IMG/VR virus record: IMGVR_UViG_3300025162_000040
Span: 1 to 64,000 of that record
Strand: one strand, 5' to 3'
Length of the DNA stretch: 64,000 nucleotides
Source of the DNA: a virus
This document shows positions 1-64,000 of this stretch, piece by piece. A model generated the notes under the pieces. That model saw only the letters and a program-made list of their open reading frames with translations, was not told the DNA's origin and did not search any database. Position 1 is the first letter of the stretch; every line of letters begins with the position of its first letter. Both the position numbers and the translations under genes were made by a program.

Positions 1-10
1 AACCGGCGAC

Positions 11-448
11 TTAGGATGCGGCCAGCTTTTTACCTGGGTGATTGGACCAGAATGCGACATCTCTTTTAATGTATTGCCGCGTTTGCTTCTTTCCGGAGTG
101 CTTGGCCCAGTACGCTTTGTTCCTTCTCACGTACCGGCGTGTCTTCTTTTCTTCCGGAATGCTCTCTTTGGCAATAGTCGTCATGGCCTGGCGGCGGATG
201 TTCGGGCTGTCTTTGAGGATCTCTTCAGACATACACTTATACTTCGCCGGACCAATTTTAAGAAGCCGGCAGATGTCCTCCTCGTTGAAATTGGCGGCGA
301 GAAACGTCTTTATTCCATCCCGAATGCTCTTTGCCTTTTGATGATCTGCCTTGCGGACATAGATCTGTGAACCAGGATACACCTTTTGAAGGTACTCCCG
401 AACGTGCTTGTCTTCGATCTTCGCCACTGATAACGTTTTGGTTTTCAT
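11..448 (-). CDS. Unknown basic protein with a C-terminal 20-residue tandem repeat
   Basis: This is a 145-aa basic protein that I do not recognise. Residues 52-72 (FNEEDICRLLKIGPAKY) read like a helix-turn-helix. Residues about 102-141 are two near-copies of a 20-residue unit, RRYVRRNKAYWAKHSGKK followed by RQYIKRDVAFWSNHPGKK, which suggests an internal duplication and nucleic-acid binding. The start ATG follows GGGGGAAG at good spacing. It is the last gene of the leftward run from the promoter at 866-894. Confidence 0.75.
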   Translation of the reverse strand: MKTKTLSVAKIEDKHVREYLQKVYPGSQIYVRKADHQKAKSIRDGIKTFLAANFNEEDICRLLKIGPAKYKCMSEEILKDSPNIRRQAMTTIAKESIPEEKKTRRYVRRNKAYWAKHSGKKQTRQYIKRDVAFWSNHPGKKLAAS

Positions 449-476
449 TCTTGCTTCCCCCTATTTCTTGTTTGGT

Positions 477-698
477 TTAGTTTGAGCTTCGTTTTGCTTC
501 TGCGATACGCTTGTGTTCGTCTGTGATGTTGCTAATGATCTTGAGCAGCCCCTGGTAGACTAGTTCGTCGCTCTCTGGCATGTGTTGGCAACTCGCATGC
601 AGATCTTCAAGGGTCTTCTCAAGTCCATTCCTCCTGATGGTGCTAAGAATAACGCCAACAACTGTGTGAGCCATGAACTCGAGTTTTGTATCCCTCAC
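477..698 (-). CDS. Unknown small protein
   Basis: The 73-aa product (starts VRDTKLEFMAHTVVG) is mostly helical and I cannot assign it. The GTG start overlaps the TAG stop of the upstream 52-aa gene (TAGTG), so translation is probably coupled. Confidence 0.65.
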   Translation of the reverse strand: MRDTKLEFMAHTVVGVILSTIRRNGLEKTLEDLHASCQHMPESDELVYQGLLKIISNITDEHKRIAEAKRSSN

Positions 699-856
699 TA
701 CGCCTCCTTCCTGCGTTTGGATGCACGCGATGCTTCGCGCCTCAGCCTATTCATTTCTTTCATTCTGTCCGATCTCTTCCTGCGCTCTTCCGGAGAGTAA
801 TTCTTCGGTACTCCCCTCGCAAGCTTACCGAGCGCCTGTGCGAATTTGTTCTTCAC
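698..856 (-). CDS. Unknown small basic protein, 52 aa
   Basis: A GTG start lies 6 bases after GGGGGA and opens a 52-aa frame (VKNKFAQALGKLARGVPKNY to KRRKEA). It is rich in Lys and Arg and has the segment YSPEERRKRSDRMKEMNRLR, so a nucleic-acid-binding role is possible. It is the first gene after the promoter at 866-894 and overlaps the next start by one base. Confidence 0.65.
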   Translation of the reverse strand: MKNKFAQALGKLARGVPKNYSPEERRKRSDRMKEMNRLRREASRASKRRKEA

Positions 857-865
857 TGTTCCCCC

Positions 866-894
866 AATCTAGCACTATAAGTGCTTACTGTCAA
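866..894 (-). promoter_or_regulatory. Host-type sigma-70 promoter, leftward
   Basis: On the minus strand there is a TTGACA -35 box (889-894) and a TAGATT -10 box (866-871) separated by 17 bases, with TGC before the -10. The spacer carries the dyad GTAAGCACTTA. The run AAAAATAGTTG lies just upstream. It drives the 52-aa gene and the two genes after it. Confidence 0.85.
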
Positions 895-897
895 CAA

Positions 898-1431
898 CTA
901 TTTTTGATCGTTGACTGTTTTGACATACACGTACCCGTCACGCTGCAGCGACACGTATGGAAGCGAACACACCTCTCTGGTGTCAAATGGCCTTGTAATG
1001 AAGTGCCATCCGTTTTCTGTCTCCACACTTTCCAGCATAACTTCGTGTGGTATGTACTTTCCGACAACATCTAGCTTGCTCTGCTCTTTCGTGTCGACGT
1101 CAAGCAGAAACTTTTTCTCCCCGTAAATACATCCGGACTGGAGCAGAGCGGTCCTCCAGAGAGAGTCCACAAACCCGCGGCCCTCAGGAAAGTCGATTAG
1201 TTTGTGGATAAGCCAGATACGAGCTTTCTCCGCGTCACGCTTGTTAACAGTTTTATGGATCCTCCACTTGCCGCCAAGCAGCCGCACGCGTGCCTCGAGC
1301 ATAGCTAGATCCTCTTCTGGACGCTTTGCAACAACGCGAAAGCACCGAGCTTCCTGGCCGTCCTTAGTTCTTGATAGCGCCAGATAGATGTCTAGTGCGT
1401 CTGTGTATTCGCGATCTTCGTGGTTTGCCAT
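898..1431 (-). CDS. Conserved phage protein of unknown function
   Basis: The product is 177 aa, starting MANHEDREYTDALDIY. I chose the ATG at 1431 because GAGGA lies just before it and the upstream gene stops 10 bases earlier; a longer frame exists but would overlap that gene. The core WRIHKTVNKRDAEKARIW and the acidic FLLDVDT near residue 120 look like a conserved phage family, but I cannot name a reaction. Confidence 0.75.
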   Translation of the reverse strand: MANHEDREYTDALDIYLALSRTKDGQEARCFRVVAKRPEEDLAMLEARVRLLGGKWRIHKTVNKRDAEKARIWLIHKLIDFPEGRGFVDSLWRTALLQSGCIYGEKKFLLDVDTKEQSKLDVVGKYIPHEVMLESVETENGWHFITRPFDTREVCSLPYVSLQRDGYVYVKTVNDQK

Positions 1432-1441
1432 GTGGTCCTCA

Positions 1442-1615
1442 TTATCTGTTGAAGTAGTCGGGATCAACGTCCCCGTGATCAATCATTTGCTGCTTACGTT
1501 TCTCGCGCTCTTCCCAAGACGGCATGTCGCGTAGCCGCGAGATCATGTCAGATGGAAGCGGGCACTTCGGCTGTGAGCCACTGCACCAGTCGTCTAAAGC
1601 ATTCTTATTTGCCAT
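1442..1615 (-). CDS. Unknown small protein, 57 aa
   Basis: The frame starts MANKNALDDWCSGSQPKC and ends HGDVDPDYFNR. The ATG at 1615 is inside the tail of the upstream gene, where GGTGGTAAG serves as ribosome binding site. The longer same-frame reading upstream merely shadows that gene. It has a charged helix (WEEREKRKQQM) and no recognised domain. Confidence 0.65.
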   Translation of the reverse strand: MANKNALDDWCSGSQPKCPLPSDMISRLRDMPSWEEREKRKQQMIDHGDVDPDYFNR

Positions 1616-1898
1616 TCTTACCACCGAACAACTTTTTAAACAAAACCTCGAATATGCTAACGGGAAGCTCCCTCTTAGCCCATTCAGGGCACTCTCCTGG
1701 GTAGTCATACCGACGTTTAACGGAGCAATACATAGCTGCTTCCGCCAACCCTGTAGCCGGACCGGGAACTCGGCATGTGTCAAACCTTCCGTCACGATCC
1801 ATGATGTCAGCTTTTCTGTATTGACACGTCTTGCATTGTGTTTTGATAACGGGTCTGCCAGTGATGATCGCCTCAGGTGTGATTTCAAAGTCGCTCAT
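1605..1898 (-). CDS. Small Cys-rich, probable zinc-binding protein
   Basis: The 97-aa product has CKTCQYRK near residue 22, a second Cys near 42, and CSVKRRYDYPGECPEW near 58-73, a spacing typical of a structural zinc site. AGGA precedes the ATG. Function is unknown. Confidence 0.75.
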   Translation of the reverse strand: MSDFEITPEAIITGRPVIKTQCKTCQYRKADIMDRDGRFDTCRVPGPATGLAEAAMYCSVKRRYDYPGECPEWAKRELPVSIFEVLFKKLFGGKNGK

Positions 1899-1901
1899 TT
1901 C

Positions 1902-2135
1902 CTACACCTCCTCAATTGGTAGAAATATGCGTCCCTCAGGACTAGCAGTCACAAACTGCCATGATTTGCCACACGAGCATAAGAATGGAGCATGTCGGTT
2001 GGCGTCCATGGCAACATTTATAGGGACACTTTCATGGGAGTAGACTCCAAGCGCACAAGGGCCACTCTTACTTTGTGCCGCCAGCTCTTCCCCGCAATTC
2101 GGGCACTTAAACGTTATTGTCTCGTAGCATCCCAT
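1902..2135 (-). CDS. Zinc-ribbon-like small protein
   Basis: It contains FKCPNCGEE near the start and CSCGKSW near residue 55, giving a four-Cys ribbon. I prefer the ATG at 2135, which is 7 bases after GGAGG. An in-frame ATG at 2141 also exists and overlaps the upstream TGA, but it is too close to the binding site. Function is unknown. Confidence 0.75.
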   Translation of the reverse strand: MGCYETITFKCPNCGEELAAQSKSGPCALGVYSHESVPINVAMDANRHAPFLCSCGKSWQFVTASPEGRIFLPIEEV

Positions 2136-2137
2136 TA

Positions 2138-2401
2138 TCATTCCTCCGAAATGTTCAGTTCAATAATCTTCCAATCCTTTAGTTGAGTCGGGACTTGTAT
2201 TACACGTTCTCTCCAAACCATTCCATCAAGATACTGCTCATACTCTGTGTACGACAACCTCCCACAACTATTTAACCAAGACTCAATGCTAGGTTTTGAT
2301 TGGTACACTTTTCCTTTTGGACTAAGGTTTCGCTTGTTCGCGTGCGTCGACGGTTTCCAGTACAGCTCAGAAGGAATGTGAAGCACTTTATACAACCTCA
2401 C
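2138..2401 (-). CDS. Unknown protein, 87 aa
   Basis: A GTG start follows AGGAGG at good spacing and overlaps the TGA of the upstream mini-gene. The sequence (VLHIPSELYWKP, LSPKGKVYQSKPSIESWLN) does not match a family I know. Confidence 0.65.
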   Translation of the reverse strand: MRLYKVLHIPSELYWKPSTHANKRNLSPKGKVYQSKPSIESWLNSCGRLSYTEYEQYLDGMVWRERVIQVPTQLKDWKIIELNISEE

Positions 2402-2511
2402 TTTATCCTCCTACCGCAGCTCCAGCAGTAGTATCGTCGTACTCCTTTAACGATCTTAAACGAGCGGTGCTTACTGTGAAGCCCGAACAAGCACATAAGC
2501 TTACGGATCAT
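2398..2511 (-). CDS. Mini zinc-ribbon protein, 37 aa
   Basis: The frame MIRKLMCLFGLHSKHRSFKI... ends in YYCWSCGRRIK, with Cys7 and a CxxC pair plus two His that could bind zinc. ATGA and GTGA overlaps join it to both neighbours, which supports real translation. Similar 35-45 aa one-ribbon proteins are common in phages. Confidence 0.6.
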   Translation of the reverse strand: MIRKLMCLFGLHSKHRSFKIVKGVRRYYCWSCGRRIK

Positions 2512-2693
2512 GTTGTTCTCTGCGGCTTATACGCGAACAGTGGGCATTTGTTAAACTGGCATTTACTGGGCTCAAAAAGAGTTCCAGCGCACCGTATGCA
2601 GTGACTGTGGATGGCGTCCACAAGTTCCGGAGCGTCCTCATAGTCGTCATCATCCTCATCTTCTTCATCGTCCCAGTAGTCGTCCAGAGTCAC
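2508..2693 (-). CDS. Small acidic zinc-binding protein
   Basis: The 61-aa product has a very acidic start (YWDDEEDEDDDDYEDAPE) followed by HCIRCAGTLF and CQFNKCPLF, a four-Cys site. The GTG start overlaps the upstream TGA. The acidic stretch could be DNA mimicry or simply a flexible tail; this is not resolved. Confidence 0.65.
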   Translation of the reverse strand: MTLDDYWDDEEDEDDDDYEDAPELVDAIHSHCIRCAGTLFEPSKCQFNKCPLFAYKPQRTT

Positions 2694-2923
2694 TTTAACA
2701 GCCCCTGTATGTCTACGTGTGGCCTCGTGTGTGCGTCAATGTACGAAACTTCCCACATCCTATACTTCTTCCTACCGCGGCAGAGCTCTCTGGCCTCTTT
2801 ATACGAGAACTTGTGGGCTTTACGGATATCACAATGGTACCCGTGGCCGTCCTTAACCCACCACAGAAGGCAGTTTCCAACACATCCACGCTCAATGTTC
2901 TCGATGTAGTATTGCTTTTTCAT
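2690..2923 (-). CDS. Conserved phage protein of unknown function, 77 aa
   Basis: The pattern YYIENIERGCVGNCLLWW then DGHGYHCDIRKAHKFS and EARELC is a family I have seen in many phages, with no known role. ATGA overlaps join it to both neighbours. Confidence 0.8.
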   Translation of the reverse strand: MKKQYYIENIERGCVGNCLLWWVKDGHGYHCDIRKAHKFSYKEARELCRGRKKYRMWEVSYIDAHTRPHVDIQGLLK

Positions 2924-3501
2924 TTGAGCAGCTCCAATATTTTTAGGTAGTTCTTATAAGACAGCCCATTATCCGGATCTACCTTGACAAAGTATGGAAG
3001 CTGTCCATCTAACATGTCGCTGTCGTCGTCTACAATAGCGTATTGCTCCACTTCTGGGTGGTCCCGAAGCCACATAGCGATCTCCTCGCCACGCGCTGAG
3101 GACAGCTTTTCAGGCGTAGAATCCATCATCGGAAGATGCATTGCTACTGCCATGTTCACGTGCCCTGTCGAGCGCCGCCATGTAGAGGATAGGATTATCC
3201 TGGCCCCAGTTTTCTCGCATGCAACTCTAATAAGATCTATAGCAACGTGGTCAAACATCTTTAAACCCTGCTTATCTACTTCCCAGGGGTATCCGTCGTA
3301 CGCTATACACGTTCTACGCGAATTGATTACACCATCTACATCCAGGAAAATGACTTTAGCTAACTGATGTTTCCAGTTGTCGCAGACAAACCCAGCGGAA
3401 ATCTCTGTAGTTGCTCCTTCCGGCTGTGCAGAGCAGTTTCCACATGTTCCACCGTCAGCGTAGAAGCAATTTTGACATGTTTTACTTTCGGTATTACTCA
3501 T
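2920..3501 (-). CDS. HAD-superfamily hydrolase with N-terminal Cys-rich segment
   Basis: Residues 1-45 hold CQNCFYADGGTCGNC and a later Cys (FVCDNW), a probable zinc site. From residue 50 the HAD motifs appear: FLDVDGVIN (nucleophile Asp), ILSSTWR (motif II Ser/Thr) and DDDSDML (motif IV acids). The DxDGVxN plus SSTWR style fits the HAD phosphatase domain found with RNA-repair proteins, and an RtcB ligase lies in the same run, so a polynucleotide end-phosphatase role is plausible but inferred. Confidence 0.8.
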   Translation of the reverse strand: MSNTESKTCQNCFYADGGTCGNCSAQPEGATTEISAGFVCDNWKHQLAKVIFLDVDGVINSRRTCIAYDGYPWEVDKQGLKMFDHVAIDLIRVACEKTGARIILSSTWRRSTGHVNMAVAMHLPMMDSTPEKLSSARGEEIAMWLRDHPEVEQYAIVDDDSDMLDGQLPYFVKVDPDNGLSYKNYLKILELLK

Positions 3502-3764
3502 TTCTTGTATCTCCCGGTCCGCCCGTAGTTGTAGAAATGCCTGCCACTTTTAACCCTCTCCAAAACATTCTGGAACCCATCTTCGAAGTGCTCCGAATAC
3601 GGGTTAGTTGCAAAGCCAGCCACAGTTTCTTTGCCACACCCAGCACATTTATACAGGTCCGCTGAGTAGATCTTGTAGGGCCCGAAGTCAGCCATTTCGA
3701 TCACAAAGATCCCGTTTTGCTCGGTACTAAGCTCAAAATTACATTCGGCACACACCATCTTCAT
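3498..3764 (-). CDS. Zinc-ribbon protein, 88 aa
   Basis: CAECNF at residues 5-10 and CAGCGKE near 40 form a four-Cys ribbon. GGAG precedes the ATG, and ATGA overlaps join both neighbours. Function is unknown. Confidence 0.7.
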   Translation of the reverse strand: MKMVCAECNFELSTEQNGIFVIEMADFGPYKIYSADLYKCAGCGKETVAGFATNPYSEHFEDGFQNVLERVKSGRHFYNYGRTGRYKK

Positions 3765-4264
3765 TTTTTGCTCCTTTTTAAGTTCATCATTCTTCCGTCA
3801 GTTTCCATATGGCATCTTCGGCAAAGCCATTCCCAGTCAGTAAGATCTCTTTTATATTTTCCACTTATGTTTGCGACATCACGAGGTTTTACTTTTTGAC
3901 AGCATATACACCTACTAGGTTTTTTTAACTTACGTCTCACCCAGGCGTGTAGTGAGGCATAACCAACATCATCACCCCTCCACTGTGGATTTAATTCATT
4001 GAGCTTGGATACAGATACTTTATGATTTCGATCCAAGTAGTTTTTAAAGTCTGCTCCACAGCAAATCTTTGAGCAATAGATAGACTTCTTACATCCAGTA
4101 AACCTTTTGTGGCAAACCTTGCATACCTTTTTGAATTTGTACGAGTATTTCTTTGAGCACTCTCTGCACTGCCCACGTACTCCAAGTTTTCCGTGCTGCT
4201 GTTTGCAGAAACAGCTAAGTTCCAAAATTTTTTTACAACAACAACATTCTTTAGTCTGTGTCAT
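3761..4264 (-). CDS. HNH endonuclease, probable homing enzyme
   Basis: The 167-aa protein has paired-Cys segments in its N-terminal half (CCCCKK, CRECSK, CKVCHKRF, YCSKIC), then WRGDDVGYASLHAWVRRKL and CICCQK, and ends WEWLCRRCHMETDG, the usual C-terminal half of a phage HNH domain. Such genes are free-standing mobile endonucleases. It sits between the RtcB gene and a zinc-ribbon gene, overlapping the latter by ATGA. Its lower GC content than neighbours fits recent arrival. Confidence 0.85.
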   Translation of the reverse strand: MTQTKECCCCKKILELSCFCKQQHGKLGVRGQCRECSKKYSYKFKKVCKVCHKRFTGCKKSIYCSKICCGADFKNYLDRNHKVSVSKLNELNPQWRGDDVGYASLHAWVRRKLKKPSRCICCQKVKPRDVANISGKYKRDLTDWEWLCRRCHMETDGRMMNLKRSKK

Positions 4265-4265
4265 A

Positions 4266-6425
4266 TCAGCCTTTAATGACCCCTAAAGGCTGCAGTTCAA
4301 CCACGATCTCGACGAGATCTTCCTGGTTCTTCATTACCTGATCAATCGGCTTGTACGCGCCCGCAGCTTCATCAAGGTCCTTTGCTGTCCGGATACCGTG
4401 AATGATGCCCTGATCGTCCAGACGCCTCTGCTCTTCCTCAAGGTTTAGGGTGTTCTCAGCCTTGGTACGGCTCATAGTCCTGCCGGCGCCGTGTGAGCAG
4501 GACATAAAGCTCTCTTGATTACCTTTACCCTTGACGATGTAGCTCTTGGTGCCCTGAGATCCAGGGATGATGCCGATAGTGTTTTCTCTGGCTAAAGTCG
4601 CTCCCTTCCTGTGAACCATAACGTTCTTTCCAAAATGGCTTTCGACAGTGGCGTAGTTGTGAGCAATGTTTATCATTCCGCTCATGTCGATGCTGCCACC
4701 AAGAGTGCTGTTAAACACATTTACAATGCGCTCCATCATTAGCTTGCGGTTAGCCAGCGCAAACTCGACACAGTATTGCATTTCAAGTAGGTACTTCTGA
4801 CCTTCAGTGCTGTCTATAGGAAGAAATGCCAAGTCAGACTCCTTTGGAACTGACGAAAACCACTTTGCAGTCATTTCCTTAGCGAGGTCATTGTAGTGCT
4901 TAGCAACCTTAAAGCCAATGTTCCTACTTCCCGAGTGAATCATGATCCAAATAAACCCAGTCTGATCCTTCTGTATTTCGATAAAATGGTTCCCACCGCC
5001 GAGCGTCCCAATCTGCTTCAAGGCAGACTGGTACTCCTGCTCAACAATACTTGAGTCGACTAGGAAAGCCTGGCGAATTGATCGCGTTTCAGGCATAAGC
5101 TGCTCGTTCTGTTTTTCACCGTGGTGACTAAACCCTACCGGTACAACCGTTCTGATGCCGCCGTGATGCTCCTTCGAGCCTCCAAAGAGCTTCTTAATGA
5201 CCTCTTTGGTGATCCACTCAGTTGTCCACGGAGTCTTTAGAGCGCACATACCACAGTTTCCTGTTGCAAACACGTTCCCGTTTCTTCTTGCGATAAAAAA
5301 TCCAGACGGGACTGTAAAGCAATACTTAAACCCGTCTTCACTTTTAGCATACGACATTTTAGTTTTTGGGTACCCGTTCATTCCTATTTTAGTGCTAGTT
5401 GATCTAAATACTCGATAGTCTAATTCACTATCTAGCCCGCTTCTCCCAATATCTGTCCGAAGAACACTCCTAAATCCACACGAGGAGAAGACGTATTGAA
5501 CAAAATCAGCGTCTTCCCGATTCCGAGTAAAGAATACTTGATCTTTCTCGTTACCGTCCCAATGTAGCACTTCATCATTTACTACAAGAAGCTGCTCAAA
5601 ACTAGCATTCCAAAATTGCTTTAGACCTTTCTCAAGAATAGGAGGAGAAAATCGTATATGAGTTACACCATCATACTTATTGACACTTTGTATATATTTT
5701 ATATTAGCATCATTCAGTAGCTTTATTGCACGCTTAACTTTCCTATCTTTTTTGACCCTGAGTAGCCCCCGAGTTCTGTCTATGTAGCCGTCGGCACAGA
5801 ACATTACCATTACTCTTAGCTCGGCGTCTGTAAGACTAACACGTGTTATTAATTCCGGAGTAAATGTTGTTACAAATCTATGCCTGTATCCTGTTTTTGT
5901 GGACAAGTGCTTTTGAAGTATTTCAGAAGCCAAGTCTACTTGATACTTAGAGAAGTTGGTCTTCCTATCGTTAAGGAATACTAAACATCTGTGATCTTCA
6001 CTAACCATTTGGTCAATGCCATATTTTGTTTTAAAATGTATAAATTTTTCGCACGGCACCTTTATGTAGTTCTCAGGCGTAACAAGTCTAGCTGCCCCAG
6101 TATCTGGACAGTACTCCATTACTTTTTCATCCTTGTACTCCGAAATTTTCTTCCATCCAAAACCAGTAAGAAACTCTGTATCTTTGTCAACACAACCGAT
6201 ATCCACACCAACCGCGTTAGGAATAACCACACGCTCCGCGGCCAACACGCCACCGATTGGCATGCCATATCCAGAGTGGCAGTCCGGCATGATCGCGATG
6301 TGGTGGAACGCGAATGGGAGCTTCGAGAGGTTGCTGATCTGTGACAGAGCAGACTCCTCGATCGATCCCTCCGCAGACCATATGAATGCCGGGACTTTCA
6401 TTTCTTCATTTTTGAACTTGTACAT
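4266..6425 (-). CDS. rtcB: RtcB-type RNA ligase precursor containing an intein
   Basis: RtcB seals RNA 2',3'-cyclic phosphate (or 3'-phosphate) ends to 5'-OH ends with GTP and Mn2+. The 719-aa precursor splits into extein 1-77, intein 78-390 and extein 391-719, giving a mature ligase of about 406 aa, normal for the family. Exteins show MPDCHSGYGMPIGG, GVDIG joined to CGMCA, GGGNHFIE, MIHSGSRNIG, VHRKGATLA and SCSHGAGRTMSR, the last holding the His that is guanylylated. With the Rnl2-like ligase at 29,090 and the HAD at 2,920 it suggests RNA repair, for example of tRNAs cut by host anticodon nucleases. Confidence 0.95.
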   Translation of the reverse strand: MYKFKNEEMKVPAFIWSAEGSIEESALSQISNLSKLPFAFHHIAIMPDCHSGYGMPIGGVLAAERVVIPNAVGVDIGCVDKDTEFLTGFGWKKISEYKDEKVMEYCPDTGAARLVTPENYIKVPCEKFIHFKTKYGIDQMVSEDHRCLVFLNDRKTNFSKYQVDLASEILQKHLSTKTGYRHRFVTTFTPELITRVSLTDAELRVMVMFCADGYIDRTRGLLRVKKDRKVKRAIKLLNDANIKYIQSVNKYDGVTHIRFSPPILEKGLKQFWNASFEQLLVVNDEVLHWDGNEKDQVFFTRNREDADFVQYVFSSCGFRSVLRTDIGRSGLDSELDYRVFRSTSTKIGMNGYPKTKMSYAKSEDGFKYCFTVPSGFFIARRNGNVFATGNCGMCALKTPWTTEWITKEVIKKLFGGSKEHHGGIRTVVPVGFSHHGEKQNEQLMPETRSIRQAFLVDSSIVEQEYQSALKQIGTLGGGNHFIEIQKDQTGFIWIMIHSGSRNIGFKVAKHYNDLAKEMTAKWFSSVPKESDLAFLPIDSTEGQKYLLEMQYCVEFALANRKLMMERIVNVFNSTLGGSIDMSGMINIAHNYATVESHFGKNVMVHRKGATLARENTIGIIPGSQGTKSYIVKGKGNQESFMSCSHGAGRTMSRTKAENTLNLEEEQRRLDDQGIIHGIRTAKDLDEAAGAYKPIDQVMKNQEDLVEIVVELQPLGVIKG
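5256..6194 (-). mobile_element. Intein with LAGLIDADG-type endonuclease inside RtcB
   Basis: The 313-residue insertion begins with Cys (CVDKDTEFLTGFGWKKI, a Hint block A start) and ends NVFATGN before Cys391 of the extein. Hint block B is seen at SEDHRCLVF. The middle has a dodecapeptide-type endonuclease motif, LRVMVMFCADGYI. The penultimate residue is Gly rather than the usual His. The insertion lies exactly before the metal-binding Cys of the RtcB motif DIGCGM, so the ligase is inactive until spliced. Codon use is more AT-rich than the exteins. Confidence 0.93.
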
Positions 6426-6867
6426 ATGGATTTATTCTCTCTTTTTTGCGGCATTTTGAGTTATAGAAATCAAGATTATTGTAGATATTTCCTACCAGCG
6501 TGCACGGCGTGAACTCATATTTACCAAATTTTAAACCTCTTCTGGAATCTATCCCGTCGGCGTACTCATATGATGTCACTACATAAAGCCCCTCGTCACG
6601 CGTGCTTGGGTAGCACTGTAAAATGTCTCCTTCATATATTTGTAGTTTCTGATCCCGAAATTTACCATCAATTACTCCAGCGGCTATATTTTTTGTGTCA
6701 TGAGACAGTCCCTCAAAACTCCAGTCAAACAAACCTGGTAGCTCACCTCTTCTCGGGTGGCAGCGCCGATACATCCATTTAATTGTGCCATCCGGCTGCT
6801 GAATTGCTGCTTCGTATCCAACGATTCTATGATTGCTTACAAGCCTATGCAAATACAGATCAGCCAT
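6406..6867 (-). CDS. YopX-family phage protein
   Basis: The 153-aa product has FRDQKLQIYEGDILQ near residue 75 and TLVGNIYNN near the C-terminus, the hallmark pair of the YopX domain, which is common in phages and has no firm function. The ATG at 6867 (MADLYLHRL) overlaps the upstream 53-aa gene by 8 bases. Its tail overlaps the RtcB start by 20 bases. Confidence 0.8.
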   Translation of the reverse strand: MADLYLHRLVSNHRIVGYEAAIQQPDGTIKWMYRRCHPRRGELPGLFDWSFEGLSHDTKNIAAGVIDGKFRDQKLQIYEGDILQCYPSTRDEGLYVVTSYEYADGIDSRRGLKFGKYEFTPCTLVGNIYNNLDFYNSKCRKKERINPYVQVQK

Positions 6868-7021
6868 TTTGTGCCTTCTTATTGCAGTAGACGTTCGTTC
6901 CCGCAAGTACGCTTTTGAGCATTTCGATCTGCTCCTCCAGCCGTTGTTTAGACCAGTCTTTATAGCTATACCCACAGCAACATGGTGTTTCCCAACAGTG
7001 TGCACAGTCAGATAGGCTCAT
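6860..7021 (-). CDS. Conserved Cys-rich phage mini-protein, 53 aa
   Basis: The frame begins MSLSDCAHCWETPCCCGYSY and continues KDWSKQRLEEQIEMLKSVLA. The CxxCWxxPCxCGY segment followed by a helix is a recurrent small phage protein of unknown role. It overlaps the upstream gene by ATGA and the next by 8 bases. Confidence 0.75.
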   Translation of the reverse strand: MSLSDCAHCWETPCCCGYSYKDWSKQRLEEQIEMLKSVLAGTNVYCNKKAQNG

Positions 7022-7746
7022 GTTTTGAACTCGTTTTTGATGTTAAACTTCCTGAGATTTCTCTTAAACTCGTTAAGAGCTTTCGGCAGGTAGTGGTTGT
7101 TCTGAATGCTCTCGTATAGTCCAGCGTCTCCGGACAGGATCCTATCGCACAGCTCACGGACTTTAAGGCTTATGTACGTCTTAGGGTTGTTGCCAACAGT
7201 ACGATCGAGCGTAAGAAGCACTCTGTGCATTAAGGCCTGCTGCCTGGCCATAATAAGATCATGCATCGCGTGGTTGACGATCCACTGTATGTCCGATTCA
7301 GTAATTGCTGCAATAGCCGCCGTCTCCTCTGGACCAAACTTGGTAGGATCTATGATAGCGACCTTTCGGTCACTCTTGTTCGGCGTTGCGGACGGCCTAA
7401 AGAGAATGTGCATGGACTTGAGCTCGAAATTCGCCTTGTATGCGAATATCTTGTTAATGTTTTTGTACACAGTGCTCTTTAAAGATGTCTGCTCGTATAC
7501 CACCTTACCTTTAAGCAGTGCTCTGTACTGTATGAGCCAGTGCACAGTCTCTTTGATGGGAACACACAGAAAGATAACATCGGAACGCTTAATCCGGTCT
7601 GTCACCTCGTCGTGGCTTTCGTTCTTGTCTACACAATAGATATCTAATGCCTTAGGCATGTGCCTTAGAAGCCCTTGCAGTATGAACGACCCTATCTCGC
7701 CCTTGTAGCCGACTACTAGTGGCGCCCTGAATGGAAAGTTCTCCAT
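7018..7746 (-). CDS. Prephenate-dehydrogenase (TyrA)-like NAD(P)-binding protein
   Basis: The 242-aa protein has an N-terminal Rossmann fold: VVGYKGEIGSF in place of GxGxxG, an acid at the end of strand 2 (YCVDKNE), and DVIFLCVPIKETV. Then come EQTSLKS, MHILFRPSATP and HDLIMARQQALMHRVLL, which line up with the TyrA family order (SVK, HPMFGP, H-x-Q-x-L-x-H). The dinucleotide loop is degenerate, so activity is uncertain. Phage TyrA-like genes are uncommon; a role in aromatic or cofactor metabolism is only inferred. Confidence 0.65.
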   Translation of the reverse strand: MENFPFRAPLVVGYKGEIGSFILQGLLRHMPKALDIYCVDKNESHDEVTDRIKRSDVIFLCVPIKETVHWLIQYRALLKGKVVYEQTSLKSTVYKNINKIFAYKANFELKSMHILFRPSATPNKSDRKVAIIDPTKFGPEETAAIAAITESDIQWIVNHAMHDLIMARQQALMHRVLLTLDRTVGNNPKTYISLKVRELCDRILSGDAGLYESIQNNHYLPKALNEFKRNLRKFNIKNEFKT

Positions 7747-7749
7747 GAA

Positions 7750-8220
7750 TTAAACCGCCTTCCCACGCCTCTCAGCGAGTGAGTACCCGTCTTCATCAGT
7801 AAGGTTGAGAATACTGTGACCGGACTTGCGGCGAAGCTGCTGCAGGATGTCGGCCGCAACAGATCCAGGCAAGTGCCCGTTGAGCTCCTGTAAATATACA
7901 AACGCGAACACATTTTTGGCGTTGTCGTACCCGAGCCGTCCGCTTATCCAGCCGGCACGATTCGCTAATACTTTATTGGGTATTCTTGCCGCGTATAGCT
8001 CTGGAACTGAGTCTCTAAACTCAGAGTCAAGATGGGTCTCCGCGTCCTTGGAGTAGACCATTCTCTTTGACGGCAAGTGGTACCACCAAACTCCGAGGTG
8101 CTCTGGCTCTCCAGGAAGTGCCGAGTGAGTTGCAACAATGGCATTCGGAAACACAATCTGGCCTCCGCGTGCCTCGAGAACATTCGTAAGCTTCAACAGA
8201 TGACTAATTAACTCGTCCAT
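7750..8220 (-). CDS. Unknown protein, 156 aa
   Basis: The product (MDELISHLLKLTNVLEARGG, then GVWWYHLPSKRMVY) has no motif I recognise. AGGAG precedes the ATG. It is the first gene after the promoter at 8260-8288 and is followed directly by the TyrA-like gene. Confidence 0.7.
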   Translation of the reverse strand: MDELISHLLKLTNVLEARGGQIVFPNAIVATHSALPGEPEHLGVWWYHLPSKRMVYSKDAETHLDSEFRDSVPELYAARIPNKVLANRAGWISGRLGYDNAKNVFAFVYLQELNGHLPGSVAADILQQLRRKSGHSILNLTDEDGYSLAERRGKAV

Positions 8221-8259
8221 GTAATTTCTCCTTTGTATGAACTGCTGTGACTACACATA

Positions 8260-8288
8260 ACTCTATCATTACGACTTATTATTGTCAA
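8260..8288 (-). promoter_or_regulatory. Host-type sigma-70 promoter, leftward
   Basis: The minus strand shows TTGACA (8283-8288), a 17-base spacer and TAGAGT (8260-8265). AAAAATAGTTA lies just upstream of the -35, as at the 866-894 promoter. It serves the genes from 8220 down, including RtcB. Confidence 0.82.
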
Positions 8289-8291
8289 TAA

Positions 8292-8456
8292 CTATTTTTG
8301 TACTTTAGAGTGCTTCTTGTCGTACAGAACTTCACATATTCCAAGGGCAAATCTCTTGTTCTTGCTTACTGAAAGAACCATGTCGGCCATACAGCAAAAG
8401 CACGTTCCGGCAACTGGCTTAGTTGTTGATGTATTCTTCGCTTTTTTGTGCACCAT
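8292..8456 (-). CDS. Small Cys-containing protein, 54 aa
   Basis: The frame MVHKKAKNTSTTKPVAGTCF continues CCMADMVLSVSKNKRFALGI. AGGAGG lies 5 bases before the ATG. A CFCC cluster may bind metal. It stops just before the next promoter. Function is unknown. Confidence 0.65.
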   Translation of the reverse strand: MVHKKAKNTSTTKPVAGTCFCCMADMVLSVSKNKRFALGICEVLYDKKHSKVQK

Positions 8457-8628
8457 ATGTACCTCCTTTTCTAAACTTCGGTTCTAGATACTCAATTACG
8501 TACTTAGCGTAGTCATGCAGAACTTCGCGGCCCTCAAACACAAAAACGTCACCTTTCTGTGTAGCCGCGTACAGCTGCTTGAACTTTTTAAAGTTCTCTG
8601 TTGTAAATACTATGTTTGGACTCGTCAT
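8419..8628 (-). CDS. Unknown protein, 69 aa
   Basis: The frame MTSPNIVFTTENFKKFKQLY starts at an ATG overlapping the upstream TGA (ATGA); a longer reading of the frame overlaps the upstream gene heavily and is rejected. It overlaps the 54-aa gene by 38 bases. Confidence 0.65.
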   Translation of the reverse strand: MTSPNIVFTTENFKKFKQLYAATQKGDVFVFEGREVLHDYAKYVIEYLEPKFRKGGTYGAQKSEEYINN

Positions 8629-8945
8629 GCTACTTTCGTCGTTCTCTTCGCGTATTTCTTTCTCGTACCCGCGTCTTCTATCGGGTTCTTCGGGACATAC
8701 CGAAACCCGCAATCAGTCTTGTTACACTTTCCGCAGTGAGATGTGTTCCCGGGACATGATGGCCCATGGATGAACACGCCAAGCTGCTTTTGAATGGATG
8801 TTTCGAGCTTAACGAGCCTGCTCTCCTCTTTCTGGTGCTTCTTGCGCTGAATGTTACTGACAGAGCTCATAAGGCGCTCAAAGTTTGTCCGGTACTGCTG
8901 CTTAACACGATCAAGATCTTCAAAAGTGTACTCCACTCTGCCCAT
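8625..8945 (-). CDS. Unknown protein with possible zinc site, 106 aa
   Basis: A helical N-terminal half (VEYTFEDLDRVKQQYRTNFE) is followed by a Cys/His cluster CPGNTSHCGKCNKTDCGF near residue 65. AGGAG precedes the ATG. Function is unknown. Confidence 0.7.
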   Translation of the reverse strand: MGRVEYTFEDLDRVKQQYRTNFERLMSSVSNIQRKKHQKEESRLVKLETSIQKQLGVFIHGPSCPGNTSHCGKCNKTDCGFRYVPKNPIEDAGTRKKYAKRTTKVA

Positions 8946-8954
8946 TTATTTCTC

Positions 8955-9173
8955 CTACCATTTTATACGTGTAAGTTCTGTGCACCGTTCATACAGCTGC
9001 TGCAAAAACACTCCTTCGTCTTTCGAAAGACTGCGGCACGAAACTACTTTAGCTCGAACTCGCTCGAGCCTGAGTGCCGCGTCAACTTGGATCCTCTTTG
9101 CCCCTCTCGATACCCTATCATCCACTTCTTTAAGCATGAACCTGGCTGAAGCGTTATCAATCGGATTAGCCAT
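8955..9173 (-). CDS. Unknown protein, 72 aa
   Basis: The product (MANPIDNASARFMLKEVDDR) appears all-helical and charged. No clear ribosome binding site is seen, but it fills the gap between two accepted genes in the same direction. Confidence 0.55.
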   Translation of the reverse strand: MANPIDNASARFMLKEVDDRVSRGAKRIQVDAALRLERVRAKVVSCRSLSKDEGVFLQQLYERCTELTRIKW

Positions 9174-9179
9174 AATCGG

Positions 9180-9356
9180 TTATAACTTCCCGTCCTTCAT
9201 CCACTTCGGCGTATACTCAATGTCATATTTCGACAATACCTCCTTAGCCGCTGCGACCTCCTTGGTGCGCATTTGCCAATTCCTCTTTCCACGCCGTCCG
9301 CGCAGGTTAAATTTCGCCTTGTGTACTTCCTGCTTTTGCTCTGCTGTAAGATGCAT
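9180..9356 (-). CDS. Unknown basic protein, 58 aa
   Basis: The frame MHLTAEQKQEVHKAKFNLRG continues RRGKRNWQMRTKEVAAAKEV. AGGAG sits 7 bases before the ATG. It is Lys/Arg-rich and may bind nucleic acid. Function is unknown. Confidence 0.65.
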   Translation of the reverse strand: MHLTAEQKQEVHKAKFNLRGRRGKRNWQMRTKEVAAAKEVLSKYDIEYTPKWMKDGKL

Positions 9357-9358
9357 TG

Positions 9359-9868
9359 CTATCTCCTGTTTTGTACTAGGTTAAAGTTGTCAGGCCTTTT
9401 GGCCATTTCTTCTCGTACTCGCTCCAAAGACACCGGCGTAAACTCCCAGGAATCAACTCCGATATCAAAGCTCTTTCCCTGCCCCTCCAGGTGGCCGTGG
9501 CTGTGGCCAAACAAATGGCAGGTATTGTAGTGAGACCGCGGCCACACCCGCATTGCATAATGGCAGAGTGTGAACTCCTCAAACTCTAAAATGCGACCTA
9601 TTTCAGCGAACCTGCTTTTGTAATCCCAGATCTGCTTGTCATGGCTTCCTACAACCATGTGAATCTTTCCGTTTAGCCGGTCCAGGATCTTGCCGGCATC
9701 ACCAAAGCAGAAGTCCCCTAAGTGGTACACACTGTCCGTAGGCCGCACCACACCATTCCAGTTAGCGATCATGGCCTCGTTCATCTCCGTAACGTCACTA
9801 AAAGGCCTGTCACAGTACTTAATAACGTTCTTGTGGTTGAAGTGGTGATCAGACGTGAAGAATATCAT
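9359..9868 (-). CDS. Calcineurin-like metallophosphoesterase
   Basis: The 169-aa protein begins MIFFTSDHHFNH, with metal ligands D and H, followed by YHLGDFCFGD, VVGSHDKQ (the usual GNHD changed to GSHD), LCHYAMRVWP and LFGHSHGH. These are the five motifs of small phage metallophosphoesterases. The ATG at 9868 directly follows the upstream stop. The Asn-to-Ser change in motif III is unusual, since that Asn normally binds a metal. Substrate is unknown. Confidence 0.88.
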   Translation of the reverse strand: MIFFTSDHHFNHKNVIKYCDRPFSDVTEMNEAMIANWNGVVRPTDSVYHLGDFCFGDAGKILDRLNGKIHMVVGSHDKQIWDYKSRFAEIGRILEFEEFTLCHYAMRVWPRSHYNTCHLFGHSHGHLEGQGKSFDIGVDSWEFTPVSLERVREEMAKRPDNFNLVQNRR

Positions 9869-9869
9869 T

Positions 9870-10406
9870 CTAAGCAGTTCCTTCTTTCCGCAGCAGCGCT
9901 TCCTTAGGAAGCAAGCTGACAGAGGAATTGAATAGGCTGTGGACACACTGGCGGGTCACTCCAAAGAGCCTCGCGATGCTGTCCCACGTGTACCCGCGAT
10001 TCCTGAGGAATATAACCTCTAAGCGGTTGCACTTGGCACGAGTTTTGGTGTGCTGTTTATACCTTTTTGCAGCGAACTTAAACCTTGCTTTCACTGAATT
10101 GGCGCATCCATAGTTAATGCCCAGTCTTTCCGCGTTCTCGCTAATGGACTTGGTCTCATCCCAAAGCCTTTGGTAGTTCTTTGCCACCTTCACATTCGTG
10201 TACTTAGGAAGCTTATACCTGAGTACAAGATCGCGCAGTGACTTATACTGCTTAACCCCAAGAATCCTCATGTTCTCCTGGAATGTAAGATCTGGATTGT
10301 AAAGACACAGCTGACGAATAACGCCCTTCTGCTTCTCACTACCCTGGTACATGGCCGAACTAGGGCCATACTTCCTCATTAACTTCCGAGCTTCCTGTAC
10401 TAGCAT
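9870..10406 (-). CDS. Helix-turn-helix DNA-binding protein
   Basis: The 178-aa basic product has a C-terminal HTH, RGYTWDSIARLFGVTRQCVH (residues about 140-160), typical of sigma-region-4 or homeodomain-like folds, and earlier possible HTH repeats (LTFQENMRILGVKQYKSL; SISENAERLGINYGCANSV). I chose the ATG at 10406 because AGGAG lies 7 bases upstream. It may be a phage regulator or a relative of intron/homing DNA-binding proteins. Confidence 0.7.
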   Translation of the reverse strand: MLVQEARKLMRKYGPSSAMYQGSEKQKGVIRQLCLYNPDLTFQENMRILGVKQYKSLRDLVLRYKLPKYTNVKVAKNYQRLWDETKSISENAERLGINYGCANSVKARFKFAAKRYKQHTKTRAKCNRLEVIFLRNRGYTWDSIARLFGVTRQCVHSLFNSSVSLLPKEALLRKEGTA

Positions 10407-10416
10407 CTGTTTCTCC

Positions 10417-10944
10417 TTAGCTGATCTCAAATCCGCCACTGGCCGCACAGAACCAAGCGAACTCTTGAACGTTTTCTTCATTGAATGGGTAACTCTTATC
10501 TTCGTCGTCGGTAAATCCTGTACCGCTGCATGAGTTGCATCCGTCCTTAACTTCCATGTCGTTCCGTTTGCCAGTCCCCTTGCACAGCCAACATTTCTTC
10601 TTCGGAAGGCTTTCTAAGTGTTTTTTGTACGCGTCAGCGTACTTTTTCACTTCACCTGAGTCAATGAGGCTCTGGAGACGGTCTGAGAGCTTACTGGCCT
10701 TGCTAGAGACGATTAGATGCCCGTCATTGTAGCTACCGCGCTCCATGTCACGATCGCTTAGGATGTCGCCGCATGTGGTGCACACGTACTTCCAAAGAGG
10801 CCGCCACCACCACACGTTGTTCCTGAAGTAGGACCCCTTAGTGTCCTGCTGCCACTTGAAATACGCGTCAGTGCTCTCCTTGTCTTTGAAGTCGAATGTC
10901 GGTTTCTCTTTTCCAGGAAGTACTCCGTATAGATCAAATCCCAT
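10417..10944 (-). CDS. Protein with DnaJ-like zinc fingers
   Basis: The 175-aa product starts MGFDLYGVLPG after GGAGGA. It has a CTTCGD pair near residue 72 and CWLCKGTG plus CNSCSGTG near residues 128-153, matching the CxxCxGxG repeats of DnaJ zinc fingers. No J domain is visible. Zinc-dependent protein or nucleic-acid binding is likely. Confidence 0.75.
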   Translation of the reverse strand: MGFDLYGVLPGKEKPTFDFKDKESTDAYFKWQQDTKGSYFRNNVWWWRPLWKYVCTTCGDILSDRDMERGSYNDGHLIVSSKASKLSDRLQSLIDSGEVKKYADAYKKHLESLPKKKCWLCKGTGKRNDMEVKDGCNSCSGTGFTDDEDKSYPFNEENVQEFAWFCAASGGFEIS

Positions 10945-10972
10945 TTTGTGTTCCTCCAGAGTTAGGCGTGTT

Positions 10973-11311
10973 TCAAGATAGTAGCGGGCTTCTTGCAAAC
11001 CATGCTACGCCGCCAAGTATTCCATATGTCTCACGTATACCGTTCCAGATCTCCTGTAGCTCTTTCATACTCCTTGGCCAGCCCCAGTAAGACACAATAT
11101 GAACGTTTCCGCGCTTGGTCCACCTAGCGTCGTGTATTTCAAGGCTTAGTGATCTTTTTCCTGGTAACTCAGACTGCCTGTATAAGTTCATTACAATTGT
11201 TCCGTACCGGACAGGAAGATAGATCCAGGTGGCTGAGTAGTCGAGCTTACCACCAAGCTTGGTGAAGAACCGGATAACCGTACTCTCACTCAACCACCTG
11301 GATTTTCCCAT
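10973..11311 (-). CDS. Unknown protein, 112 aa
   Basis: The product starts MGKSRWLSESTVIRFFTKLG; the ATG at 11311 is just after the upstream TAA. Aromatic beta-rich segments (WIYLPVRYGTIVMNLY, VHIVSYWGWPRSM) suggest a compact fold. No family is recognised. Confidence 0.65.
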   Translation of the reverse strand: MGKSRWLSESTVIRFFTKLGGKLDYSATWIYLPVRYGTIVMNLYRQSELPGKRSLSLEIHDARWTKRGNVHIVSYWGWPRSMKELQEIWNGIRETYGILGGVAWFARSPLLS

Positions 11312-11312
11312 T

Positions 11313-11570
11313 TTATCGCATTCTCTTGTTGAAGTAACCGCCGGTTTCGCTTCCATGCAACCACTTCTCAACGTACACATCTGGATGATCCGGCCTACGC
11401 GGGATCACCTGCCGTATAAACATGTGATTCCTGAGGATCAGTGTAACCGTATCAGGAACGCCCCTCTCTCCGGCTGTCTCACGGATCTTGCCGTACCTGC
11501 ATTGACAACAAAACTCTGCATTCACCCCGTGCCTACACCGCTCTATGCCAAGCTCAAGAACGTTGTTCAT
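11313..11570 (-). CDS. Unknown Cys-containing protein, 85 aa
   Basis: It has CRHGVNAEFCCQCRYGK at residues 12-28, a likely zinc site of a kind common in small phage proteins. GGAG precedes the ATG. Function is unknown. Confidence 0.65.
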   Translation of the reverse strand: MNNVLELGIERCRHGVNAEFCCQCRYGKIRETAGERGVPDTVTLILRNHMFIRQVIPRRPDHPDVYVEKWLHGSETGGYFNKRMR

Positions 11571-11582
11571 TGCCGCTGTCTC

Positions 11583-11768
11583 CTAGTTTATGTTCGTTAC
11601 GTTGACAATTGACGCGTTGACACGCCACTTATGGCCAGCGCACTTTGACTCGATCTTCTCGAGAAACTCCACAAGCTTTACTTCGATCGCGTGTATTCCA
11701 TCCGGAGAAGTCTGCCGGCCGCGCTCGTTGAAAAACTTCTTAACTTTCGGTTTGCTGATGTACGACAT
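11583..11768 (-). CDS. Small protein with possible single histone fold
   Basis: The 61-aa product reads MSYISKPKVKKFFNERGRQT, then SPDGIHAIEVKLVEFLEKIE and a final KWRVNASIVNV. A short helix ending KVKKFF, an SPD-type cap, a long central helix and a basic loop before a short third segment match the layout of archaeal and bacterial single histone-fold proteins. This is pattern recognition, not a computed match, and the third helix is short. It overlaps the SWIM gene by one base. Confidence 0.4.
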   Translation of the reverse strand: MSYISKPKVKKFFNERGRQTSPDGIHAIEVKLVEFLEKIESKCAGHKWRVNASIVNVTNIN

Positions 11769-11989
11769 TAGAACTCCTTCTGCTTGAACAAAGCTATATG
11801 TTTACAAGCGGTTTGTCTGAACAAGAAGCTTGGGCAGGAGCACACATACTTGTAATTCTTCGTCCCATGCACCCGGATTTTAGCCACATCGTAAGACTTT
11901 GTCGGATCGGTTTCAGAAGGTACTTTGGTGTACTTTCTCGCTCCGAAACGGTTCACATTCTTGCTGCGCTTAACAACATTGATCTTCAT
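11768..11989 (-). CDS. SWIM zinc-finger protein
   Basis: The 73-aa product ends YVCSCPSFLFRQTACKHI, the CxCx(n)CxH pattern of SWIM domains, which bind DNA or proteins. GAGGGGAAG precedes the ATG. It is the first gene after the phage-type promoter at 12006-12042. Confidence 0.85.
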   Translation of the reverse strand: MKINVVKRSKNVNRFGARKYTKVPSETDPTKSYDVAKIRVHGTKNYKYVCSCPSFLFRQTACKHIALFKQKEF

Positions 11990-12005
11990 ACTTCCCCTCG
12001 CATTC

Positions 12006-12042
12006 TATATTACGGCTGTTTACGGAAAAAATTATGATATTT
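12006..12042 (-). promoter_or_regulatory. Phage-type promoter motif, leftward copy
   Basis: Read leftward this is the 37-base phage motif: AAATATCATAATTTTTT, four variable bases, then AAACAGCCGTAATATA. The run AAAATAGTTC lies just upstream. It stands 16 bases before the SWIM gene start. It is the only one of five copies on the minus strand. Confidence 0.75.
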
Positions 12043-12057
12043 TTTGAACTATTTTGA

Positions 12058-12111
12058 TAGGCCAAATCGTCTGCGGGGCACCCCCCGATACCCCGCAGAC
12101 GATTTGGCCTA
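12058..12111. terminator. Perfect 21-bp inverted repeat, possible terminator
   Basis: Two 21-base arms (12058-12078 and 12091-12111) pair perfectly around a 12-base loop. It lies right after the DUF932 stop and before the leftward phage promoter. No T-run follows in either direction, so it is not a standard intrinsic terminator; it may block readthrough, protect the RNA 3' end or bind a protein. Confidence 0.5.
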
Positions 12112-12115
12112 ACTA

Positions 12116-13291
12116 TTAAAACACCATTTCCAGGACCTTGCCGGCAGCCCTGTCGATCTTGATCCTTTCGTCAGTGTAAGTGCACTCCTGAGAGAGCTCA
12201 GTGAGGCCATTGGCGATCGCCCACGCTGACCGAGGAGAGCCGTAGCGCTCTTCTTTGACGGCCACATCGTAGGCATCGGCAATGATCTTCTGAGAGAGTG
12301 GGGCCTTGGCCTTCACGGCAAACGCGATAACAGCCTCAACAACCGCTTCCTTGCTGGCACCAGGTCCGGCGAACTCAAAAGCACGTGCCTTGCGGATCTG
12401 TGCCTCAAGATCAGATACCGAAGAGTTGGCGTAGCTGATCAACTCAGCGCGAATGCTCGAAAACGCCTTGGTGTCGGCATTGCCGATGTGGCGGATGCGG
12501 ACCTCTTCGACGTTTTTGGCACCCCAAACAATGTGGTTCCCGCACACCGCGTCGTACAGGAACGACATGACACCTACGCTGGCAGCACCAACCTCAGAGT
12601 TCCAGAGGAAGAACCCGCGCCCGAGGCCGTGACCGGTACCATCGTTTACCGGATTAGTCTCGTTAACCATGAACACGAACATGTCGTGATCGGAGGCGTA
12701 GAGTCCGGCCGGTGCGATCGTGTCACCTTCATTGATGGACAAGCCACCCTTCTGCAGACGGAGAACGTCTGCGCTTGTTGCGATACGGGTACGTTCGTTC
12801 TTAACACCGGCAGGACGTGCCGGCGGAACCTGCCACCCCATCGGAACATACCTCTGGAGGCTGCTGATAATGTCCGCGTTCCAAACGCGCTTGTACTTGA
12901 GCGAAGTTGCTGCACGAAGAACCAAGCTGCCATTTTTATGGAACATAAGCTTGGCGTAGTTTTCTTCCTCATCAATTGGCTTGGTAAAGCCATGGTTAAG
13001 GTTTTGGACTGCGAGGGTTGATGGGAGTGTGCGGAGATAGCTTGCAGGAGCGTTAACCTTCTGACAGACCTGGCCGAACGCCCAGTTCGTAAGCTTGGCT
13101 GGTATACGAGCTTTTCCGGAAACAAAGATCTCGCTGCCGTCTGCTTCAAACCGTAGGTCTGAATACTTCACTTGCACTTCTTGCGCGGACTGCTTGTACC
13201 CTTCACACGCTTGCTGCATTTCGTTGAGGTCCCAGAAACGTTCATCTGACGGACGTGTTGCCCACTGATTTGACGCTTTGAAGAGCTCCAT
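12116..13291 (-). CDS. DUF932 phage/plasmid-like protein
   Basis: The 391-aa product matches the DUF932 (phage/plasmid-like) family in length and in segments such as SYLRTLPSTLAVQNLNHGF, FVFMVNETNPVNDG and GRGFFLWNSEVGAASVGV, followed by GNHIVWG. Function in the family is unknown. It stands alone, with its own strong host-type promoter, AGGAG before the ATG and a long hairpin after the stop, so it is likely highly expressed early. Its codon use is GC-richer than that of neighbours. Confidence 0.85.
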   Translation of the reverse strand: MELFKASNQWATRPSDERFWDLNEMQQACEGYKQSAQEVQVKYSDLRFEADGSEIFVSGKARIPAKLTNWAFGQVCQKVNAPASYLRTLPSTLAVQNLNHGFTKPIDEEENYAKLMFHKNGSLVLRAATSLKYKRVWNADIISSLQRYVPMGWQVPPARPAGVKNERTRIATSADVLRLQKGGLSINEGDTIAPAGLYASDHDMFVFMVNETNPVNDGTGHGLGRGFFLWNSEVGAASVGVMSFLYDAVCGNHIVWGAKNVEEVRIRHIGNADTKAFSSIRAELISYANSSVSDLEAQIRKARAFEFAGPGASKEAVVEAVIAFAVKAKAPLSQKIIADAYDVAVKEERYGSPRSAWAIANGLTELSQECTYTDERIKIDRAAGKVLEMVF

Positions 13292-13352
13292 TGTGTTTCT
13301 CCTTTTGGCTACTGTGGGGATTACCCCTACCGTGCCGCTGTACTGCTTTGCC

Positions 13353-13368
13353 CGGTCAACCTTGACCG
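13353..13368. promoter_or_regulatory. Inverted repeat just downstream of promoter, candidate operator
   Basis: CGGTCAA and TTGACCG are separated by two bases, directly after the -10 of the 13376-13404 promoter and within the 5' leader of the DUF932 gene. It could be a repressor site or an RNA hairpin. Confidence 0.4.
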
Positions 13369-13375
13369 TGAGAGG

Positions 13376-13404
13376 ATACTAGCATGGTAAGCCCTTACTG
13401 TCAA
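13376..13404 (-). promoter_or_regulatory. Host-type sigma-70 promoter, leftward
   Basis: The minus strand has TTGACA (13399-13404), a 17-base spacer and TAGTAT (13376-13381) with TGC before the -10. The spacer begins with the dyad GTAAGGGCTTAC, resembling the GTAAGCACTTA spacer at 866-894. It drives the DUF932 gene. Confidence 0.85.
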
Positions 13405-13502
13405 CATATATCGTTAATTATTTCGTATCTGTATCTTGTTGATACATAACGAGTTACAATTACTACAAAAAATAGTTAAAAATATATTCAAATAAAAATA
13501 AG

Positions 13503-13539
13503 AAATATCATAATTTTTTCTTGAAACAGCCGTAATATA
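13503..13539 (+). promoter_or_regulatory. Phage-type promoter motif
   Basis: This is the 37-base motif (AAATATCATAATTTTTT, four bases, AAACAGCCGTAATATA) in rightward orientation, 14 bases before the first rightward gene. The upstream 90 bases are very AT-rich and include AAATAGTTAAAAATA. Together with the leftward promoter at 13376 it makes this the divergent control region of the window. Confidence 0.78.
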
Positions 13540-13553
13540 GGATGAGGGCACAC

Positions 13554-13856
13554 ATGAAAGACGACACCGGATTCAGTTTCAAAGATTTTACAACGCTCGA
13601 GAAGATGTTTCCAAACGGCTTCCTTATAATGCACGCGAACTCGGATGGAATGGTGCAGTATGCAAGATTTAATCCACGAAGAATTGAGTGCATTGAACTT
13701 TGGGAAAAGTGGATCGTAGAATTTGCCGAAGCACATGGTCCAAACTTCTGGAAAGGGTTTATCAACAAAGACGAAATCCCTGACTTCTTCCCAGATGAGT
13801 GGAACAACACAAGTGGCGGACTCGAAGATGTTGATCTACCACCAAACAATGATTAG
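13554..13856 (+). CDS. Unknown protein, 100 aa
   Basis: The product (MKDDTGFSFKDFTTLEKMFP) is acidic and not recognised. I chose the ATG at 13554, with GAGGG 5 bases before; an in-frame ATG at 13542 sits too close to the promoter. It is the first gene of the rightward small-gene run. Confidence 0.7.
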   Translation: MKDDTGFSFKDFTTLEKMFPNGFLIMHANSDGMVQYARFNPRRIECIELWEKWIVEFAEAHGPNFWKGFINKDEIPDFFPDEWNNTSGGLEDVDLPPNND

Positions 13857-13865
13857 GAGAACACA

Positions 13866-14033
13866 ATGAACGATGGATTTGTAGCAGCGATGCTTTTTAT
13901 AGGCGGACTCGTTATTGGGGTGGCTATTATGATGATCGTGTGGAGTACCAATGTAGAAGGAGCCATCAAGACTCGCTTTTTCACTAATCAGTGCAAGCTG
14001 TATCACATCACAGAGGTCAGTATCATTCGATGA
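13866..14033 (+). CDS. Small membrane protein, 55 aa
   Basis: The frame MNDGFVAAMLFIGGLVIGVA continues IMMIVWSTNVEGAIK, giving one transmembrane helix (residues about 5-27) and a short polar tail. AGGAG precedes the ATG. Function is unknown. Confidence 0.7.
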   Translation: MNDGFVAAMLFIGGLVIGVAIMMIVWSTNVEGAIKTRFFTNQCKLYHITEVSIIR

Positions 14034-14230
14034 GAGACACCAGATCAAGTTGTAAAAAACATTGCTGGCATGACACCGTAGAAGTGACCGAGCGTGTGTG
14101 TCTCCAGAAAAAAGTTGGGGACTACGGAGTGTGCTCTGGAGGATTTGACGGAAAGATAATCAAGTCGGTTAACACAAAAAGACAGATGTGCTGCCAGTGC
14201 TCTCTGGACAGGACCCCTCGTGAGCTATAA
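14030..14230 (+). CDS. Cys-rich small protein, 66 aa
   Basis: The ATG overlaps the upstream TGA (ATGA). The product contains CKKHC, CLQKK, VCSGGF and CCQCSLD, enough Cys/His for one or two zinc sites. Function is unknown. Confidence 0.65.
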   Translation: MRDTRSSCKKHCWHDTVEVTERVCLQKKVGDYGVCSGGFDGKIIKSVNTKRQMCCQCSLDRTPREL

Positions 14231-14348
14231 GCAGATCTCGGCGGCCATTATCGGTGTTGTGCTGGTGCTCCAGGCGTTTGCGACTAAAGGTGACATTGTT
14301 ACTTTAGTCCTTGCTGTGGCCATGTGCACGCTCCTAGGAGGCTGCTAA
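14220..14348 (+). CDS. Small membrane protein, 42 aa
   Basis: The GTG frame VSYKQISAAIIGVVLVLQAF continues ATKGDIVTLVLAVAMCTLLG, predicting two short hydrophobic helices. AGGA precedes the GTG. It overlaps both neighbours (TAATG at its end). Confidence 0.55.
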   Translation: MSYKQISAAIIGVVLVLQAFATKGDIVTLVLAVAMCTLLGGC

Positions 14349-14773
14349 TGATAAACCTATCTCCATTTCCATGGCAGAACATGACTGGTGAGACTCTTCG
14401 TTGCTACTTGGCCTCCACTGCCCCAGTTGAAGAGATTCACTTCATTATGCCGGAAGGGTGGGAAGACAAAGCTAAATGGATAGGTGTGGATACTAGTGCA
14501 TGGACAAGAGAGCACTGCGCGGTGTGTATAGCTAAAGCAAGAGCCATCTGGGCCGACGCTATGCTGGCAGAACTATCAAAAAATCTTACCGGGCAGTCTG
14601 GATACGACATACAGAGGCTAAAAATTGTTACACAAGTAGGAACAACAACGTACCCGTACAACGGTGGAATACTGAATGAAATGAACGATGCAGTGCTACG
14701 AGCAAAAGAGCCTCCGACACTGCACAACCCCGAGCCACCGGATCCTCTAAAAAATACCTCGAATCAAGGATAA
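14348..14773 (+). CDS. Unknown protein, 141 aa
   Basis: The ATG is embedded in the upstream TAA (TAATG) with AGGAGG 6 bases before. The product starts MINLSPFPWQNMTGETLRCY and ends in a Pro-rich tail. No domain is recognised. Confidence 0.7.
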   Translation: MINLSPFPWQNMTGETLRCYLASTAPVEEIHFIMPEGWEDKAKWIGVDTSAWTREHCAVCIAKARAIWADAMLAELSKNLTGQSGYDIQRLKIVTQVGTTTYPYNGGILNEMNDAVLRAKEPPTLHNPEPPDPLKNTSNQG

Positions 14774-14774
14774 C

Positions 14775-14936
14775 ATGCCTAAACGGATGAGAAAACAAAA
14801 GCAAAAGACAATATCATATAAAGAGTATGCCAAGAAGCTTGAAGAGATCATTGCGATGGGCCGGCCAGTTGCGGATACGCTCATTGACTTGATAGAGGAA
14901 GCCAGCAAGTACAAAATAAAGGACAAGACAAAATGA
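14775..14936 (+). CDS. Unknown basic protein, 53 aa
   Basis: The product begins MPKRMRKQKQKTISYKEYAK and forms a charged helix. ATGA overlap with the next gene. Function is unknown. Confidence 0.6.
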   Translation: MPKRMRKQKQKTISYKEYAKKLEEIIAMGRPVADTLIDLIEEASKYKIKDKTK

Positions 14937-15256
14937 GCCTCGACGTACGTCTAACCAAAGTCATGCCAACAGACGTTTACTCGGCTAACATTACACATAA
15001 CCTCGGTAAGATGGCTAGAGAGGCTGGTATTTACGAGTGTATGTGGCGCCCTGAAGAGATCGGCATAACTAAAGCATCACAGCTTATAGCCCCACTTGAG
15101 ACTGGCCTTGAGGGTTTAAAGAAGGATCCTGAGTACTTTAAGAGGTTTGACTCAGGTAACGGCTGGGGGTTGTACGTAAACTTTGTTCCTTTCGTTGAGA
15201 AGTACCTTGCTGCTTGCCGGGATAACCCGGATGCAGACGTGTCGGTGTCACGATGA
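14933..15256 (+). CDS. Conserved phage protein of unknown function, 107 aa
   Basis: The pattern VYSANITHNLGKMAREAGIY, WRPEEIGI and NGWGLYVNFVPFVEKYL is a family I recognise from many phages and bacteria, with no assigned role. ATGA overlaps on both sides. Confidence 0.85.
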   Translation: MSLDVRLTKVMPTDVYSANITHNLGKMAREAGIYECMWRPEEIGITKASQLIAPLETGLEGLKKDPEYFKRFDSGNGWGLYVNFVPFVEKYLAACRDNPDADVSVSR

Positions 15257-15438
15257 CCTTCCGCGAGCGTGTATCAGAAGCTCTTAAGATAAAGAATGCC
15301 TTTGATAGGGACAAGAAGCTCCGCCTGATAGTAAACAGGTTCATAGCTAAATCCGGGGTAAACCCTAGGCTCTTTGACGGAACCTTCATTAAGATCTCCA
15401 AGAGGAAGCGACACGGAGTCGATCGGAGGCAGTCTTAA
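15253..15438 (+). CDS. Unknown basic protein, 61 aa
   Basis: The product (MTFRERVSEALKIKNAFDRD) is basic, ending KRKRHGVDRRQS. It starts in an ATGA overlap. Function is unknown. Confidence 0.6.
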   Translation: MTFRERVSEALKIKNAFDRDKKLRLIVNRFIAKSGVNPRLFDGTFIKISKRKRHGVDRRQS

Positions 15439-15591
15439 ATGAAGAAGCTAGGTAAGTGTAAGAAAAAGTACTGCTCTTGCGGACACCGCGAAGAGGCACA
15501 TTCATTTTGTGAATGCCCAGAGTGCGGCATGGAGCACTGCGAGTACGGATGCCGCTGCGAGCTACGTGACAAGGGAAAAGATCGCAAATGA
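15439..15591 (+). CDS. Cys-rich mini-protein, 50 aa
   Basis: Ten Cys occur in 50 residues (YCSCGHREEAHSFCECPECG, then HCEYGCRCE), so at least two zinc sites are likely. It starts immediately after the upstream stop and overlaps the next gene by ATGA. Confidence 0.65.
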   Translation: MKKLGKCKKKYCSCGHREEAHSFCECPECGMEHCEYGCRCELRDKGKDRK

Positions 15592-15815
15592 CGAAAGACT
15601 CTGATCATTTTTGTGATTTTGAGCCACTAGCTAAGTGCCAGTACGGTGTTCCTTTCAATGGACCTGAGGGGTGGTCTGACTGTGGTGATCCGGCGTGCTA
15701 CAGGGTTTGGTGGAATGATTACAATAACGACTTCATGTTTGTCTGCAAAGAGCACTTTGACACTATTTTAAAGTCAGAAGAGGAGATCGAGTGTGGTGAA
15801 AAGAAAGAAGCTTGA
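15588..15815 (+). CDS. Zinc-binding small protein, 75 aa
   Basis: Cys at FCDFEPLAKC, SDCGDPACYRV and FVCKEHF make a zinc-ribbon-like set. ATGA overlap upstream. Function is unknown. Confidence 0.65.
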   Translation: MTKDSDHFCDFEPLAKCQYGVPFNGPEGWSDCGDPACYRVWWNDYNNDFMFVCKEHFDTILKSEEEIECGEKKEA

Positions 15816-15948
15816 GCGCACAAAACTGTGGCATGAGGCTTACGTTAACAAAGCTAAGCGAATCGTAAAGTTCTGCAACAAATGCGGCGAGTACTGGACT
15901 CTCGATGATATATGCTCTAACCCGTGGTGTCCGGAGGAGATGGCATGA
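15793..15948 (+). CDS. Zinc-ribbon mini-protein, 51 aa
   Basis: A GTG start 7 bases after AGGAG opens a basic frame ending FCNKCGEYWTLDDICSNPWC, a four-Cys ribbon. It overlaps both neighbours. Confidence 0.6.
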   Translation: MVKRKKLERTKLWHEAYVNKAKRIVKFCNKCGEYWTLDDICSNPWCPEEMA

Positions 15949-16226
15949 AGATATTCGGTCTCAACGTGTTTACGGACGTAGAACTAAGAGACGTTAAACA
16001 CAAGAGTCACTCCGAAGGATACAGGAGCGGGATCGAGGACGTAAAGGTTCTCCTTGAAAACAAGGAACGGCACGAGTTCTTCTTCAGTCCCGTAACTATA
16101 GTCACTGGAAACAAGCTAAAACTTAAGAACGCAGCGTTTCTTGGGGGTGGTACAACTAACTTCGGATGCGACGTCACTATTGAGGGAATGACCATACTTA
16201 AAAGTGGAGCTATTTGTACAAAATAA
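15945..16226 (+). CDS. Unknown protein, 93 aa
   Basis: The ATG at 15945 overlaps the upstream TGA and has GGAGGAG 8 bases before. The C-terminal half (TIVTGNKLKLKNAAFLGGGT) is beta-rich. No family is recognised. Confidence 0.65.
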   Translation: MKIFGLNVFTDVELRDVKHKSHSEGYRSGIEDVKVLLENKERHEFFFSPVTIVTGNKLKLKNAAFLGGGTTNFGCDVTIEGMTILKSGAICTK

Positions 16227-16236
16227 TGGAGGTATT

Positions 16237-16362
16237 ATGGCAGAGCCGTTGAAGAGAACAAGCAAGAAGTGGTGTTCATGCGGGTACCGCAACCGTAAGG
16301 GTGCCAAGGGGTACCACGAAGACGGAAACCACCACAAGGGTTCCGGCGGAAAGAAGGCATAA
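16237..16362 (+). CDS. Small basic protein with CSCG motif, 41 aa
   Basis: The frame MAEPLKRTSKKWCSCGYRNR is followed by a His/Lys/Gly tail. GGAGG precedes the ATG at ideal spacing. The start EPLKR recalls the motif of the recombination proteins but lacks its KLP part. Confidence 0.65.
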   Translation: MAEPLKRTSKKWCSCGYRNRKGAKGYHEDGNHHKGSGGKKA

Positions 16363-16562
16363 TGAATTATAAACTAGGAGACAAAGTTAAGAAAGTCGGC
16401 GGAGACTACACATTTGAGGGCACGGTAGTGGCTGCTTTTAACAAGATCTCTGGAGTAGAGCGCTTTGTTGTTGAAGATGACCGTGGAGTTTTGCATGTCT
16501 ACAGCGCCAAAGTACTTGCACGTTTAGAAGGAGCTAAGAGTGAAGATAACATTCAGAAGTGA
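16362..16562 (+). CDS. Conserved small phage protein, SH3-like
   Basis: The pattern LGDKVKKVGGDYTFEGTVVA, then RFVVEDDRGVLHVYS, is a recurrent phage/bacterial family with an SH3/KOW-like barrel; function is unknown. TAATG overlap with the upstream gene. Confidence 0.8.
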   Translation: MNYKLGDKVKKVGGDYTFEGTVVAAFNKISGVERFVVEDDRGVLHVYSAKVLARLEGAKSEDNIQK

Positions 16563-16770
16563 GATAAGCGACCGTGGTCGGGCCACAGAGTTCATAATAC
16601 ACATTGATGAGCTTGTTCTTGGAGCGGCCTATGAACTCAGAGAGCTTGTTCCTAAGGAGTACGACAGTGATATTCAAGGACGCGTCATAGATTACATGTT
16701 CTATGAGGCAAAGCGTCGTGTTAAAGAAGTTATTCTAGCTGGTAGAAAGACTGCCGAGAGCATAAAATGA
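16540..16770 (+). CDS. Unknown protein, 76 aa
   Basis: A GTG start follows GGAG. The product MKITFRSEISDRGRATEFII is a mixed alpha/beta protein ending in a charged helix. Not recognised. Confidence 0.65.
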   Translation: MKITFRSEISDRGRATEFIIHIDELVLGAAYELRELVPKEYDSDIQGRVIDYMFYEAKRRVKEVILAGRKTAESIK

Positions 16771-16922
16771 ACGCTGATACAAGCAACAGCTGCCTGCCGT
16801 CAAAATCCGTATACACTCAGTATGTGACAATCCACTTCGACGTACGCGAGTATGAGCGTAAAAAGTCGTGCTGGGAGTGGAACCAGAGGTTCAAGTCTAG
16901 TCATGAGGACGATCAAACATGA
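16767..16922 (+). CDS. Unknown mini-protein, 51 aa
   Basis: The frame MNADTSNSCLPSKSVYTQYV lies between two ATGA overlaps. No motif is seen. Confidence 0.55.
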   Translation: MNADTSNSCLPSKSVYTQYVTIHFDVREYERKKSCWEWNQRFKSSHEDDQT

Positions 16923-17398
16923 GTTCAGCTAAGTTTAAAACAATGCGGCATATTGAAACTGTACGAAACTACCTAAACACGTGTATTAGGGAGCTTCTAG
17001 AACGTCAGGAAACGCATGATCAAACTAAGCTTGAATCTCCGGAGTTTGAGATATTTGAGCTGTACACTAAGAAACTGCGTAAGTGTACCTATGGGTCAGA
17101 CACCTATAAACAGTATCTCAAGGAGATGGATCCGGCGCTGCAGCACCATTATGCACACGGCAGACATCATCCAGAGCACTTCCCAGGTGGTGTAAGTGAC
17201 ATGACCCTCATTGACGTGCTTGAAATGCTCTGTGACTGGAAGTCGAGCAGTATGCGCCACAACGACGGCAATATATTGAAGAGTATCGAGATCAACACCA
17301 CGCGGTTCAACATGGAGCCGCAGCTCGTATCTATATTGAAGAACACTGCGAAGTGGCTTGATGATCTGCAGGTCCAGCATAAGGCACAGGAATCGTAA
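16919..17398 (+). CDS. DUF5662-family protein
   Basis: The 159-aa product has HIETVRNYL, THDQTKLESPEF, YGSDTYKQYL, HHYAHGRHHPEHF and DMTLIDVLEMLCDWKSSS, the ordered His/Asp-rich motifs of DUF5662, a phage/bacterial family that resembles HD-type metal enzymes. Substrate is unknown. It overlaps both neighbours. Confidence 0.85.
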   Translation: MSSAKFKTMRHIETVRNYLNTCIRELLERQETHDQTKLESPEFEIFELYTKKLRKCTYGSDTYKQYLKEMDPALQHHYAHGRHHPEHFPGGVSDMTLIDVLEMLCDWKSSSMRHNDGNILKSIEINTTRFNMEPQLVSILKNTAKWLDDLQVQHKAQES

Positions 17399-17715
17399 TG
17401 AAAAAGTACATCTGCTCAACTGAATACTTTCCTAACTGTCGCGTTCATGATGGTGGGTTCACAGGTAGCATACAATTCTTTGAAACTGCTGACGAGCTAA
17501 GGGACTGGGTGCTAAAGTGCATGAACGACTCGTCAATACAGGAAATTTACGACCCGGAGGGTGGCGAAGCCGGGCTAATAAAATACGAACTTGATGGCAG
17601 TCATCATCGGTGTACCGGCGTCAACCTCTACATTGAAAAAGACTTCTGGAAGGTGGCTGATGACGGTAGTGGAAACAAGCGGTGGGTAAAAGAAGAGCGG
17701 GAGGATCCTAAATGA
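17398..17715 (+). CDS. Unknown protein, 105 aa
   Basis: The product MKKYICSTEYFPNCRVHDGG is not recognised. It starts in a TAATG overlap. Confidence 0.65.
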   Translation: MKKYICSTEYFPNCRVHDGGFTGSIQFFETADELRDWVLKCMNDSSIQEIYDPEGGEAGLIKYELDGSHHRCTGVNLYIEKDFWKVADDGSGNKRWVKEEREDPK

Positions 17716-17867
17716 GGTGCTCGTGTGATAGATGGAATACTAACATCAAACACATAGACGACGCGTTCGTCATGTTGGCAACACATGGAGTCAGGTATGC
17801 GGGCGAACAGTTTGTGTATTGCCCGTGGTGCGGATGCGTTCTAAATACAAATGGAGAAATAGCGTGA
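17712..17867 (+). CDS. Zinc-ribbon mini-protein, 51 aa
   Basis: CSCDRW at residues 3-8 and YCPWCGCVLN near 36-45 form a split four-Cys ribbon. The ATG and stop both overlap the neighbours. Confidence 0.65.
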   Translation: MRCSCDRWNTNIKHIDDAFVMLATHGVRYAGEQFVYCPWCGCVLNTNGEIA

Positions 17868-18016
17868 CAGTCCTACTTTGGTTCTGGGTTTGGGGTAGAC
17901 TTAAAACAGAAACATGGCACGGCACACTTATGTGGCTGTTGAGTGGTGTATGGGCCGTCTACTTTGACGTTCGTATTACACAGTGCTTAGGGGCAATCGC
18001 CGGAGTTAGCAGATAG
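17864..18016 (+). CDS. Small membrane-associated protein, 50 aa
   Basis: The GTG start overlaps the upstream TGA. The Trp-rich sequence (VTVLLWFWVWGRLKTETWHG, then LMWLLSGVWAVYFDV) suggests one or two membrane helices. Function is unknown. Confidence 0.55.
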   Translation: MTVLLWFWVWGRLKTETWHGTLMWLLSGVWAVYFDVRITQCLGAIAGVSR

Positions 18017-18017
18017 C

Positions 18018-18386
18018 ATGCACAGCCTCATGAAACAAGCACGTGCAGCCAGCAAAAACGCGATTGCGCCGCACAGCGGAATACACGTTGGGTGTGCCAT
18101 TCGCACTGTTTTTAAAAAAGTGTACACCGGATGGAACATCGAAGGCCCATGGATGACGTCAATACACGCGGAAGTCGGAGCAATATCAAGGATGACTGGC
18201 CCGTTTTTAGACAGAATTGCTGAGATCGCTGTTTACGCAGAAGGAGTTAACTTTACTCCATGCGGAGCATGCCTAGACTGGATTACTCGCTTTAGCAACA
18301 GCAGCACATTGTTGTTCACACACAATGGAAAGAATGCGAGATCATTTGTTGTAAAAGAATTGTACCCAGAATATCCTAAAAGATAG
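18018..18386 (+). CDS. Cytidine deaminase family protein
   Basis: The 122-aa product has SIHAEVGAI (His zinc ligand and catalytic Glu) and TPCGACLDWI (two Cys zinc ligands), the cytidine deaminase / blasticidin-S deaminase signature, in a typical length. It would deaminate free cytidine or deoxycytidine, feeding pyrimidine pools. It ends the long small-gene run. Confidence 0.88.
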   Translation: MHSLMKQARAASKNAIAPHSGIHVGCAIRTVFKKVYTGWNIEGPWMTSIHAEVGAISRMTGPFLDRIAEIAVYAEGVNFTPCGACLDWITRFSNSSTLLFTHNGKNARSFVVKELYPEYPKR

Positions 18387-18389
18387 TTG

Positions 18390-18418
18390 TTGACTTTGAA
18401 ATCAGTTTCTGCTAGATT
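18390..18418 (+). promoter_or_regulatory. Host-type sigma-70 promoter
   Basis: TTGACT (18390-18395), a 17-base spacer ending TGC, and TAGATT (18413-18418). AGATAGTTG precedes the -35, like AAAAATAGTTG at the leftward promoters. It starts the structured leader and peptidase gene. Confidence 0.8.
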
Positions 18419-18424
18419 TGCTTT

Positions 18425-18520
18425 GCTTGGGAGGACAGCTTTTTATGCCTAGAATATTAGTCTTGGCCGTTAGTAGGTGTAGAGGCGTCGCTGTCTCTTC
18501 CAAGCCACCGAAAGCGGCCA
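18425..18520 (+). promoter_or_regulatory. Structured 5' leader with possible pseudoknot
   Basis: GCTTGG (18425-18430) pairs with CCAAGC (18500-18505) and GACAGC (18434-18439) with GCTGTC (18490-18495), forming a long stem. In its loop TGGCCG (18464-18469) can pair with CGGCCA (18515-18520) beyond the stem, giving an H-type pseudoknot 13 bases before the GGGGAG ribosome site. The layout suggests a riboswitch or other cis control; no known class is recognised. Confidence 0.55.
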
Positions 18521-18541
18521 TCTTTATTTTAGGGGAGTAAC

Positions 18542-19228
18542 ATGACAAACAAGGAATTGATTCTCAGCATCACCGATAGGAACAAGGAGAAACGAATCAA
18601 CAAGATCCTTGGGCTTATCACAAAAAATTATGAGATCCAGGTAGCAAAATCTACCGACGTGTTCCCTACGTCTAATGACCTAATTAACATCGTCATTCCC
18701 GCGAAAGTACAAAAGAATAAACTCTCCATCTTTGCCCACCACGATGTCTTTCCTAACTCGCTTGGGTACAACGACAACTCGACCGGTGTCGCTACACTCT
18801 TAAAGCTCCAAGACTCTGTGCCTGACAACGTTGAACTTGTGTTTACAGACGGAGAGGAGCGCGGCGGTCAGGGATGCCGGTACTACCTCGAACACTCATG
18901 CCGACCTAAGGAAGCCATCAACGTTGACGTTGTTGGCCTCGGTGAAAAGATCTTCTATGAACAGTACGGAGCCGTTAGTACGTTTCCAATACCGGAGTCG
19001 TTTGAGCTCTTTAAGCACATTCCTTTTAGTGACAGCTATATTCTAAACAACTACAGAGTGCCTAACATACTGATCCTTACAGGAAAGCGTAAAGAGTCAC
19101 TCATACACAACATCTTTGAAGCACAGCATTGCGGAAGAAATGACGGCAAGATTGATCTGATCTCTGAAACCATCATGGACCAGGTCTTTGACAACATTGT
19201 ACACATGGTGGGAGGACGGTACAAATGA
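18542..19228 (+). CDS. M28-like zinc metallopeptidase family protein
   Basis: The 228-aa product has IFAHHDVFPNSLGYNDNSTG (His/Asp metal ligands), FTDGEERGGQGCRYYL (catalytic and metal Glu), INVDVVGLG (Asp ligand) and a late NDGKIDLIS. This order fits M28/M20-type aminopeptidases, shorter than usual. No signal peptide is seen, so it should act in the cytoplasm. GGGGAG precedes the ATG. Confidence 0.8.
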   Translation: MTNKELILSITDRNKEKRINKILGLITKNYEIQVAKSTDVFPTSNDLINIVIPAKVQKNKLSIFAHHDVFPNSLGYNDNSTGVATLLKLQDSVPDNVELVFTDGEERGGQGCRYYLEHSCRPKEAINVDVVGLGEKIFYEQYGAVSTFPIPESFELFKHIPFSDSYILNNYRVPNILILTGKRKESLIHNIFEAQHCGRNDGKIDLISETIMDQVFDNIVHMVGGRYK

Positions 19229-19380
19229 ACACTACAACTAAAATTGCAAAATGGACCGGATTTGTACTAATATTTTCATGTCTTATGCTGAACATCTGGG
19301 CTCAAGACAGTAACCCGCACGCGGTCAGAGGATGGGGCTGCGCTACGGTAGCCTCTTTTTTACTGGCAATTGGCATATAG
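19225..19380 (+). CDS. Small membrane protein, 51 aa
   Basis: The frame MNTTTKIAKWTGFVLIFSCL has a first hydrophobic helix, then a polar loop, then VASFLLAIGI. ATGA overlap with the peptidase gene. Function is unknown. Confidence 0.6.
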   Translation: MNTTTKIAKWTGFVLIFSCLMLNIWAQDSNPHAVRGWGCATVASFLLAIGI

Positions 19381-19389
19381 GAGTCATAC

Positions 19390-19629
19390 ATGAGAAAGAA
19401 GTGGGGCTACTACAAGGTTCTTCTGAAAGGAAAGGGATTCTGGGTCAAGCGGCTTGCATTTCAGGACGGCAAATCCACATCAATCCAGACTCACAAGAAT
19501 CGTGACGAGATCTGGGTAATATTTGTACCGCGTGGAACAAAGCACAGTGTTGGTGGTCACGGGGACGTGTACGAGCTTGCTTTAGGGGAACCAAAAGAGT
19601 CAGATATCAAACGTTTTTTGAAAATCTAG
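19390..19629 (+). CDS. Cupin-domain protein
   Basis: The 79-aa product KKWGYYKVLLKGKGFWVKRL, then SIQTHKNRDEIWVIFVPRGT and HSVGGHGDVYELALG, matches the small cupin of mannose-6-phosphate isomerase type II. The metal-binding His are partly present. AGGAG precedes the ATG. Substrate is unknown. Confidence 0.78.
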   Translation: MRKKWGYYKVLLKGKGFWVKRLAFQDGKSTSIQTHKNRDEIWVIFVPRGTKHSVGGHGDVYELALGEPKESDIKRFLKI

Positions 19630-19867
19630 GCTTGTCACACCATAGAGCGTTGCTGGGTGGGATCCGGGACAACTTGACCACACCGGCCAATAGGCCGGAC
19701 TAACAGTAACAACAACTAACTCGGTGGCAATTGATAAACCTGACGACCTCCATGGAGGTTATCGGGCTGAGGTGCTCGGTGGGGTCACCTGCTGAGACAG
19801 TGCGCACCACCTCTGGCTTAGTATTTTCAAACTTTTTTAACAACAACCAACAACAAGGGGGAACACA
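19630..19867 (+). promoter_or_regulatory. Structured gene-free leader before NAD-related genes
   Basis: 238 bases carry no gene. CCGGCC (19683-19688) and GGCCGG (19693-19698) form a tetraloop hairpin. 19739-19766 forms a 12-of-13 bp hairpin centred on ACCTCCATGGAGGT. GGTG and CACC pair near 19778-19789, and GAGGTG near 19770 can pair with the CACCACCTC stretch near 19805. A CAACAA-rich unstructured tail then leads to GGGGGA and the ATG at 19868. It may be a riboswitch, or part of the insertion that left the HNH remnant. Confidence 0.5.
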
Positions 19868-20002
19868 ATGTCAGAAGAAGCGAAAACACCAGCACCGGGA
19901 GCGTTCATTGCTTCCTTGAAGCGCAACAATAGCAAGATCCGTGAAGACCGGGCAATCGCCATTTCAGAGGACTGCTGTGCAGAAGATGCAACCTTGGAAT
20001 AG
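19868..20002 (+). CDS. Short frame, probably a truncated gene (44 aa)
   Basis: GGGGGA precedes an ATG and the frame MSEEAKTPAPGAFIASLKRN continues NSKIREDRAIAISED before running into foreign sequence and stopping. The last nine codons overlap the HNH remnant in another frame. I read it as the 5' part of a small phage gene whose 3' part was replaced. Confidence 0.5.
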   Translation: MSEEAKTPAPGAFIASLKRNNSKIREDRAIAISEDCCAEDATLE

Positions 20003-20070
20003 GGTATTTAGGAGACTCCGTGTTAGCTCTCCAAGAAGCAATGCGCTACCTTGAAAACTACGAGAAATAA
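19966..20070 (+). pseudogene. Remnant of an HNH endonuclease C-terminus
   Basis: In this frame the DNA encodes RGLLCRRCNLGIGYLGDSVL followed by ALQEAMRYLENYEK and a stop. It matches the C-termini of the intact HNH genes here: RGLLCDKCNFILGQCGDNIE (30117 gene) and RGLLCARCNFMLGYSGDSIL (34123 gene). The catalytic half is missing and the frame differs from the 44-aa ORF it follows. Confidence 0.85.
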
Positions 20071-20096
20071 AAACATAACCAAATGGGGGAGGGAAC

Positions 20097-20858
20097 ATGA
20101 TTAAGGGTCTTGGGTTTACACACGAAACATTCAAGTTTCCGGTTGGAGAAATGCACGTTAAGGTGCACAGTTACACCCCGAACGACGAAGTTGCGATTGA
20201 GTTCTACTTCGAGAGGACCGAGGAGCTGGTTGAGCTTATGCTCATTGCCAATGCCCTAAAGCATGCTGGTCTAACCCTTGAACGAATATTTATGCCGTAT
20301 GTTCCTTTTGGAAGGCAGGATAGGGTCGCTGTATCAGGGGAGTGCTTCTCCTTGGAGGTATTCGCCGGCATTATCAACTCGCTGGGGGTTGTCGTGGAGA
20401 TCGCTGACCCACACTCGGACGTTTCAACAGCCCTTATCCACAACTGCCTTGTAATACATCAGCATGAGATCTTTGAACCGATGCTTAGGGAGATAGAGCC
20501 GTTTAAGTTGATCTGCCCGGATGGCGGTGCCAGGAAGAAGATCAACAAGATCAGCGACCTTCCTTCTATGACCAACCGGATCTTGGGTGTTGTTGAGTGT
20601 TCGAAGAAACGGGAGCCGCGGACAGGAGCCATCACCGGAACGGTTGTCTATGCCGACTCATTGGAAGGGGACACCTGTGTAATTGTTGACGATATTTGCG
20701 ACGGAGGCAAGACTTTCATTGAGATCGCCAAGGTCCTTCGTGAAAAGGGTGCCAAGAAGGTCATTCTCATGGTGTCACATGGCTTTTTCACCAAAGGAAT
20801 GGAAGTCTTCGACGGCATTATCGACGAGATATACACACTGAAAGGTAAAGTGAAATGA
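20097..20858 (+). CDS. prs: Ribose-phosphate pyrophosphokinase family enzyme (candidate Adps)
   Basis: The 253-aa product has PYVPFGRQDRV, IADPHSDVST and the PRPP-loop VDDICDGGKTF, the hallmarks of PRPP synthetase, which transfers pyrophosphate from ATP to ribose-5-phosphate. It is shorter than bacterial Prs (about 310 aa). Paired with the NAMPT-family gene at 21705 it could supply PRPP, or act as Adps of the phage NARP1 pathway, which makes ADP-ribose pyrophosphate; sequence alone does not decide. GGGGGAGG precedes the ATG. Confidence 0.9.
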   Translation: MIKGLGFTHETFKFPVGEMHVKVHSYTPNDEVAIEFYFERTEELVELMLIANALKHAGLTLERIFMPYVPFGRQDRVAVSGECFSLEVFAGIINSLGVVVEIADPHSDVSTALIHNCLVIHQHEIFEPMLREIEPFKLICPDGGARKKINKISDLPSMTNRILGVVECSKKREPRTGAITGTVVYADSLEGDTCVIVDDICDGGKTFIEIAKVLREKGAKKVILMVSHGFFTKGMEVFDGIIDEIYTLKGKVK

Positions 20859-21286
20859 GCGATAAGGAAAAAGACATGAACAGGCAACTTGGGGAGTTTA
20901 AGGCCCGTGTTGAAAGTTTGGATATCATCCTAACGCTGAAAGATCAGCTGATAGAAGAAATCGAGGAAGCTCTGGGCATAACGGGGCACTCGAAGGAAGT
21001 AACCGGCGAGAATGCCTTGGATGCGATAGCCGACCTCAAGCGTGAGAACGCAGAGTTGGAAGAAAGGCTGAAAGAAAATGATTGGCAGTTTGTTCAAGTC
21101 AAAAAATGTATTGAGCGCAAGGATAAGGAAATGGAAGAACTCCGCACTCGTAACGCTGAGTTGGAAAAGATTATGGAGGATGCTTCAAAAGGAGATTATG
21201 CGTTTGATTGTGCATTTGAAAAACTGGAGGCTGAAAACAAAGAACTCCAGAACCGCCTGTCCACTCTTGAGAAGGAGGGGAAATGA
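20855..21286 (+). CDS. Coiled-coil protein
   Basis: The 143-aa product is Glu/Lys-rich with heptad-like segments (KRENAELEERLKEN, RTRNAELEKIMEDA, KLEAENKELQNRLSTLEKEG). ATGA overlaps on both sides put it in the NAD operon. No enzymatic motif is seen. Confidence 0.75.
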   Translation: MSDKEKDMNRQLGEFKARVESLDIILTLKDQLIEEIEEALGITGHSKEVTGENALDAIADLKRENAELEERLKENDWQFVQVKKCIERKDKEMEELRTRNAELEKIMEDASKGDYAFDCAFEKLEAENKELQNRLSTLEKEGK

Positions 21287-21708
21287 GCCAAGTCGTTGAT
21301 CCATATTGCGATGTAAATAGGTGCATCGAACGCCTCCGTAACGAGTTCAAAAAGTACGGTAACCTTGTTATCGGGTTCGACTTCGATGAAACGATCTTTG
21401 ACTACCACCACCAGGGACACTGCTACACCGCTGTTATGGAGCTGCTCCGCCGATGCAGTAAACTTGGGCTCACAATGTGCTTGTATACTAACGAGTCTAA
21501 TCCTGACAAGCTTAAGTTTAAGCAGGATTACTGTAGGTACTCGCTTGGGTTTATGCCAAGCTTCACCAATGAGAGTCCGCTGCTTAAAGACGGCGGAAAG
21601 CCATTTTTTAGCACCCTGCTTGACGACCGCGCCGGTCTCGGGCAGGCGTATATCGTACTGGAGGCTGTAGTGAACGAAATTGAAAAGGAAAGGATACAAG
21701 AAAAATGA
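21283..21708 (+). CDS. HAD-superfamily hydrolase
   Basis: The 141-aa product has VIGFDFDETIFD (nucleophile Asp), MCLYTNES (motif II) and TLLDDRAGL (motif IV), a short HAD phosphatase of the type phages and bacteria carry beside nucleotide genes. It sits between the Prs-like and NAMPT-like genes with ATGA overlaps, so a substrate from ribose/NAD metabolism is likely but inferred. Confidence 0.85.
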   Translation: MSQVVDPYCDVNRCIERLRNEFKKYGNLVIGFDFDETIFDYHHQGHCYTAVMELLRRCSKLGLTMCLYTNESNPDKLKFKQDYCRYSLGFMPSFTNESPLLKDGGKPFFSTLLDDRAGLGQAYIVLEAVVNEIEKERIQEK

Positions 21709-23171
21709 TTTCACCCATTGTACTCAAGGATTTCTACAAAACAGACCATAGAAGGCAGTACCCGACAGGAACTGAGATCGTGTACTCCAATCTAACGCCT
21801 CGCGGGAGCCGTGTGCCTGGGGTCGACCACGTGGTCGTGTTTGGAATCCAGTATTTTGTCAAAGAGTACTTGATTAAGCGGTGGAATGAGGACTTTTTCA
21901 ACCAACCAAAAGACGAGGTTGTTCGCAAGTACAAACGGCGCCTTGATAATGCTCTTGGAAAAGACTCTGTTCCCATTGAGCACGTTGGGGAGCTTCATGA
22001 TCTTGGATACCTTCCTATTCTGCTCAAAGCTCTTCCAGAAGGAACTCTGTGTCCGATGCGTATTCCGATCCTAACGATCCGGAACACCCACCCGAAGTTT
22101 TTTTGGCTAACAAACTTCATGGAAACAGTCATGTGTAATATCGTGTGGGGCCCAACCACTTCAGCATCTACAGCCTACGCCTACAGAAAGATGCTGGATG
22201 GGTACGCGGCAAGGACATCTGACATTCCGGAGTTTGTCAACTGGCAGGGCCATGACTTCTCGATGCGAGGAATATTTGGGATTGAGGGAGCCCTAATGTC
22301 TGCTGCTGGCCATCTGCTTAGCTTTACGGGCACGGACACGGTCCCAGCGATCGACTTCCTTGAAGAATATTACGGCGCTGACTCTGACAAGGAGATGGTA
22401 GGTGGCAGTGTTCCGGCAACGGAGCACTCGGTCATGTGCCTCGGTGGTCTTCTGTCAGAAGAAGAGACGTTTCGCAGGCTCCTTACTGAGATCTATCCTA
22501 CTGGCATTGTCTCTGTTGTGTCTGACACATGGGACTACTGGAATGTGATCACGAAGACCCTTCCGGCTCTAAAAGATGTAATTATGAACCGGAACGGTCG
22601 GCTTGTGGTTCGCCCCGACAGTGGTGATCCTGTGAAGATCATCTGTGGCGACGCTGTGAGTGATGATCCAGCAGCCAAAGCCGGCACTGTTGAGCTTCTG
22701 TGGAACACCTTTGGCGGCTACACAAACGCTAAAGGGTTCAAGCAACTCGACAAGCACATTGGGGTAATCTATGGCGACAGCATCACACTTGAGCGGTGCG
22801 AAGCCATTTGTGAAGGTCTTGCACGAAAGGGGTTTGCGTCCACGAACATGGTGTTTGGCATCGGAAGCTACACTTACCAGTTTGTGACACGTGACACCTT
22901 CGGGTTTGCCATGAAAGCTACCTGGGGCATCATCAACGGAAAGCCTGTGACTATCTACAAGGACCCGAAAACCGATAGCGGGATCAAGAAGTCCGCCCGC
23001 GGGCTCTTGCAGGTTAATCAAGATGCTACAACCGGAGAGCTCACGATGATTGAAGATGTCACGCCAGAACAAGAGGATCTTGGGCTGCTTACAACCGTAT
23101 TTGAAGATGGCAAAATCGTAACCGAGTACACACTTGCAGACATTCGCAAGCGTCTCGGGTGCATAAAGTAG
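21705..23171 (+). CDS. nadV: Nicotinamide phosphoribosyltransferase family enzyme (NadV; candidate Namat)
   Basis: The 488-aa product is full length for NAMPT/NadV, which joins nicotinamide to PRPP to give NMN. Visible motifs are YSNLTPRGSR, FVNWQGHDFSMRG, GGSVPATEHSVMCLGG (catalytic His) and RPDSGDPVKII (phosphate/ribose binding). With the Prs-family gene of the same operon it forms the gene pair described for phage NAD+ reconstitution (NARP1), where the second enzyme acts on ADP-ribose pyrophosphate. Either pathway restores NAD+ depleted by host defence. Confidence 0.95.
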   Translation: MISPIVLKDFYKTDHRRQYPTGTEIVYSNLTPRGSRVPGVDHVVVFGIQYFVKEYLIKRWNEDFFNQPKDEVVRKYKRRLDNALGKDSVPIEHVGELHDLGYLPILLKALPEGTLCPMRIPILTIRNTHPKFFWLTNFMETVMCNIVWGPTTSASTAYAYRKMLDGYAARTSDIPEFVNWQGHDFSMRGIFGIEGALMSAAGHLLSFTGTDTVPAIDFLEEYYGADSDKEMVGGSVPATEHSVMCLGGLLSEEETFRRLLTEIYPTGIVSVVSDTWDYWNVITKTLPALKDVIMNRNGRLVVRPDSGDPVKIICGDAVSDDPAAKAGTVELLWNTFGGYTNAKGFKQLDKHIGVIYGDSITLERCEAICEGLARKGFASTNMVFGIGSYTYQFVTRDTFGFAMKATWGIINGKPVTIYKDPKTDSGIKKSARGLLQVNQDATTGELTMIEDVTPEQEDLGLLTTVFEDGKIVTEYTLADIRKRLGCIK

Positions 23172-23179
23172 GGGGCGTT

Positions 23180-23728
23180 ATGATCGAATACAGCTCTGAC
23201 GAAGCAGCAAAAAAAGTAACTGTGACCGGATGGATGTCTAAAGACGGTCACTTTTGGGGAGACAATGAGCACATGGCCCGCTGGTCCGGATGCACTCACT
23301 TGAAGTGCGAGTGTGGAGCAACCATGGAAAAGGGGTGGACAAAGTGCGAGTCCTGCAGAGAGAAATCAAAGCAAGAGAAGTTTGAGAAGTTTAAGGTCAT
23401 TCAGTGGGACTACAAGACGCCAATCTCCATCTATGACACGGACACCTACTTCTTTGACGAGCAGGACCTGCTTGATTACTGCGACGATGAAGGGTTGGAG
23501 CCAGAGGAACTGCAGCTAGTGCTCTGCAAACAGAACCGACGCCGTGTCCTTAACGTGTATGAGTTCCTTGAAGACGATGTTCACGAAGACTGGGACCCAT
23601 CTGCTGATCTCGAAGCTGCCGTTATCGCCTTCAATGAAGCCGTGGCCAAGGACCCTTACCAGACATGGTTTGCCACGGACACTCGCGTTACGTTAGCACC
23701 AAAAGAGAAAGAAGCGGAGAATACATAG
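23180..23728 (+). CDS. Conserved phage protein with zinc ribbon, 182 aa
   Basis: The start MIEYSSDEAAKKV follows GGGGGCG. The segment GWMSKDGHFWGDNEHMARWS and CECGATMEKGWTKCESCREK is a phage family I recognise, with a four-Cys ribbon near residues 38-55 and an acidic C-terminal half. Function is unknown. Confidence 0.8.
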   Translation: MIEYSSDEAAKKVTVTGWMSKDGHFWGDNEHMARWSGCTHLKCECGATMEKGWTKCESCREKSKQEKFEKFKVIQWDYKTPISIYDTDTYFFDEQDLLDYCDDEGLEPEELQLVLCKQNRRRVLNVYEFLEDDVHEDWDPSADLEAAVIAFNEAVAKDPYQTWFATDTRVTLAPKEKEAENT

Positions 23729-23988
23729 TGAGACCCGTATTCAGGGCGGCGTCGTTTGAGGAAGTAGCTAGGAGGCCAAAACCCCCTGAAACTACTTTCG
23801 AGTTTGCCGTTGCTGAGTTACGGCGAAGGATGGTAGAAGTCTTGGGAATATCCGCCGAGTATTTTGGAGTGGATTGTGCCGTAACAAATGGCGAACGCAA
23901 TATAAATGTGTTTGTAAAGCCGGTTTGTCCAGCAGAGTTTATTACAATAACGTGCCAAGTGGCACCAACAACAAACAAGGGGGAATAA
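23728..23988 (+). CDS. Small protein with shared N-terminal tag
   Basis: A GTG start overlapping the upstream TAG opens an 86-aa frame whose N-terminus, PVFRAASFEEVARRPKPP, is nearly identical to that of the otherwise different 56640 gene (PVFKAASPEEVARRPKPP). The rest (AVAELRRRMVEVLGISAEYF) is a small alpha/beta domain I do not recognise. The tag implies a common partner or location. Confidence 0.7.
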   Translation: MRPVFRAASFEEVARRPKPPETTFEFAVAELRRRMVEVLGISAEYFGVDCAVTNGERNINVFVKPVCPAEFITITCQVAPTTNKGE

Positions 23989-23989
23989 A

Positions 23990-24574
23990 ATGAAGGGGTT
24001 TTTAATTGGAATGGCAGTGGTTTTAGGGGTGCTTGCTTTTATAGCACTCTGCGTGTTCGGGTTTATCACAGGGAACTACAACTCACTCGTCCAGCAGCGT
24101 ATTGAGTGCGTTACGCAGTGGGGCCAGGTCGAGACACAGTACCAGCGCCGGTTCGATCTTATTCCGAACCTCGTGAATGCTGCTCGTGGGTATATGGAGC
24201 ATGAGCAGGTCGTGTTTAAGGCAATAGCAGATGCTCGTAAGAATTACGCCGGATCTAAGGGTGACGACAAGGTTAAGGCCCAGGGTGAGTTGGACGGTGC
24301 TATCTCAAGACTGTTAGTGATTATGGAGAATTATCCAAACTTAAAAGCCAATGAGACCGTTCAGGGGCTGATGTATGAGCTTGCAGGCACTGAGAACCGC
24401 ATCAATGTTGCCCGTCAGCGGTACAACGAGTCCGTACAGATCTACGACACGTCCATTCAGTCATTCCCGGGCAACATCTTCGCCGGCTTCTTCCACTTTG
24501 AAGCCAAGACGATGTACACCAGTCAGAAGGGTGCCGAACTGCCCCCCCAAGTTAATTTGGAGGTGGCTAAATGA
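23990..24574 (+). CDS. lemA: LemA-family membrane protein
   Basis: The 194-aa product has an N-terminal transmembrane helix (residues about 4-27), then YNSLVQQRIECVTQWGQVET, QYQRRFDLIPNLVNAARGYM and HEQVVFKAIADARKNY, the LemA signature. LemA proteins form helical bundles facing away from the cytoplasm in bacteria, with unclear function. A CAACAA leader and GGGGGA precede the ATG. It opens the LemA/TPM/SPFH module. Confidence 0.93.
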   Translation: MKGFLIGMAVVLGVLAFIALCVFGFITGNYNSLVQQRIECVTQWGQVETQYQRRFDLIPNLVNAARGYMEHEQVVFKAIADARKNYAGSKGDDKVKAQGELDGAISRLLVIMENYPNLKANETVQGLMYELAGTENRINVARQRYNESVQIYDTSIQSFPGNIFAGFFHFEAKTMYTSQKGAELPPQVNLEVAK

Positions 24575-25071
24575 GCCGGCGAGTTTGGTTAGTACCGATG
24601 ATGTGTGTTTGGGCTCTCATAGCCTGTGGCTGCGATGTCTCTACTACAGCTGTGGAGAAAGTGCCCACTATCCCGGAAGCTACCGGCTATGTTGTTGACC
24701 AACTTGGCTTGTTAGACTCTTCGGCTGTGGATCAGATCACAACATTTTGCAAGTCTGTTGAACCACAACTTCAGGTTGCCGTACTGATCGTGAACTCCAC
24801 ACAGCCGTGGTCGATTGAGCAGTTCGGCATCAAGGTAGCAGAGAAGTGGAAGGTTGGGTTTAAGGGCAAGGATAATGGCGTTATTGTTATCCTGGCTAAG
24901 AGTGACCGGAAGATCCGCATCGAAGCCGGCCGCGGAGCCGAAGCGTTCTTGCCTGACGCTAAAGCAGGCAACATCATCCACGATATCATTGCGCCTCATT
25001 TTAAGCGGGGCGACTGGAAGGGTGGTATGGTAGCGGGACTTCAAGCAATCAACAAGGAGGTGAGACAATGA
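24571..25071 (+). CDS. TPM-domain lipoprotein (YgcG-like)
   Basis: The 166-aa product starts with a hydrophobic signal and a lipobox (LIACGC), predicting a lipid-anchored protein. Residues about 40-162 form a TPM domain: VVDQLGLLDSSAVDQITTFC, VAVLIVNS, WKVGFKGKDNGVIVILAKSD, RKIRIEAGRGAEAFLPDAKA. Usual YgcG proteins continue into a membrane helix and Gly-rich tail; here those parts are in the next genes. ATGA overlap with lemA. Confidence 0.9.
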   Translation: MSRRVWLVPMMCVWALIACGCDVSTTAVEKVPTIPEATGYVVDQLGLLDSSAVDQITTFCKSVEPQLQVAVLIVNSTQPWSIEQFGIKVAEKWKVGFKGKDNGVIVILAKSDRKIRIEAGRGAEAFLPDAKAGNIIHDIIAPHFKRGDWKGGMVAGLQAINKEVRQ

Positions 25072-25439
25072 AAGAAGTCGGAGACGTAATTGTGTTGGCA
25101 GGCAAGTCTGTGACCATTGAATCCTGCACAGGGTGTGGTGCAGAAATGGTAAACGTACAGTACATTCCGGTAACCTCAGTCGAGCTGGACACATTGCGAG
25201 AGCTAGAGCTGCGTATGTGCAGCACCGATGACAAAAGAGTATGCCAGGAGTGTGGAGAAGAGCTCGCGTCCAGTCGCAAAAGAAAAGAAGAAGAGGATGA
25301 AGAGGAAGACCGTCAAAGAAGAGACGATGACTCCTCAGGTCCTAGCTTTGGCGGAAGCGGCGACGACGATTCCGGAAGTGGCTTTGGTGGATTTGGCGGA
25401 GGTGATTTTAGTGGCGGAGGCGCTACGGGCGATTTCTAA
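25068..25439 (+). CDS. Zinc-ribbon protein with Gly-rich tail
   Basis: The 123-aa product has SCTGCGAEM and VCQECGEEL (four-Cys ribbon), a charged KRKEEEDEEEDRQRRDDD linker and a Gly/Phe-rich end, FGGFGGGDFSGGGATGDF. The tail is like that of TPM proteins and of the next gene. It overlaps both neighbours. It probably works with the TPM lipoprotein, but the role is unknown. Confidence 0.75.
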   Translation: MKEVGDVIVLAGKSVTIESCTGCGAEMVNVQYIPVTSVELDTLRELELRMCSTDDKRVCQECGEELASSRKRKEEEDEEEDRQRRDDDSSGPSFGGSGDDDSGSGFGGFGGGDFSGGGATGDF

Positions 25440-25663
25440 TGACAAAAGGCGACGCTGATCAAATCTCGATATTGTTTCACACCCATCCTGTAATAGCGTG
25501 GGTAATCGCCATCGCCGTGGTCATTGTTGTCTTGTATGTCATTGCAAACTCTGACGATGATGGCATATTTGGTGGTGGCTGTGATGACGGAGACGGCGGT
25601 GGTGGGTTTGGAGGTTTTGGTGGTGGTAGTTTCGGAGGCGGTGGTGCATCAGGAGGATTTTAA
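25439..25663 (+). CDS. Single-pass membrane protein with Gly-rich tail
   Basis: The 74-aa product has one membrane helix (VIAWVIAIAVVIVVLYVIA, residues about 18-36) and a tail GGFGGFGGGSFGGGGASGGF identical in style to YgcG C-termini. With the two preceding genes it looks like a YgcG protein divided into separate polypeptides. TAATG overlap upstream. Confidence 0.78.
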   Translation: MTKGDADQISILFHTHPVIAWVIAIAVVIVVLYVIANSDDDGIFGGGCDDGDGGGGFGGFGGGSFGGGGASGGF

Positions 25664-25677
25664 CAGGGGGGTGAAGC

Positions 25678-25917
25678 ATGGTAGGCGCGATGTTTGTTTT
25701 ACTTCTTGCAATCTTCGGGTATTTTGGATTTCAAGAAGGCATGAAAAAGTGGGAACAGTTTCTTAACGACCGTAGGGAAATACTGAAGAGCCTGGAAGCT
25801 GAGGCGCTTAAAGGAGCGGCAAGTAAAACACAAGCTCCGATGAGCAACATACAGTTTACGGCTTTACTTGAAACAAACTGGCTGACATGGGCCAAATCAA
25901 AAGGGATCATCAGATAA
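25678..25917 (+). CDS. Small membrane protein, 79 aa
   Basis: An N-terminal helix (MVGAMFVLLLAIFGYFGFQE) is followed by a soluble helical region. AGGGGGG precedes the ATG. Part of the membrane module; function is unknown. Confidence 0.7.
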   Translation: MVGAMFVLLLAIFGYFGFQEGMKKWEQFLNDRREILKSLEAEALKGAASKTQAPMSNIQFTALLETNWLTWAKSKGIIR

Positions 25918-25930
25918 GGAGGTGGTAGAA

Positions 25931-26137
25931 GTGTTTAGATTCATCGAGCTGTTCGGAATGTTGATACTGCTGTGGTTTGTAGCGAATTTTGTCCATTATA
26001 TTGTGTGGACAGCATCTGGATATGAAGGTCCGTCCAATATCCTGTTTGGAATGTCAAGTGGGTGGATAAAAAATGCAAAAGAAATGCAAGAAGAGTCGAA
26101 GCAAAGCACCAAACCAGCAACGAAAAAGGGGAATTAA
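25931..26137 (+). CDS. Small membrane protein, 68 aa
   Basis: I chose the GTG at 25931, 8 bases after AAGGAGG. The product has a helix (FIELFGMLILLWFVANFVHY) then a polar tail. Function is unknown; part of the membrane module. Confidence 0.65.
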   Translation: MFRFIELFGMLILLWFVANFVHYIVWTASGYEGPSNILFGMSSGWIKNAKEMQEESKQSTKPATKKGN

Positions 26138-26138
26138 A

Positions 26139-27179
26139 ATGGAAAAAAGTAAACAAGTATTTGGAATAGGGGGAGCCGTCGTAGCATTTATCGTACTGTT
26201 TGTGGCATTGCTCACATTCGGCTATGTAAATGTCCATCCTACAGAAGTTGCTGTTGAAGTGAACAAGTTCGCCGGTAAGGTTGTGCCAGAGCCCAGGGGG
26301 GTTGGGTACCACTTGTTTAATCATTGGCAGACGGATATGGTGATCTACCAGATATCCGCACGGTCATTCCCACATGACTCCATGAAGTCGGACCAGCACT
26401 CTAATGAGTGGAATATGTCACTCAAGACCATTGACGGTCAGGGTATTGACGTTGACATGACGATCATTTACTCGCTCAATGCCAAAGACGTGCCGGCGCT
26501 TCACGCGTCAGTAGGTCCTGGGTACGAGGATCAGATTCTGCTTCCGCAGGTCCGGTCAGAGGCTCGTATTGCGATCGGGCAATACACGGCTGAGCAGATG
26601 TACGATGGTAAGATCCGTGAACAAATCCAACAGTCCATTAAAACAAAACTTCAAGACGCTCTCAGCAAATATCCTGCCATTAACATTCAGGATGCCTTAA
26701 TGAGGGATTTCCGGTGGCAGAATGCCCAGTTCCAACAGGCTATTGAGTCCAAGAAGCTGGCCTCACAGCAAGTTGAGGTCAACAAGAACTTGGCTGCTGC
26801 TGCGGAACAGAACGCCTTGAAACTTAAAGCGGAAGCCGAGGGGGAGAAGTTCCAAGCGATCCAACAAGCACAGGGTCGTGGGGAGTCTCTTAAAGCGGAA
26901 GCCGAGGGCAATGCCGCAGCTATTAAGCTGAAAGCAGATGCCGATAGGTACCGTCTTGAAGCTGAAGCTGCTGGTAACCTTGCTCGGTACAAGGCTGAAG
27001 CAGAAGGCAAGAAACTGTCTGCCGAGGCTCTTGGTGGTGGTCAGAATGTCGTGAACCTTGCGTTTGCGGAGAAGCTGTCTCCGACGTTGCAGATTTGGGG
27101 TATTCCGGTCGGTAATAACAACACCTCTCTTATGGACGTGTCCGGGGTGTTCGGAAAGATGTTAAGCAAGAAGGAGTAG
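26139..27179 (+). CDS. SPFH/prohibitin-like membrane protein
   Basis: The 346-aa product has an N-terminal membrane helix (residues about 9-30), an SPFH domain (VNVHPTEVAVEVNKFAGKVV, RSFPHDSMKSD, IDGQGIDVDMTIIYSLNAKD) and an Ala/Glu-rich coiled coil (residues about 210-300, repeats like LKAEAEGEKFQ). SPFH proteins form large ring-like membrane cages that organise proteases or scaffolds. A longer upstream reading of the frame is rejected. Last gene of the LemA/TPM module. Confidence 0.9.
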   Translation: MEKSKQVFGIGGAVVAFIVLFVALLTFGYVNVHPTEVAVEVNKFAGKVVPEPRGVGYHLFNHWQTDMVIYQISARSFPHDSMKSDQHSNEWNMSLKTIDGQGIDVDMTIIYSLNAKDVPALHASVGPGYEDQILLPQVRSEARIAIGQYTAEQMYDGKIREQIQQSIKTKLQDALSKYPAINIQDALMRDFRWQNAQFQQAIESKKLASQQVEVNKNLAAAAEQNALKLKAEAEGEKFQAIQQAQGRGESLKAEAEGNAAAIKLKADADRYRLEAEAAGNLARYKAEAEGKKLSAEALGGGQNVVNLAFAEKLSPTLQIWGIPVGNNNTSLMDVSGVFGKMLSKKE

Positions 27180-27187
27180 CAAGAAAT

Positions 27188-27290
27188 GGCTGCTTGGGGG
27201 ATTCAAGAGGAAACTAGCCGGGGAGAAGTCCTCGTTAACAGCACCTCCACTGGCGTGTTGCTAGTACTGTTCGCCAGTCCCCGAGCAGCC
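27188..27290 (+). ncRNA. Three-way-junction RNA element
   Basis: Closing stem: GGCTGCTTGGGGG (27188-27200) pairs over 13 bp with TCCCCGAGCAGCC (27278-27290), with G-T wobbles. Inside are GAGGA/TCCTC (27207-27211, 27229-27233) and ACTGGCG/CGCCAGT (27249-27255, 27272-27278); T27278 can join either the closing stem or the third stem. There is no T-run after it, so it is not a simple terminator. It lies between the SPFH and HTH genes and may be a small RNA, riboswitch or processing signal. Confidence 0.6.
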
Positions 27291-27338
27291 TATTTACTCG
27301 CACAGCATAACCAACAACTAACATAAGGAAAAAGAACC

Positions 27339-27626
27339 ATGGTAAAGCACACGAAGAACCACCCACTCGGTCTAACGGCTAAGCAAATCGCGGACCTAGC
27401 GGGAATAAGTGTCTCTGAAATCAACTTGGCGGAGAGCTCCGCTGTGTACCCACACAGAGCAAACGGGACGCGATATGTGATCGCCCACAAGCATCACTTT
27501 CGCGACAAAGTTATCGACAAGATCGACTTAGACATCAAAAAAGCTAAGGAGATCCTCAGGCACCTTAAAAAGGAAAAAGCTCAGCGGCAGCAGGCTCGTC
27601 AAGAAGCGATTACACCAAAAGCATAA
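27339..27626 (+). CDS. Small HTH-containing protein, 95 aa
   Basis: LTAKQIADLAGISVSEINLA at residues 11-30 is a helix-turn-helix, followed by a basic coiled C-terminus (KKAKEILRHLKKEKAQRQQA). AAGGAAAA precedes the ATG. It may regulate transcription or bind the adjacent RNA/DNA; this is inference. Confidence 0.7.
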   Translation: MVKHTKNHPLGLTAKQIADLAGISVSEINLAESSAVYPHRANGTRYVIAHKHHFRDKVIDKIDLDIKKAKEILRHLKKEKAQRQQARQEAITPKA

Positions 27627-28371
27627 ATAACAAAAGTTGCGTAGGAGGCAAAGGTGGGTTGTGTCAGCATCAGGGCGTGCCAGAGTAATACGTTGGGTGT
27701 TGCGGCTTGGCGTATGAGGGTAGGCACAGGAGTCGGAAATGGTCAGCGGTGATCGCAAACTAGCCCGCGAGAGTATCCGTAGCCCCAATACCCGGTTAGC
27801 ACGAATAAAACCCCCGGGAAACTGAACCCTCATGTGGTGCTGTGGGTAACAATTTGACAAAGAGTATTCCGGGACGCCGGCGGGTTGAAGCTCGAGGTTA
27901 CAGGCGCTATTCGCTCATACAGGAATTTAAAGCGAAAAACCTACGTCGAGATACTCTTTAATTTGCGTAGTCGAATAGCGGGAAACCGTGCTATTAGGGG
28001 ATAAACTCCCTAAAGTGATTGGGCTGTAGGCTTAGAAGTAGCCATCAGCTAAGAAACGTCGCCCGGCCGTTACTCTCAGAGGGGCTAAGTAAAAACGTAC
28101 CAATCTATACGGCTACAAACTAATGTTGGTGGTGTTTTTAAACTATGCTTGGGGAAAGACCGCAACCAGTGAACCAAGACCACCAATCGTTTGGAGCTGT
28201 GGCGTGTTACACGCACAGATAGTGGGGCGAGAGGCCGGTTGTTCAGAATTGACCGGCAGTGGGATGGCCAAAAACCCCGCCTCAGATGAGGAGAAATACC
28301 ACTTGAGTGGACGGACATGGTGGAAGAACCCGCCGCCCCGTTCGCCGGCTCCAACTAAATAGGAGAAGTAA
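27627..28371 (+). ncRNA. Large structured non-coding RNA candidate
   Basis: 745 bases without a plausible gene contain many perfect helices: ATGAGGGT/ACCCTCAT (27714, 27826), CACAG/CTGTG (27725, 27840), AAAGAGTAT/ATACTCTTT (27859, 27951), CTCGA/TCGAG (27891, 27946), CGCTATTCG/CGAATAGCG (27905, 27972, a pseudoknot), TTAGGG/CCCTAA (27994, 28008), TTGGTGGT/ACCACCAA (28126, 28179), GCGTG/CACGC (28202, 28210), GCCGGT/ACCGGC (28234, 28252). Size and phage setting resemble GOLLD or ROOL RNAs, but I cannot match either. Confidence 0.7.
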
Positions 28372-28635
28372 ATGACCCCCCGAAAAACGTGTGTGCATTG
28401 CCAAGAGTACCCCTCTTGCAGAAATACCTCGGAAGAACCCTACTACGGAATACTGTCCTGCGGATGTACCACATGTGACTGCCACGCCCCTTCCACTGAG
28501 TTCACCTGCACCGAATGCGGAAAAAAGTTTACCATATGGAAACTTCTTTTCAAGCACCTAGACGAACACCGTAAACAACACGAAGAAGACATGTACAACA
28601 AGTCGGAGGACCCACGGTACACGTGGGGCATTTAA
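28372..28635 (+). CDS. Cys-rich protein with a classical C2H2 zinc finger
   Basis: The 87-aa product has an N-terminal Cys cluster (CVHCQEYPSC, LSCGCTTCDC) and then CTECGKKFTIWKLLFKHLDE ending H, a textbook C-x2-C-x12-H-x3-H finger. Such fingers are rare in phage proteins and usually bind DNA or RNA. AGGAG precedes the ATG, directly after the large RNA region. Confidence 0.78.
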   Translation: MTPRKTCVHCQEYPSCRNTSEEPYYGILSCGCTTCDCHAPSTEFTCTECGKKFTIWKLLFKHLDEHRKQHEEDMYNKSEDPRYTWGI

Positions 28636-28636
28636 C

Positions 28637-28933
28637 ATGGGCCAATGGGGTGATGATTGGGAAGATGATAACTTTGAGGACTGGGGAGAATACAGCGGCG
28701 GGGACGCATATAGCAAAGTAACGTTTATGTCACTTGAGTTTCATTGTTTAAAGCACACAACAAAGAAGGCCTGGCTTGTGAGCTTCTACAGCGCTAAGCC
28801 AATGAAAACAGTAACGGTATGGCTTCCAAAGAGCCAATGCATCCTAAGTCCTGAAACATTTATTGTAAAAGTTCCGGCGTGGCTGGCGGATCAGAACAAC
28901 CTAACAAAGTATGTAAAAAAGCAACCACTATGA
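28637..28933 (+). CDS. Conserved phage protein of unknown function, 98 aa
   Basis: An acidic start (WGDDWEDDNFEDWGEY) is followed by KAWLVSFYSAKPMKTVTVWL and PKSQC, then VPAWLADQNNL. The PxSQ and WLAxxxxL pattern occurs in many small phage proteins without known role. Confidence 0.7.
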   Translation: MGQWGDDWEDDNFEDWGEYSGGDAYSKVTFMSLEFHCLKHTTKKAWLVSFYSAKPMKTVTVWLPKSQCILSPETFIVKVPAWLADQNNLTKYVKKQPL

Positions 28934-29112
28934 GTAATACTCAGCCAAAGATAATGCTGCAGAAGTGCCTGATCTGTAACTACACATGCGCGTACGAGGT
29001 ACTGTCCAAAGAAGACGAGGATACTATCCGTGCAAGCTGCCTTTCCTGTGGGCATCAGGGAATGTTTACACTACTAGAGGAGGACCACGATGGGCTATCT
29101 CGGGATAGATAA
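28930..29112 (+). CDS. Zinc-ribbon protein, 60 aa
   Basis: CLICNYTCAYEV and CLSCGHQG make a four-Cys ribbon. The ATG overlaps the upstream TGA, and the 3' end overlaps the RNA ligase gene by 23 bases. Confidence 0.7.
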   Translation: MSNTQPKIMLQKCLICNYTCAYEVLSKEDEDTIRASCLSCGHQGMFTLLEEDHDGLSRDR

Positions 29113-30037
29113 TCTTTACAAGAACCAGGAAATTCTTATGTTCAAGCGCTGCTACGCTATGGAGAAGATCCACGGAACATCAGCACATATTAGCCTTGAC
29201 CGGTCCAGGCAGCTTGTGTTTGGACCTATCATTGGTGTTAACGAGGACGCGAGGCGGTACACTGAGGCTGAATGGCAAGAACGCTGGCCTGACAAGATTG
29301 AACTGCATTTTTTCTCCGGCGGTGAAAAGCACGAAAACTTTATAAAACTGTTTAACCACCAAGACCTAGAAAACAAGTTTCGAGCCATGAACATCAAGGA
29401 GCTCATTGTTTTTGGGGAAGCTTATGGTGGCAAGCAGCAGGGCATGTCTGGCACATACGGCAAAGAGCTTAAGTTTATAGCCTTCGACGTCAAGCTTGGT
29501 GGAAACTGGCTTGCTGTGCCTAACGCGGAGTCTGTGTGTGCTCAGCTCGGCATTGAGTTTGTTCATTATGAAGAGGTTGCCACAGATCTTGATGTTTTAA
29601 ATGCACTTTCCGAGGCAGACTCTGTCCAGGCTGTGCGGAATGGTGTTGGGCCCGGGCATATCCGTGAAGGTGTGGTTTTACGGACTCTTGTTGAGCTCCG
29701 GAAGAACAATGGTGAGCGGATAATAGCCAAGCACAAGAATGAGAAGTTCCAGGAGACTGCCAAGAAAAGAGAGGTGTCTAAAGAGCGCCTTGAAGTACTC
29801 ACAGAGGCACAGGCTATCGCGGACGAGTGGGTCACGCGTCAACGCCTCATGCATGTGCTTGATAGGTTTCCGGATGCTACTATTACAGAAACAGGGGCTA
29901 TTATAAAAGCAATGGTTGAGGACGTGCTTAAAGAGAGTGTCGGAGAAATTGTTTTTAGTAAAGAAGCCCAAACTGCTATTGGAAAAAAGACCGCACTTAT
30001 ATTCAAAGAGTACATAAAACAAAGCCTGTATGAATAG
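29090..30037 (+). CDS. RNA ligase, Rnl2-like
   Basis: The 315-aa product carries the nucleotidyltransferase motifs MEKIHGTSAHI (Lys adenylated), FGEAYGG (III), REGVVLRT (IV) and IAKHKN (V). It should seal 3'-OH/5'-phosphate RNA ends using ATP. AGGAGG precedes the ATG. With RtcB it gives the phage both ligase chemistries. The C-terminal 110 residues are helical, as in Rnl2-type enzymes. Confidence 0.9.
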   Translation: MGYLGIDNLYKNQEILMFKRCYAMEKIHGTSAHISLDRSRQLVFGPIIGVNEDARRYTEAEWQERWPDKIELHFFSGGEKHENFIKLFNHQDLENKFRAMNIKELIVFGEAYGGKQQGMSGTYGKELKFIAFDVKLGGNWLAVPNAESVCAQLGIEFVHYEEVATDLDVLNALSEADSVQAVRNGVGPGHIREGVVLRTLVELRKNNGERIIAKHKNEKFQETAKKREVSKERLEVLTEAQAIADEWVTRQRLMHVLDRFPDATITETGAIIKAMVEDVLKESVGEIVFSKEAQTAIGKKTALIFKEYIKQSLYE

Positions 30038-30059
30038 CAAAAAAATGTTAAAATTTGTA

Positions 30060-30088
30060 TTGACAAAGTTGCAAAAACGTGGTATAAT
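30060..30088 (+). promoter_or_regulatory. Near-perfect consensus sigma-70 promoter
   Basis: TTGACA (30060-30065), 17 bases, TATAAT (30083-30088). It is the strongest host-type promoter in the window and serves only the HNH gene at 30117. Confidence 0.92.
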
Positions 30089-30116
30089 ACTCTATAACTT
30101 AAAATAGGAGGATTCT

Positions 30117-30668
30117 ATGAGTACTATACCATGCAAAGTGCCAAACTGTGAGAAAGAAGCTGCAAGCAAAAGAAGTGGCCTATGTAACGCGCATTATTTT
30201 AGATTGCGTCGCCATGGATCCTATGAGCTACCAATGACCCGGCGAGAAAAACTCATTAAAGAAGGAAAGTCATATTGTCCAAAGTGTCATGAGACAAAAC
30301 CTCTAGATGAGTTTGGTAAAGACATACACACGGCTTTCGGAGTGGCGTGCTACTGTAAAGGCTGCTCTAACAAGAAGGGAAAAGACAGGTACAAAAATAA
30401 CAAGAGAAAACACCAAGACTACCATCGAAAAAAAGAATTTGGCGTTACTTCAGAGTGGTACGACACAATGTTTACAAACCAAGACGGAAAGTGTGCTATC
30501 TGTAGCAAACTTCAGACTCCTGGAAGGCAGCTGTCGGTGGATCATTGCCATATGTCAAGCCAGGTACGCGGGCTCCTATGTGACAAATGCAATTTCATAC
30601 TCGGTCAATGTGGTGACAACATTGAGATCCTCGAGTCTGCTATACAGTATCTCAAATGCTACCGGTAG
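30117..30668 (+). CDS. HNH (endonuclease VII-type) homing endonuclease
   Basis: The 183-aa product has an N-terminal zinc knuckle (CKVPNCEKEAASKRSGLCNA), a second (CPKCHETKPLDEFGK, CYCKGC), and a C-terminal nuclease: CAICSKLQ, LSVDHCHM, RGLLCDKCNFILG. This is the phage endonuclease VII-like HNH class. AGGAGG precedes the ATG. A free-standing mobile gene with its own consensus promoter. Confidence 0.92.
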   Translation: MSTIPCKVPNCEKEAASKRSGLCNAHYFRLRRHGSYELPMTRREKLIKEGKSYCPKCHETKPLDEFGKDIHTAFGVACYCKGCSNKKGKDRYKNNKRKHQDYHRKKEFGVTSEWYDTMFTNQDGKCAICSKLQTPGRQLSVDHCHMSSQVRGLLCDKCNFILGQCGDNIEILESAIQYLKCYR

Positions 30669-30722
30669 TCATTGGTAAAAGGACTGCTCAGATGTTTCAC
30701 CAGCGTCTGAAAAGCTCATTAA

Positions 30723-30759
30723 AAATATCATAATTTTTTCTTGAAACAGCCGTAATATA
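30723..30759 (+). promoter_or_regulatory. Phage-type promoter motif
   Basis: Copy of the 37-base motif (AAATATCATAATTTTTT, CTTG, AAACAGCCGTAATATA), 37 bases before the replication initiator gene and after the HNH gene. It opens the replication operon. Confidence 0.78.
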
Positions 30760-30796
30760 TAGTGTGTGATGCTACAACCCCCTAGAAAGGTGACTA

Positions 30797-31756
30797 ATGG
30801 CGAGACCAATCAAAGAAGGACTAGACTATTTTCCTATGGACTGCGACATCGACCAAAAACTCGAGGAGCTAGAAGCAGAGTACGGGCTTGAAGGGTTTGG
30901 GCTGTATGTGCGGATACTACAGTGGGCATACAAGGACAGATCTGGTGAGGTTGTTATAAACGATCAGCATAACCCTAAATGGGCCTTGTGGGTACGCCGG
31001 ACTGGTATTGAAGAGGATAAACTAAAAAGGATGGTCGAATACATGCTGCACATTGGCCTGTTTTCACAGAGTAGGTATGACTCGGATGGCACCCTTACTT
31101 CTGGTGGCATACAAAAGCGGATTGGTGAGGTAAACAAGAAGAGAGACAGTAACAGAGCTATTTACGGCGGCAGAAACAATACAGAAACTAGAGTTTCAGC
31201 GGGGTTTCAGACACCCGAAACCCTCCAGAAACTAGAAAATGTGGTTTCAGCGGGGTTTCAGACACCCGAAACCCTCCAGAAACTAGGGTTTCAGCAGGGT
31301 TTCAGCGGGGTTTCAGACGTCCGAAACCCTGCTGAAACGCCACAAAGTAAAGTAAAGGAAAGGAAAGAAAAGGAAAAGAAAGTAAATTGTTCGCCTGACG
31401 GCGAGTACACACCTGTTGAGTCTCCTGACAAGCCACCTAAAGAACGCAAACTTGGGCCTTCTCAAGAGGTACTCGAGCTAATGCAGTACTTCTACAAGTC
31501 GTACGAGCACAAGTTTAACCAGAAGTACTTTGCACAGAACTTCAACAACGACAGTAGGATCTTTAAAGACCTACTAGCAGGTGGGCTTGGTCCGACCAAG
31601 ATACCTGTGCTCATTGATGCATTCTTTGAAGAAGACGAGGACGAGTTTGTTAAGAACAGCACATACACTACAGGGTTATTCAAGTCAGTGATTCATAAAT
31701 ACTTATCTAAAATCAATCCAAACCGCTCGGGCAACCGGGTACTGAAGGTAAAATGA
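30797..31756 (+). CDS. Replication initiator-like protein (DUF4373 N-terminus)
   Basis: Residues 1-115 (RPIKEGLDYFPMDCDIDQKL, EYGLEGFGLYVRILQWAYKD) match the DUF4373/Lin1244-type winged-helix domain of phage replication proteins. Residues about 132-178 are repeats (VSAGFQTPETLQKL twice), encoded by iteron-like DNA. A basic linker and a C-terminal domain (YFYKSYEHKFNQKYFAQNF) follow. It directly precedes and overlaps the helicase gene. By analogy with lambda O the internal repeats may be the origin. Confidence 0.8.
   Translation: MARPIKEGLDYFPMDCDIDQKLEELEAEYGLEGFGLYVRILQWAYKDRSGEVVINDQHNPKWALWVRRTGIEEDKLKRMVEYMLHIGLFSQSRYDSDGTLTSGGIQKRIGEVNKKRDSNRAIYGGRNNTETRVSAGFQTPETLQKLENVVSAGFQTPETLQKLGFQQGFSGVSDVRNPAETPQSKVKERKEKEKKVNCSPDGEYTPVESPDKPPKERKLGPSQEVLELMQYFYKSYEHKFNQKYFAQNFNNDSRIFKDLLAGGLGPTKIPVLIDAFFEEDEDEFVKNSTYTTGLFKSVIHKYLSKINPNRSGNRVLKVK
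31190..31345 (+). repeat. Iteron-like repeat cluster, candidate origin of replication
   Basis: GTTTCAG occurs seven times on the plus strand in about 130 bases, mostly as GGGTTTCAG or GGGGTTTCAG, with three CGAAACCCT and one CTGAAAC in inverse orientation. Two blocks of about 50 bases are near-identical. The cluster lies in the linker of the replication initiator gene. Confidence 0.6.
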
Positions 31757-33213
31757 ACTGGCTACCATTCTGGCAGAAGTTCCTTACTGACGACGCTGTA
31801 TTTGCCGAGTTCTGCGGGAAGCTCCCAAAGGACATCTTCGAAAATGCCGTGCAGAGCAACCTGCTTGAGCTAGCCTACCGCTTCGACGACAAGTACTTCA
31901 AACGCCCTACGTTCGGCGACATGCTCATGATGCTCGGGGATCTCCCGGACCATGAGAAGGCTAATATTAAGACCTACGAGAAAACCTTAAACGATATCGC
32001 GGCCGTAGTAACCGATGTAAGTACAGAAGTCCTGATCGACAAGGTCTACCAAGAGCTTGGCCGGTTCGTATTTGAGCGCAACCTCATCAAGATCGTCAAC
32101 AAGATCACTCCAGGGAGCGACTACAGGCAGTTGGCTTACCAGTTCATGGAGACGGTTGAGAAGGCACCCAGGAAGCCACTTGGCGATTCGTTTGACAACT
32201 CGTTTTTCATGGAGATTGATCAGGCTATAGACCGGCAGAACAGGGACCTAGCTAGGATTACACCGGACAAACTAGTCAAGTACTCTGTACCGGCTTTGAA
32301 TGAGTGCTTGCTTGGAATATTTCCAGGGGAACTTGTTGTAGTAGGAGCCGAGAGTGGTGTCGGGAAAACTCAATTCGGCGCCGACACAGCACGCATCAAT
32401 GCGATGGCTGGGAAGAAGACATACTTGATTTGCTTGGAAGGTTCAAAGAATGAGGTTATATCTCGGTTCAAGTACGAGATCATCGCCAGGGAATACTTCT
32501 CACCCGAGAACCCCAATAAGGGGATGCCAATGTCCTACCCGCTTTATCTTGCCAATGGGTTGCGAGGGATTGAGCGCTTTGAGGCGATTGCTGAGAAGGA
32601 GTTGGCAGCACTTAGGGGTAAGTTGGTCATCTACGGCAAGAACGAGTCAGACCTTCGCATTGATAAGCTACTCCAGCAGCTCGGTAGGATACAGGATGCA
32701 GACCTTGTCGTCGTAGACCACTTGCATTACTTCGGAATGGAAGACGACTCGTCCGAGGCTTCTCAGCTCTCTGGGATCATGCGGAAGGTCAAGGACCTAA
32801 CTCAGGCGCGTGGCATTCCTGTGCTTATGTTCTCCCACCTGCGCCGTAAGGCAAGAGACAAGAAGATGCCTGACAATGATGATTTCCACGGATCGAGCAA
32901 TATCGCCAAGATCGCGGATACAACACTTCTAATTGTGCGTCAGTACGACGGGGCAAATAAAGACGTTAGCCCGACTATATTTTGTGTCGGGAAGTCTCGA
33001 AACGGGTGGGACCCTTTTTACGGATGGCTTGTCGACTTTGACAGGAGTTTAAGGTCCTATAGTGCTCCGTGGGATCTTGTTAAGATACACCCGTGGAAGG
33101 ACCCTGAGGCCGTAGCATCTGATAACTGGCCAAAGTACATCATAGACATTGTTGGAGTAGAAGCATTAAACAGGGTACGTGAACGGGAAGCACAAGACAG
33201 GAGGACTAGGTGA
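31753..33213 (+). CDS. dnaB: Replicative DNA helicase, DnaB family
   Basis: The 486-aa product has an N-terminal helical domain, then a RecA-type ATPase: Walker A GAESGVGKT (residues about 198-206), Walker B DLVVVDHLHYF, and MFSHLRRKA. It unwinds DNA at the fork and should be loaded by the preceding initiator. ATGA overlaps on both sides. Confidence 0.95.
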   Translation: MNWLPFWQKFLTDDAVFAEFCGKLPKDIFENAVQSNLLELAYRFDDKYFKRPTFGDMLMMLGDLPDHEKANIKTYEKTLNDIAAVVTDVSTEVLIDKVYQELGRFVFERNLIKIVNKITPGSDYRQLAYQFMETVEKAPRKPLGDSFDNSFFMEIDQAIDRQNRDLARITPDKLVKYSVPALNECLLGIFPGELVVVGAESGVGKTQFGADTARINAMAGKKTYLICLEGSKNEVISRFKYEIIAREYFSPENPNKGMPMSYPLYLANGLRGIERFEAIAEKELAALRGKLVIYGKNESDLRIDKLLQQLGRIQDADLVVVDHLHYFGMEDDSSEASQLSGIMRKVKDLTQARGIPVLMFSHLRRKARDKKMPDNDDFHGSSNIAKIADTTLLIVRQYDGANKDVSPTIFCVGKSRNGWDPFYGWLVDFDRSLRSYSAPWDLVKIHPWKDPEAVASDNWPKYIIDIVGVEALNRVREREAQDRRTR

Positions 33214-33443
33214 GACTTACGATTGAAGACGCGGATAACGGGTTTGTTTTGCGATACGAGGACGCTGACACTAAGAGCGAGAGGTTTATTGCTGTTGAAG
33301 ATGACGAGCATGCCTCGGAAGCCAGGAATGGTCGTAAGCTTCTTTGGGCGGTTATGGAGCACTTCGGTATGTTTGGGTCAAAGCACGATGATGAGCGTAT
33401 TCATGTAGTTATTAAGGATCAAGAGTTAAAGGAGTTTGAGTAA
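33210..33443 (+). CDS. Conserved small phage protein, 77 aa
   Basis: The pattern ADNGFVLRYEDAD, KLLWAVMEHFGMFGSKHDDE and RIHVV is a family I have seen next to phage replication genes; function is unknown. It starts in overlap with the helicase stop. Confidence 0.8.
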   Translation: MRLTIEDADNGFVLRYEDADTKSERFIAVEDDEHASEARNGRKLLWAVMEHFGMFGSKHDDERIHVVIKDQELKEFE

Positions 33444-33471
33444 AACCCACACTTTCGGGGGGTTAACACTT

Positions 33472-33543
33472 GCACCCATAGCTCAATGGTAGAGCAGAGG
33501 ACTCATAATCCTTTGGTTCCAGGTTCGAGCCCTGGTGGGTGCA
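33472..33543 (+). tRNA. tRNA-Met (anticodon CAT)
   Basis: A 72-base cloverleaf: acceptor GCACCCA pairs with TGGGTGC, D stem GCTC/GAGC, anticodon stem GAGGA/TCCTT with loop CTCATAA, T stem CCAGG/CCTGG with loop TTCGAGC, discriminator A. No CCA is encoded. The paired first base argues against initiator tRNA. CAT could instead be an Ile-2 tRNA if the C is modified to lysidine. Confidence 0.95.
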
Positions 33544-33564
33544 CTAACATAAAAGGGGGATAAA

Positions 33565-33945
33565 ATGACAGAGGGACAGGTTTATTGGTGGTTGATGTTG
33601 GACAATCTTCAGGGGTGGGGTATGGTTGCCACTATGTTATTCGTTTTTTCAGGCATTGGGTTGATCGTAGCAAGTGCGTGCAGCTTTATGTCCTACTCTG
33701 ACTCTGATAGAAAGACGGCTAAGATGGCTGTTGGCGGGGTACGAAGTGTGTTTGTTCCGGCTTTACTGATAGCGCTTGCACTAAACTTTGTTCCGACGTC
33801 AAAGCAGTACGCCATGATCAAGATTTTCCCAAAGATAGCTAATAGCGACATCGCCAAGGAGATGCCGCAGGATGCTAAGGAGATCTACCAGATGGCGAAG
33901 GACTACTTGAAGAGCATGGTTAAAGTGGAAGCAGTAAAAAGATGA
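33565..33945 (+). CDS. Phage membrane protein, 126 aa
   Basis: Two hydrophobic helices (MVATMLFVFSGIGLIVASAC and VFVPALLIALALNFV) are followed by PTSKQYAMIKIFPKIANSDI and a soluble tail, a recurrent phage membrane-protein layout of unknown function. Confidence 0.8.
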   Translation: MTEGQVYWWLMLDNLQGWGMVATMLFVFSGIGLIVASACSFMSYSDSDRKTAKMAVGGVRSVFVPALLIALALNFVPTSKQYAMIKIFPKIANSDIAKEMPQDAKEIYQMAKDYLKSMVKVEAVKR

Positions 33946-34112
33946 GTTACGCAGTAACCATGTGCCTCTCAAAAGAGGTGTTCAGTACGGCTGCTGAGGC
34001 ACAGAAGGTTGTGGACTGGTCAAGGGCATATAAGGACGCTCCAAAACTAAAGATATACAAGTGCCCTCTATGTACCAAGTACCACATATCAAGTGCTTGT
34101 AGGAGAAGATAA
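33942..34112 (+). CDS. Small zinc-binding protein, 56 aa
   Basis: The frame MSYAVTMCLSKEVFSTAAEA ends YKCPLCTKYHISSACRRR, a CPxCxxYH site common in phage mini-proteins. ATGA overlap upstream. Confidence 0.7.
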   Translation: MSYAVTMCLSKEVFSTAAEAQKVVDWSRAYKDAPKLKIYKCPLCTKYHISSACRRR

Positions 34113-34122
34113 ATCTTGACAT

Positions 34123-34557
34123 ATGCGAGAGTACAATAGACAGCGCCGCAAATTGCCGGAGGTAAAAGAGCGCGAAAGACAGTATCAGAGGACTGATAGA
34201 GTCAAAGAGTTGAGGAGAAAATACTATAGTTCTCCGGAGTGTAAGGAACTTAGGCGTCAATACCGTAAGTCGCTTAAAGGAGCCGAATCAAAACGAAGAG
34301 AAGCTCTTAAGTATAACTATGGTATAGGTTTAGAAGAGTATGATAGGCTGTTTGATAAACAGCGTGGTAGATGTGCTATATGTTTTGAAACATGCCCAGG
34401 AAAAAAACGGCTTAGCGTTGATCACAACCATACTACTGGAGCTATCAGGGGCTTACTATGCGCTCGGTGCAACTTTATGCTAGGGTACAGCGGCGACTCT
34501 ATTTTAGTTTTACACGAAGCGGTACGTTACTTGGAGGCATCTAATGAAAAAGAATAA
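34123..34557 (+). CDS. HNH (endonuclease VII-type) homing endonuclease
   Basis: A very basic N-terminal helix region is followed by CAICFETC, LSVDHNHTTG, RGLLCARCNFMLGYSGDS. It is the same class as the 30117 gene but lacks the N-terminal zinc knuckles. No good ribosome site is seen, and upstream an in-frame stop excludes a longer start. It is inserted between two ordinary small genes. Confidence 0.88.
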   Translation: MREYNRQRRKLPEVKERERQYQRTDRVKELRRKYYSSPECKELRRQYRKSLKGAESKRREALKYNYGIGLEEYDRLFDKQRGRCAICFETCPGKKRLSVDHNHTTGAIRGLLCARCNFMLGYSGDSILVLHEAVRYLEASNEKE

Positions 34558-34912
34558 AAAAGCACTTCCGACGATGAAAAAGAAGAAAAAAGTATCTCCA
34601 CAGATCCCGGAAGTAATTCCTCGTGGTACTGCTGGTAGGAAGCGGGATTCCATTAACGAGTTCATTGAAGACTTAGGGTACAGTGAAGAGGACAGGATTC
34701 TGCTAGCCGACGGGTTTGAGGACGCTTTTGTAGGAATCGCCTGCCAGTTCAATAAGCCTCTGGCGTGTTATGACTACGACGAATGCATTAAGGTCCTTGT
34801 GGGAGAGGGTATGACAGAGGAGGATGCGATCGAACATATGTCCTTTAACGTAGAAGGCGGATGGGTTGGTGAGACAACCCCGTTATTTTTAAGGAGGAAG
34901 GCGTCAAGATGA
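34544..34912 (+). CDS. Conserved phage protein of unknown function, 122 aa
   Basis: ILLADGFEDAFVGIACQFNK, LACYDYDECIKVL and FNVEGGWVGETTPLF form a widespread phage family without known role. A Lys-rich N-terminus (residues 1-20) precedes it. It overlaps the HNH gene tail. Confidence 0.85.
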   Translation: MKKNKKALPTMKKKKKVSPQIPEVIPRGTAGRKRDSINEFIEDLGYSEEDRILLADGFEDAFVGIACQFNKPLACYDYDECIKVLVGEGMTEEDAIEHMSFNVEGGWVGETTPLFLRRKASR

Positions 34913-35055
34913 AATCAATGGAATACACTGTGTGGCGACCCCACAAGAAGCATAAGACTAGTGTACAGTGCTCATGTCCTGTTAAGGTTCCTGCGGCAAT
35001 TGAGCCGACGATGTGTGCCAGCTGTTTCAAGCTTTTGCCAAAGAAGAGAAAATGA
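34909..35055 (+). CDS. Small Cys-containing protein, 48 aa
   Basis: CSCPVKVP and CASCFKLLPKK suggest one zinc site. ATGA overlaps on both sides; AAGGAGG precedes the ATG. Confidence 0.65.
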   Translation: MKSMEYTVWRPHKKHKTSVQCSCPVKVPAAIEPTMCASCFKLLPKKRK

Positions 35056-35411
35056 AAAGCATACTTATGGTTAGTGGATCGAGAGGGTATTGCTGTCCGG
35101 AACGCGTGCGCAGCATGGTTCGAAGGTTTTCTGATAAGGAGTGGATCTTGATTCATGGAGATTGTCCAGACTCTCCGGATGGGATTGCAGGTGAAGAGGC
35201 GGAGAGGCTAGGTATGGTGGTTGGCAAGTTTCCGTACGTTAGCTCTCTCGGCAGGGCGGGTGGCCATGTGAGAAACAGGGCAATGGTGGATATGGCCGAC
35301 ATGTGTCTATTTTTCTGGGACGGGGAGAGTTCTGGGACCGGAAAGACTATCGAGTATGCCAAGGCTTCTGGAAAGGATCATACTGTATTTAGGACACAGG
35401 GGGTTGCTTGA
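35052..35411 (+). CDS. SLOG-family (DUF2493-like) nucleotide-binding protein
   Basis: The 119-aa product has MVSGSRGYCC, LIHGDCPDSPDGIAGEEAER, GRAGGHVRNRAMVDMADMCL and FFWDGESSGTGKTIEYA, the SLOG (YspA/cpYpsA-like) Rossmann fold. Relatives bind or process nucleotide derivatives and appear in stress and defence systems. Role here is unknown. Confidence 0.85.
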   Translation: MKSILMVSGSRGYCCPERVRSMVRRFSDKEWILIHGDCPDSPDGIAGEEAERLGMVVGKFPYVSSLGRAGGHVRNRAMVDMADMCLFFWDGESSGTGKTIEYAKASGKDHTVFRTQGVA

Positions 35412-36283
35412 TGTGGCAGGACACTCTTAAGAGGCAGTATAAGCACAAGGTCAATAGGGAGCAGATTATTTTAAAAGACTGCCCGTACTGTGGTGGTACA
35501 AAGTACAACCTTGAGGTGCATTCAAGTAGGGGTGTGTTCCACTGTTGGGTCTGTGATGCTAAGGGAACGGTAAGGAAGTTTTTTAAGGATCAACACCTTG
35601 AGTTTGACGACAGTGACTGGAAGTCTAGTGAAGCAGTTGTTAGTGTAAGCAAGGAAGAACTTAGTCTTGACGGGTTTGTTCCGGTTGACTATGAGAAAAA
35701 TAAAGAGTACTTGGAGAGTCGTGGTCTTACAGCGAGTGACATAGGTACTTATAATCTTCTTACAGCCACTCAAGGGCGCTATAGGGGTAAGCTCATTATC
35801 CCTCTTTATGAGGGAGGTAAAGTAGTTTACTTTGTTTCTCGCCACATGTTTTTCGGAGGTAGATATTTGAACCCGGTCATAGATAAAAAGAAAATACTTC
35901 CGTACTTCTTGGGGAGTGTTAACAGACTGCGCTTATATATTGTTGAAGGAGCTTTTGACGCGATTTCAGTTCACAAACTTGGATTTACGGTTACTCCGCT
36001 GCTTGGGTCTGGGATTTCTGACGAGCAGGTGGACAAGATTAAGACGATAGGGTTTAAAGAGGTTGTGGTTGCTCTGGACGGGGACATCAAAGACAAAGCT
36101 ATTGCGATGTATACGCGGTTAAAGGTGGCTGGTGTGCACACGAAGATAGTTTTTTTCCCTGGGAATGATGATCCTAACGAGCTTTATCTGGCTGACAGAG
36201 ACTACTTGAGGAAGATCCTGACAACTCCTACAGAAGTCAGTATTAAAGACAAGTTTGAGCTTGCCCTGTATGCTAGACGATGA
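35408..36283 (+). CDS. DNA primase, TOPRIM type
   Basis: The 291-aa product has an N-terminal zinc ribbon (CPYCGGT ... FHCWVCDAKG, residues 25-54) and a TOPRIM domain: YIVEGAFDAIS (Glu), VVVALDGDIKDKA (DxD) and DDPNELYL. It is a shortened DnaG-type primase without the helicase-binding tail. It lies with the DnaB helicase and initiator. Confidence 0.92.
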   Translation: MMWQDTLKRQYKHKVNREQIILKDCPYCGGTKYNLEVHSSRGVFHCWVCDAKGTVRKFFKDQHLEFDDSDWKSSEAVVSVSKEELSLDGFVPVDYEKNKEYLESRGLTASDIGTYNLLTATQGRYRGKLIIPLYEGGKVVYFVSRHMFFGGRYLNPVIDKKKILPYFLGSVNRLRLYIVEGAFDAISVHKLGFTVTPLLGSGISDEQVDKIKTIGFKEVVVALDGDIKDKAIAMYTRLKVAGVHTKIVFFPGNDDPNELYLADRDYLRKILTTPTEVSIKDKFELALYARR

Positions 36284-36464
36284 TCTTTTAACAGCTGTGA
36301 TATTCAAGCTGTCATCTGAGGACGACGTAAACAAGTTGGCTCATTTAAACAACATGATCATTCGCCGGATTCAGCTGCTGCAGGTAATGCAGCGGTGTCC
36401 CCCGGCAGCACCGCAAGCTAAACAAGAGGAGCCACCAGTTGATAATCCTATTATGCCCAAGTAA
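36270..36464 (+). CDS. Small unknown protein, 64 aa
   Basis: The frame MLDDDLLTAVIFKLSSEDDV overlaps the primase tail and the helicase start. It is helical with a Pro-rich end. No clear ribosome site; possibly coupled translation. Confidence 0.5.
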   Translation: MLDDDLLTAVIFKLSSEDDVNKLAHLNNMIIRRIQLLQVMQRCPPAAPQAKQEEPPVDNPIMPK

Positions 36465-45175: not shown

Positions 45176-45649
45176 GTGGATTTCAACATGAAGGTCAGAG
45201 TCAATGTTGGTGATAAGGTGTTTGACGGGACTCTCAGAGAGGTCATGCAGATAAACGATGCGACTCTCAACGACGAGTTCATTAAGCAGCCCAGCACTTA
45301 TGCGTACTTTGCGGCTCTCTCCGAATTTGCAGTAGCTGACGTTGAGCAGAAGAAGTTAGCTTTTTCGGTTTTGGAGGCGAACCTTGACGCTCAGAAGAGG
45401 CTCGAGCTAAAGGAGACTAAGGTCACTGAGGCTGTTATTAAGTCCGCCATTGTACGAGATAAGAGGTACCAGATGATGGCAGAAGAGCTCATTGAAGCAG
45501 AGCGCCAGCTCGGGATCCTCAAGTCTTTTGTTAAGGCGTTGGAGCAACGGAAGGATATGCTGATTCAACTCGGAGCTTCTAAACGCCAGGAGATTAGCTT
45601 ACATGATTTCGGGATCAATACTGACAAAGTTAGGGCACACAACAATTAA
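45176..45649 (+). CDS. UvsY-like recombination mediator candidate
   Basis: The 157-aa helical product has VTEAVIKSAIVRDKRYQMMA, EELIEAERQLGILKSFVKAL and EQRKDMLIQLGASKRQE, a pattern shared with phage recombination-mediator proteins of UvsY type. Its position before SSB and RecA supports loading of RecA onto SSB-coated DNA. GGGGG precedes a GTG start. Confidence 0.6.
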   Translation: MDFNMKVRVNVGDKVFDGTLREVMQINDATLNDEFIKQPSTYAYFAALSEFAVADVEQKKLAFSVLEANLDAQKRLELKETKVTEAVIKSAIVRDKRYQMMAEELIEAERQLGILKSFVKALEQRKDMLIQLGASKRQEISLHDFGINTDKVRAHNN

Positions 45650-45664
45650 ACGGGGGTAATGCAG

Positions 45665-46630
45665 ATGGGCTTAGACATTGTAAAGATGAGAGAGCAGTCA
45701 GAAAAGAAGGCCGGTAAGGAGAACAGGTTTGAGCTGCAGGATGGCGACAACAACATTAGGATTCTGCCTCCTTCACTTGAGTACTTCTCCAGCAACATAC
45801 CGTACTTTGGGTACAAGTACATGATGCACTACCAGCTTGGTGTTGAGGGTAGCAAGACGGCTGAGGTGTGTCCCAAGACTTGGGAGACGGTCACAACCAA
45901 GATACGGTGCCCTATCTGTGAGGTCGCCGCAAAGCTTTGGGCGACAAAAGACCCCGAAGACGAGAAGCTAGCCAGGAAGATCAGCAAGAAGACTCGTTAT
46001 TTGTTTAACGTAGTTGACTTGAACAACAAGGATAAAGGCATCCAGATTATGGAGGCCGGTATTCAGGTCCATACGGATCTTAAGGGGTTTATAGAGAACC
46101 CAAAGTGGGGCGACATTCTCGACTTGGACACTGGTAGGGATGTTGTTATTACAAAAGTAAGTGCCAAGCAATCCCAGAGTGGCTACGCAAGCTACAGCGC
46201 GGCTCCAGACCCGTCAGTGTCTTCGGCACGTGGATATCTTCCGAAGAACTTTAAGGAGGCGATAGAACTTCTTAAAAACGAGGTTCCAAAAGCTAAATCT
46301 TATGAAGAGCTTAAGATTACATTGGAGGGAGGCGAAGGTGCCGTTGATGTTGGTGCTGTACGTGCTGCGGCTGCGGTGGAGAAGCACCCGGCTGATCAGG
46401 AAGAGCCAATGAGGAGACACCAAAAGCTTCCTGTTCCAGTGGCTGAGGTGAAGCATGAAGAGCCTTTGAAGACCCACCAAAAGCTTCCTGTTGTCGAATC
46501 CGTGGAGAGTACTTCGGACGAAGGAGGAGAAACCCCCGAGTGTTTCGGAGAGCTGTACGGACCAAGGCGCCCTGAGTGCGTTCCGTGCACATTCAAGGCA
46601 TCGTGCAGGGACAAGTTTTTGAATATGTAG
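45665..46630 (+). CDS. Single-stranded DNA-binding protein, gp32-like
   Basis: The 321-aa product has LQDGDNNIRILPPS, a zinc segment (VCPKTWETVTTKIRCPICEV, with Cys spacing like T4 gp32), an OB-type core and an acidic Pro-rich tail. The tail carries two copies of a motif, EEPMRRHQKLPV and EEPLKTHQKLPV, also found at the start of the RecA protein. A final CFGELYGPRRPECVPCTFKA cluster may bind zinc. I chose the second ATG (45665), 8 bases after GGGGG. Confidence 0.85.
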   Translation: MGLDIVKMREQSEKKAGKENRFELQDGDNNIRILPPSLEYFSSNIPYFGYKYMMHYQLGVEGSKTAEVCPKTWETVTTKIRCPICEVAAKLWATKDPEDEKLARKISKKTRYLFNVVDLNNKDKGIQIMEAGIQVHTDLKGFIENPKWGDILDLDTGRDVVITKVSAKQSQSGYASYSAAPDPSVSSARGYLPKNFKEAIELLKNEVPKAKSYEELKITLEGGEGAVDVGAVRAAAAVEKHPADQEEPMRRHQKLPVPVAEVKHEEPLKTHQKLPVVESVESTSDEGGETPECFGELYGPRRPECVPCTFKASCRDKFLNM

Positions 46631-46646
46631 TTTGGTGCTGGCAGTT

Positions 46647-46670
46647 GGGCGGGGGTAGCTATCCCCGCCC
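46647..46670 (+). terminator. GC-rich hairpin between SSB and RecA genes
   Basis: GGGCGGGG pairs with CCCCGCCC around an 8-base loop. No T-run follows, so it may attenuate or stabilise the upstream RNA rather than terminate. Confidence 0.4.
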
Positions 46671-46703
46671 TAACCATTCAATAAACGTAATCAAGGAGAT
46701 ACA

Positions 46704-47813
46704 ATGACACAGGTCGAAGAGCCTTTGAAGAGACATCCGAAGCTGCCGGTGGTCGATAAAGGTGTGAAAGGCATTGATCCGAAGTTCATATCAAGCCTTA
46801 TTAGCAAAGTAGAGGGGGTCGCGTCAGGCACAGAGTCTAAGGTAGATTTCTGGCTTGACTCCGGAAACTACGCTCTCAACAAAGTAATTTCAGGCGACTA
46901 CACTAGAGGGCTCCCTTTCGGGCGCGTTATTGAAGTGTTTGGTGACCCTTCCACAGGTAAGTCGCTTCTCATATACCACTGGATTGCCGCTGTTCAGCAG
47001 ATGGGTGGCATTGCCATTTTGGACGATACCGAAGACGCTTACACGGAGCAGTTTGGGGCCATGCTCGGCATTGACAGCAGTGCGCTCATTCTTCTCAGCT
47101 CGCTTACAGTTGAGGAACACTTTGAGAAGGTTTTTCTTGGGTGGAAGGACTCTAACGGAAAGAGCAAGCCGGGGCTCGTGGATCTTATTTGGGAGAAGGA
47201 TACTGAGTGCCCTATTTTGATCGCTCTGGACAGCCTTGCGCTGTTGTCTACGAGGCACGAGCAGGAGGTGATGCTAGAGAAGCCCGATATGACGAAGGCT
47301 AAGCAAATACGGGCAGCTCTAAGGAACTCTGCTAGGTACATGAAGAAGGGCAATATCATGCACGTAGTGGCCAACCACGTTACCACCAAGATTGGTGTAA
47401 TGTTCGGCAACCCCAAGACAACTCCTGGAGGCTCTGGTATGCCTTTTTCAGCGTCTGTGAGGCTTGAGCTGAACTATTCCGGAAAGATCAAGGATGTGGA
47501 CAACCCGGACCGTGTTGTCGGCGTAATGTCAACAGCAAAGGGGTCCAAGAACCGCATCGCCATGCCGTTTCAGGAGTCTTGCTTGGATATCTATTTCAAT
47601 AAGGGTGTGGATCCGTTCAGCGGTCTCTTGGAAAACATGATTACGAATGGGATAGCTAAGGACGGTGAGAAGCGTGGTTACGTCGAGATCGCCGGAGAGC
47701 AGGTCCGGAAGAGTGAGTTTAAGGAGTATGTAAAGAAGAACCTGGACAGGCTTAGTTCTCTGTCTACTGTGGCGCCTGTAGTGGAAAAGGTCGAGGAAGA
47801 GGAAAAAGATTAA
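46704..47813 (+). CDS. RecA/UvsX-like recombinase
   Basis: The 369-aa product has FGDPSTGKSLL (Walker A, residues about 80-87), ILDDTEDAY, CPILIALDSLALLS (Walker B) and the L2-type region GGSGMPFSASVRLEL. It should form filaments on ssDNA. Its N-terminus starts with the shared motif EEPLKRHPKLPV (residues 5-16), the same type as in the SSB tail. Confidence 0.93.
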   Translation: MTQVEEPLKRHPKLPVVDKGVKGIDPKFISSLISKVEGVASGTESKVDFWLDSGNYALNKVISGDYTRGLPFGRVIEVFGDPSTGKSLLIYHWIAAVQQMGGIAILDDTEDAYTEQFGAMLGIDSSALILLSSLTVEEHFEKVFLGWKDSNGKSKPGLVDLIWEKDTECPILIALDSLALLSTRHEQEVMLEKPDMTKAKQIRAALRNSARYMKKGNIMHVVANHVTTKIGVMFGNPKTTPGGSGMPFSASVRLELNYSGKIKDVDNPDRVVGVMSTAKGSKNRIAMPFQESCLDIYFNKGVDPFSGLLENMITNGIAKDGEKRGYVEIAGEQVRKSEFKEYVKKNLDRLSSLSTVAPVVEKVEEEEKD

Positions 47814-47831
47814 AAATATTTAAAAAGATCC

Positions 47832-47859
47832 TTGACTTTTTTGGTTTTTATGCTAGCAT
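47832..47859 (+). promoter_or_regulatory. Host-type sigma-70 promoter
   Basis: TTGACT (47832-47837), 16 bases ending TGC, TAGCAT (47854-47859). The -10 is of the extended type. A 126-base leader without a gene follows, AT-rich with no strong structure that I can see, before the ATG at 47986. Confidence 0.72.
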
Positions 47860-47985
47860 GACGCAATTCTCATAGCACAACTTTGATCATTCAGCAGCAA
47901 AGAAGGGGGGCGAACTCTTTTTAGTTTCTTTAGGACTAGATGTTAGTATATTCTTATTATAGGTTTTTAATTCGCGAGTAGAATA

Positions 47986-48756
47986 ATGTCAATATCGTAC
48001 CCCCCAGATTACGAAGATACTGACCAGATAGACGGACTCATGCCGGAGTCTGCCGGCAATGCAACAATCCCGCACGTAGATGAAAAAAAGTTCCCGCTAA
48101 CAAAGCAGTGGCTGCAGCTAATCGTAAGATACTCCTTCGTGTACCACCGATCCGTAATTGACTTTCTCCAAGAGGCCTACATTCTTGAGTGGGATATGAA
48201 AAAAAGAGTGTACGAGTCGCTAGCTCACAAGCAGAACAGTTTTAAAAGGTCTCTATATGCTCTCCTTTATCGCAAGCGGAACGATTGGGAAGGTATTTTG
48301 GAATATTCCTCTGTTGATAAAGATGGAAAGAAATCTGAATACGGGTTTACGTCCGGAAAAAGCTATATCGTTACCGAGACTGAGGACGAGATGGCTGAAA
48401 GACGCGAGCATGGGAGGCTATTAAAAACAAAGCCGTCCAAGGACGCACCCATTCGACGTAAGAAGACCTACCAATCTGACACGATCAGCCTTGACGTTGA
48501 CCTCGTGGATTCGCTTATTCAGATGCGCCCCTTTGATGAGGTGTACTATCAGGATCTAGTGGCACATACAGCTATTCTGTTGGCTCAGAAGAGCTCCCTG
48601 GCAAGGCAAATGTTTTTGGACAGGGTGAACTTGAAGCTCCAGTGGAACGAACTGAGGAATGAAGCACATTACAAGGAAGTAGCACATTACAGTTTTTATA
48701 ACGCCGTTAAATTCATAAAGAGAGTAGTCAGGAAAGAAATGTACTGTTTCGCCTGA
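47986..48756 (+). CDS. Unknown protein, possible sigma-factor-like regulator
   Basis: The 256-aa product has a helical N-terminal part (FPLTKQWLQLIVRYSFVYHR, RSLYALLYRKRNDW) and a C-terminal part (FDEVYYQDLVAHTAILLAQK, then HYSFYNAVKFIKRVVRKEMY) that recalls sigma region 4 of phage late factors. The match is by eye only. It has its own host-type promoter. Confidence 0.5.
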   Translation: MSISYPPDYEDTDQIDGLMPESAGNATIPHVDEKKFPLTKQWLQLIVRYSFVYHRSVIDFLQEAYILEWDMKKRVYESLAHKQNSFKRSLYALLYRKRNDWEGILEYSSVDKDGKKSEYGFTSGKSYIVTETEDEMAERREHGRLLKTKPSKDAPIRRKKTYQSDTISLDVDLVDSLIQMRPFDEVYYQDLVAHTAILLAQKSSLARQMFLDRVNLKLQWNELRNEAHYKEVAHYSFYNAVKFIKRVVRKEMYCFA

Positions 48757-48773
48757 CGATTCCGGAGGACGCT

Positions 48774-51719
48774 GTGCGTTTTGGTCTTGTATCGGACACC
48801 CATTTTCAGAATTGGCAAGCGTTCGGCCAATGTCACGAGAACAGGATCTCAAAGAGACTCTTAAAGCAGCGGGATAATTTTCTTCAGGCAGTATCTGTTT
48901 TTAAGAGAGAGCGGGTCGATTGTATTATTCATGGTGGCGACTGGGGGCATTCAGTCGGCACTATTAGTAACGAGGTTCTCAACCTAAGCAAGGACCTTCT
49001 TGGAAGTTTTGAAACACCGATACTCTTTGTCTGCGGCAATCACGACACACCTATAAGAACTGCACCAAAAGATCACCACCTGCTCACGAACATACTTGAA
49101 GGGTTCCGGGCAACATTTCCACTCGACTTCCCTAATGCAGAATGTCTCGGTAAGGGAAAGCTGTGTCTGATCAATTTTCAGGACGAGATCGATTACGAGA
49201 AGGTCAAGGGGTATGATCTAGTTGTTGTTCATAAGACTCCAGTCGGCGCTCAGTTGGGTAATTACACCTTTGGCGAGGGAACTAACTGGCGCCGGCTGGC
49301 CTCCCAAAATAAATTTGTAGCGTTTGGGCATATCCACCAAATGCAGAAGCTAAGCGAGAACTGCTTCATCATTGGAGCTCCGATGCCATTTACATTCGGA
49401 GATGACGGGCGCCGCGGGGTATGGACGGTCGACACGGACGAGGGCACCTGCACCTTCCACAAGCTTGATTACCCAGAGTTCATCACTGTCAACAGCCCTG
49501 AAGACATTAAGGATGATGGGAACTACTACAAGTTGTTCGGAACCAGACTAAAGATAGAAAACGAGAACGTGATATCTGTGGTTACTCCAGACACATTCAA
49601 GGAGCGGATCAAGGCGCAGGACTTTCATGGGATAGTGCACGAGTGGATAGAGCTCAACGGAAAAGACGACACATATTTTGATCTTGTTAAGGACATCTTG
49701 GATGAGAAGATGTCGTTTGTGAAGAGCTTTTACAAGGGAAGGCTGGCTAAGGTTTCCATTCAAGATTTTTTGTCCATTCAGTCCGCGGAGTACAAGGTTC
49801 CGGAGAGTGGCTTCACGCTCATTACTGGAGAGTCGGATGGGTTTAGCAGTAATGGGAGTGGCAAGAGCTCCATAATAGGCGAGTCAATATGCTGGGCCCT
49901 ATTTGGGGAGACCACAAAGGGACTTACTGGAGATGATGTTATACGAAATGGTCAGAACGACTGCTCTGTTGAACTTCTTCTTGACGCTGGAGGTTCAAAT
50001 GTGATCGTTAAGAGAAGTCGCAAGAGCGGTTTGTCAGTCATGGTTATCGAGAATGGTCAGGCGAAGCTCCCTACCGAGGGGATGCTCCAGAAGCAGGCTC
50101 AGGAGCTACTGGAGGGCATTCTTGGGTTCGATAAGAGCGTGTTCCTGTCGTCAGTATACTTTAGCCAGGAAAATCTCCTTATGATGGCTAAGATGTCTGA
50201 CACCGAGAAGACGAGCATGATAACGGACCTTCTTGGGTTTGATCAGTATGACGACTTGCAGGAGCTGGTTCTTCAGAAGACGACCAAGATAAGCGGGGAC
50301 ATATTAAAGGACGAGCGGGCTAAGACTGAGTCCGAGAAGGACCTTGCCGTAGCCCGGGCAGTTCTTGATGGGGTTCTGAGGGCTATCGAAGAAAAGGCGC
50401 ACAAAGTTAAGGAGTGCCTGGCAGCGATAGATACACACAAAGACGGGATCGCTGAGCTTAAGTCTAACGGGGTTGTCAAGCTTTCCTTTGAGAAGGTTGA
50501 TTACGACTCAAAGATACGAGAGACAGAGGAGGCTAAGGAAACTATCCACAAGAAGCTTGAGGCTATCCGTGAGACGGTTGACTTAGTTCATAAGGAGCAG
50601 GGGGACTGCTCTGCTAAAATGGTTGTTTTGAAGGTGGAGCTCGACTCTTTGAAAGCGTCTAGGAAGAAGATTGAGAGCGAGATAAACGTTCTCAGAGGGG
50701 CACAGGTAGGTGTCCGCTGTGACAAGTGCGGATCCACAGTGTCAGAGGACAGCGTGGACTCTTTTATCAATGACAAGGAGTCCGATCTTGTTCAGATCGA
50801 TGCTGACAGGACTGTTATTGAGGCGGAGTTAAAGGGTAAGGAAGCTGCTTTAAAAGATGTAATGCTTAGGCTAGTTCAGCTTGACGCAAAGGAGGACGGC
50901 TTCAAGGCGCAGGAGTCTGAGATCGGTCCAGAGCTGTCCAGGCTTAACCGCCTAAAGACAGAGCAGCTGTCGAAGCAGCACGAGCTCGAGATGGCACAAG
51001 AACGTATGCGTGGTGAAATTGAGCGACATAAGTCATTTATAGACGAGTATTCGGTACGCGCTGACGGTATCCGCAAGGAGAAGCATTGGCTTACAGTAGA
51101 CAGGGACGATAAAGAAGAGGCCATCAAAATACTTGAAGAAGTTATGGGCAGATTCAGTACGCGTATCAGACAGTCCGAGGAGAAGATCGAGAAGCTTTCT
51201 TTCTGGAAGACAGCCTTCTCACCAAAGGGCATCCGGTCGGTTCTTCTGGACAGGTTCTGCAATGATATTAATGCGACTATTAACGGGTATTTGTCTACGG
51301 TGAGTGGCGGGACCATGAGCATCATGATGACTCCGACTAAGACCACTAAGGCCGGTGAGGAGCGTAACAAGATCGGGATGCTTATTCGTCTTAATGGCAA
51401 CGAGACTAAGTATGAGGCGTTGTCAGGCGGAGAGAAGAGACGCGTTGATGTATCGCTGTGTTTTGGCCTAAATAAGTTCGTGTCGGAGAAGTACCAGGTA
51501 CCATCTGGTATACTTGGAATTGTTATTCTTGATGAGGTGTTTTCGTTTTTGGACAGATCAGGCGAGGAGTCTGTGGCGGATCTACTCTACAGCGAGGGTA
51601 AGAGCCGCAATGTGTTTGTAATAGATCATGCGCTTAATCTTAGTAGCTATGCCGATCAGGTGTGGGTGGTCAAGAAGGAACATGGCATTAGCACGCTGAA
51701 CGTCAGGAGAGATTCATGA
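48774..51719 (+). CDS. Fused SbcD-SbcC (Mre11-Rad50) nuclease-ATPase
   Basis: The 981-aa protein joins two subunits that are usually separate. Residues 1-330 are the Mre11/SbcD nuclease: LVSDTHFQ, HGGDWGHS, VCGNHDTP, VVHKTPVG, AFGHIH. Residues about 330-981 are SbcC/Rad50: NGSGKSSI (Walker A, about 358), long coiled coils, a CDKC zinc hook (about 649), LSGGEKRR (signature, about 883) and VILDEVFSFLD (Walker B, about 917). It should process DNA ends for recombination. GGAGG precedes the GTG. Confidence 0.93.
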   Translation: MRFGLVSDTHFQNWQAFGQCHENRISKRLLKQRDNFLQAVSVFKRERVDCIIHGGDWGHSVGTISNEVLNLSKDLLGSFETPILFVCGNHDTPIRTAPKDHHLLTNILEGFRATFPLDFPNAECLGKGKLCLINFQDEIDYEKVKGYDLVVVHKTPVGAQLGNYTFGEGTNWRRLASQNKFVAFGHIHQMQKLSENCFIIGAPMPFTFGDDGRRGVWTVDTDEGTCTFHKLDYPEFITVNSPEDIKDDGNYYKLFGTRLKIENENVISVVTPDTFKERIKAQDFHGIVHEWIELNGKDDTYFDLVKDILDEKMSFVKSFYKGRLAKVSIQDFLSIQSAEYKVPESGFTLITGESDGFSSNGSGKSSIIGESICWALFGETTKGLTGDDVIRNGQNDCSVELLLDAGGSNVIVKRSRKSGLSVMVIENGQAKLPTEGMLQKQAQELLEGILGFDKSVFLSSVYFSQENLLMMAKMSDTEKTSMITDLLGFDQYDDLQELVLQKTTKISGDILKDERAKTESEKDLAVARAVLDGVLRAIEEKAHKVKECLAAIDTHKDGIAELKSNGVVKLSFEKVDYDSKIRETEEAKETIHKKLEAIRETVDLVHKEQGDCSAKMVVLKVELDSLKASRKKIESEINVLRGAQVGVRCDKCGSTVSEDSVDSFINDKESDLVQIDADRTVIEAELKGKEAALKDVMLRLVQLDAKEDGFKAQESEIGPELSRLNRLKTEQLSKQHELEMAQERMRGEIERHKSFIDEYSVRADGIRKEKHWLTVDRDDKEEAIKILEEVMGRFSTRIRQSEEKIEKLSFWKTAFSPKGIRSVLLDRFCNDINATINGYLSTVSGGTMSIMMTPTKTTKAGEERNKIGMLIRLNGNETKYEALSGGEKRRVDVSLCFGLNKFVSEKYQVPSGILGIVILDEVFSFLDRSGEESVADLLYSEGKSRNVFVIDHALNLSSYADQVWVVKKEHGISTLNVRRDS

Positions 51720-52240
51720 CCATTATCGGGATCGACAATGGAATTTCTGGACAAATTGGTGCTGTGTACGATAACGGCGAGGCACACTTGTGTCGCACTC
51801 CTACTATGAAGCTCCTGCACTATACAAAGCAGAAGCAGTATTTTACACGAATTGACACGCCGGCTCTTGAGGCTGCTTTTACGAAGATACTTGACTATGC
51901 TTTGTCTGTGAACAAGGTTCTTTTGCCGGCTTTTGTGCTTCTGGAGCGGCCCATGGTGAACCCAACACGGTTTAAGGCCACTGAGTCCGCTGTTCGGTCG
52001 TATGAGGCCACTCTGATTGTTATTGAGCGTCTTAAGATTGGGTATCGTGTCGTTGATAGTAAGGAGTGGCAGAAGAAGATGCTTCCGGAAGGGCTCAAGG
52101 GCCCGGAGCTCAAGAAGGCTTCTTTAGCTGTGGGAAAGCGGACGTTTCCGAAGATTGACTTTACGGGGTTCGATGACGCAGATGGGCTTCTACTGGCCGA
52201 GTATGGTAGAAGGTTTGGTGGTGCTCAATGGCTAAAATGA
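51716..52240 (+). CDS. RuvC-like Holliday junction resolvase
   Basis: The 174-aa product has IIGIDNGISG (catalytic Asp), FVLLERPM (Glu) and FDDADGLLLAEY (two Asp), the RuvC-type RNase H fold. It should cut branched DNA before packaging. ATGA overlaps on both sides. Confidence 0.9.
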   Translation: MTIIGIDNGISGQIGAVYDNGEAHLCRTPTMKLLHYTKQKQYFTRIDTPALEAAFTKILDYALSVNKVLLPAFVLLERPMVNPTRFKATESAVRSYEATLIVIERLKIGYRVVDSKEWQKKMLPEGLKGPELKKASLAVGKRTFPKIDFTGFDDADGLLLAEYGRRFGGAQWLK

Positions 52241-52404
52241 GTCACAAGCCGTTTGTTACACAGCTTAGAGAGTGCGCGGATAACGGAACCCGTAAGGAGA
52301 TAAGTAATGTTTACGGGACGTACCCAGAAACTATTTTGCTGTGTACAAAGTATCTAGAGATCTGCAGCAGTAATGTTTGCCGAAAAGATCGGAGGGTAAA
52401 GTGA
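52237..52404 (+). CDS. Unknown small protein, 55 aa
   Basis: The frame MSHKPFVTQLRECADNGTRK has four Cys, two near YLEICSSNVCRK. ATGA and GTGA overlaps join both neighbours. Confidence 0.6.
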   Translation: MSHKPFVTQLRECADNGTRKEISNVYGTYPETILLCTKYLEICSSNVCRKDRRVK

Positions 52405-52634
52405 GCTACAAGAAGGATTTGACGATGCGAATAGTTAGGACTAAGCATATCATTGAATTTTATAACAATACGCGTGCTATGGACTTGATGGCTGATTTGG
52501 CTAACGTTCCAAAGGAAGCACGTTTGGTTGAAGTGTGTGAGGCGTGCAATGATGGCGAGGTTATTATTAAGGGTGCCAGTCGTCCGCATAGCCCCCACAA
52601 GCTTGTATTTGAACTTGAGGAGGAGCAGAAATGA
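52401..52634 (+). CDS. Unknown protein, 77 aa
   Basis: A GTG start follows GGAGGG. VEVCEACNDGEVIIKGASRP includes a CxxC pair. Function is unknown. Confidence 0.65.
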   Translation: MSYKKDLTMRIVRTKHIIEFYNNTRAMDLMADLANVPKEARLVEVCEACNDGEVIIKGASRPHSPHKLVFELEEEQK

Positions 52635-53281
52635 GCACACAAGTTGATTTTGGGTTCTGGGTGTCAATAGTCTCGGACAAGATGGTGGATGGTTGGGTCA
52701 AGAAGAAGTACATACCCAGTAGGGATGTTTTGCTGTTCAGCGAGAACGGGGACGACGGGGAGTTTAAGCACGGTGATATTATTCACAGGCTCTCAATGCG
52801 GGATAACGACGGGAAAGTTTTGCAGGGTGTTGATGATGCTGGAGAGGAGTACTACCTGTCAGAGTGGGTCAGGTCAGAGGATAAGTCTAACGAGCTTAAG
52901 GCGCTCGGGTACAAGTCAGACGACTACGAGCGTCTGGTGATTGACAGCAAAATTTATAACAGGATGCGTGGGCAGGTTGGTAAGTGGTATGACAAGATCT
53001 TTGATGATGTAGAGAAGTGGCTTCGTAAAAGTGGGCTTATGCACATCTCTAAGGGAAGCATTAAGACAGGGTTTTGTGTGGAGAGTAACCCTGATCATGA
53101 GGTCGTTAAGAACTGGGGCGCCCCACTGGCTAAGAAGGAGAACAAGGTTATTCAGATGAAGGAAAAGTTTGGGCGCATTGTGGTGTATTTTATGGGCCTT
53201 ACGGAGGAAGAACGGGAAAAGGTTGATAAGTTCGCCTTAGATGTTGAAGCTAAGTATGACTGCACCTGTGATTTCATATGA
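52631..53281 (+). CDS. Unknown protein, 216 aa
   Basis: The product MSTQVDFGFWVSIVSDKMVD has mixed alpha/beta character and no motif I know. ATGA overlaps on both sides. Confidence 0.7.
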   Translation: MSTQVDFGFWVSIVSDKMVDGWVKKKYIPSRDVLLFSENGDDGEFKHGDIIHRLSMRDNDGKVLQGVDDAGEEYYLSEWVRSEDKSNELKALGYKSDDYERLVIDSKIYNRMRGQVGKWYDKIFDDVEKWLRKSGLMHISKGSIKTGFCVESNPDHEVVKNWGAPLAKKENKVIQMKEKFGRIVVYFMGLTEEEREKVDKFALDVEAKYDCTCDFI

Positions 53282-53454
53282 ACGACTGTGCTGCTGGTCA
53301 TTACATAACCAACGTGGTGGTTACGAGAAACCCGTTGGTATGTTCAGGAGGGTTTGGGCAGCCGCGGTGCATCTACTATCAAATATGCCTTTACCAGAAT
53401 GGATACAAGCTCAGTAAGAACGGCCGCAGGATAAGGGTTAAGCGAAAGGACTAG
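53278..53454 (+). CDS. Unknown basic protein, 58 aa
   Basis: The frame MNDCAAGHYITNVVVTRNPL continues VCSGGFGQPRCIYYQICLYQ, with four Cys, and ends in a basic KNGRRIRVKRKD. Confidence 0.55.
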   Translation: MNDCAAGHYITNVVVTRNPLVCSGGFGQPRCIYYQICLYQNGYKLSKNGRRIRVKRKD

Positions 53455-53456
53455 TT

Positions 53457-53663
53457 ATGTGGATCGTTACTCTTGACGACAGCACTAATGATGAGCAGGT
53501 AGAGGTTATTGCGAGTGATCTCGCGGAGCTTCAGCATATACTCGATTACATTAAGGTTAAGGAAGACAGGTTTGACCTGCTGAACGTTGAGCAGAGATGG
53601 CTGCTTCTTGGTTTTGACGGCTTAAGGGATATGGCCGGTGAATATATCCCAGACAAAATATAA
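53457..53663 (+). CDS. Unknown acidic protein, 68 aa
   Basis: The product MWIVTLDDSTNDEQVEVIAS is acidic and helical. It starts two bases after the upstream stop. Confidence 0.6.
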   Translation: MWIVTLDDSTNDEQVEVIASDLAELQHILDYIKVKEDRFDLLNVEQRWLLLGFDGLRDMAGEYIPDKI

Positions 53664-53676
53664 CGGAGGTTAGAAA

Positions 53677-54126
53677 ATGAAAGTGAAACTAGGAACAATT
53701 AAGGGGGCGCAGTCTGGATTTATCGCCATTATGCAAGCACAGATGCCCATTAAGTTGGCGTATGCGGTTAGTAGGAACTTGAAGAAGATCGCCTCAGAGA
53801 TGGAAGACGTGGAAAAGGTCAGAATGGATCTTATCCGCAAGTATGGTGCTCCTGACGAGAAGAGCGGTGGTATGCAGGTTACGAAAGAAAACATGGAAGT
53901 GTTCGAGAAGGAGTATGGAGACGTTCTTGCAAACGAGGTTGAGCTCGATCTGTGGAAGCTCCCGTTAAGCAAGCTCTCTGACGCTGGCGTTCGTCTTACA
54001 CCCACTCAGATCGTTACTATGGAAGATTTCATTGAGGATGATCTTCCGCCAGATGCCTCTCCAGCTCTCATTGACGATCCGTTGAAGAGATATCCGAAAC
54101 TTCCAGAAGAAACTCCAGGTAAGTAG
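53677..54126 (+). CDS. Phage protein (DUF1617-like) carrying the shared KLP motif
   Basis: The 149-aa product has [35 protein letters not shown] and [13 protein letters not shown], which recall the DUF1617 phage family. Its C-terminal tail holds [12 protein letters not shown], a variant of the EEPLKRHPKLPV motif in SSB and RecA, suggesting it binds the same partner. Confidence 0.7.
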
Positions 54127-54130
54127 CCCC

Positions 54131-54646
54131 ATGATAGTTCAGGATCGCGAGAAGCTTACAATACCATGTAGGGAGACCACTATTGAAGAGTGTAAGTCTC
54201 TTGACGTGTTTTCAAAGCTATCTAGCGAACTAGCGGAGAGCCCTGTTCCAGGAGTAGGGCTCTCCGCGAATCAAATCGGATTGGACGTTAGGGCTTGTGT
54301 TGTGAAACTGGAGCTCGGCTTATTTGTCAACATGGTCAATCCGAAGATAGAGGCAACCCATTTTCCGACTGTTAGTGAAAACGAAGGTTGCTTGAGCTTC
54401 CCCGGAGTCCGTTTGAGCACGGACCGGTACATGCAAGTCACATGTTCGTGGCTTGACTTTGATAGTGGTGAGAGCCGTCGTGCAATCTTTTACGGCATGG
54501 AGGCTTTTATACTACAGCACGAATGTGACCATCTTGACGGGGTGACACTCTTTGACAGAGCTTCGAAGCCTGCTTACAAGGTTGGACGTAATGATCTTTG
54601 TCCATGTGGTTCTGGTAAAAAACACAAAAAGTGCTGCCTAAAATAA
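54131..54646 (+). CDS. def: Peptide deformylase with C-terminal SEC-C zinc motif
   Basis: The 171-aa product has all three deformylase motifs: GVGLSANQ (residues 41-48), EGCLSFPG (85-92) and [10 protein letters not shown] (128-137, metal-binding HExxH). Residues 152-169 add [18 protein letters not shown], a SEC-C zinc motif that in SecA binds SecB and ribosomes. The fusion could place the enzyme at nascent chains. It removes the formyl group from new proteins. Confidence 0.95.
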
Positions 54647-54659
54647 GGGAGACGGCAGT

Positions 54660-64000: not shown

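Follow-up and report, generated by a model that had tools for sequence, protein, structure and literature searches.

The question raised by this locus is what a phage keeps in 745 nucleotides that seem to encode no protein. The window, a 64-kb stretch of viral DNA, contains such a region at positions 27627-28371 (+ strand), which a first-pass annotation had read as a gene-free gap occupied by a candidate giant structured phage RNA. The gap was borne out: between the open reading frame (ORF) that ends at 27626 and the one that starts at 28372 there is no credible gene, and the region is presumed to be mostly noncoding RNA, with the module described below located on its + strand by a family model. 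The ORFs of at least 60 aa that lie inside the region or reach into it have strongly negative hexamer coding scores (-34 for 28123-28362 on the + strand; -48 and -61 for 27528-27860 and 28085-28354 on the - strand), those inside it falling far below the phage's large genes, and none had a PHROGs match at E<=0.01. The hexamer score is weak by itself: the small downstream neighbour, which is accepted as a gene, is also negative (-37).

That neighbour (28372-28635, + strand) encodes 87 aa with a weak C2H2 zinc-finger match under the curated cut-off; the upstream neighbour (27339-27626, + strand) encodes 95 aa and has no family, and an RNA ligase gene (29090-30037, + strand; PF09414 and phrog_548) lies 0.7 kb downstream of the region. 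RNA ligases of two kinds are encoded by the phage, one with an RtcB domain (4266-6425, - strand) and one of the RNA_ligase family (29090-30037, + strand), as are a nicotinamide phosphoribosyltransferase (21705-23171, + strand) and a GroEL-like chaperonin (57821-59449, + strand). No close relatives of the phage were found in INPHARED. When its proteins were queried against viral contigs, relatives of the RNA ligase were at most 54% identical, the SPFH protein had one relative and the product of 40001-41953 had no match.

The reading of the region as RNA had rested on its long helices, with stress on a pseudoknot. The helices named are exact: two perfect 9-bp helices (27859-27867/27951-27959 and 27905-27913/27972-27980) cross within 27859-27980 on the + strand. 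They lie outside the module described below and have no relatives for covariation, so that the pseudoknot has no comparative support. The excess of long perfect helices over dinucleotide shuffles is modest. There are three of at least 9 bp against a mean of 0.48 (two of 60 shuffles reach three), six of at least 8 bp against 2.5 (three of 60 reach six) and 15 of at least 7 bp against 11.1 (ten of 60 reach 15). Taken as a whole, the region folds with ordinary energy (z -1.04, with three of 20 shuffles as good; z -0.56 for the other strand). A lack of excess stability over shuffled sequence had been proposed as grounds for refuting the RNA reading, and over its full length the region does lack it; whole-region stability was dropped as evidence for an RNA. 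The 5' 385 nt are unremarkable (z +1.10; 86 of 100 shuffles as good) and the 3' 182 nt (28190-28371) are somewhat stable (z -2.57; three of 200 shuffles as good). The latter contain a domain at 28191-28354 (+ strand) closed by TTGGAGC/GCTCCAA, and directly after it comes the GGAG, resembling a ribosome-binding site, that belongs to the next gene. The proposal of a structured phage noncoding RNA is supported by the homology and covariation of one module, the long helices not being its basis, and the decisive evidence for the predicted RNA is homology.

In a sensitive search of 72,556 plasmid records the one notable result was a 35-nt match at 91% identity (32/35; E 5e-3) to plasmid 1 of Aromatoleum aromaticum EbN1; the same search against phages gave nothing useful. 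The matched plasmid site is unannotated and lies in about 1.5 kb without annotated genes, in a plasmid collection that lists no RNA genes. We found that positions 28019-28053 of the window correspond to helix 43 (H43), the core of the GTPase-associated centre (GAC) of 23S rRNA, and that 30 of 36 positions are identical to E. coli 23S 1055-1090. Helix numbers, and E. coli numbering beyond this alignment, are given as we take them to apply. The hairpin itself (28024-28048, + strand; E. coli 1057-1081) scores 40.2 bits with an H43 position-specific scoring matrix (PSSM), against -4.0 for the runner-up site on either strand of the 64 kb. Its loop, UUAGAAGUA (28032-28040, + strand), corresponds to 1065-1073, with the A1067 equivalent at 28034, and the pairs at 1057-1081 and 1058-1080 are C-G and U-A. 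The H43 hairpin in this phage is certain, covarying positions included. Similarity to rRNA beyond the GAC was sought in the window and amounts to that one 36-nt alignment; no LSU model matched.

The EbN1 plasmid RNA matches stretches beside tRNA genes in the Pseudomonas phages Astolliot, pf16, UNO-G1W1 and Milchi, and the hairpin was found in more than 100 viral contigs, in cultured phages and in the gene-free stretch of the Aromatoleum plasmid. H43 patterns in a non-23S context mark 57 viral stretches (50 + 7), from which a second constant block could be read, UUUGGCGUARNAGCACACC, corresponding to the loop side of H44 in the GAC; scanned alone, this block occurs in at least 120 viral stretches. 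An H43 with at most four mismatches lies within 700 nt upstream of 114 of 124 exact H44 sites (five others are too near the sequence end and five have none). Of 1550 positions picked at random from these loci, 81 have one. In the family, H42, H43 and H44 together make up a complete GAC that stands alone, and a variable arm enters it at a constant position, between the residues that correspond to 1090 and 1091. The arm is 47-367 nt long (median 131) and its base is a covarying helix with 3.1 of 4 pairs, against 1.9 when partners are dealt anew; the closing helix in the place of H42 has a mean of 8.0 of 10 pairs, against 5.3 in the corresponding control. Across the family the sequence of both tip loops, in H43 and in H44, is almost that of rRNA. 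Counts of tRNAs, residues and arm lengths cover loci up to L183, comprising 103 unique and 83 non-redundant elements, with sub-types that have a different 1077-1090 stretch kept in; one element with short flanks was dropped from the H43 pair analysis, and L184-L217 were added for the H44-to-H43 pairing count and for the statistics on the closing helix and the arm base.

Full elements are present in the cultured phages GAP32, CBB, XbC2, Kaldavass, XacN1, 4_4572, pf16, UNO-G1W1, Milchi and Astolliot, whose records carry no RNA annotation at the position of the element. Among 19 GTDB contigs with an exact variant, 16 are true 23S (15 by a scripted 23S test, L111 as judged by eye) and three have the inserted form: one from Flintibacter muris and one from a Parcubacteria MAG, both with H44, and a third, also a MAG contig, that is nearly the EbN1 plasmid. 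Loci L037, L038 and L219 were rejected as elements, being real rRNA. The family matches no Rfam family (Rfam 15; 33 distinct loci scanned), and full-text searches of an open-access library listed no description of a phage GAC mimic. The family of free-standing 23S GAC mimics is apparently undescribed.

Several features of individual elements were seen in passing. The EbN1 plasmid RNA region has pieces outside the GAC in common with Pseudomonas phage Itty13 (L030 4313-4408; 84% over 96 nt) and with a viral contig, L063 (L030 ~4739-4844; 79% over 107 nt), and a near copy of the plasmid element holds about 1.6 kb that looks IS-like by eye within its variable arm (L113 ~3370-4990). In Astolliot and Milchi the full element is preceded, at a distance of about 340 nt, by another H43-like hairpin that is divergent and lacks H44 (L033 2073; L036 2065). 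In one sub-type (L161, L169, L146, L163, L119, L172 and L134) the 1077-1090 stretch after the H43 loop is replaced by different sequence that is hairpin-like, and H44 is canonical. In the Xanthomonas phage XacN1 (L222 524-1174) the element directly follows a gene with the annotation 2'-5' RNA ligase; in the window an RNA ligase gene follows the RNA.

Covariation was scored on 31 of 40 diverse elements with the arm trimmed. The nine left out have a shifted or variant 1077-1090 stretch; leaving them out favours the structure in H43, and the choice was made without looking at H42 or the arm. In these 31 elements the structure pairs 91.4% of cells, against 66.2% in shuffled alignments and 34-51% in slid versions, the covariation score is 0.629 against 0.149 when shuffled, and both sides have changed at 18 of 25 pairs. 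Across the family the H43 pairs 1057-1081 and 1058-1080 change together. The pair 1082-1086 is CG in 38, UA in 25 and AU in five of 83 elements; it forms a tertiary contact in crystal structures of the ribosomal GAC, and because this tertiary-contact pair covaries, the family probably keeps the three-dimensional fold of the ribosomal GAC. The equivalent of A1067 is A in 74 of 83 elements and that of A1095 in 81 of 83, and 1096 and 1097 are variable; A1067 and A1095 are exposed, ligand-contacting tip residues of the GAC. The elements share with the GAC of 23S rRNA (H42-H44, E. coli 1051-1108) the H43 sequence, both tip loops, the H42 closure and the 1082-1086 pair, but they are free-standing, lie outside rRNA genes in mobile elements, and have an arm of tens to hundreds of nucleotides between 1090 and 1091.

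How much of this architecture the window contains beyond H43 can be read from the family covariance model R1. Over both strands of the 64 kb and up to E 10, R1 gave a single match, at 28013-28111 (+ strand; 44.5 bits, E 2.5e-9), which was also its sole match in the whole 83.6-kb record; an unfiltered rescan of the region placed the second-best site at only 2.5 bits. We regard the identity of this module as GAC-like as very likely. Its alignment to R1 runs through H42, H43, a short arm, a divergent H44 and back to H42. The 5' strand of H42 is GUGAUUGG (28015-28022, + strand). After the hairpin comes CUAAGAAAC (28049-28057, + strand), which corresponds to 1082-1090 in the family alignment and in which C28049-G28053 is the 1082-1086 pair; the residues at 1087, 1089 and 1090 differ from those of the family. 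The variable arm, at the insertion site between 1090 and 1091, would occupy 28058-28084 (+ strand), and its length of about 27 nt, short for the family, depends on the assignment of H44. The probable divergent H44, CUAAGUAAAAACGUACC (28085-28101, + strand), has GUAAAA (28089-28094) in place of 1093-1098, and its basal pairs 1089-1102 and 1090-1101 are changed on both sides relative to the family. The probable 3' strand of H42, CCAAUC (28100-28105, + strand), makes six consecutive pairs with the 5' strand in the R1 alignment.

The exact H44 block is absent from the window, and the loop of the candidate is off consensus, with a PSSM score below that of the best site listed (-7.8), compared with 20.8-36.8 for family members. 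Members whose true H44 is far away still reach 35-48 bits under R1 from H43 and a forced closure, and a site as good as the candidate is expected by chance 0.06-0.17 times on the joint score; for these reasons H44 in the window is graded only probable. An alternative partner for H42 at 28183-28192 makes ten of ten pairs but has no H44-like sequence before it; best by pairing alone, it was ranked second after the R1 alignment and the joint score. A compact 23S continuation after the hairpin is absent from the window, and thermodynamic folding of 28010-28195 alone does not favour the H42 closure. A short arm, a divergent H44 and an H42 closure are modelled as probable features of this phage. Neither the upstream 386 nt nor the sequence that follows the hairpin is significantly similar to any element locus compared; flanks matching nothing make up about 640 of the 745 nt, and the whole 745 nt may be one RNA. 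The element is absent from all 28 records reached via the phage's RNA ligase or SPFH protein and is therefore not a core trait of its kin.

The overall best explanation, which we hold to be moderately probable, is that the region encodes a phage noncoding RNA that holds a divergent member of the GAC-mimic family and acts as a decoy. The leaders of ribosomal-protein mRNAs (L1, L10 and others) imitate the protein-binding site in rRNA and act in cis on ribosomal-protein genes; like them, the element imitates an rRNA site, but the elements sit among tRNAs or unrelated phage genes. A decoy RNA would fold like the ribosomal GAC, and its free-standing copy would bind what normally docks there: L11 with RelA or translational GTPases, or the tRNA elbow. 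A stable extra copy could tie up L11, RelA or GTPases, or attach to tRNA elbows, and translation, the stringent response or tRNA handling would be shifted in the infected cell, with the variable arm anchoring or tuning the decoy. For the decoy class of mechanism as such, we see a case that comes close to being probable and stops a little short of it; L11/RelA as its target would be a rather unlikely particular. Ribosomal H43/H44 and L11 bind thiostrepton, which blocks the functions of EF-Tu and EF-G, and L11 mediates the binding of RelA, according to passages of PMC9998046. A comparable logic applies to OLE RNA, which a passage of PMC12286853 describes as thought to sequester the ribosomal protein RpsU; the GAC-like element differs from it in having no Rfam match, and its target would be another protein.

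The GAC fold could instead be a mere building block, whose H43 and H44 loops dock so as to keep the variable arm in position and whose function is unrelated to ribosome ligands. The range of the arm in length and sequence, as if it did specific work, and the fact that the fold-forming pairs are the best conserved part are what such an RNA would display, but A1067 and A1095 are kept more strictly than a mere scaffold needs, and we think the idea unlikely. In two viral contigs a GAC element is accompanied by a copy of the 23S L1-stalk domain (E. coli 2109-2182) that likewise stands alone, at L182 1720-1794 (+ strand; 76% over 75 nt) and L213 388-458 (minus strand; 79% over 71 nt), with no other 23S similarity around either copy; mimicry of ribosome parts is thus favoured over a neutral scaffold. 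Searches for further rRNA pieces near elements gave weak matches only, and sarcin-ricin-like strings were unconvincing.

A less likely possibility is a role in storing, protecting or processing phage tRNAs, with the element binding their elbows in the manner of the ribosomal stalks. A tRNA lies within 60 nt of 40 of the 103 elements and a same-strand tRNA within 1 kb of 62, and the L1 stalk, the ribosome's other mobile stalk, which is copied in two element contigs, is a known elbow binder, as are RNase P and T-boxes (parts of PMC4810234). Against this, the available sequence shows no same-strand tRNA within 1 kb of the other 41 elements, the sole tRNA of the window is 5.4 kb from the element, and in passages of the elbow review (PMC4810234) no mention of the GAC was found. 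A link to amber suppression was dropped, a CTA-anticodon tRNA being near only two of the 103 elements. Among element-bearing viral contigs, one encodes RNase P RNA among some 40 tRNAs (L057 1687-2014) and another a tmRNA beside tRNAs (L055 8163-8535, minus strand); in a third locus (L078 3300-3513) the tRNA directly before the element looks, by eye only, interrupted by intron-like sequence.

We know of no defence nuclease that cuts the GAC site, which counts against the improbable reading that the element serves as a decoy, drawing a bacterial defence enzyme or toxin away from the ribosomal GAC as its point of attack. In its favour, phage tRNA islands are thought to counter tRNA-cutting defences, as a passage of PMC10264068 has it. 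Slightly less probable still is a functionless remnant of a host 23S rRNA gene acquired by recombination: the hairpin is nearly rRNA sequence, but the match to rRNA is limited to the GAC, and insertion at one site together with covariation over great divergence fits selection on a folded RNA and not decay, an argument that covers the family and not the single copy in the window.

Membership of GOLLD, ROOL or OLE, which the first-pass annotation had offered, is extremely unlikely: comparable size and a phage location speak for it, and GOLLD and ROOL are, like the element, large structured phage RNAs often near tRNA islands (parts of PMC12286853), but the module of the element is ribosomal and the identity is rejected at Rfam sensitivity. 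At the gathering cut-off, Rfam 15 finds only a tRNA in the window, outside the 745-nt region, and no group I or group II intron model matches there. Up to E 10, the sole matches in 27300-28700 were two implausible ones below threshold, neither of them to GOLLD, ROOL or OLE, and 33 other distinct element loci hold only rRNA, tRNA, tmRNA and RNase P at the cut-offs. The other half of that proposal, a new class, is supported, the class being free-standing RNAs that mimic the GTPase-associated centre of 23S rRNA.

Extended to the family, the decoy reading would have many phage lineages carrying free-standing replicas of the GAC, and some also of the L1 stalk, which would serve as decoy parts of the ribosome; produced for the most part from tRNA islands, these would divert L11/RelA, translation factors, L1 or tRNAs during infection, with the window holding a divergent version in a larger RNA. 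We advance this tentatively, as possible rather than probable. If it is true, viruses would encode their own copies of a functional centre of the ribosome, which would be viral RNAs of a new type. Such copies would point to phage RNAs aimed at the stringent response, translation factors or tRNA elbows, and some of the RNA in phage tRNA islands that lacks an explanation would gain a testable role; the complete copies in cultured phages make it testable now. The hairpin resembles the docking site of translation factors on the ribosome, and many other phages have fuller versions of it, often among tRNA genes; from this it seems that decoy parts of the ribosome may be in use by viruses.

Follow-up and report, generated by a model that had tools for sequence, protein, structure and literature searches.

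A twelve-residue, lineage-specific peptide shared by the SSB, the RecA and a third protein of a phage: a putative docking motif

The question raised by this locus is why one short peptide recurs in three phage proteins that otherwise have nothing in common. The window, that is, the whole stretch of DNA analyzed, comprised bases 1 to 64,000 of a virus record that is 83,587 bases long, and the rest of the record was also scanned. Four copies of a 12-residue motif with the consensus [ED][ED]P[LM][KR]x[HY][PQ]KLP were located. Two of them lie in the single-stranded DNA-binding protein (SSB), with starts 19 residues apart, one at the N-terminus of the recombinase (RecA), and one in the C-terminal tail of a third protein (p53677). 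All four copies were in frame and inside real genes, as follows.

45659..46630, + strand: gp32-like single-stranded DNA-binding protein (SSB), 323 aa, with a Cys-rich C-terminal end (PF08804, phrog_1192)
46400..46435, + strand: motif copy 1, SSB linker, EEPMRRHQKLPV, SSB residues 248-259
46457..46492, + strand: motif copy 2, SSB linker, EEPLKTHQKLPV, SSB residues 267-278
46704..47813, + strand: RecA/UvsX-type recombinase, 369 aa (PF00154, E 2e-37; phrog_97)
46716..46751, + strand: motif copy 3, RecA, EEPLKRHPKLPV, RecA residues 5-16
53677..54126, + strand: p53677, helical protein of 149 aa, phrog_1401-type (E 2.7e-11), no function assigned (AlphaFold2 model)
54073..54108, + strand: motif copy 4, 12-residue peptide of the p53677 tail, p53677 residues 133-144

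The presence of a common motif in SSB, RecA and the 53677 protein, proposed in the initial annotation, was confirmed, and so was the statement that the three proteins are otherwise unrelated, the similarity being sharply bounded and ending at the motif. The genome-wide search that had been suggested was run over the six frames of the window and the remaining record (83.6 kb), and returned these four copies and no fifth one.

The excess over chance was estimated from the best ungapped 12-mer (BLOSUM62) between all pairs of open reading frames (ORFs), compared with 39 residue-shuffled proteomes; ORF calling was crude and gave 128 ORFs with a minimum length of 45 aa and a total of 25,140 residues, not all of which will be genes. 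The pairs SSB-SSB, SSB-RecA and RecA-p53677 each reached a best score of 53, and the maximum per shuffled proteome was 40-49 (n=39). Other pairs scoring 53 or more corresponded to internal repeats of the portal protein 70502 and of 30797, to similar proteins at 78-83 kb, to a VFKAA motif and to two Endonuclease VII-like proteins. A profile built from the four copies scored 35-41 on the copies themselves and 8.6 at the next-best site of the proteome. The strict regular expression was expected 2.3e-7 times per proteome, a post hoc figure derived from the copies themselves. The peptide found in the three proteins is real, non-random and lineage-specific.

The position of the copies within their carriers was then defined with the following additional features.

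46693..46700, + strand: Shine-Dalgarno-like AAGGAGAT before the recA start (46704), read from the sequence
46707..46772, + strand: RecA N-terminal extension of ~20 residues (residues 2-23), from alignment and pLDDT
54040..54123, + strand: p53677 C-terminal tail, about residues 122-149, missing in aligned homologues and of low pLDDT

In SSB, the gp32-like domain matched PF08804 at residues 27-198 (E 1.7e-12), and both motif copies (248-278) fell after this match; the C-terminus of the protein reads CRDKFLNM, and the last motif copy ends 45 residues before it. In RecA, the motif copy lies in an extension that was missing from all 17 other RecA proteins of the alignment, and upstream of the conserved N-terminal helix (residues 26-35 of the model). 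Since the Shine-Dalgarno-like AAGGAGAT precedes the start at 46704, this N-terminal copy is very probably translated; a promoter and terminator scan of 45100-48000 found sites no more numerous than in shuffles. For RecA, the AlphaFold2 model built from an alignment of 18 sequences had a mean pLDDT of 81.9, with an average of about 40 for residues 1-20; for p53677, the model built from three sequences had a mean of 81.3, with values below 50 at residues 128-140 and 147-149. Hence, the segments appeared disordered in RecA and p53677 according to the models, calls that are weak because of the few sequences, yet agree with the alignments, and in SSB according to alignment gaps.

The homologue of p53677 in the locus L080 was 33-34% identical and ended before the tail, as did those of L014, L180 and L181. 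When the p53677 model was compared with the PDB, 133 weak matches were obtained, none of them with E≤0.001, and a Foldseek comparison with BFVD gave 22 matches with E≤0.001, uncharacterised wherever named. The phrog_1401 profile matched none of 20 related records, and the p53677 sequence itself matched three of these; one of the three matches, which falls within an open frame of 2333 residues in G033 (the record that contains L100), was probably spurious.

Address, processing or degradation signals are typically found in ends and linkers, and p53677 is not a known recombination protein. Both points would suit a peptide that acts as such a signal (e.g., one recognized by a host protease or directing proteins to a replication compartment) and not in recombination docking. 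We consider this distinctly unlikely; no matching known signal was identified.

The initial annotation had set the presence of the motif in orthologues as a check, and the outcome was negative: it was absent from every relative examined. These relatives were retrieved with alignments, single-sequence queries having given almost nothing. The nearest one, L079, is a 5.8-kb contig. Compared with the proteins of the window, its RecA showed 72% identity along the alignment and 74% within the matched part, its UvsY-like protein 73% and its SSB 54%. Its RecA begins MMPIDAKY, downstream of the insert of the window, and neither its SSB nor its RecA contained the motif; the SSB linker was EEP-rich but without KLP motif. 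A motif conserved in orthologues was accordingly rejected, even at this level of RecA identity. SSB and RecA were compared in 102 loci, namely the window and 101 others, some of them from near-identical contigs; only the pair of the window had a high-scoring 12-mer in common (53), and among the 25 pairs listed with the largest excess the scores elsewhere were at most 40. The degenerate DNA pattern of the motif was absent in all 26 related records. The motif profile, run over the open frames of 182 loci (185 minus L001, L002 and L006; several overlap), reached a top score of 21.9 in a chance match (L004). A search of genome contigs yielded three distant relatives, which were covered by the motif and 12-mer scans. 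The search with the RecA N-terminus gave no match in 50,697 phage records.

Several candidate matches were discarded. The DNA pattern found two matches in IMG/VR, neither of which looks real, one being a 101-codon open frame with Phe for Leu (DEPFKSHPKF) and the other a short frame between stops. With the 52-aa tail of SSB as query, five records were retrieved at E 5-9; each was less than 50% identical, and they were taken as chance. Among the entries listed in a search of the literature, mostly without subscription papers, none described this motif. Given its absence in all relatives examined, the motif is, as far as these comparisons reach, a lineage-specific gain, an addition to three proteins and not a conserved element.

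Such an addition could have arisen at the level of the DNA, through a small element or a repeated short duplication that spread a 36-base segment to tolerant places, the peptide itself being functionless. Every copy is indeed in a linker or an end, the RecA copy is an in-frame insert relative to L079, and the same phage contains a second dispersed coding motif. The DNA identity within the motif was 23-31 of 36 bases for all six pairs of copies, and 7-13 of 36 directly flanking it on both sides. The two SSB copies used the same codon at 8/9 shared residues (expected 3.9, P=0.004), a pattern consistent with duplication. Nevertheless, in the remaining five pairs the identical codons were not above the codon-usage expectation (P 0.16-0.49), in a test that is low in power with 12 codons only, and therefore a recent DNA copy was not indicated outside the SSB pair. 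Since the amino acids were kept and the codons were not, the similarity across proteins would be carried by the peptide, pointing to selection on it. Furthermore, no DNA copy was found outside the genes or in another frame, and the motif as a DNA element was rejected for having no copies beyond the genes. The spread of a functionless segment was hence judged unlikely.

The second shared motif, VFKAAxPEE, was observed at 11 other places in the phage. The KLPV and VFKAA motifs were not convincingly linked, the observed score being reached in 21 of 500 permutations. There is a slim chance that the phage sorts its proteins by private, movable peptide labels, both born in the lineage, with EEPLKRHPKLPV for the ssDNA-coating recombination proteins and VFKAAxPEExxxR for another set.

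If the peptide is what is selected, what it would bind has to be considered. In the BRC repeats of BRCA2 and the FxxA motif of Rad51, a recombinase segment is repeated in another protein. By analogy, SSB and p53677 might mimic the N-terminal peptide of RecA and so recruit or regulate the recombinase itself; RecA has one copy and SSB two, and a direct handover needs no extra partner. However, the copy of the recombinase here lies outside the conserved fold, upstream of the helix at 26-35, and, as the extension that bears it has no counterpart in the 17 other RecA proteins, it is not the polymerisation segment. In the BRC/FxxA case the repeated segment is the recombinase's own oligomerisation segment, which the RecA model and the 17 other proteins did not indicate here. 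Mimicry of the recombinase was considered improbable.

The initial annotation had instead compared the role of the motif with that of LAST of phage T4. Both are short motifs in a phage SSB acting in replication and recombination. In gp32, LAST is a motif of Lys/Arg and Ser/Thr residues (KRKST/KRKTS) that is located in the N-domain and the ssDNA trough and mediates the gp32-gp32 contact (PMC12893549). The copies studied here are situated at SSB 248-278, past the domain at 27-198, and do not have the composition (Lys/Arg)3(Ser/Thr)2, with no three consecutive K/R or any S in any of the four and a single T in one of them. LAST, as described there, is not a docking tag of several proteins, and the comparison of roles does not hold. 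In E. coli, a short peptide in the disordered SSB tail (SSB-Ct) recruits genome-maintenance partners (PMC10018359). SSB-Ct is the acidic extreme C-terminus, whereas the present motif has a mixed charge, occurs twice at internal positions of SSB and is found in RecA and p53677 as well; no acidic peptide occurs at the extreme C-terminus of this SSB. In the PIP-box system, one PCNA pocket is served by a short motif of many unrelated proteins (PMC6881253). The present case differs in concerning three proteins of one phage and in having a candidate receptor only. It also differs in sequence, the PIP-box consensus being unlike the motif described here.

The initial annotation had read the peptide as a short linear motif docking the three proteins. 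This reading stood in part: the segment is short, disordered and common to unrelated proteins, but conservation in orthologues, which is usual for short linear motifs and not obligatory, was not found. Docking is the most economical reading of the shared peptide. That the 12-residue segment is a lineage-specific docking motif in disordered ends, serving one partner in the exchange between SSB and RecA, has in our judgement about an even chance.

As a candidate partner, the gene preceding SSB was considered.

45176..45649, + strand: UvsY-like recombination mediator (candidate partner), without the motif (orthologue annotation, profile match)

Orthologues of the 45176 protein are named UvsY-like in the Enterococcus phages iF6, Porthos and ZJGS3. 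Its family profile matched that of seven T4-type UvsY proteins (hhalign, probability 80.7%, E 1.3e-5, 113 columns); the comparison with a single T4 UvsY sequence gave a probability of 0.2%. No Pfam match was obtained for it, and the UvsY-like profile gave two PDB matches at E up to 10, both irrelevant and neither of them UvsY. The profile comparison supports homology of the 45176 protein to the T4 UvsY family, and with it the earlier naming of the gene. The order DNA polymerase A, UvsY-like, SSB and RecA recurs in spounaviruses (L009, where the UvsY-like gene is annotated as hypothetical) and in Enterococcus phage iF6, and is kept in many IMG/VR contigs.

In T4, UvsY binds to complexes of gp32 with ssDNA, which it weakens, and aids UvsX in displacing gp32 (PMC3016280), and for this reason the UvsY-like protein is the natural guess as partner. 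We regard it, tentatively and at well below even odds, as the likeliest single partner; the partner could equally be a protein of the host or a different one of the phage. Since L079 keeps its UvsY-like protein (73% identical) without the motif, the pocket on the mediator would have to be new.

Some observations on the neighborhood were also weighed. The action of SSB and RecA on the same ssDNA and the recurrence of the polymerase-UvsY-like-SSB-RecA order were counted in favor of docking. The same applied to L014, in which a distant homologue of p53677 directly precedes the UvsY-like gene (profile probability 56.6%, E 1.1e-4). Two features of the p53677 family were counted against it: no function is known for the family, and its members in L181-L185 adjoin a tail-sheath-like gene (identified by eye).

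From the shared peptide, we infer peptide binding, a common partner and a role in the exchange of SSB for RecA. SSB (two copies per subunit), RecA (one) and p53677 would dock into a common pocket of a single partner. SSB and RecA coat ssDNA in turn and, because they form arrays on it, would display the motif in rows; both proteins could be held by a multivalent partner while RecA replaces SSB.

Should the peptide prove to be a docking tag, SSB and the recombinase, competitors for the same DNA, bear the same label, which would offer a simple handle on how ssDNA is handed over from SSB to the recombinase in this phage. The tag would also place the family of the p53677 fold in the recombination pathway. 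Finally, because the carriers appear to have gained it after the split from a relative with a 72-74% identical RecA, it would show how fast an interaction network can be rewired.

A second motif in common, VF[KR]AAxxE[ED] with a basic residue after it, was observed at 11 places in this phage, in open frames that otherwise differed. It was frequently located close to the N-terminus, downstream of MSLxKDxxxLKKMFEA. The motif was not found among the other loci compared, and a search of 50,697 phage records with a 172-aa protein carrying it gave no matches at E up to 10.

Sites of VF[KR]AAxxE[ED] (positions in L002, the rest of the same record, are listed on their own line)
Window: 23734, 56661
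L002: 13532, 14015, 14297, 16038, 16460, 16800, 18060, 18578, 19222

Between SSB and recA, a strong G+C hairpin with the arms GGGCGGGG/CCCCGCCC was present at 46647-46670; it was without a T run, and the 82-base stretch containing it gave a z of -1.93. Two Endonuclease VII-like proteins (30117-30668 and 34123-34557) were also encoded, as well as a single 981-aa protein (48774-51719) in which SbcD-like and SbcC-like parts were fused and which had near full length matches in the related loci L080, L081 and L082.

Immediately 3' of the gene for the phrog_1401-type protein p53677, a peptide deformylase was encoded (54131-54646), the end of which was Cys-rich and SEC-C-like when judged by eye. Adjoining GroES and GroEL homologues were located at 57304-57606 and 57821-59449. 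The product of 55907-56320, with 0 Pfam and 0 PHROG matches, looks by eye like an additional GroES-like protein, Cys-rich in its N-terminal part.

Additionally, one large structural gene was located in L002:
6502-12621, T4-like portal protein of 2039 aa (PF07230)
Intein_splicing matches were obtained in four stretches of this protein and HNH_3 matches in three; it is apparently split by several inteins.
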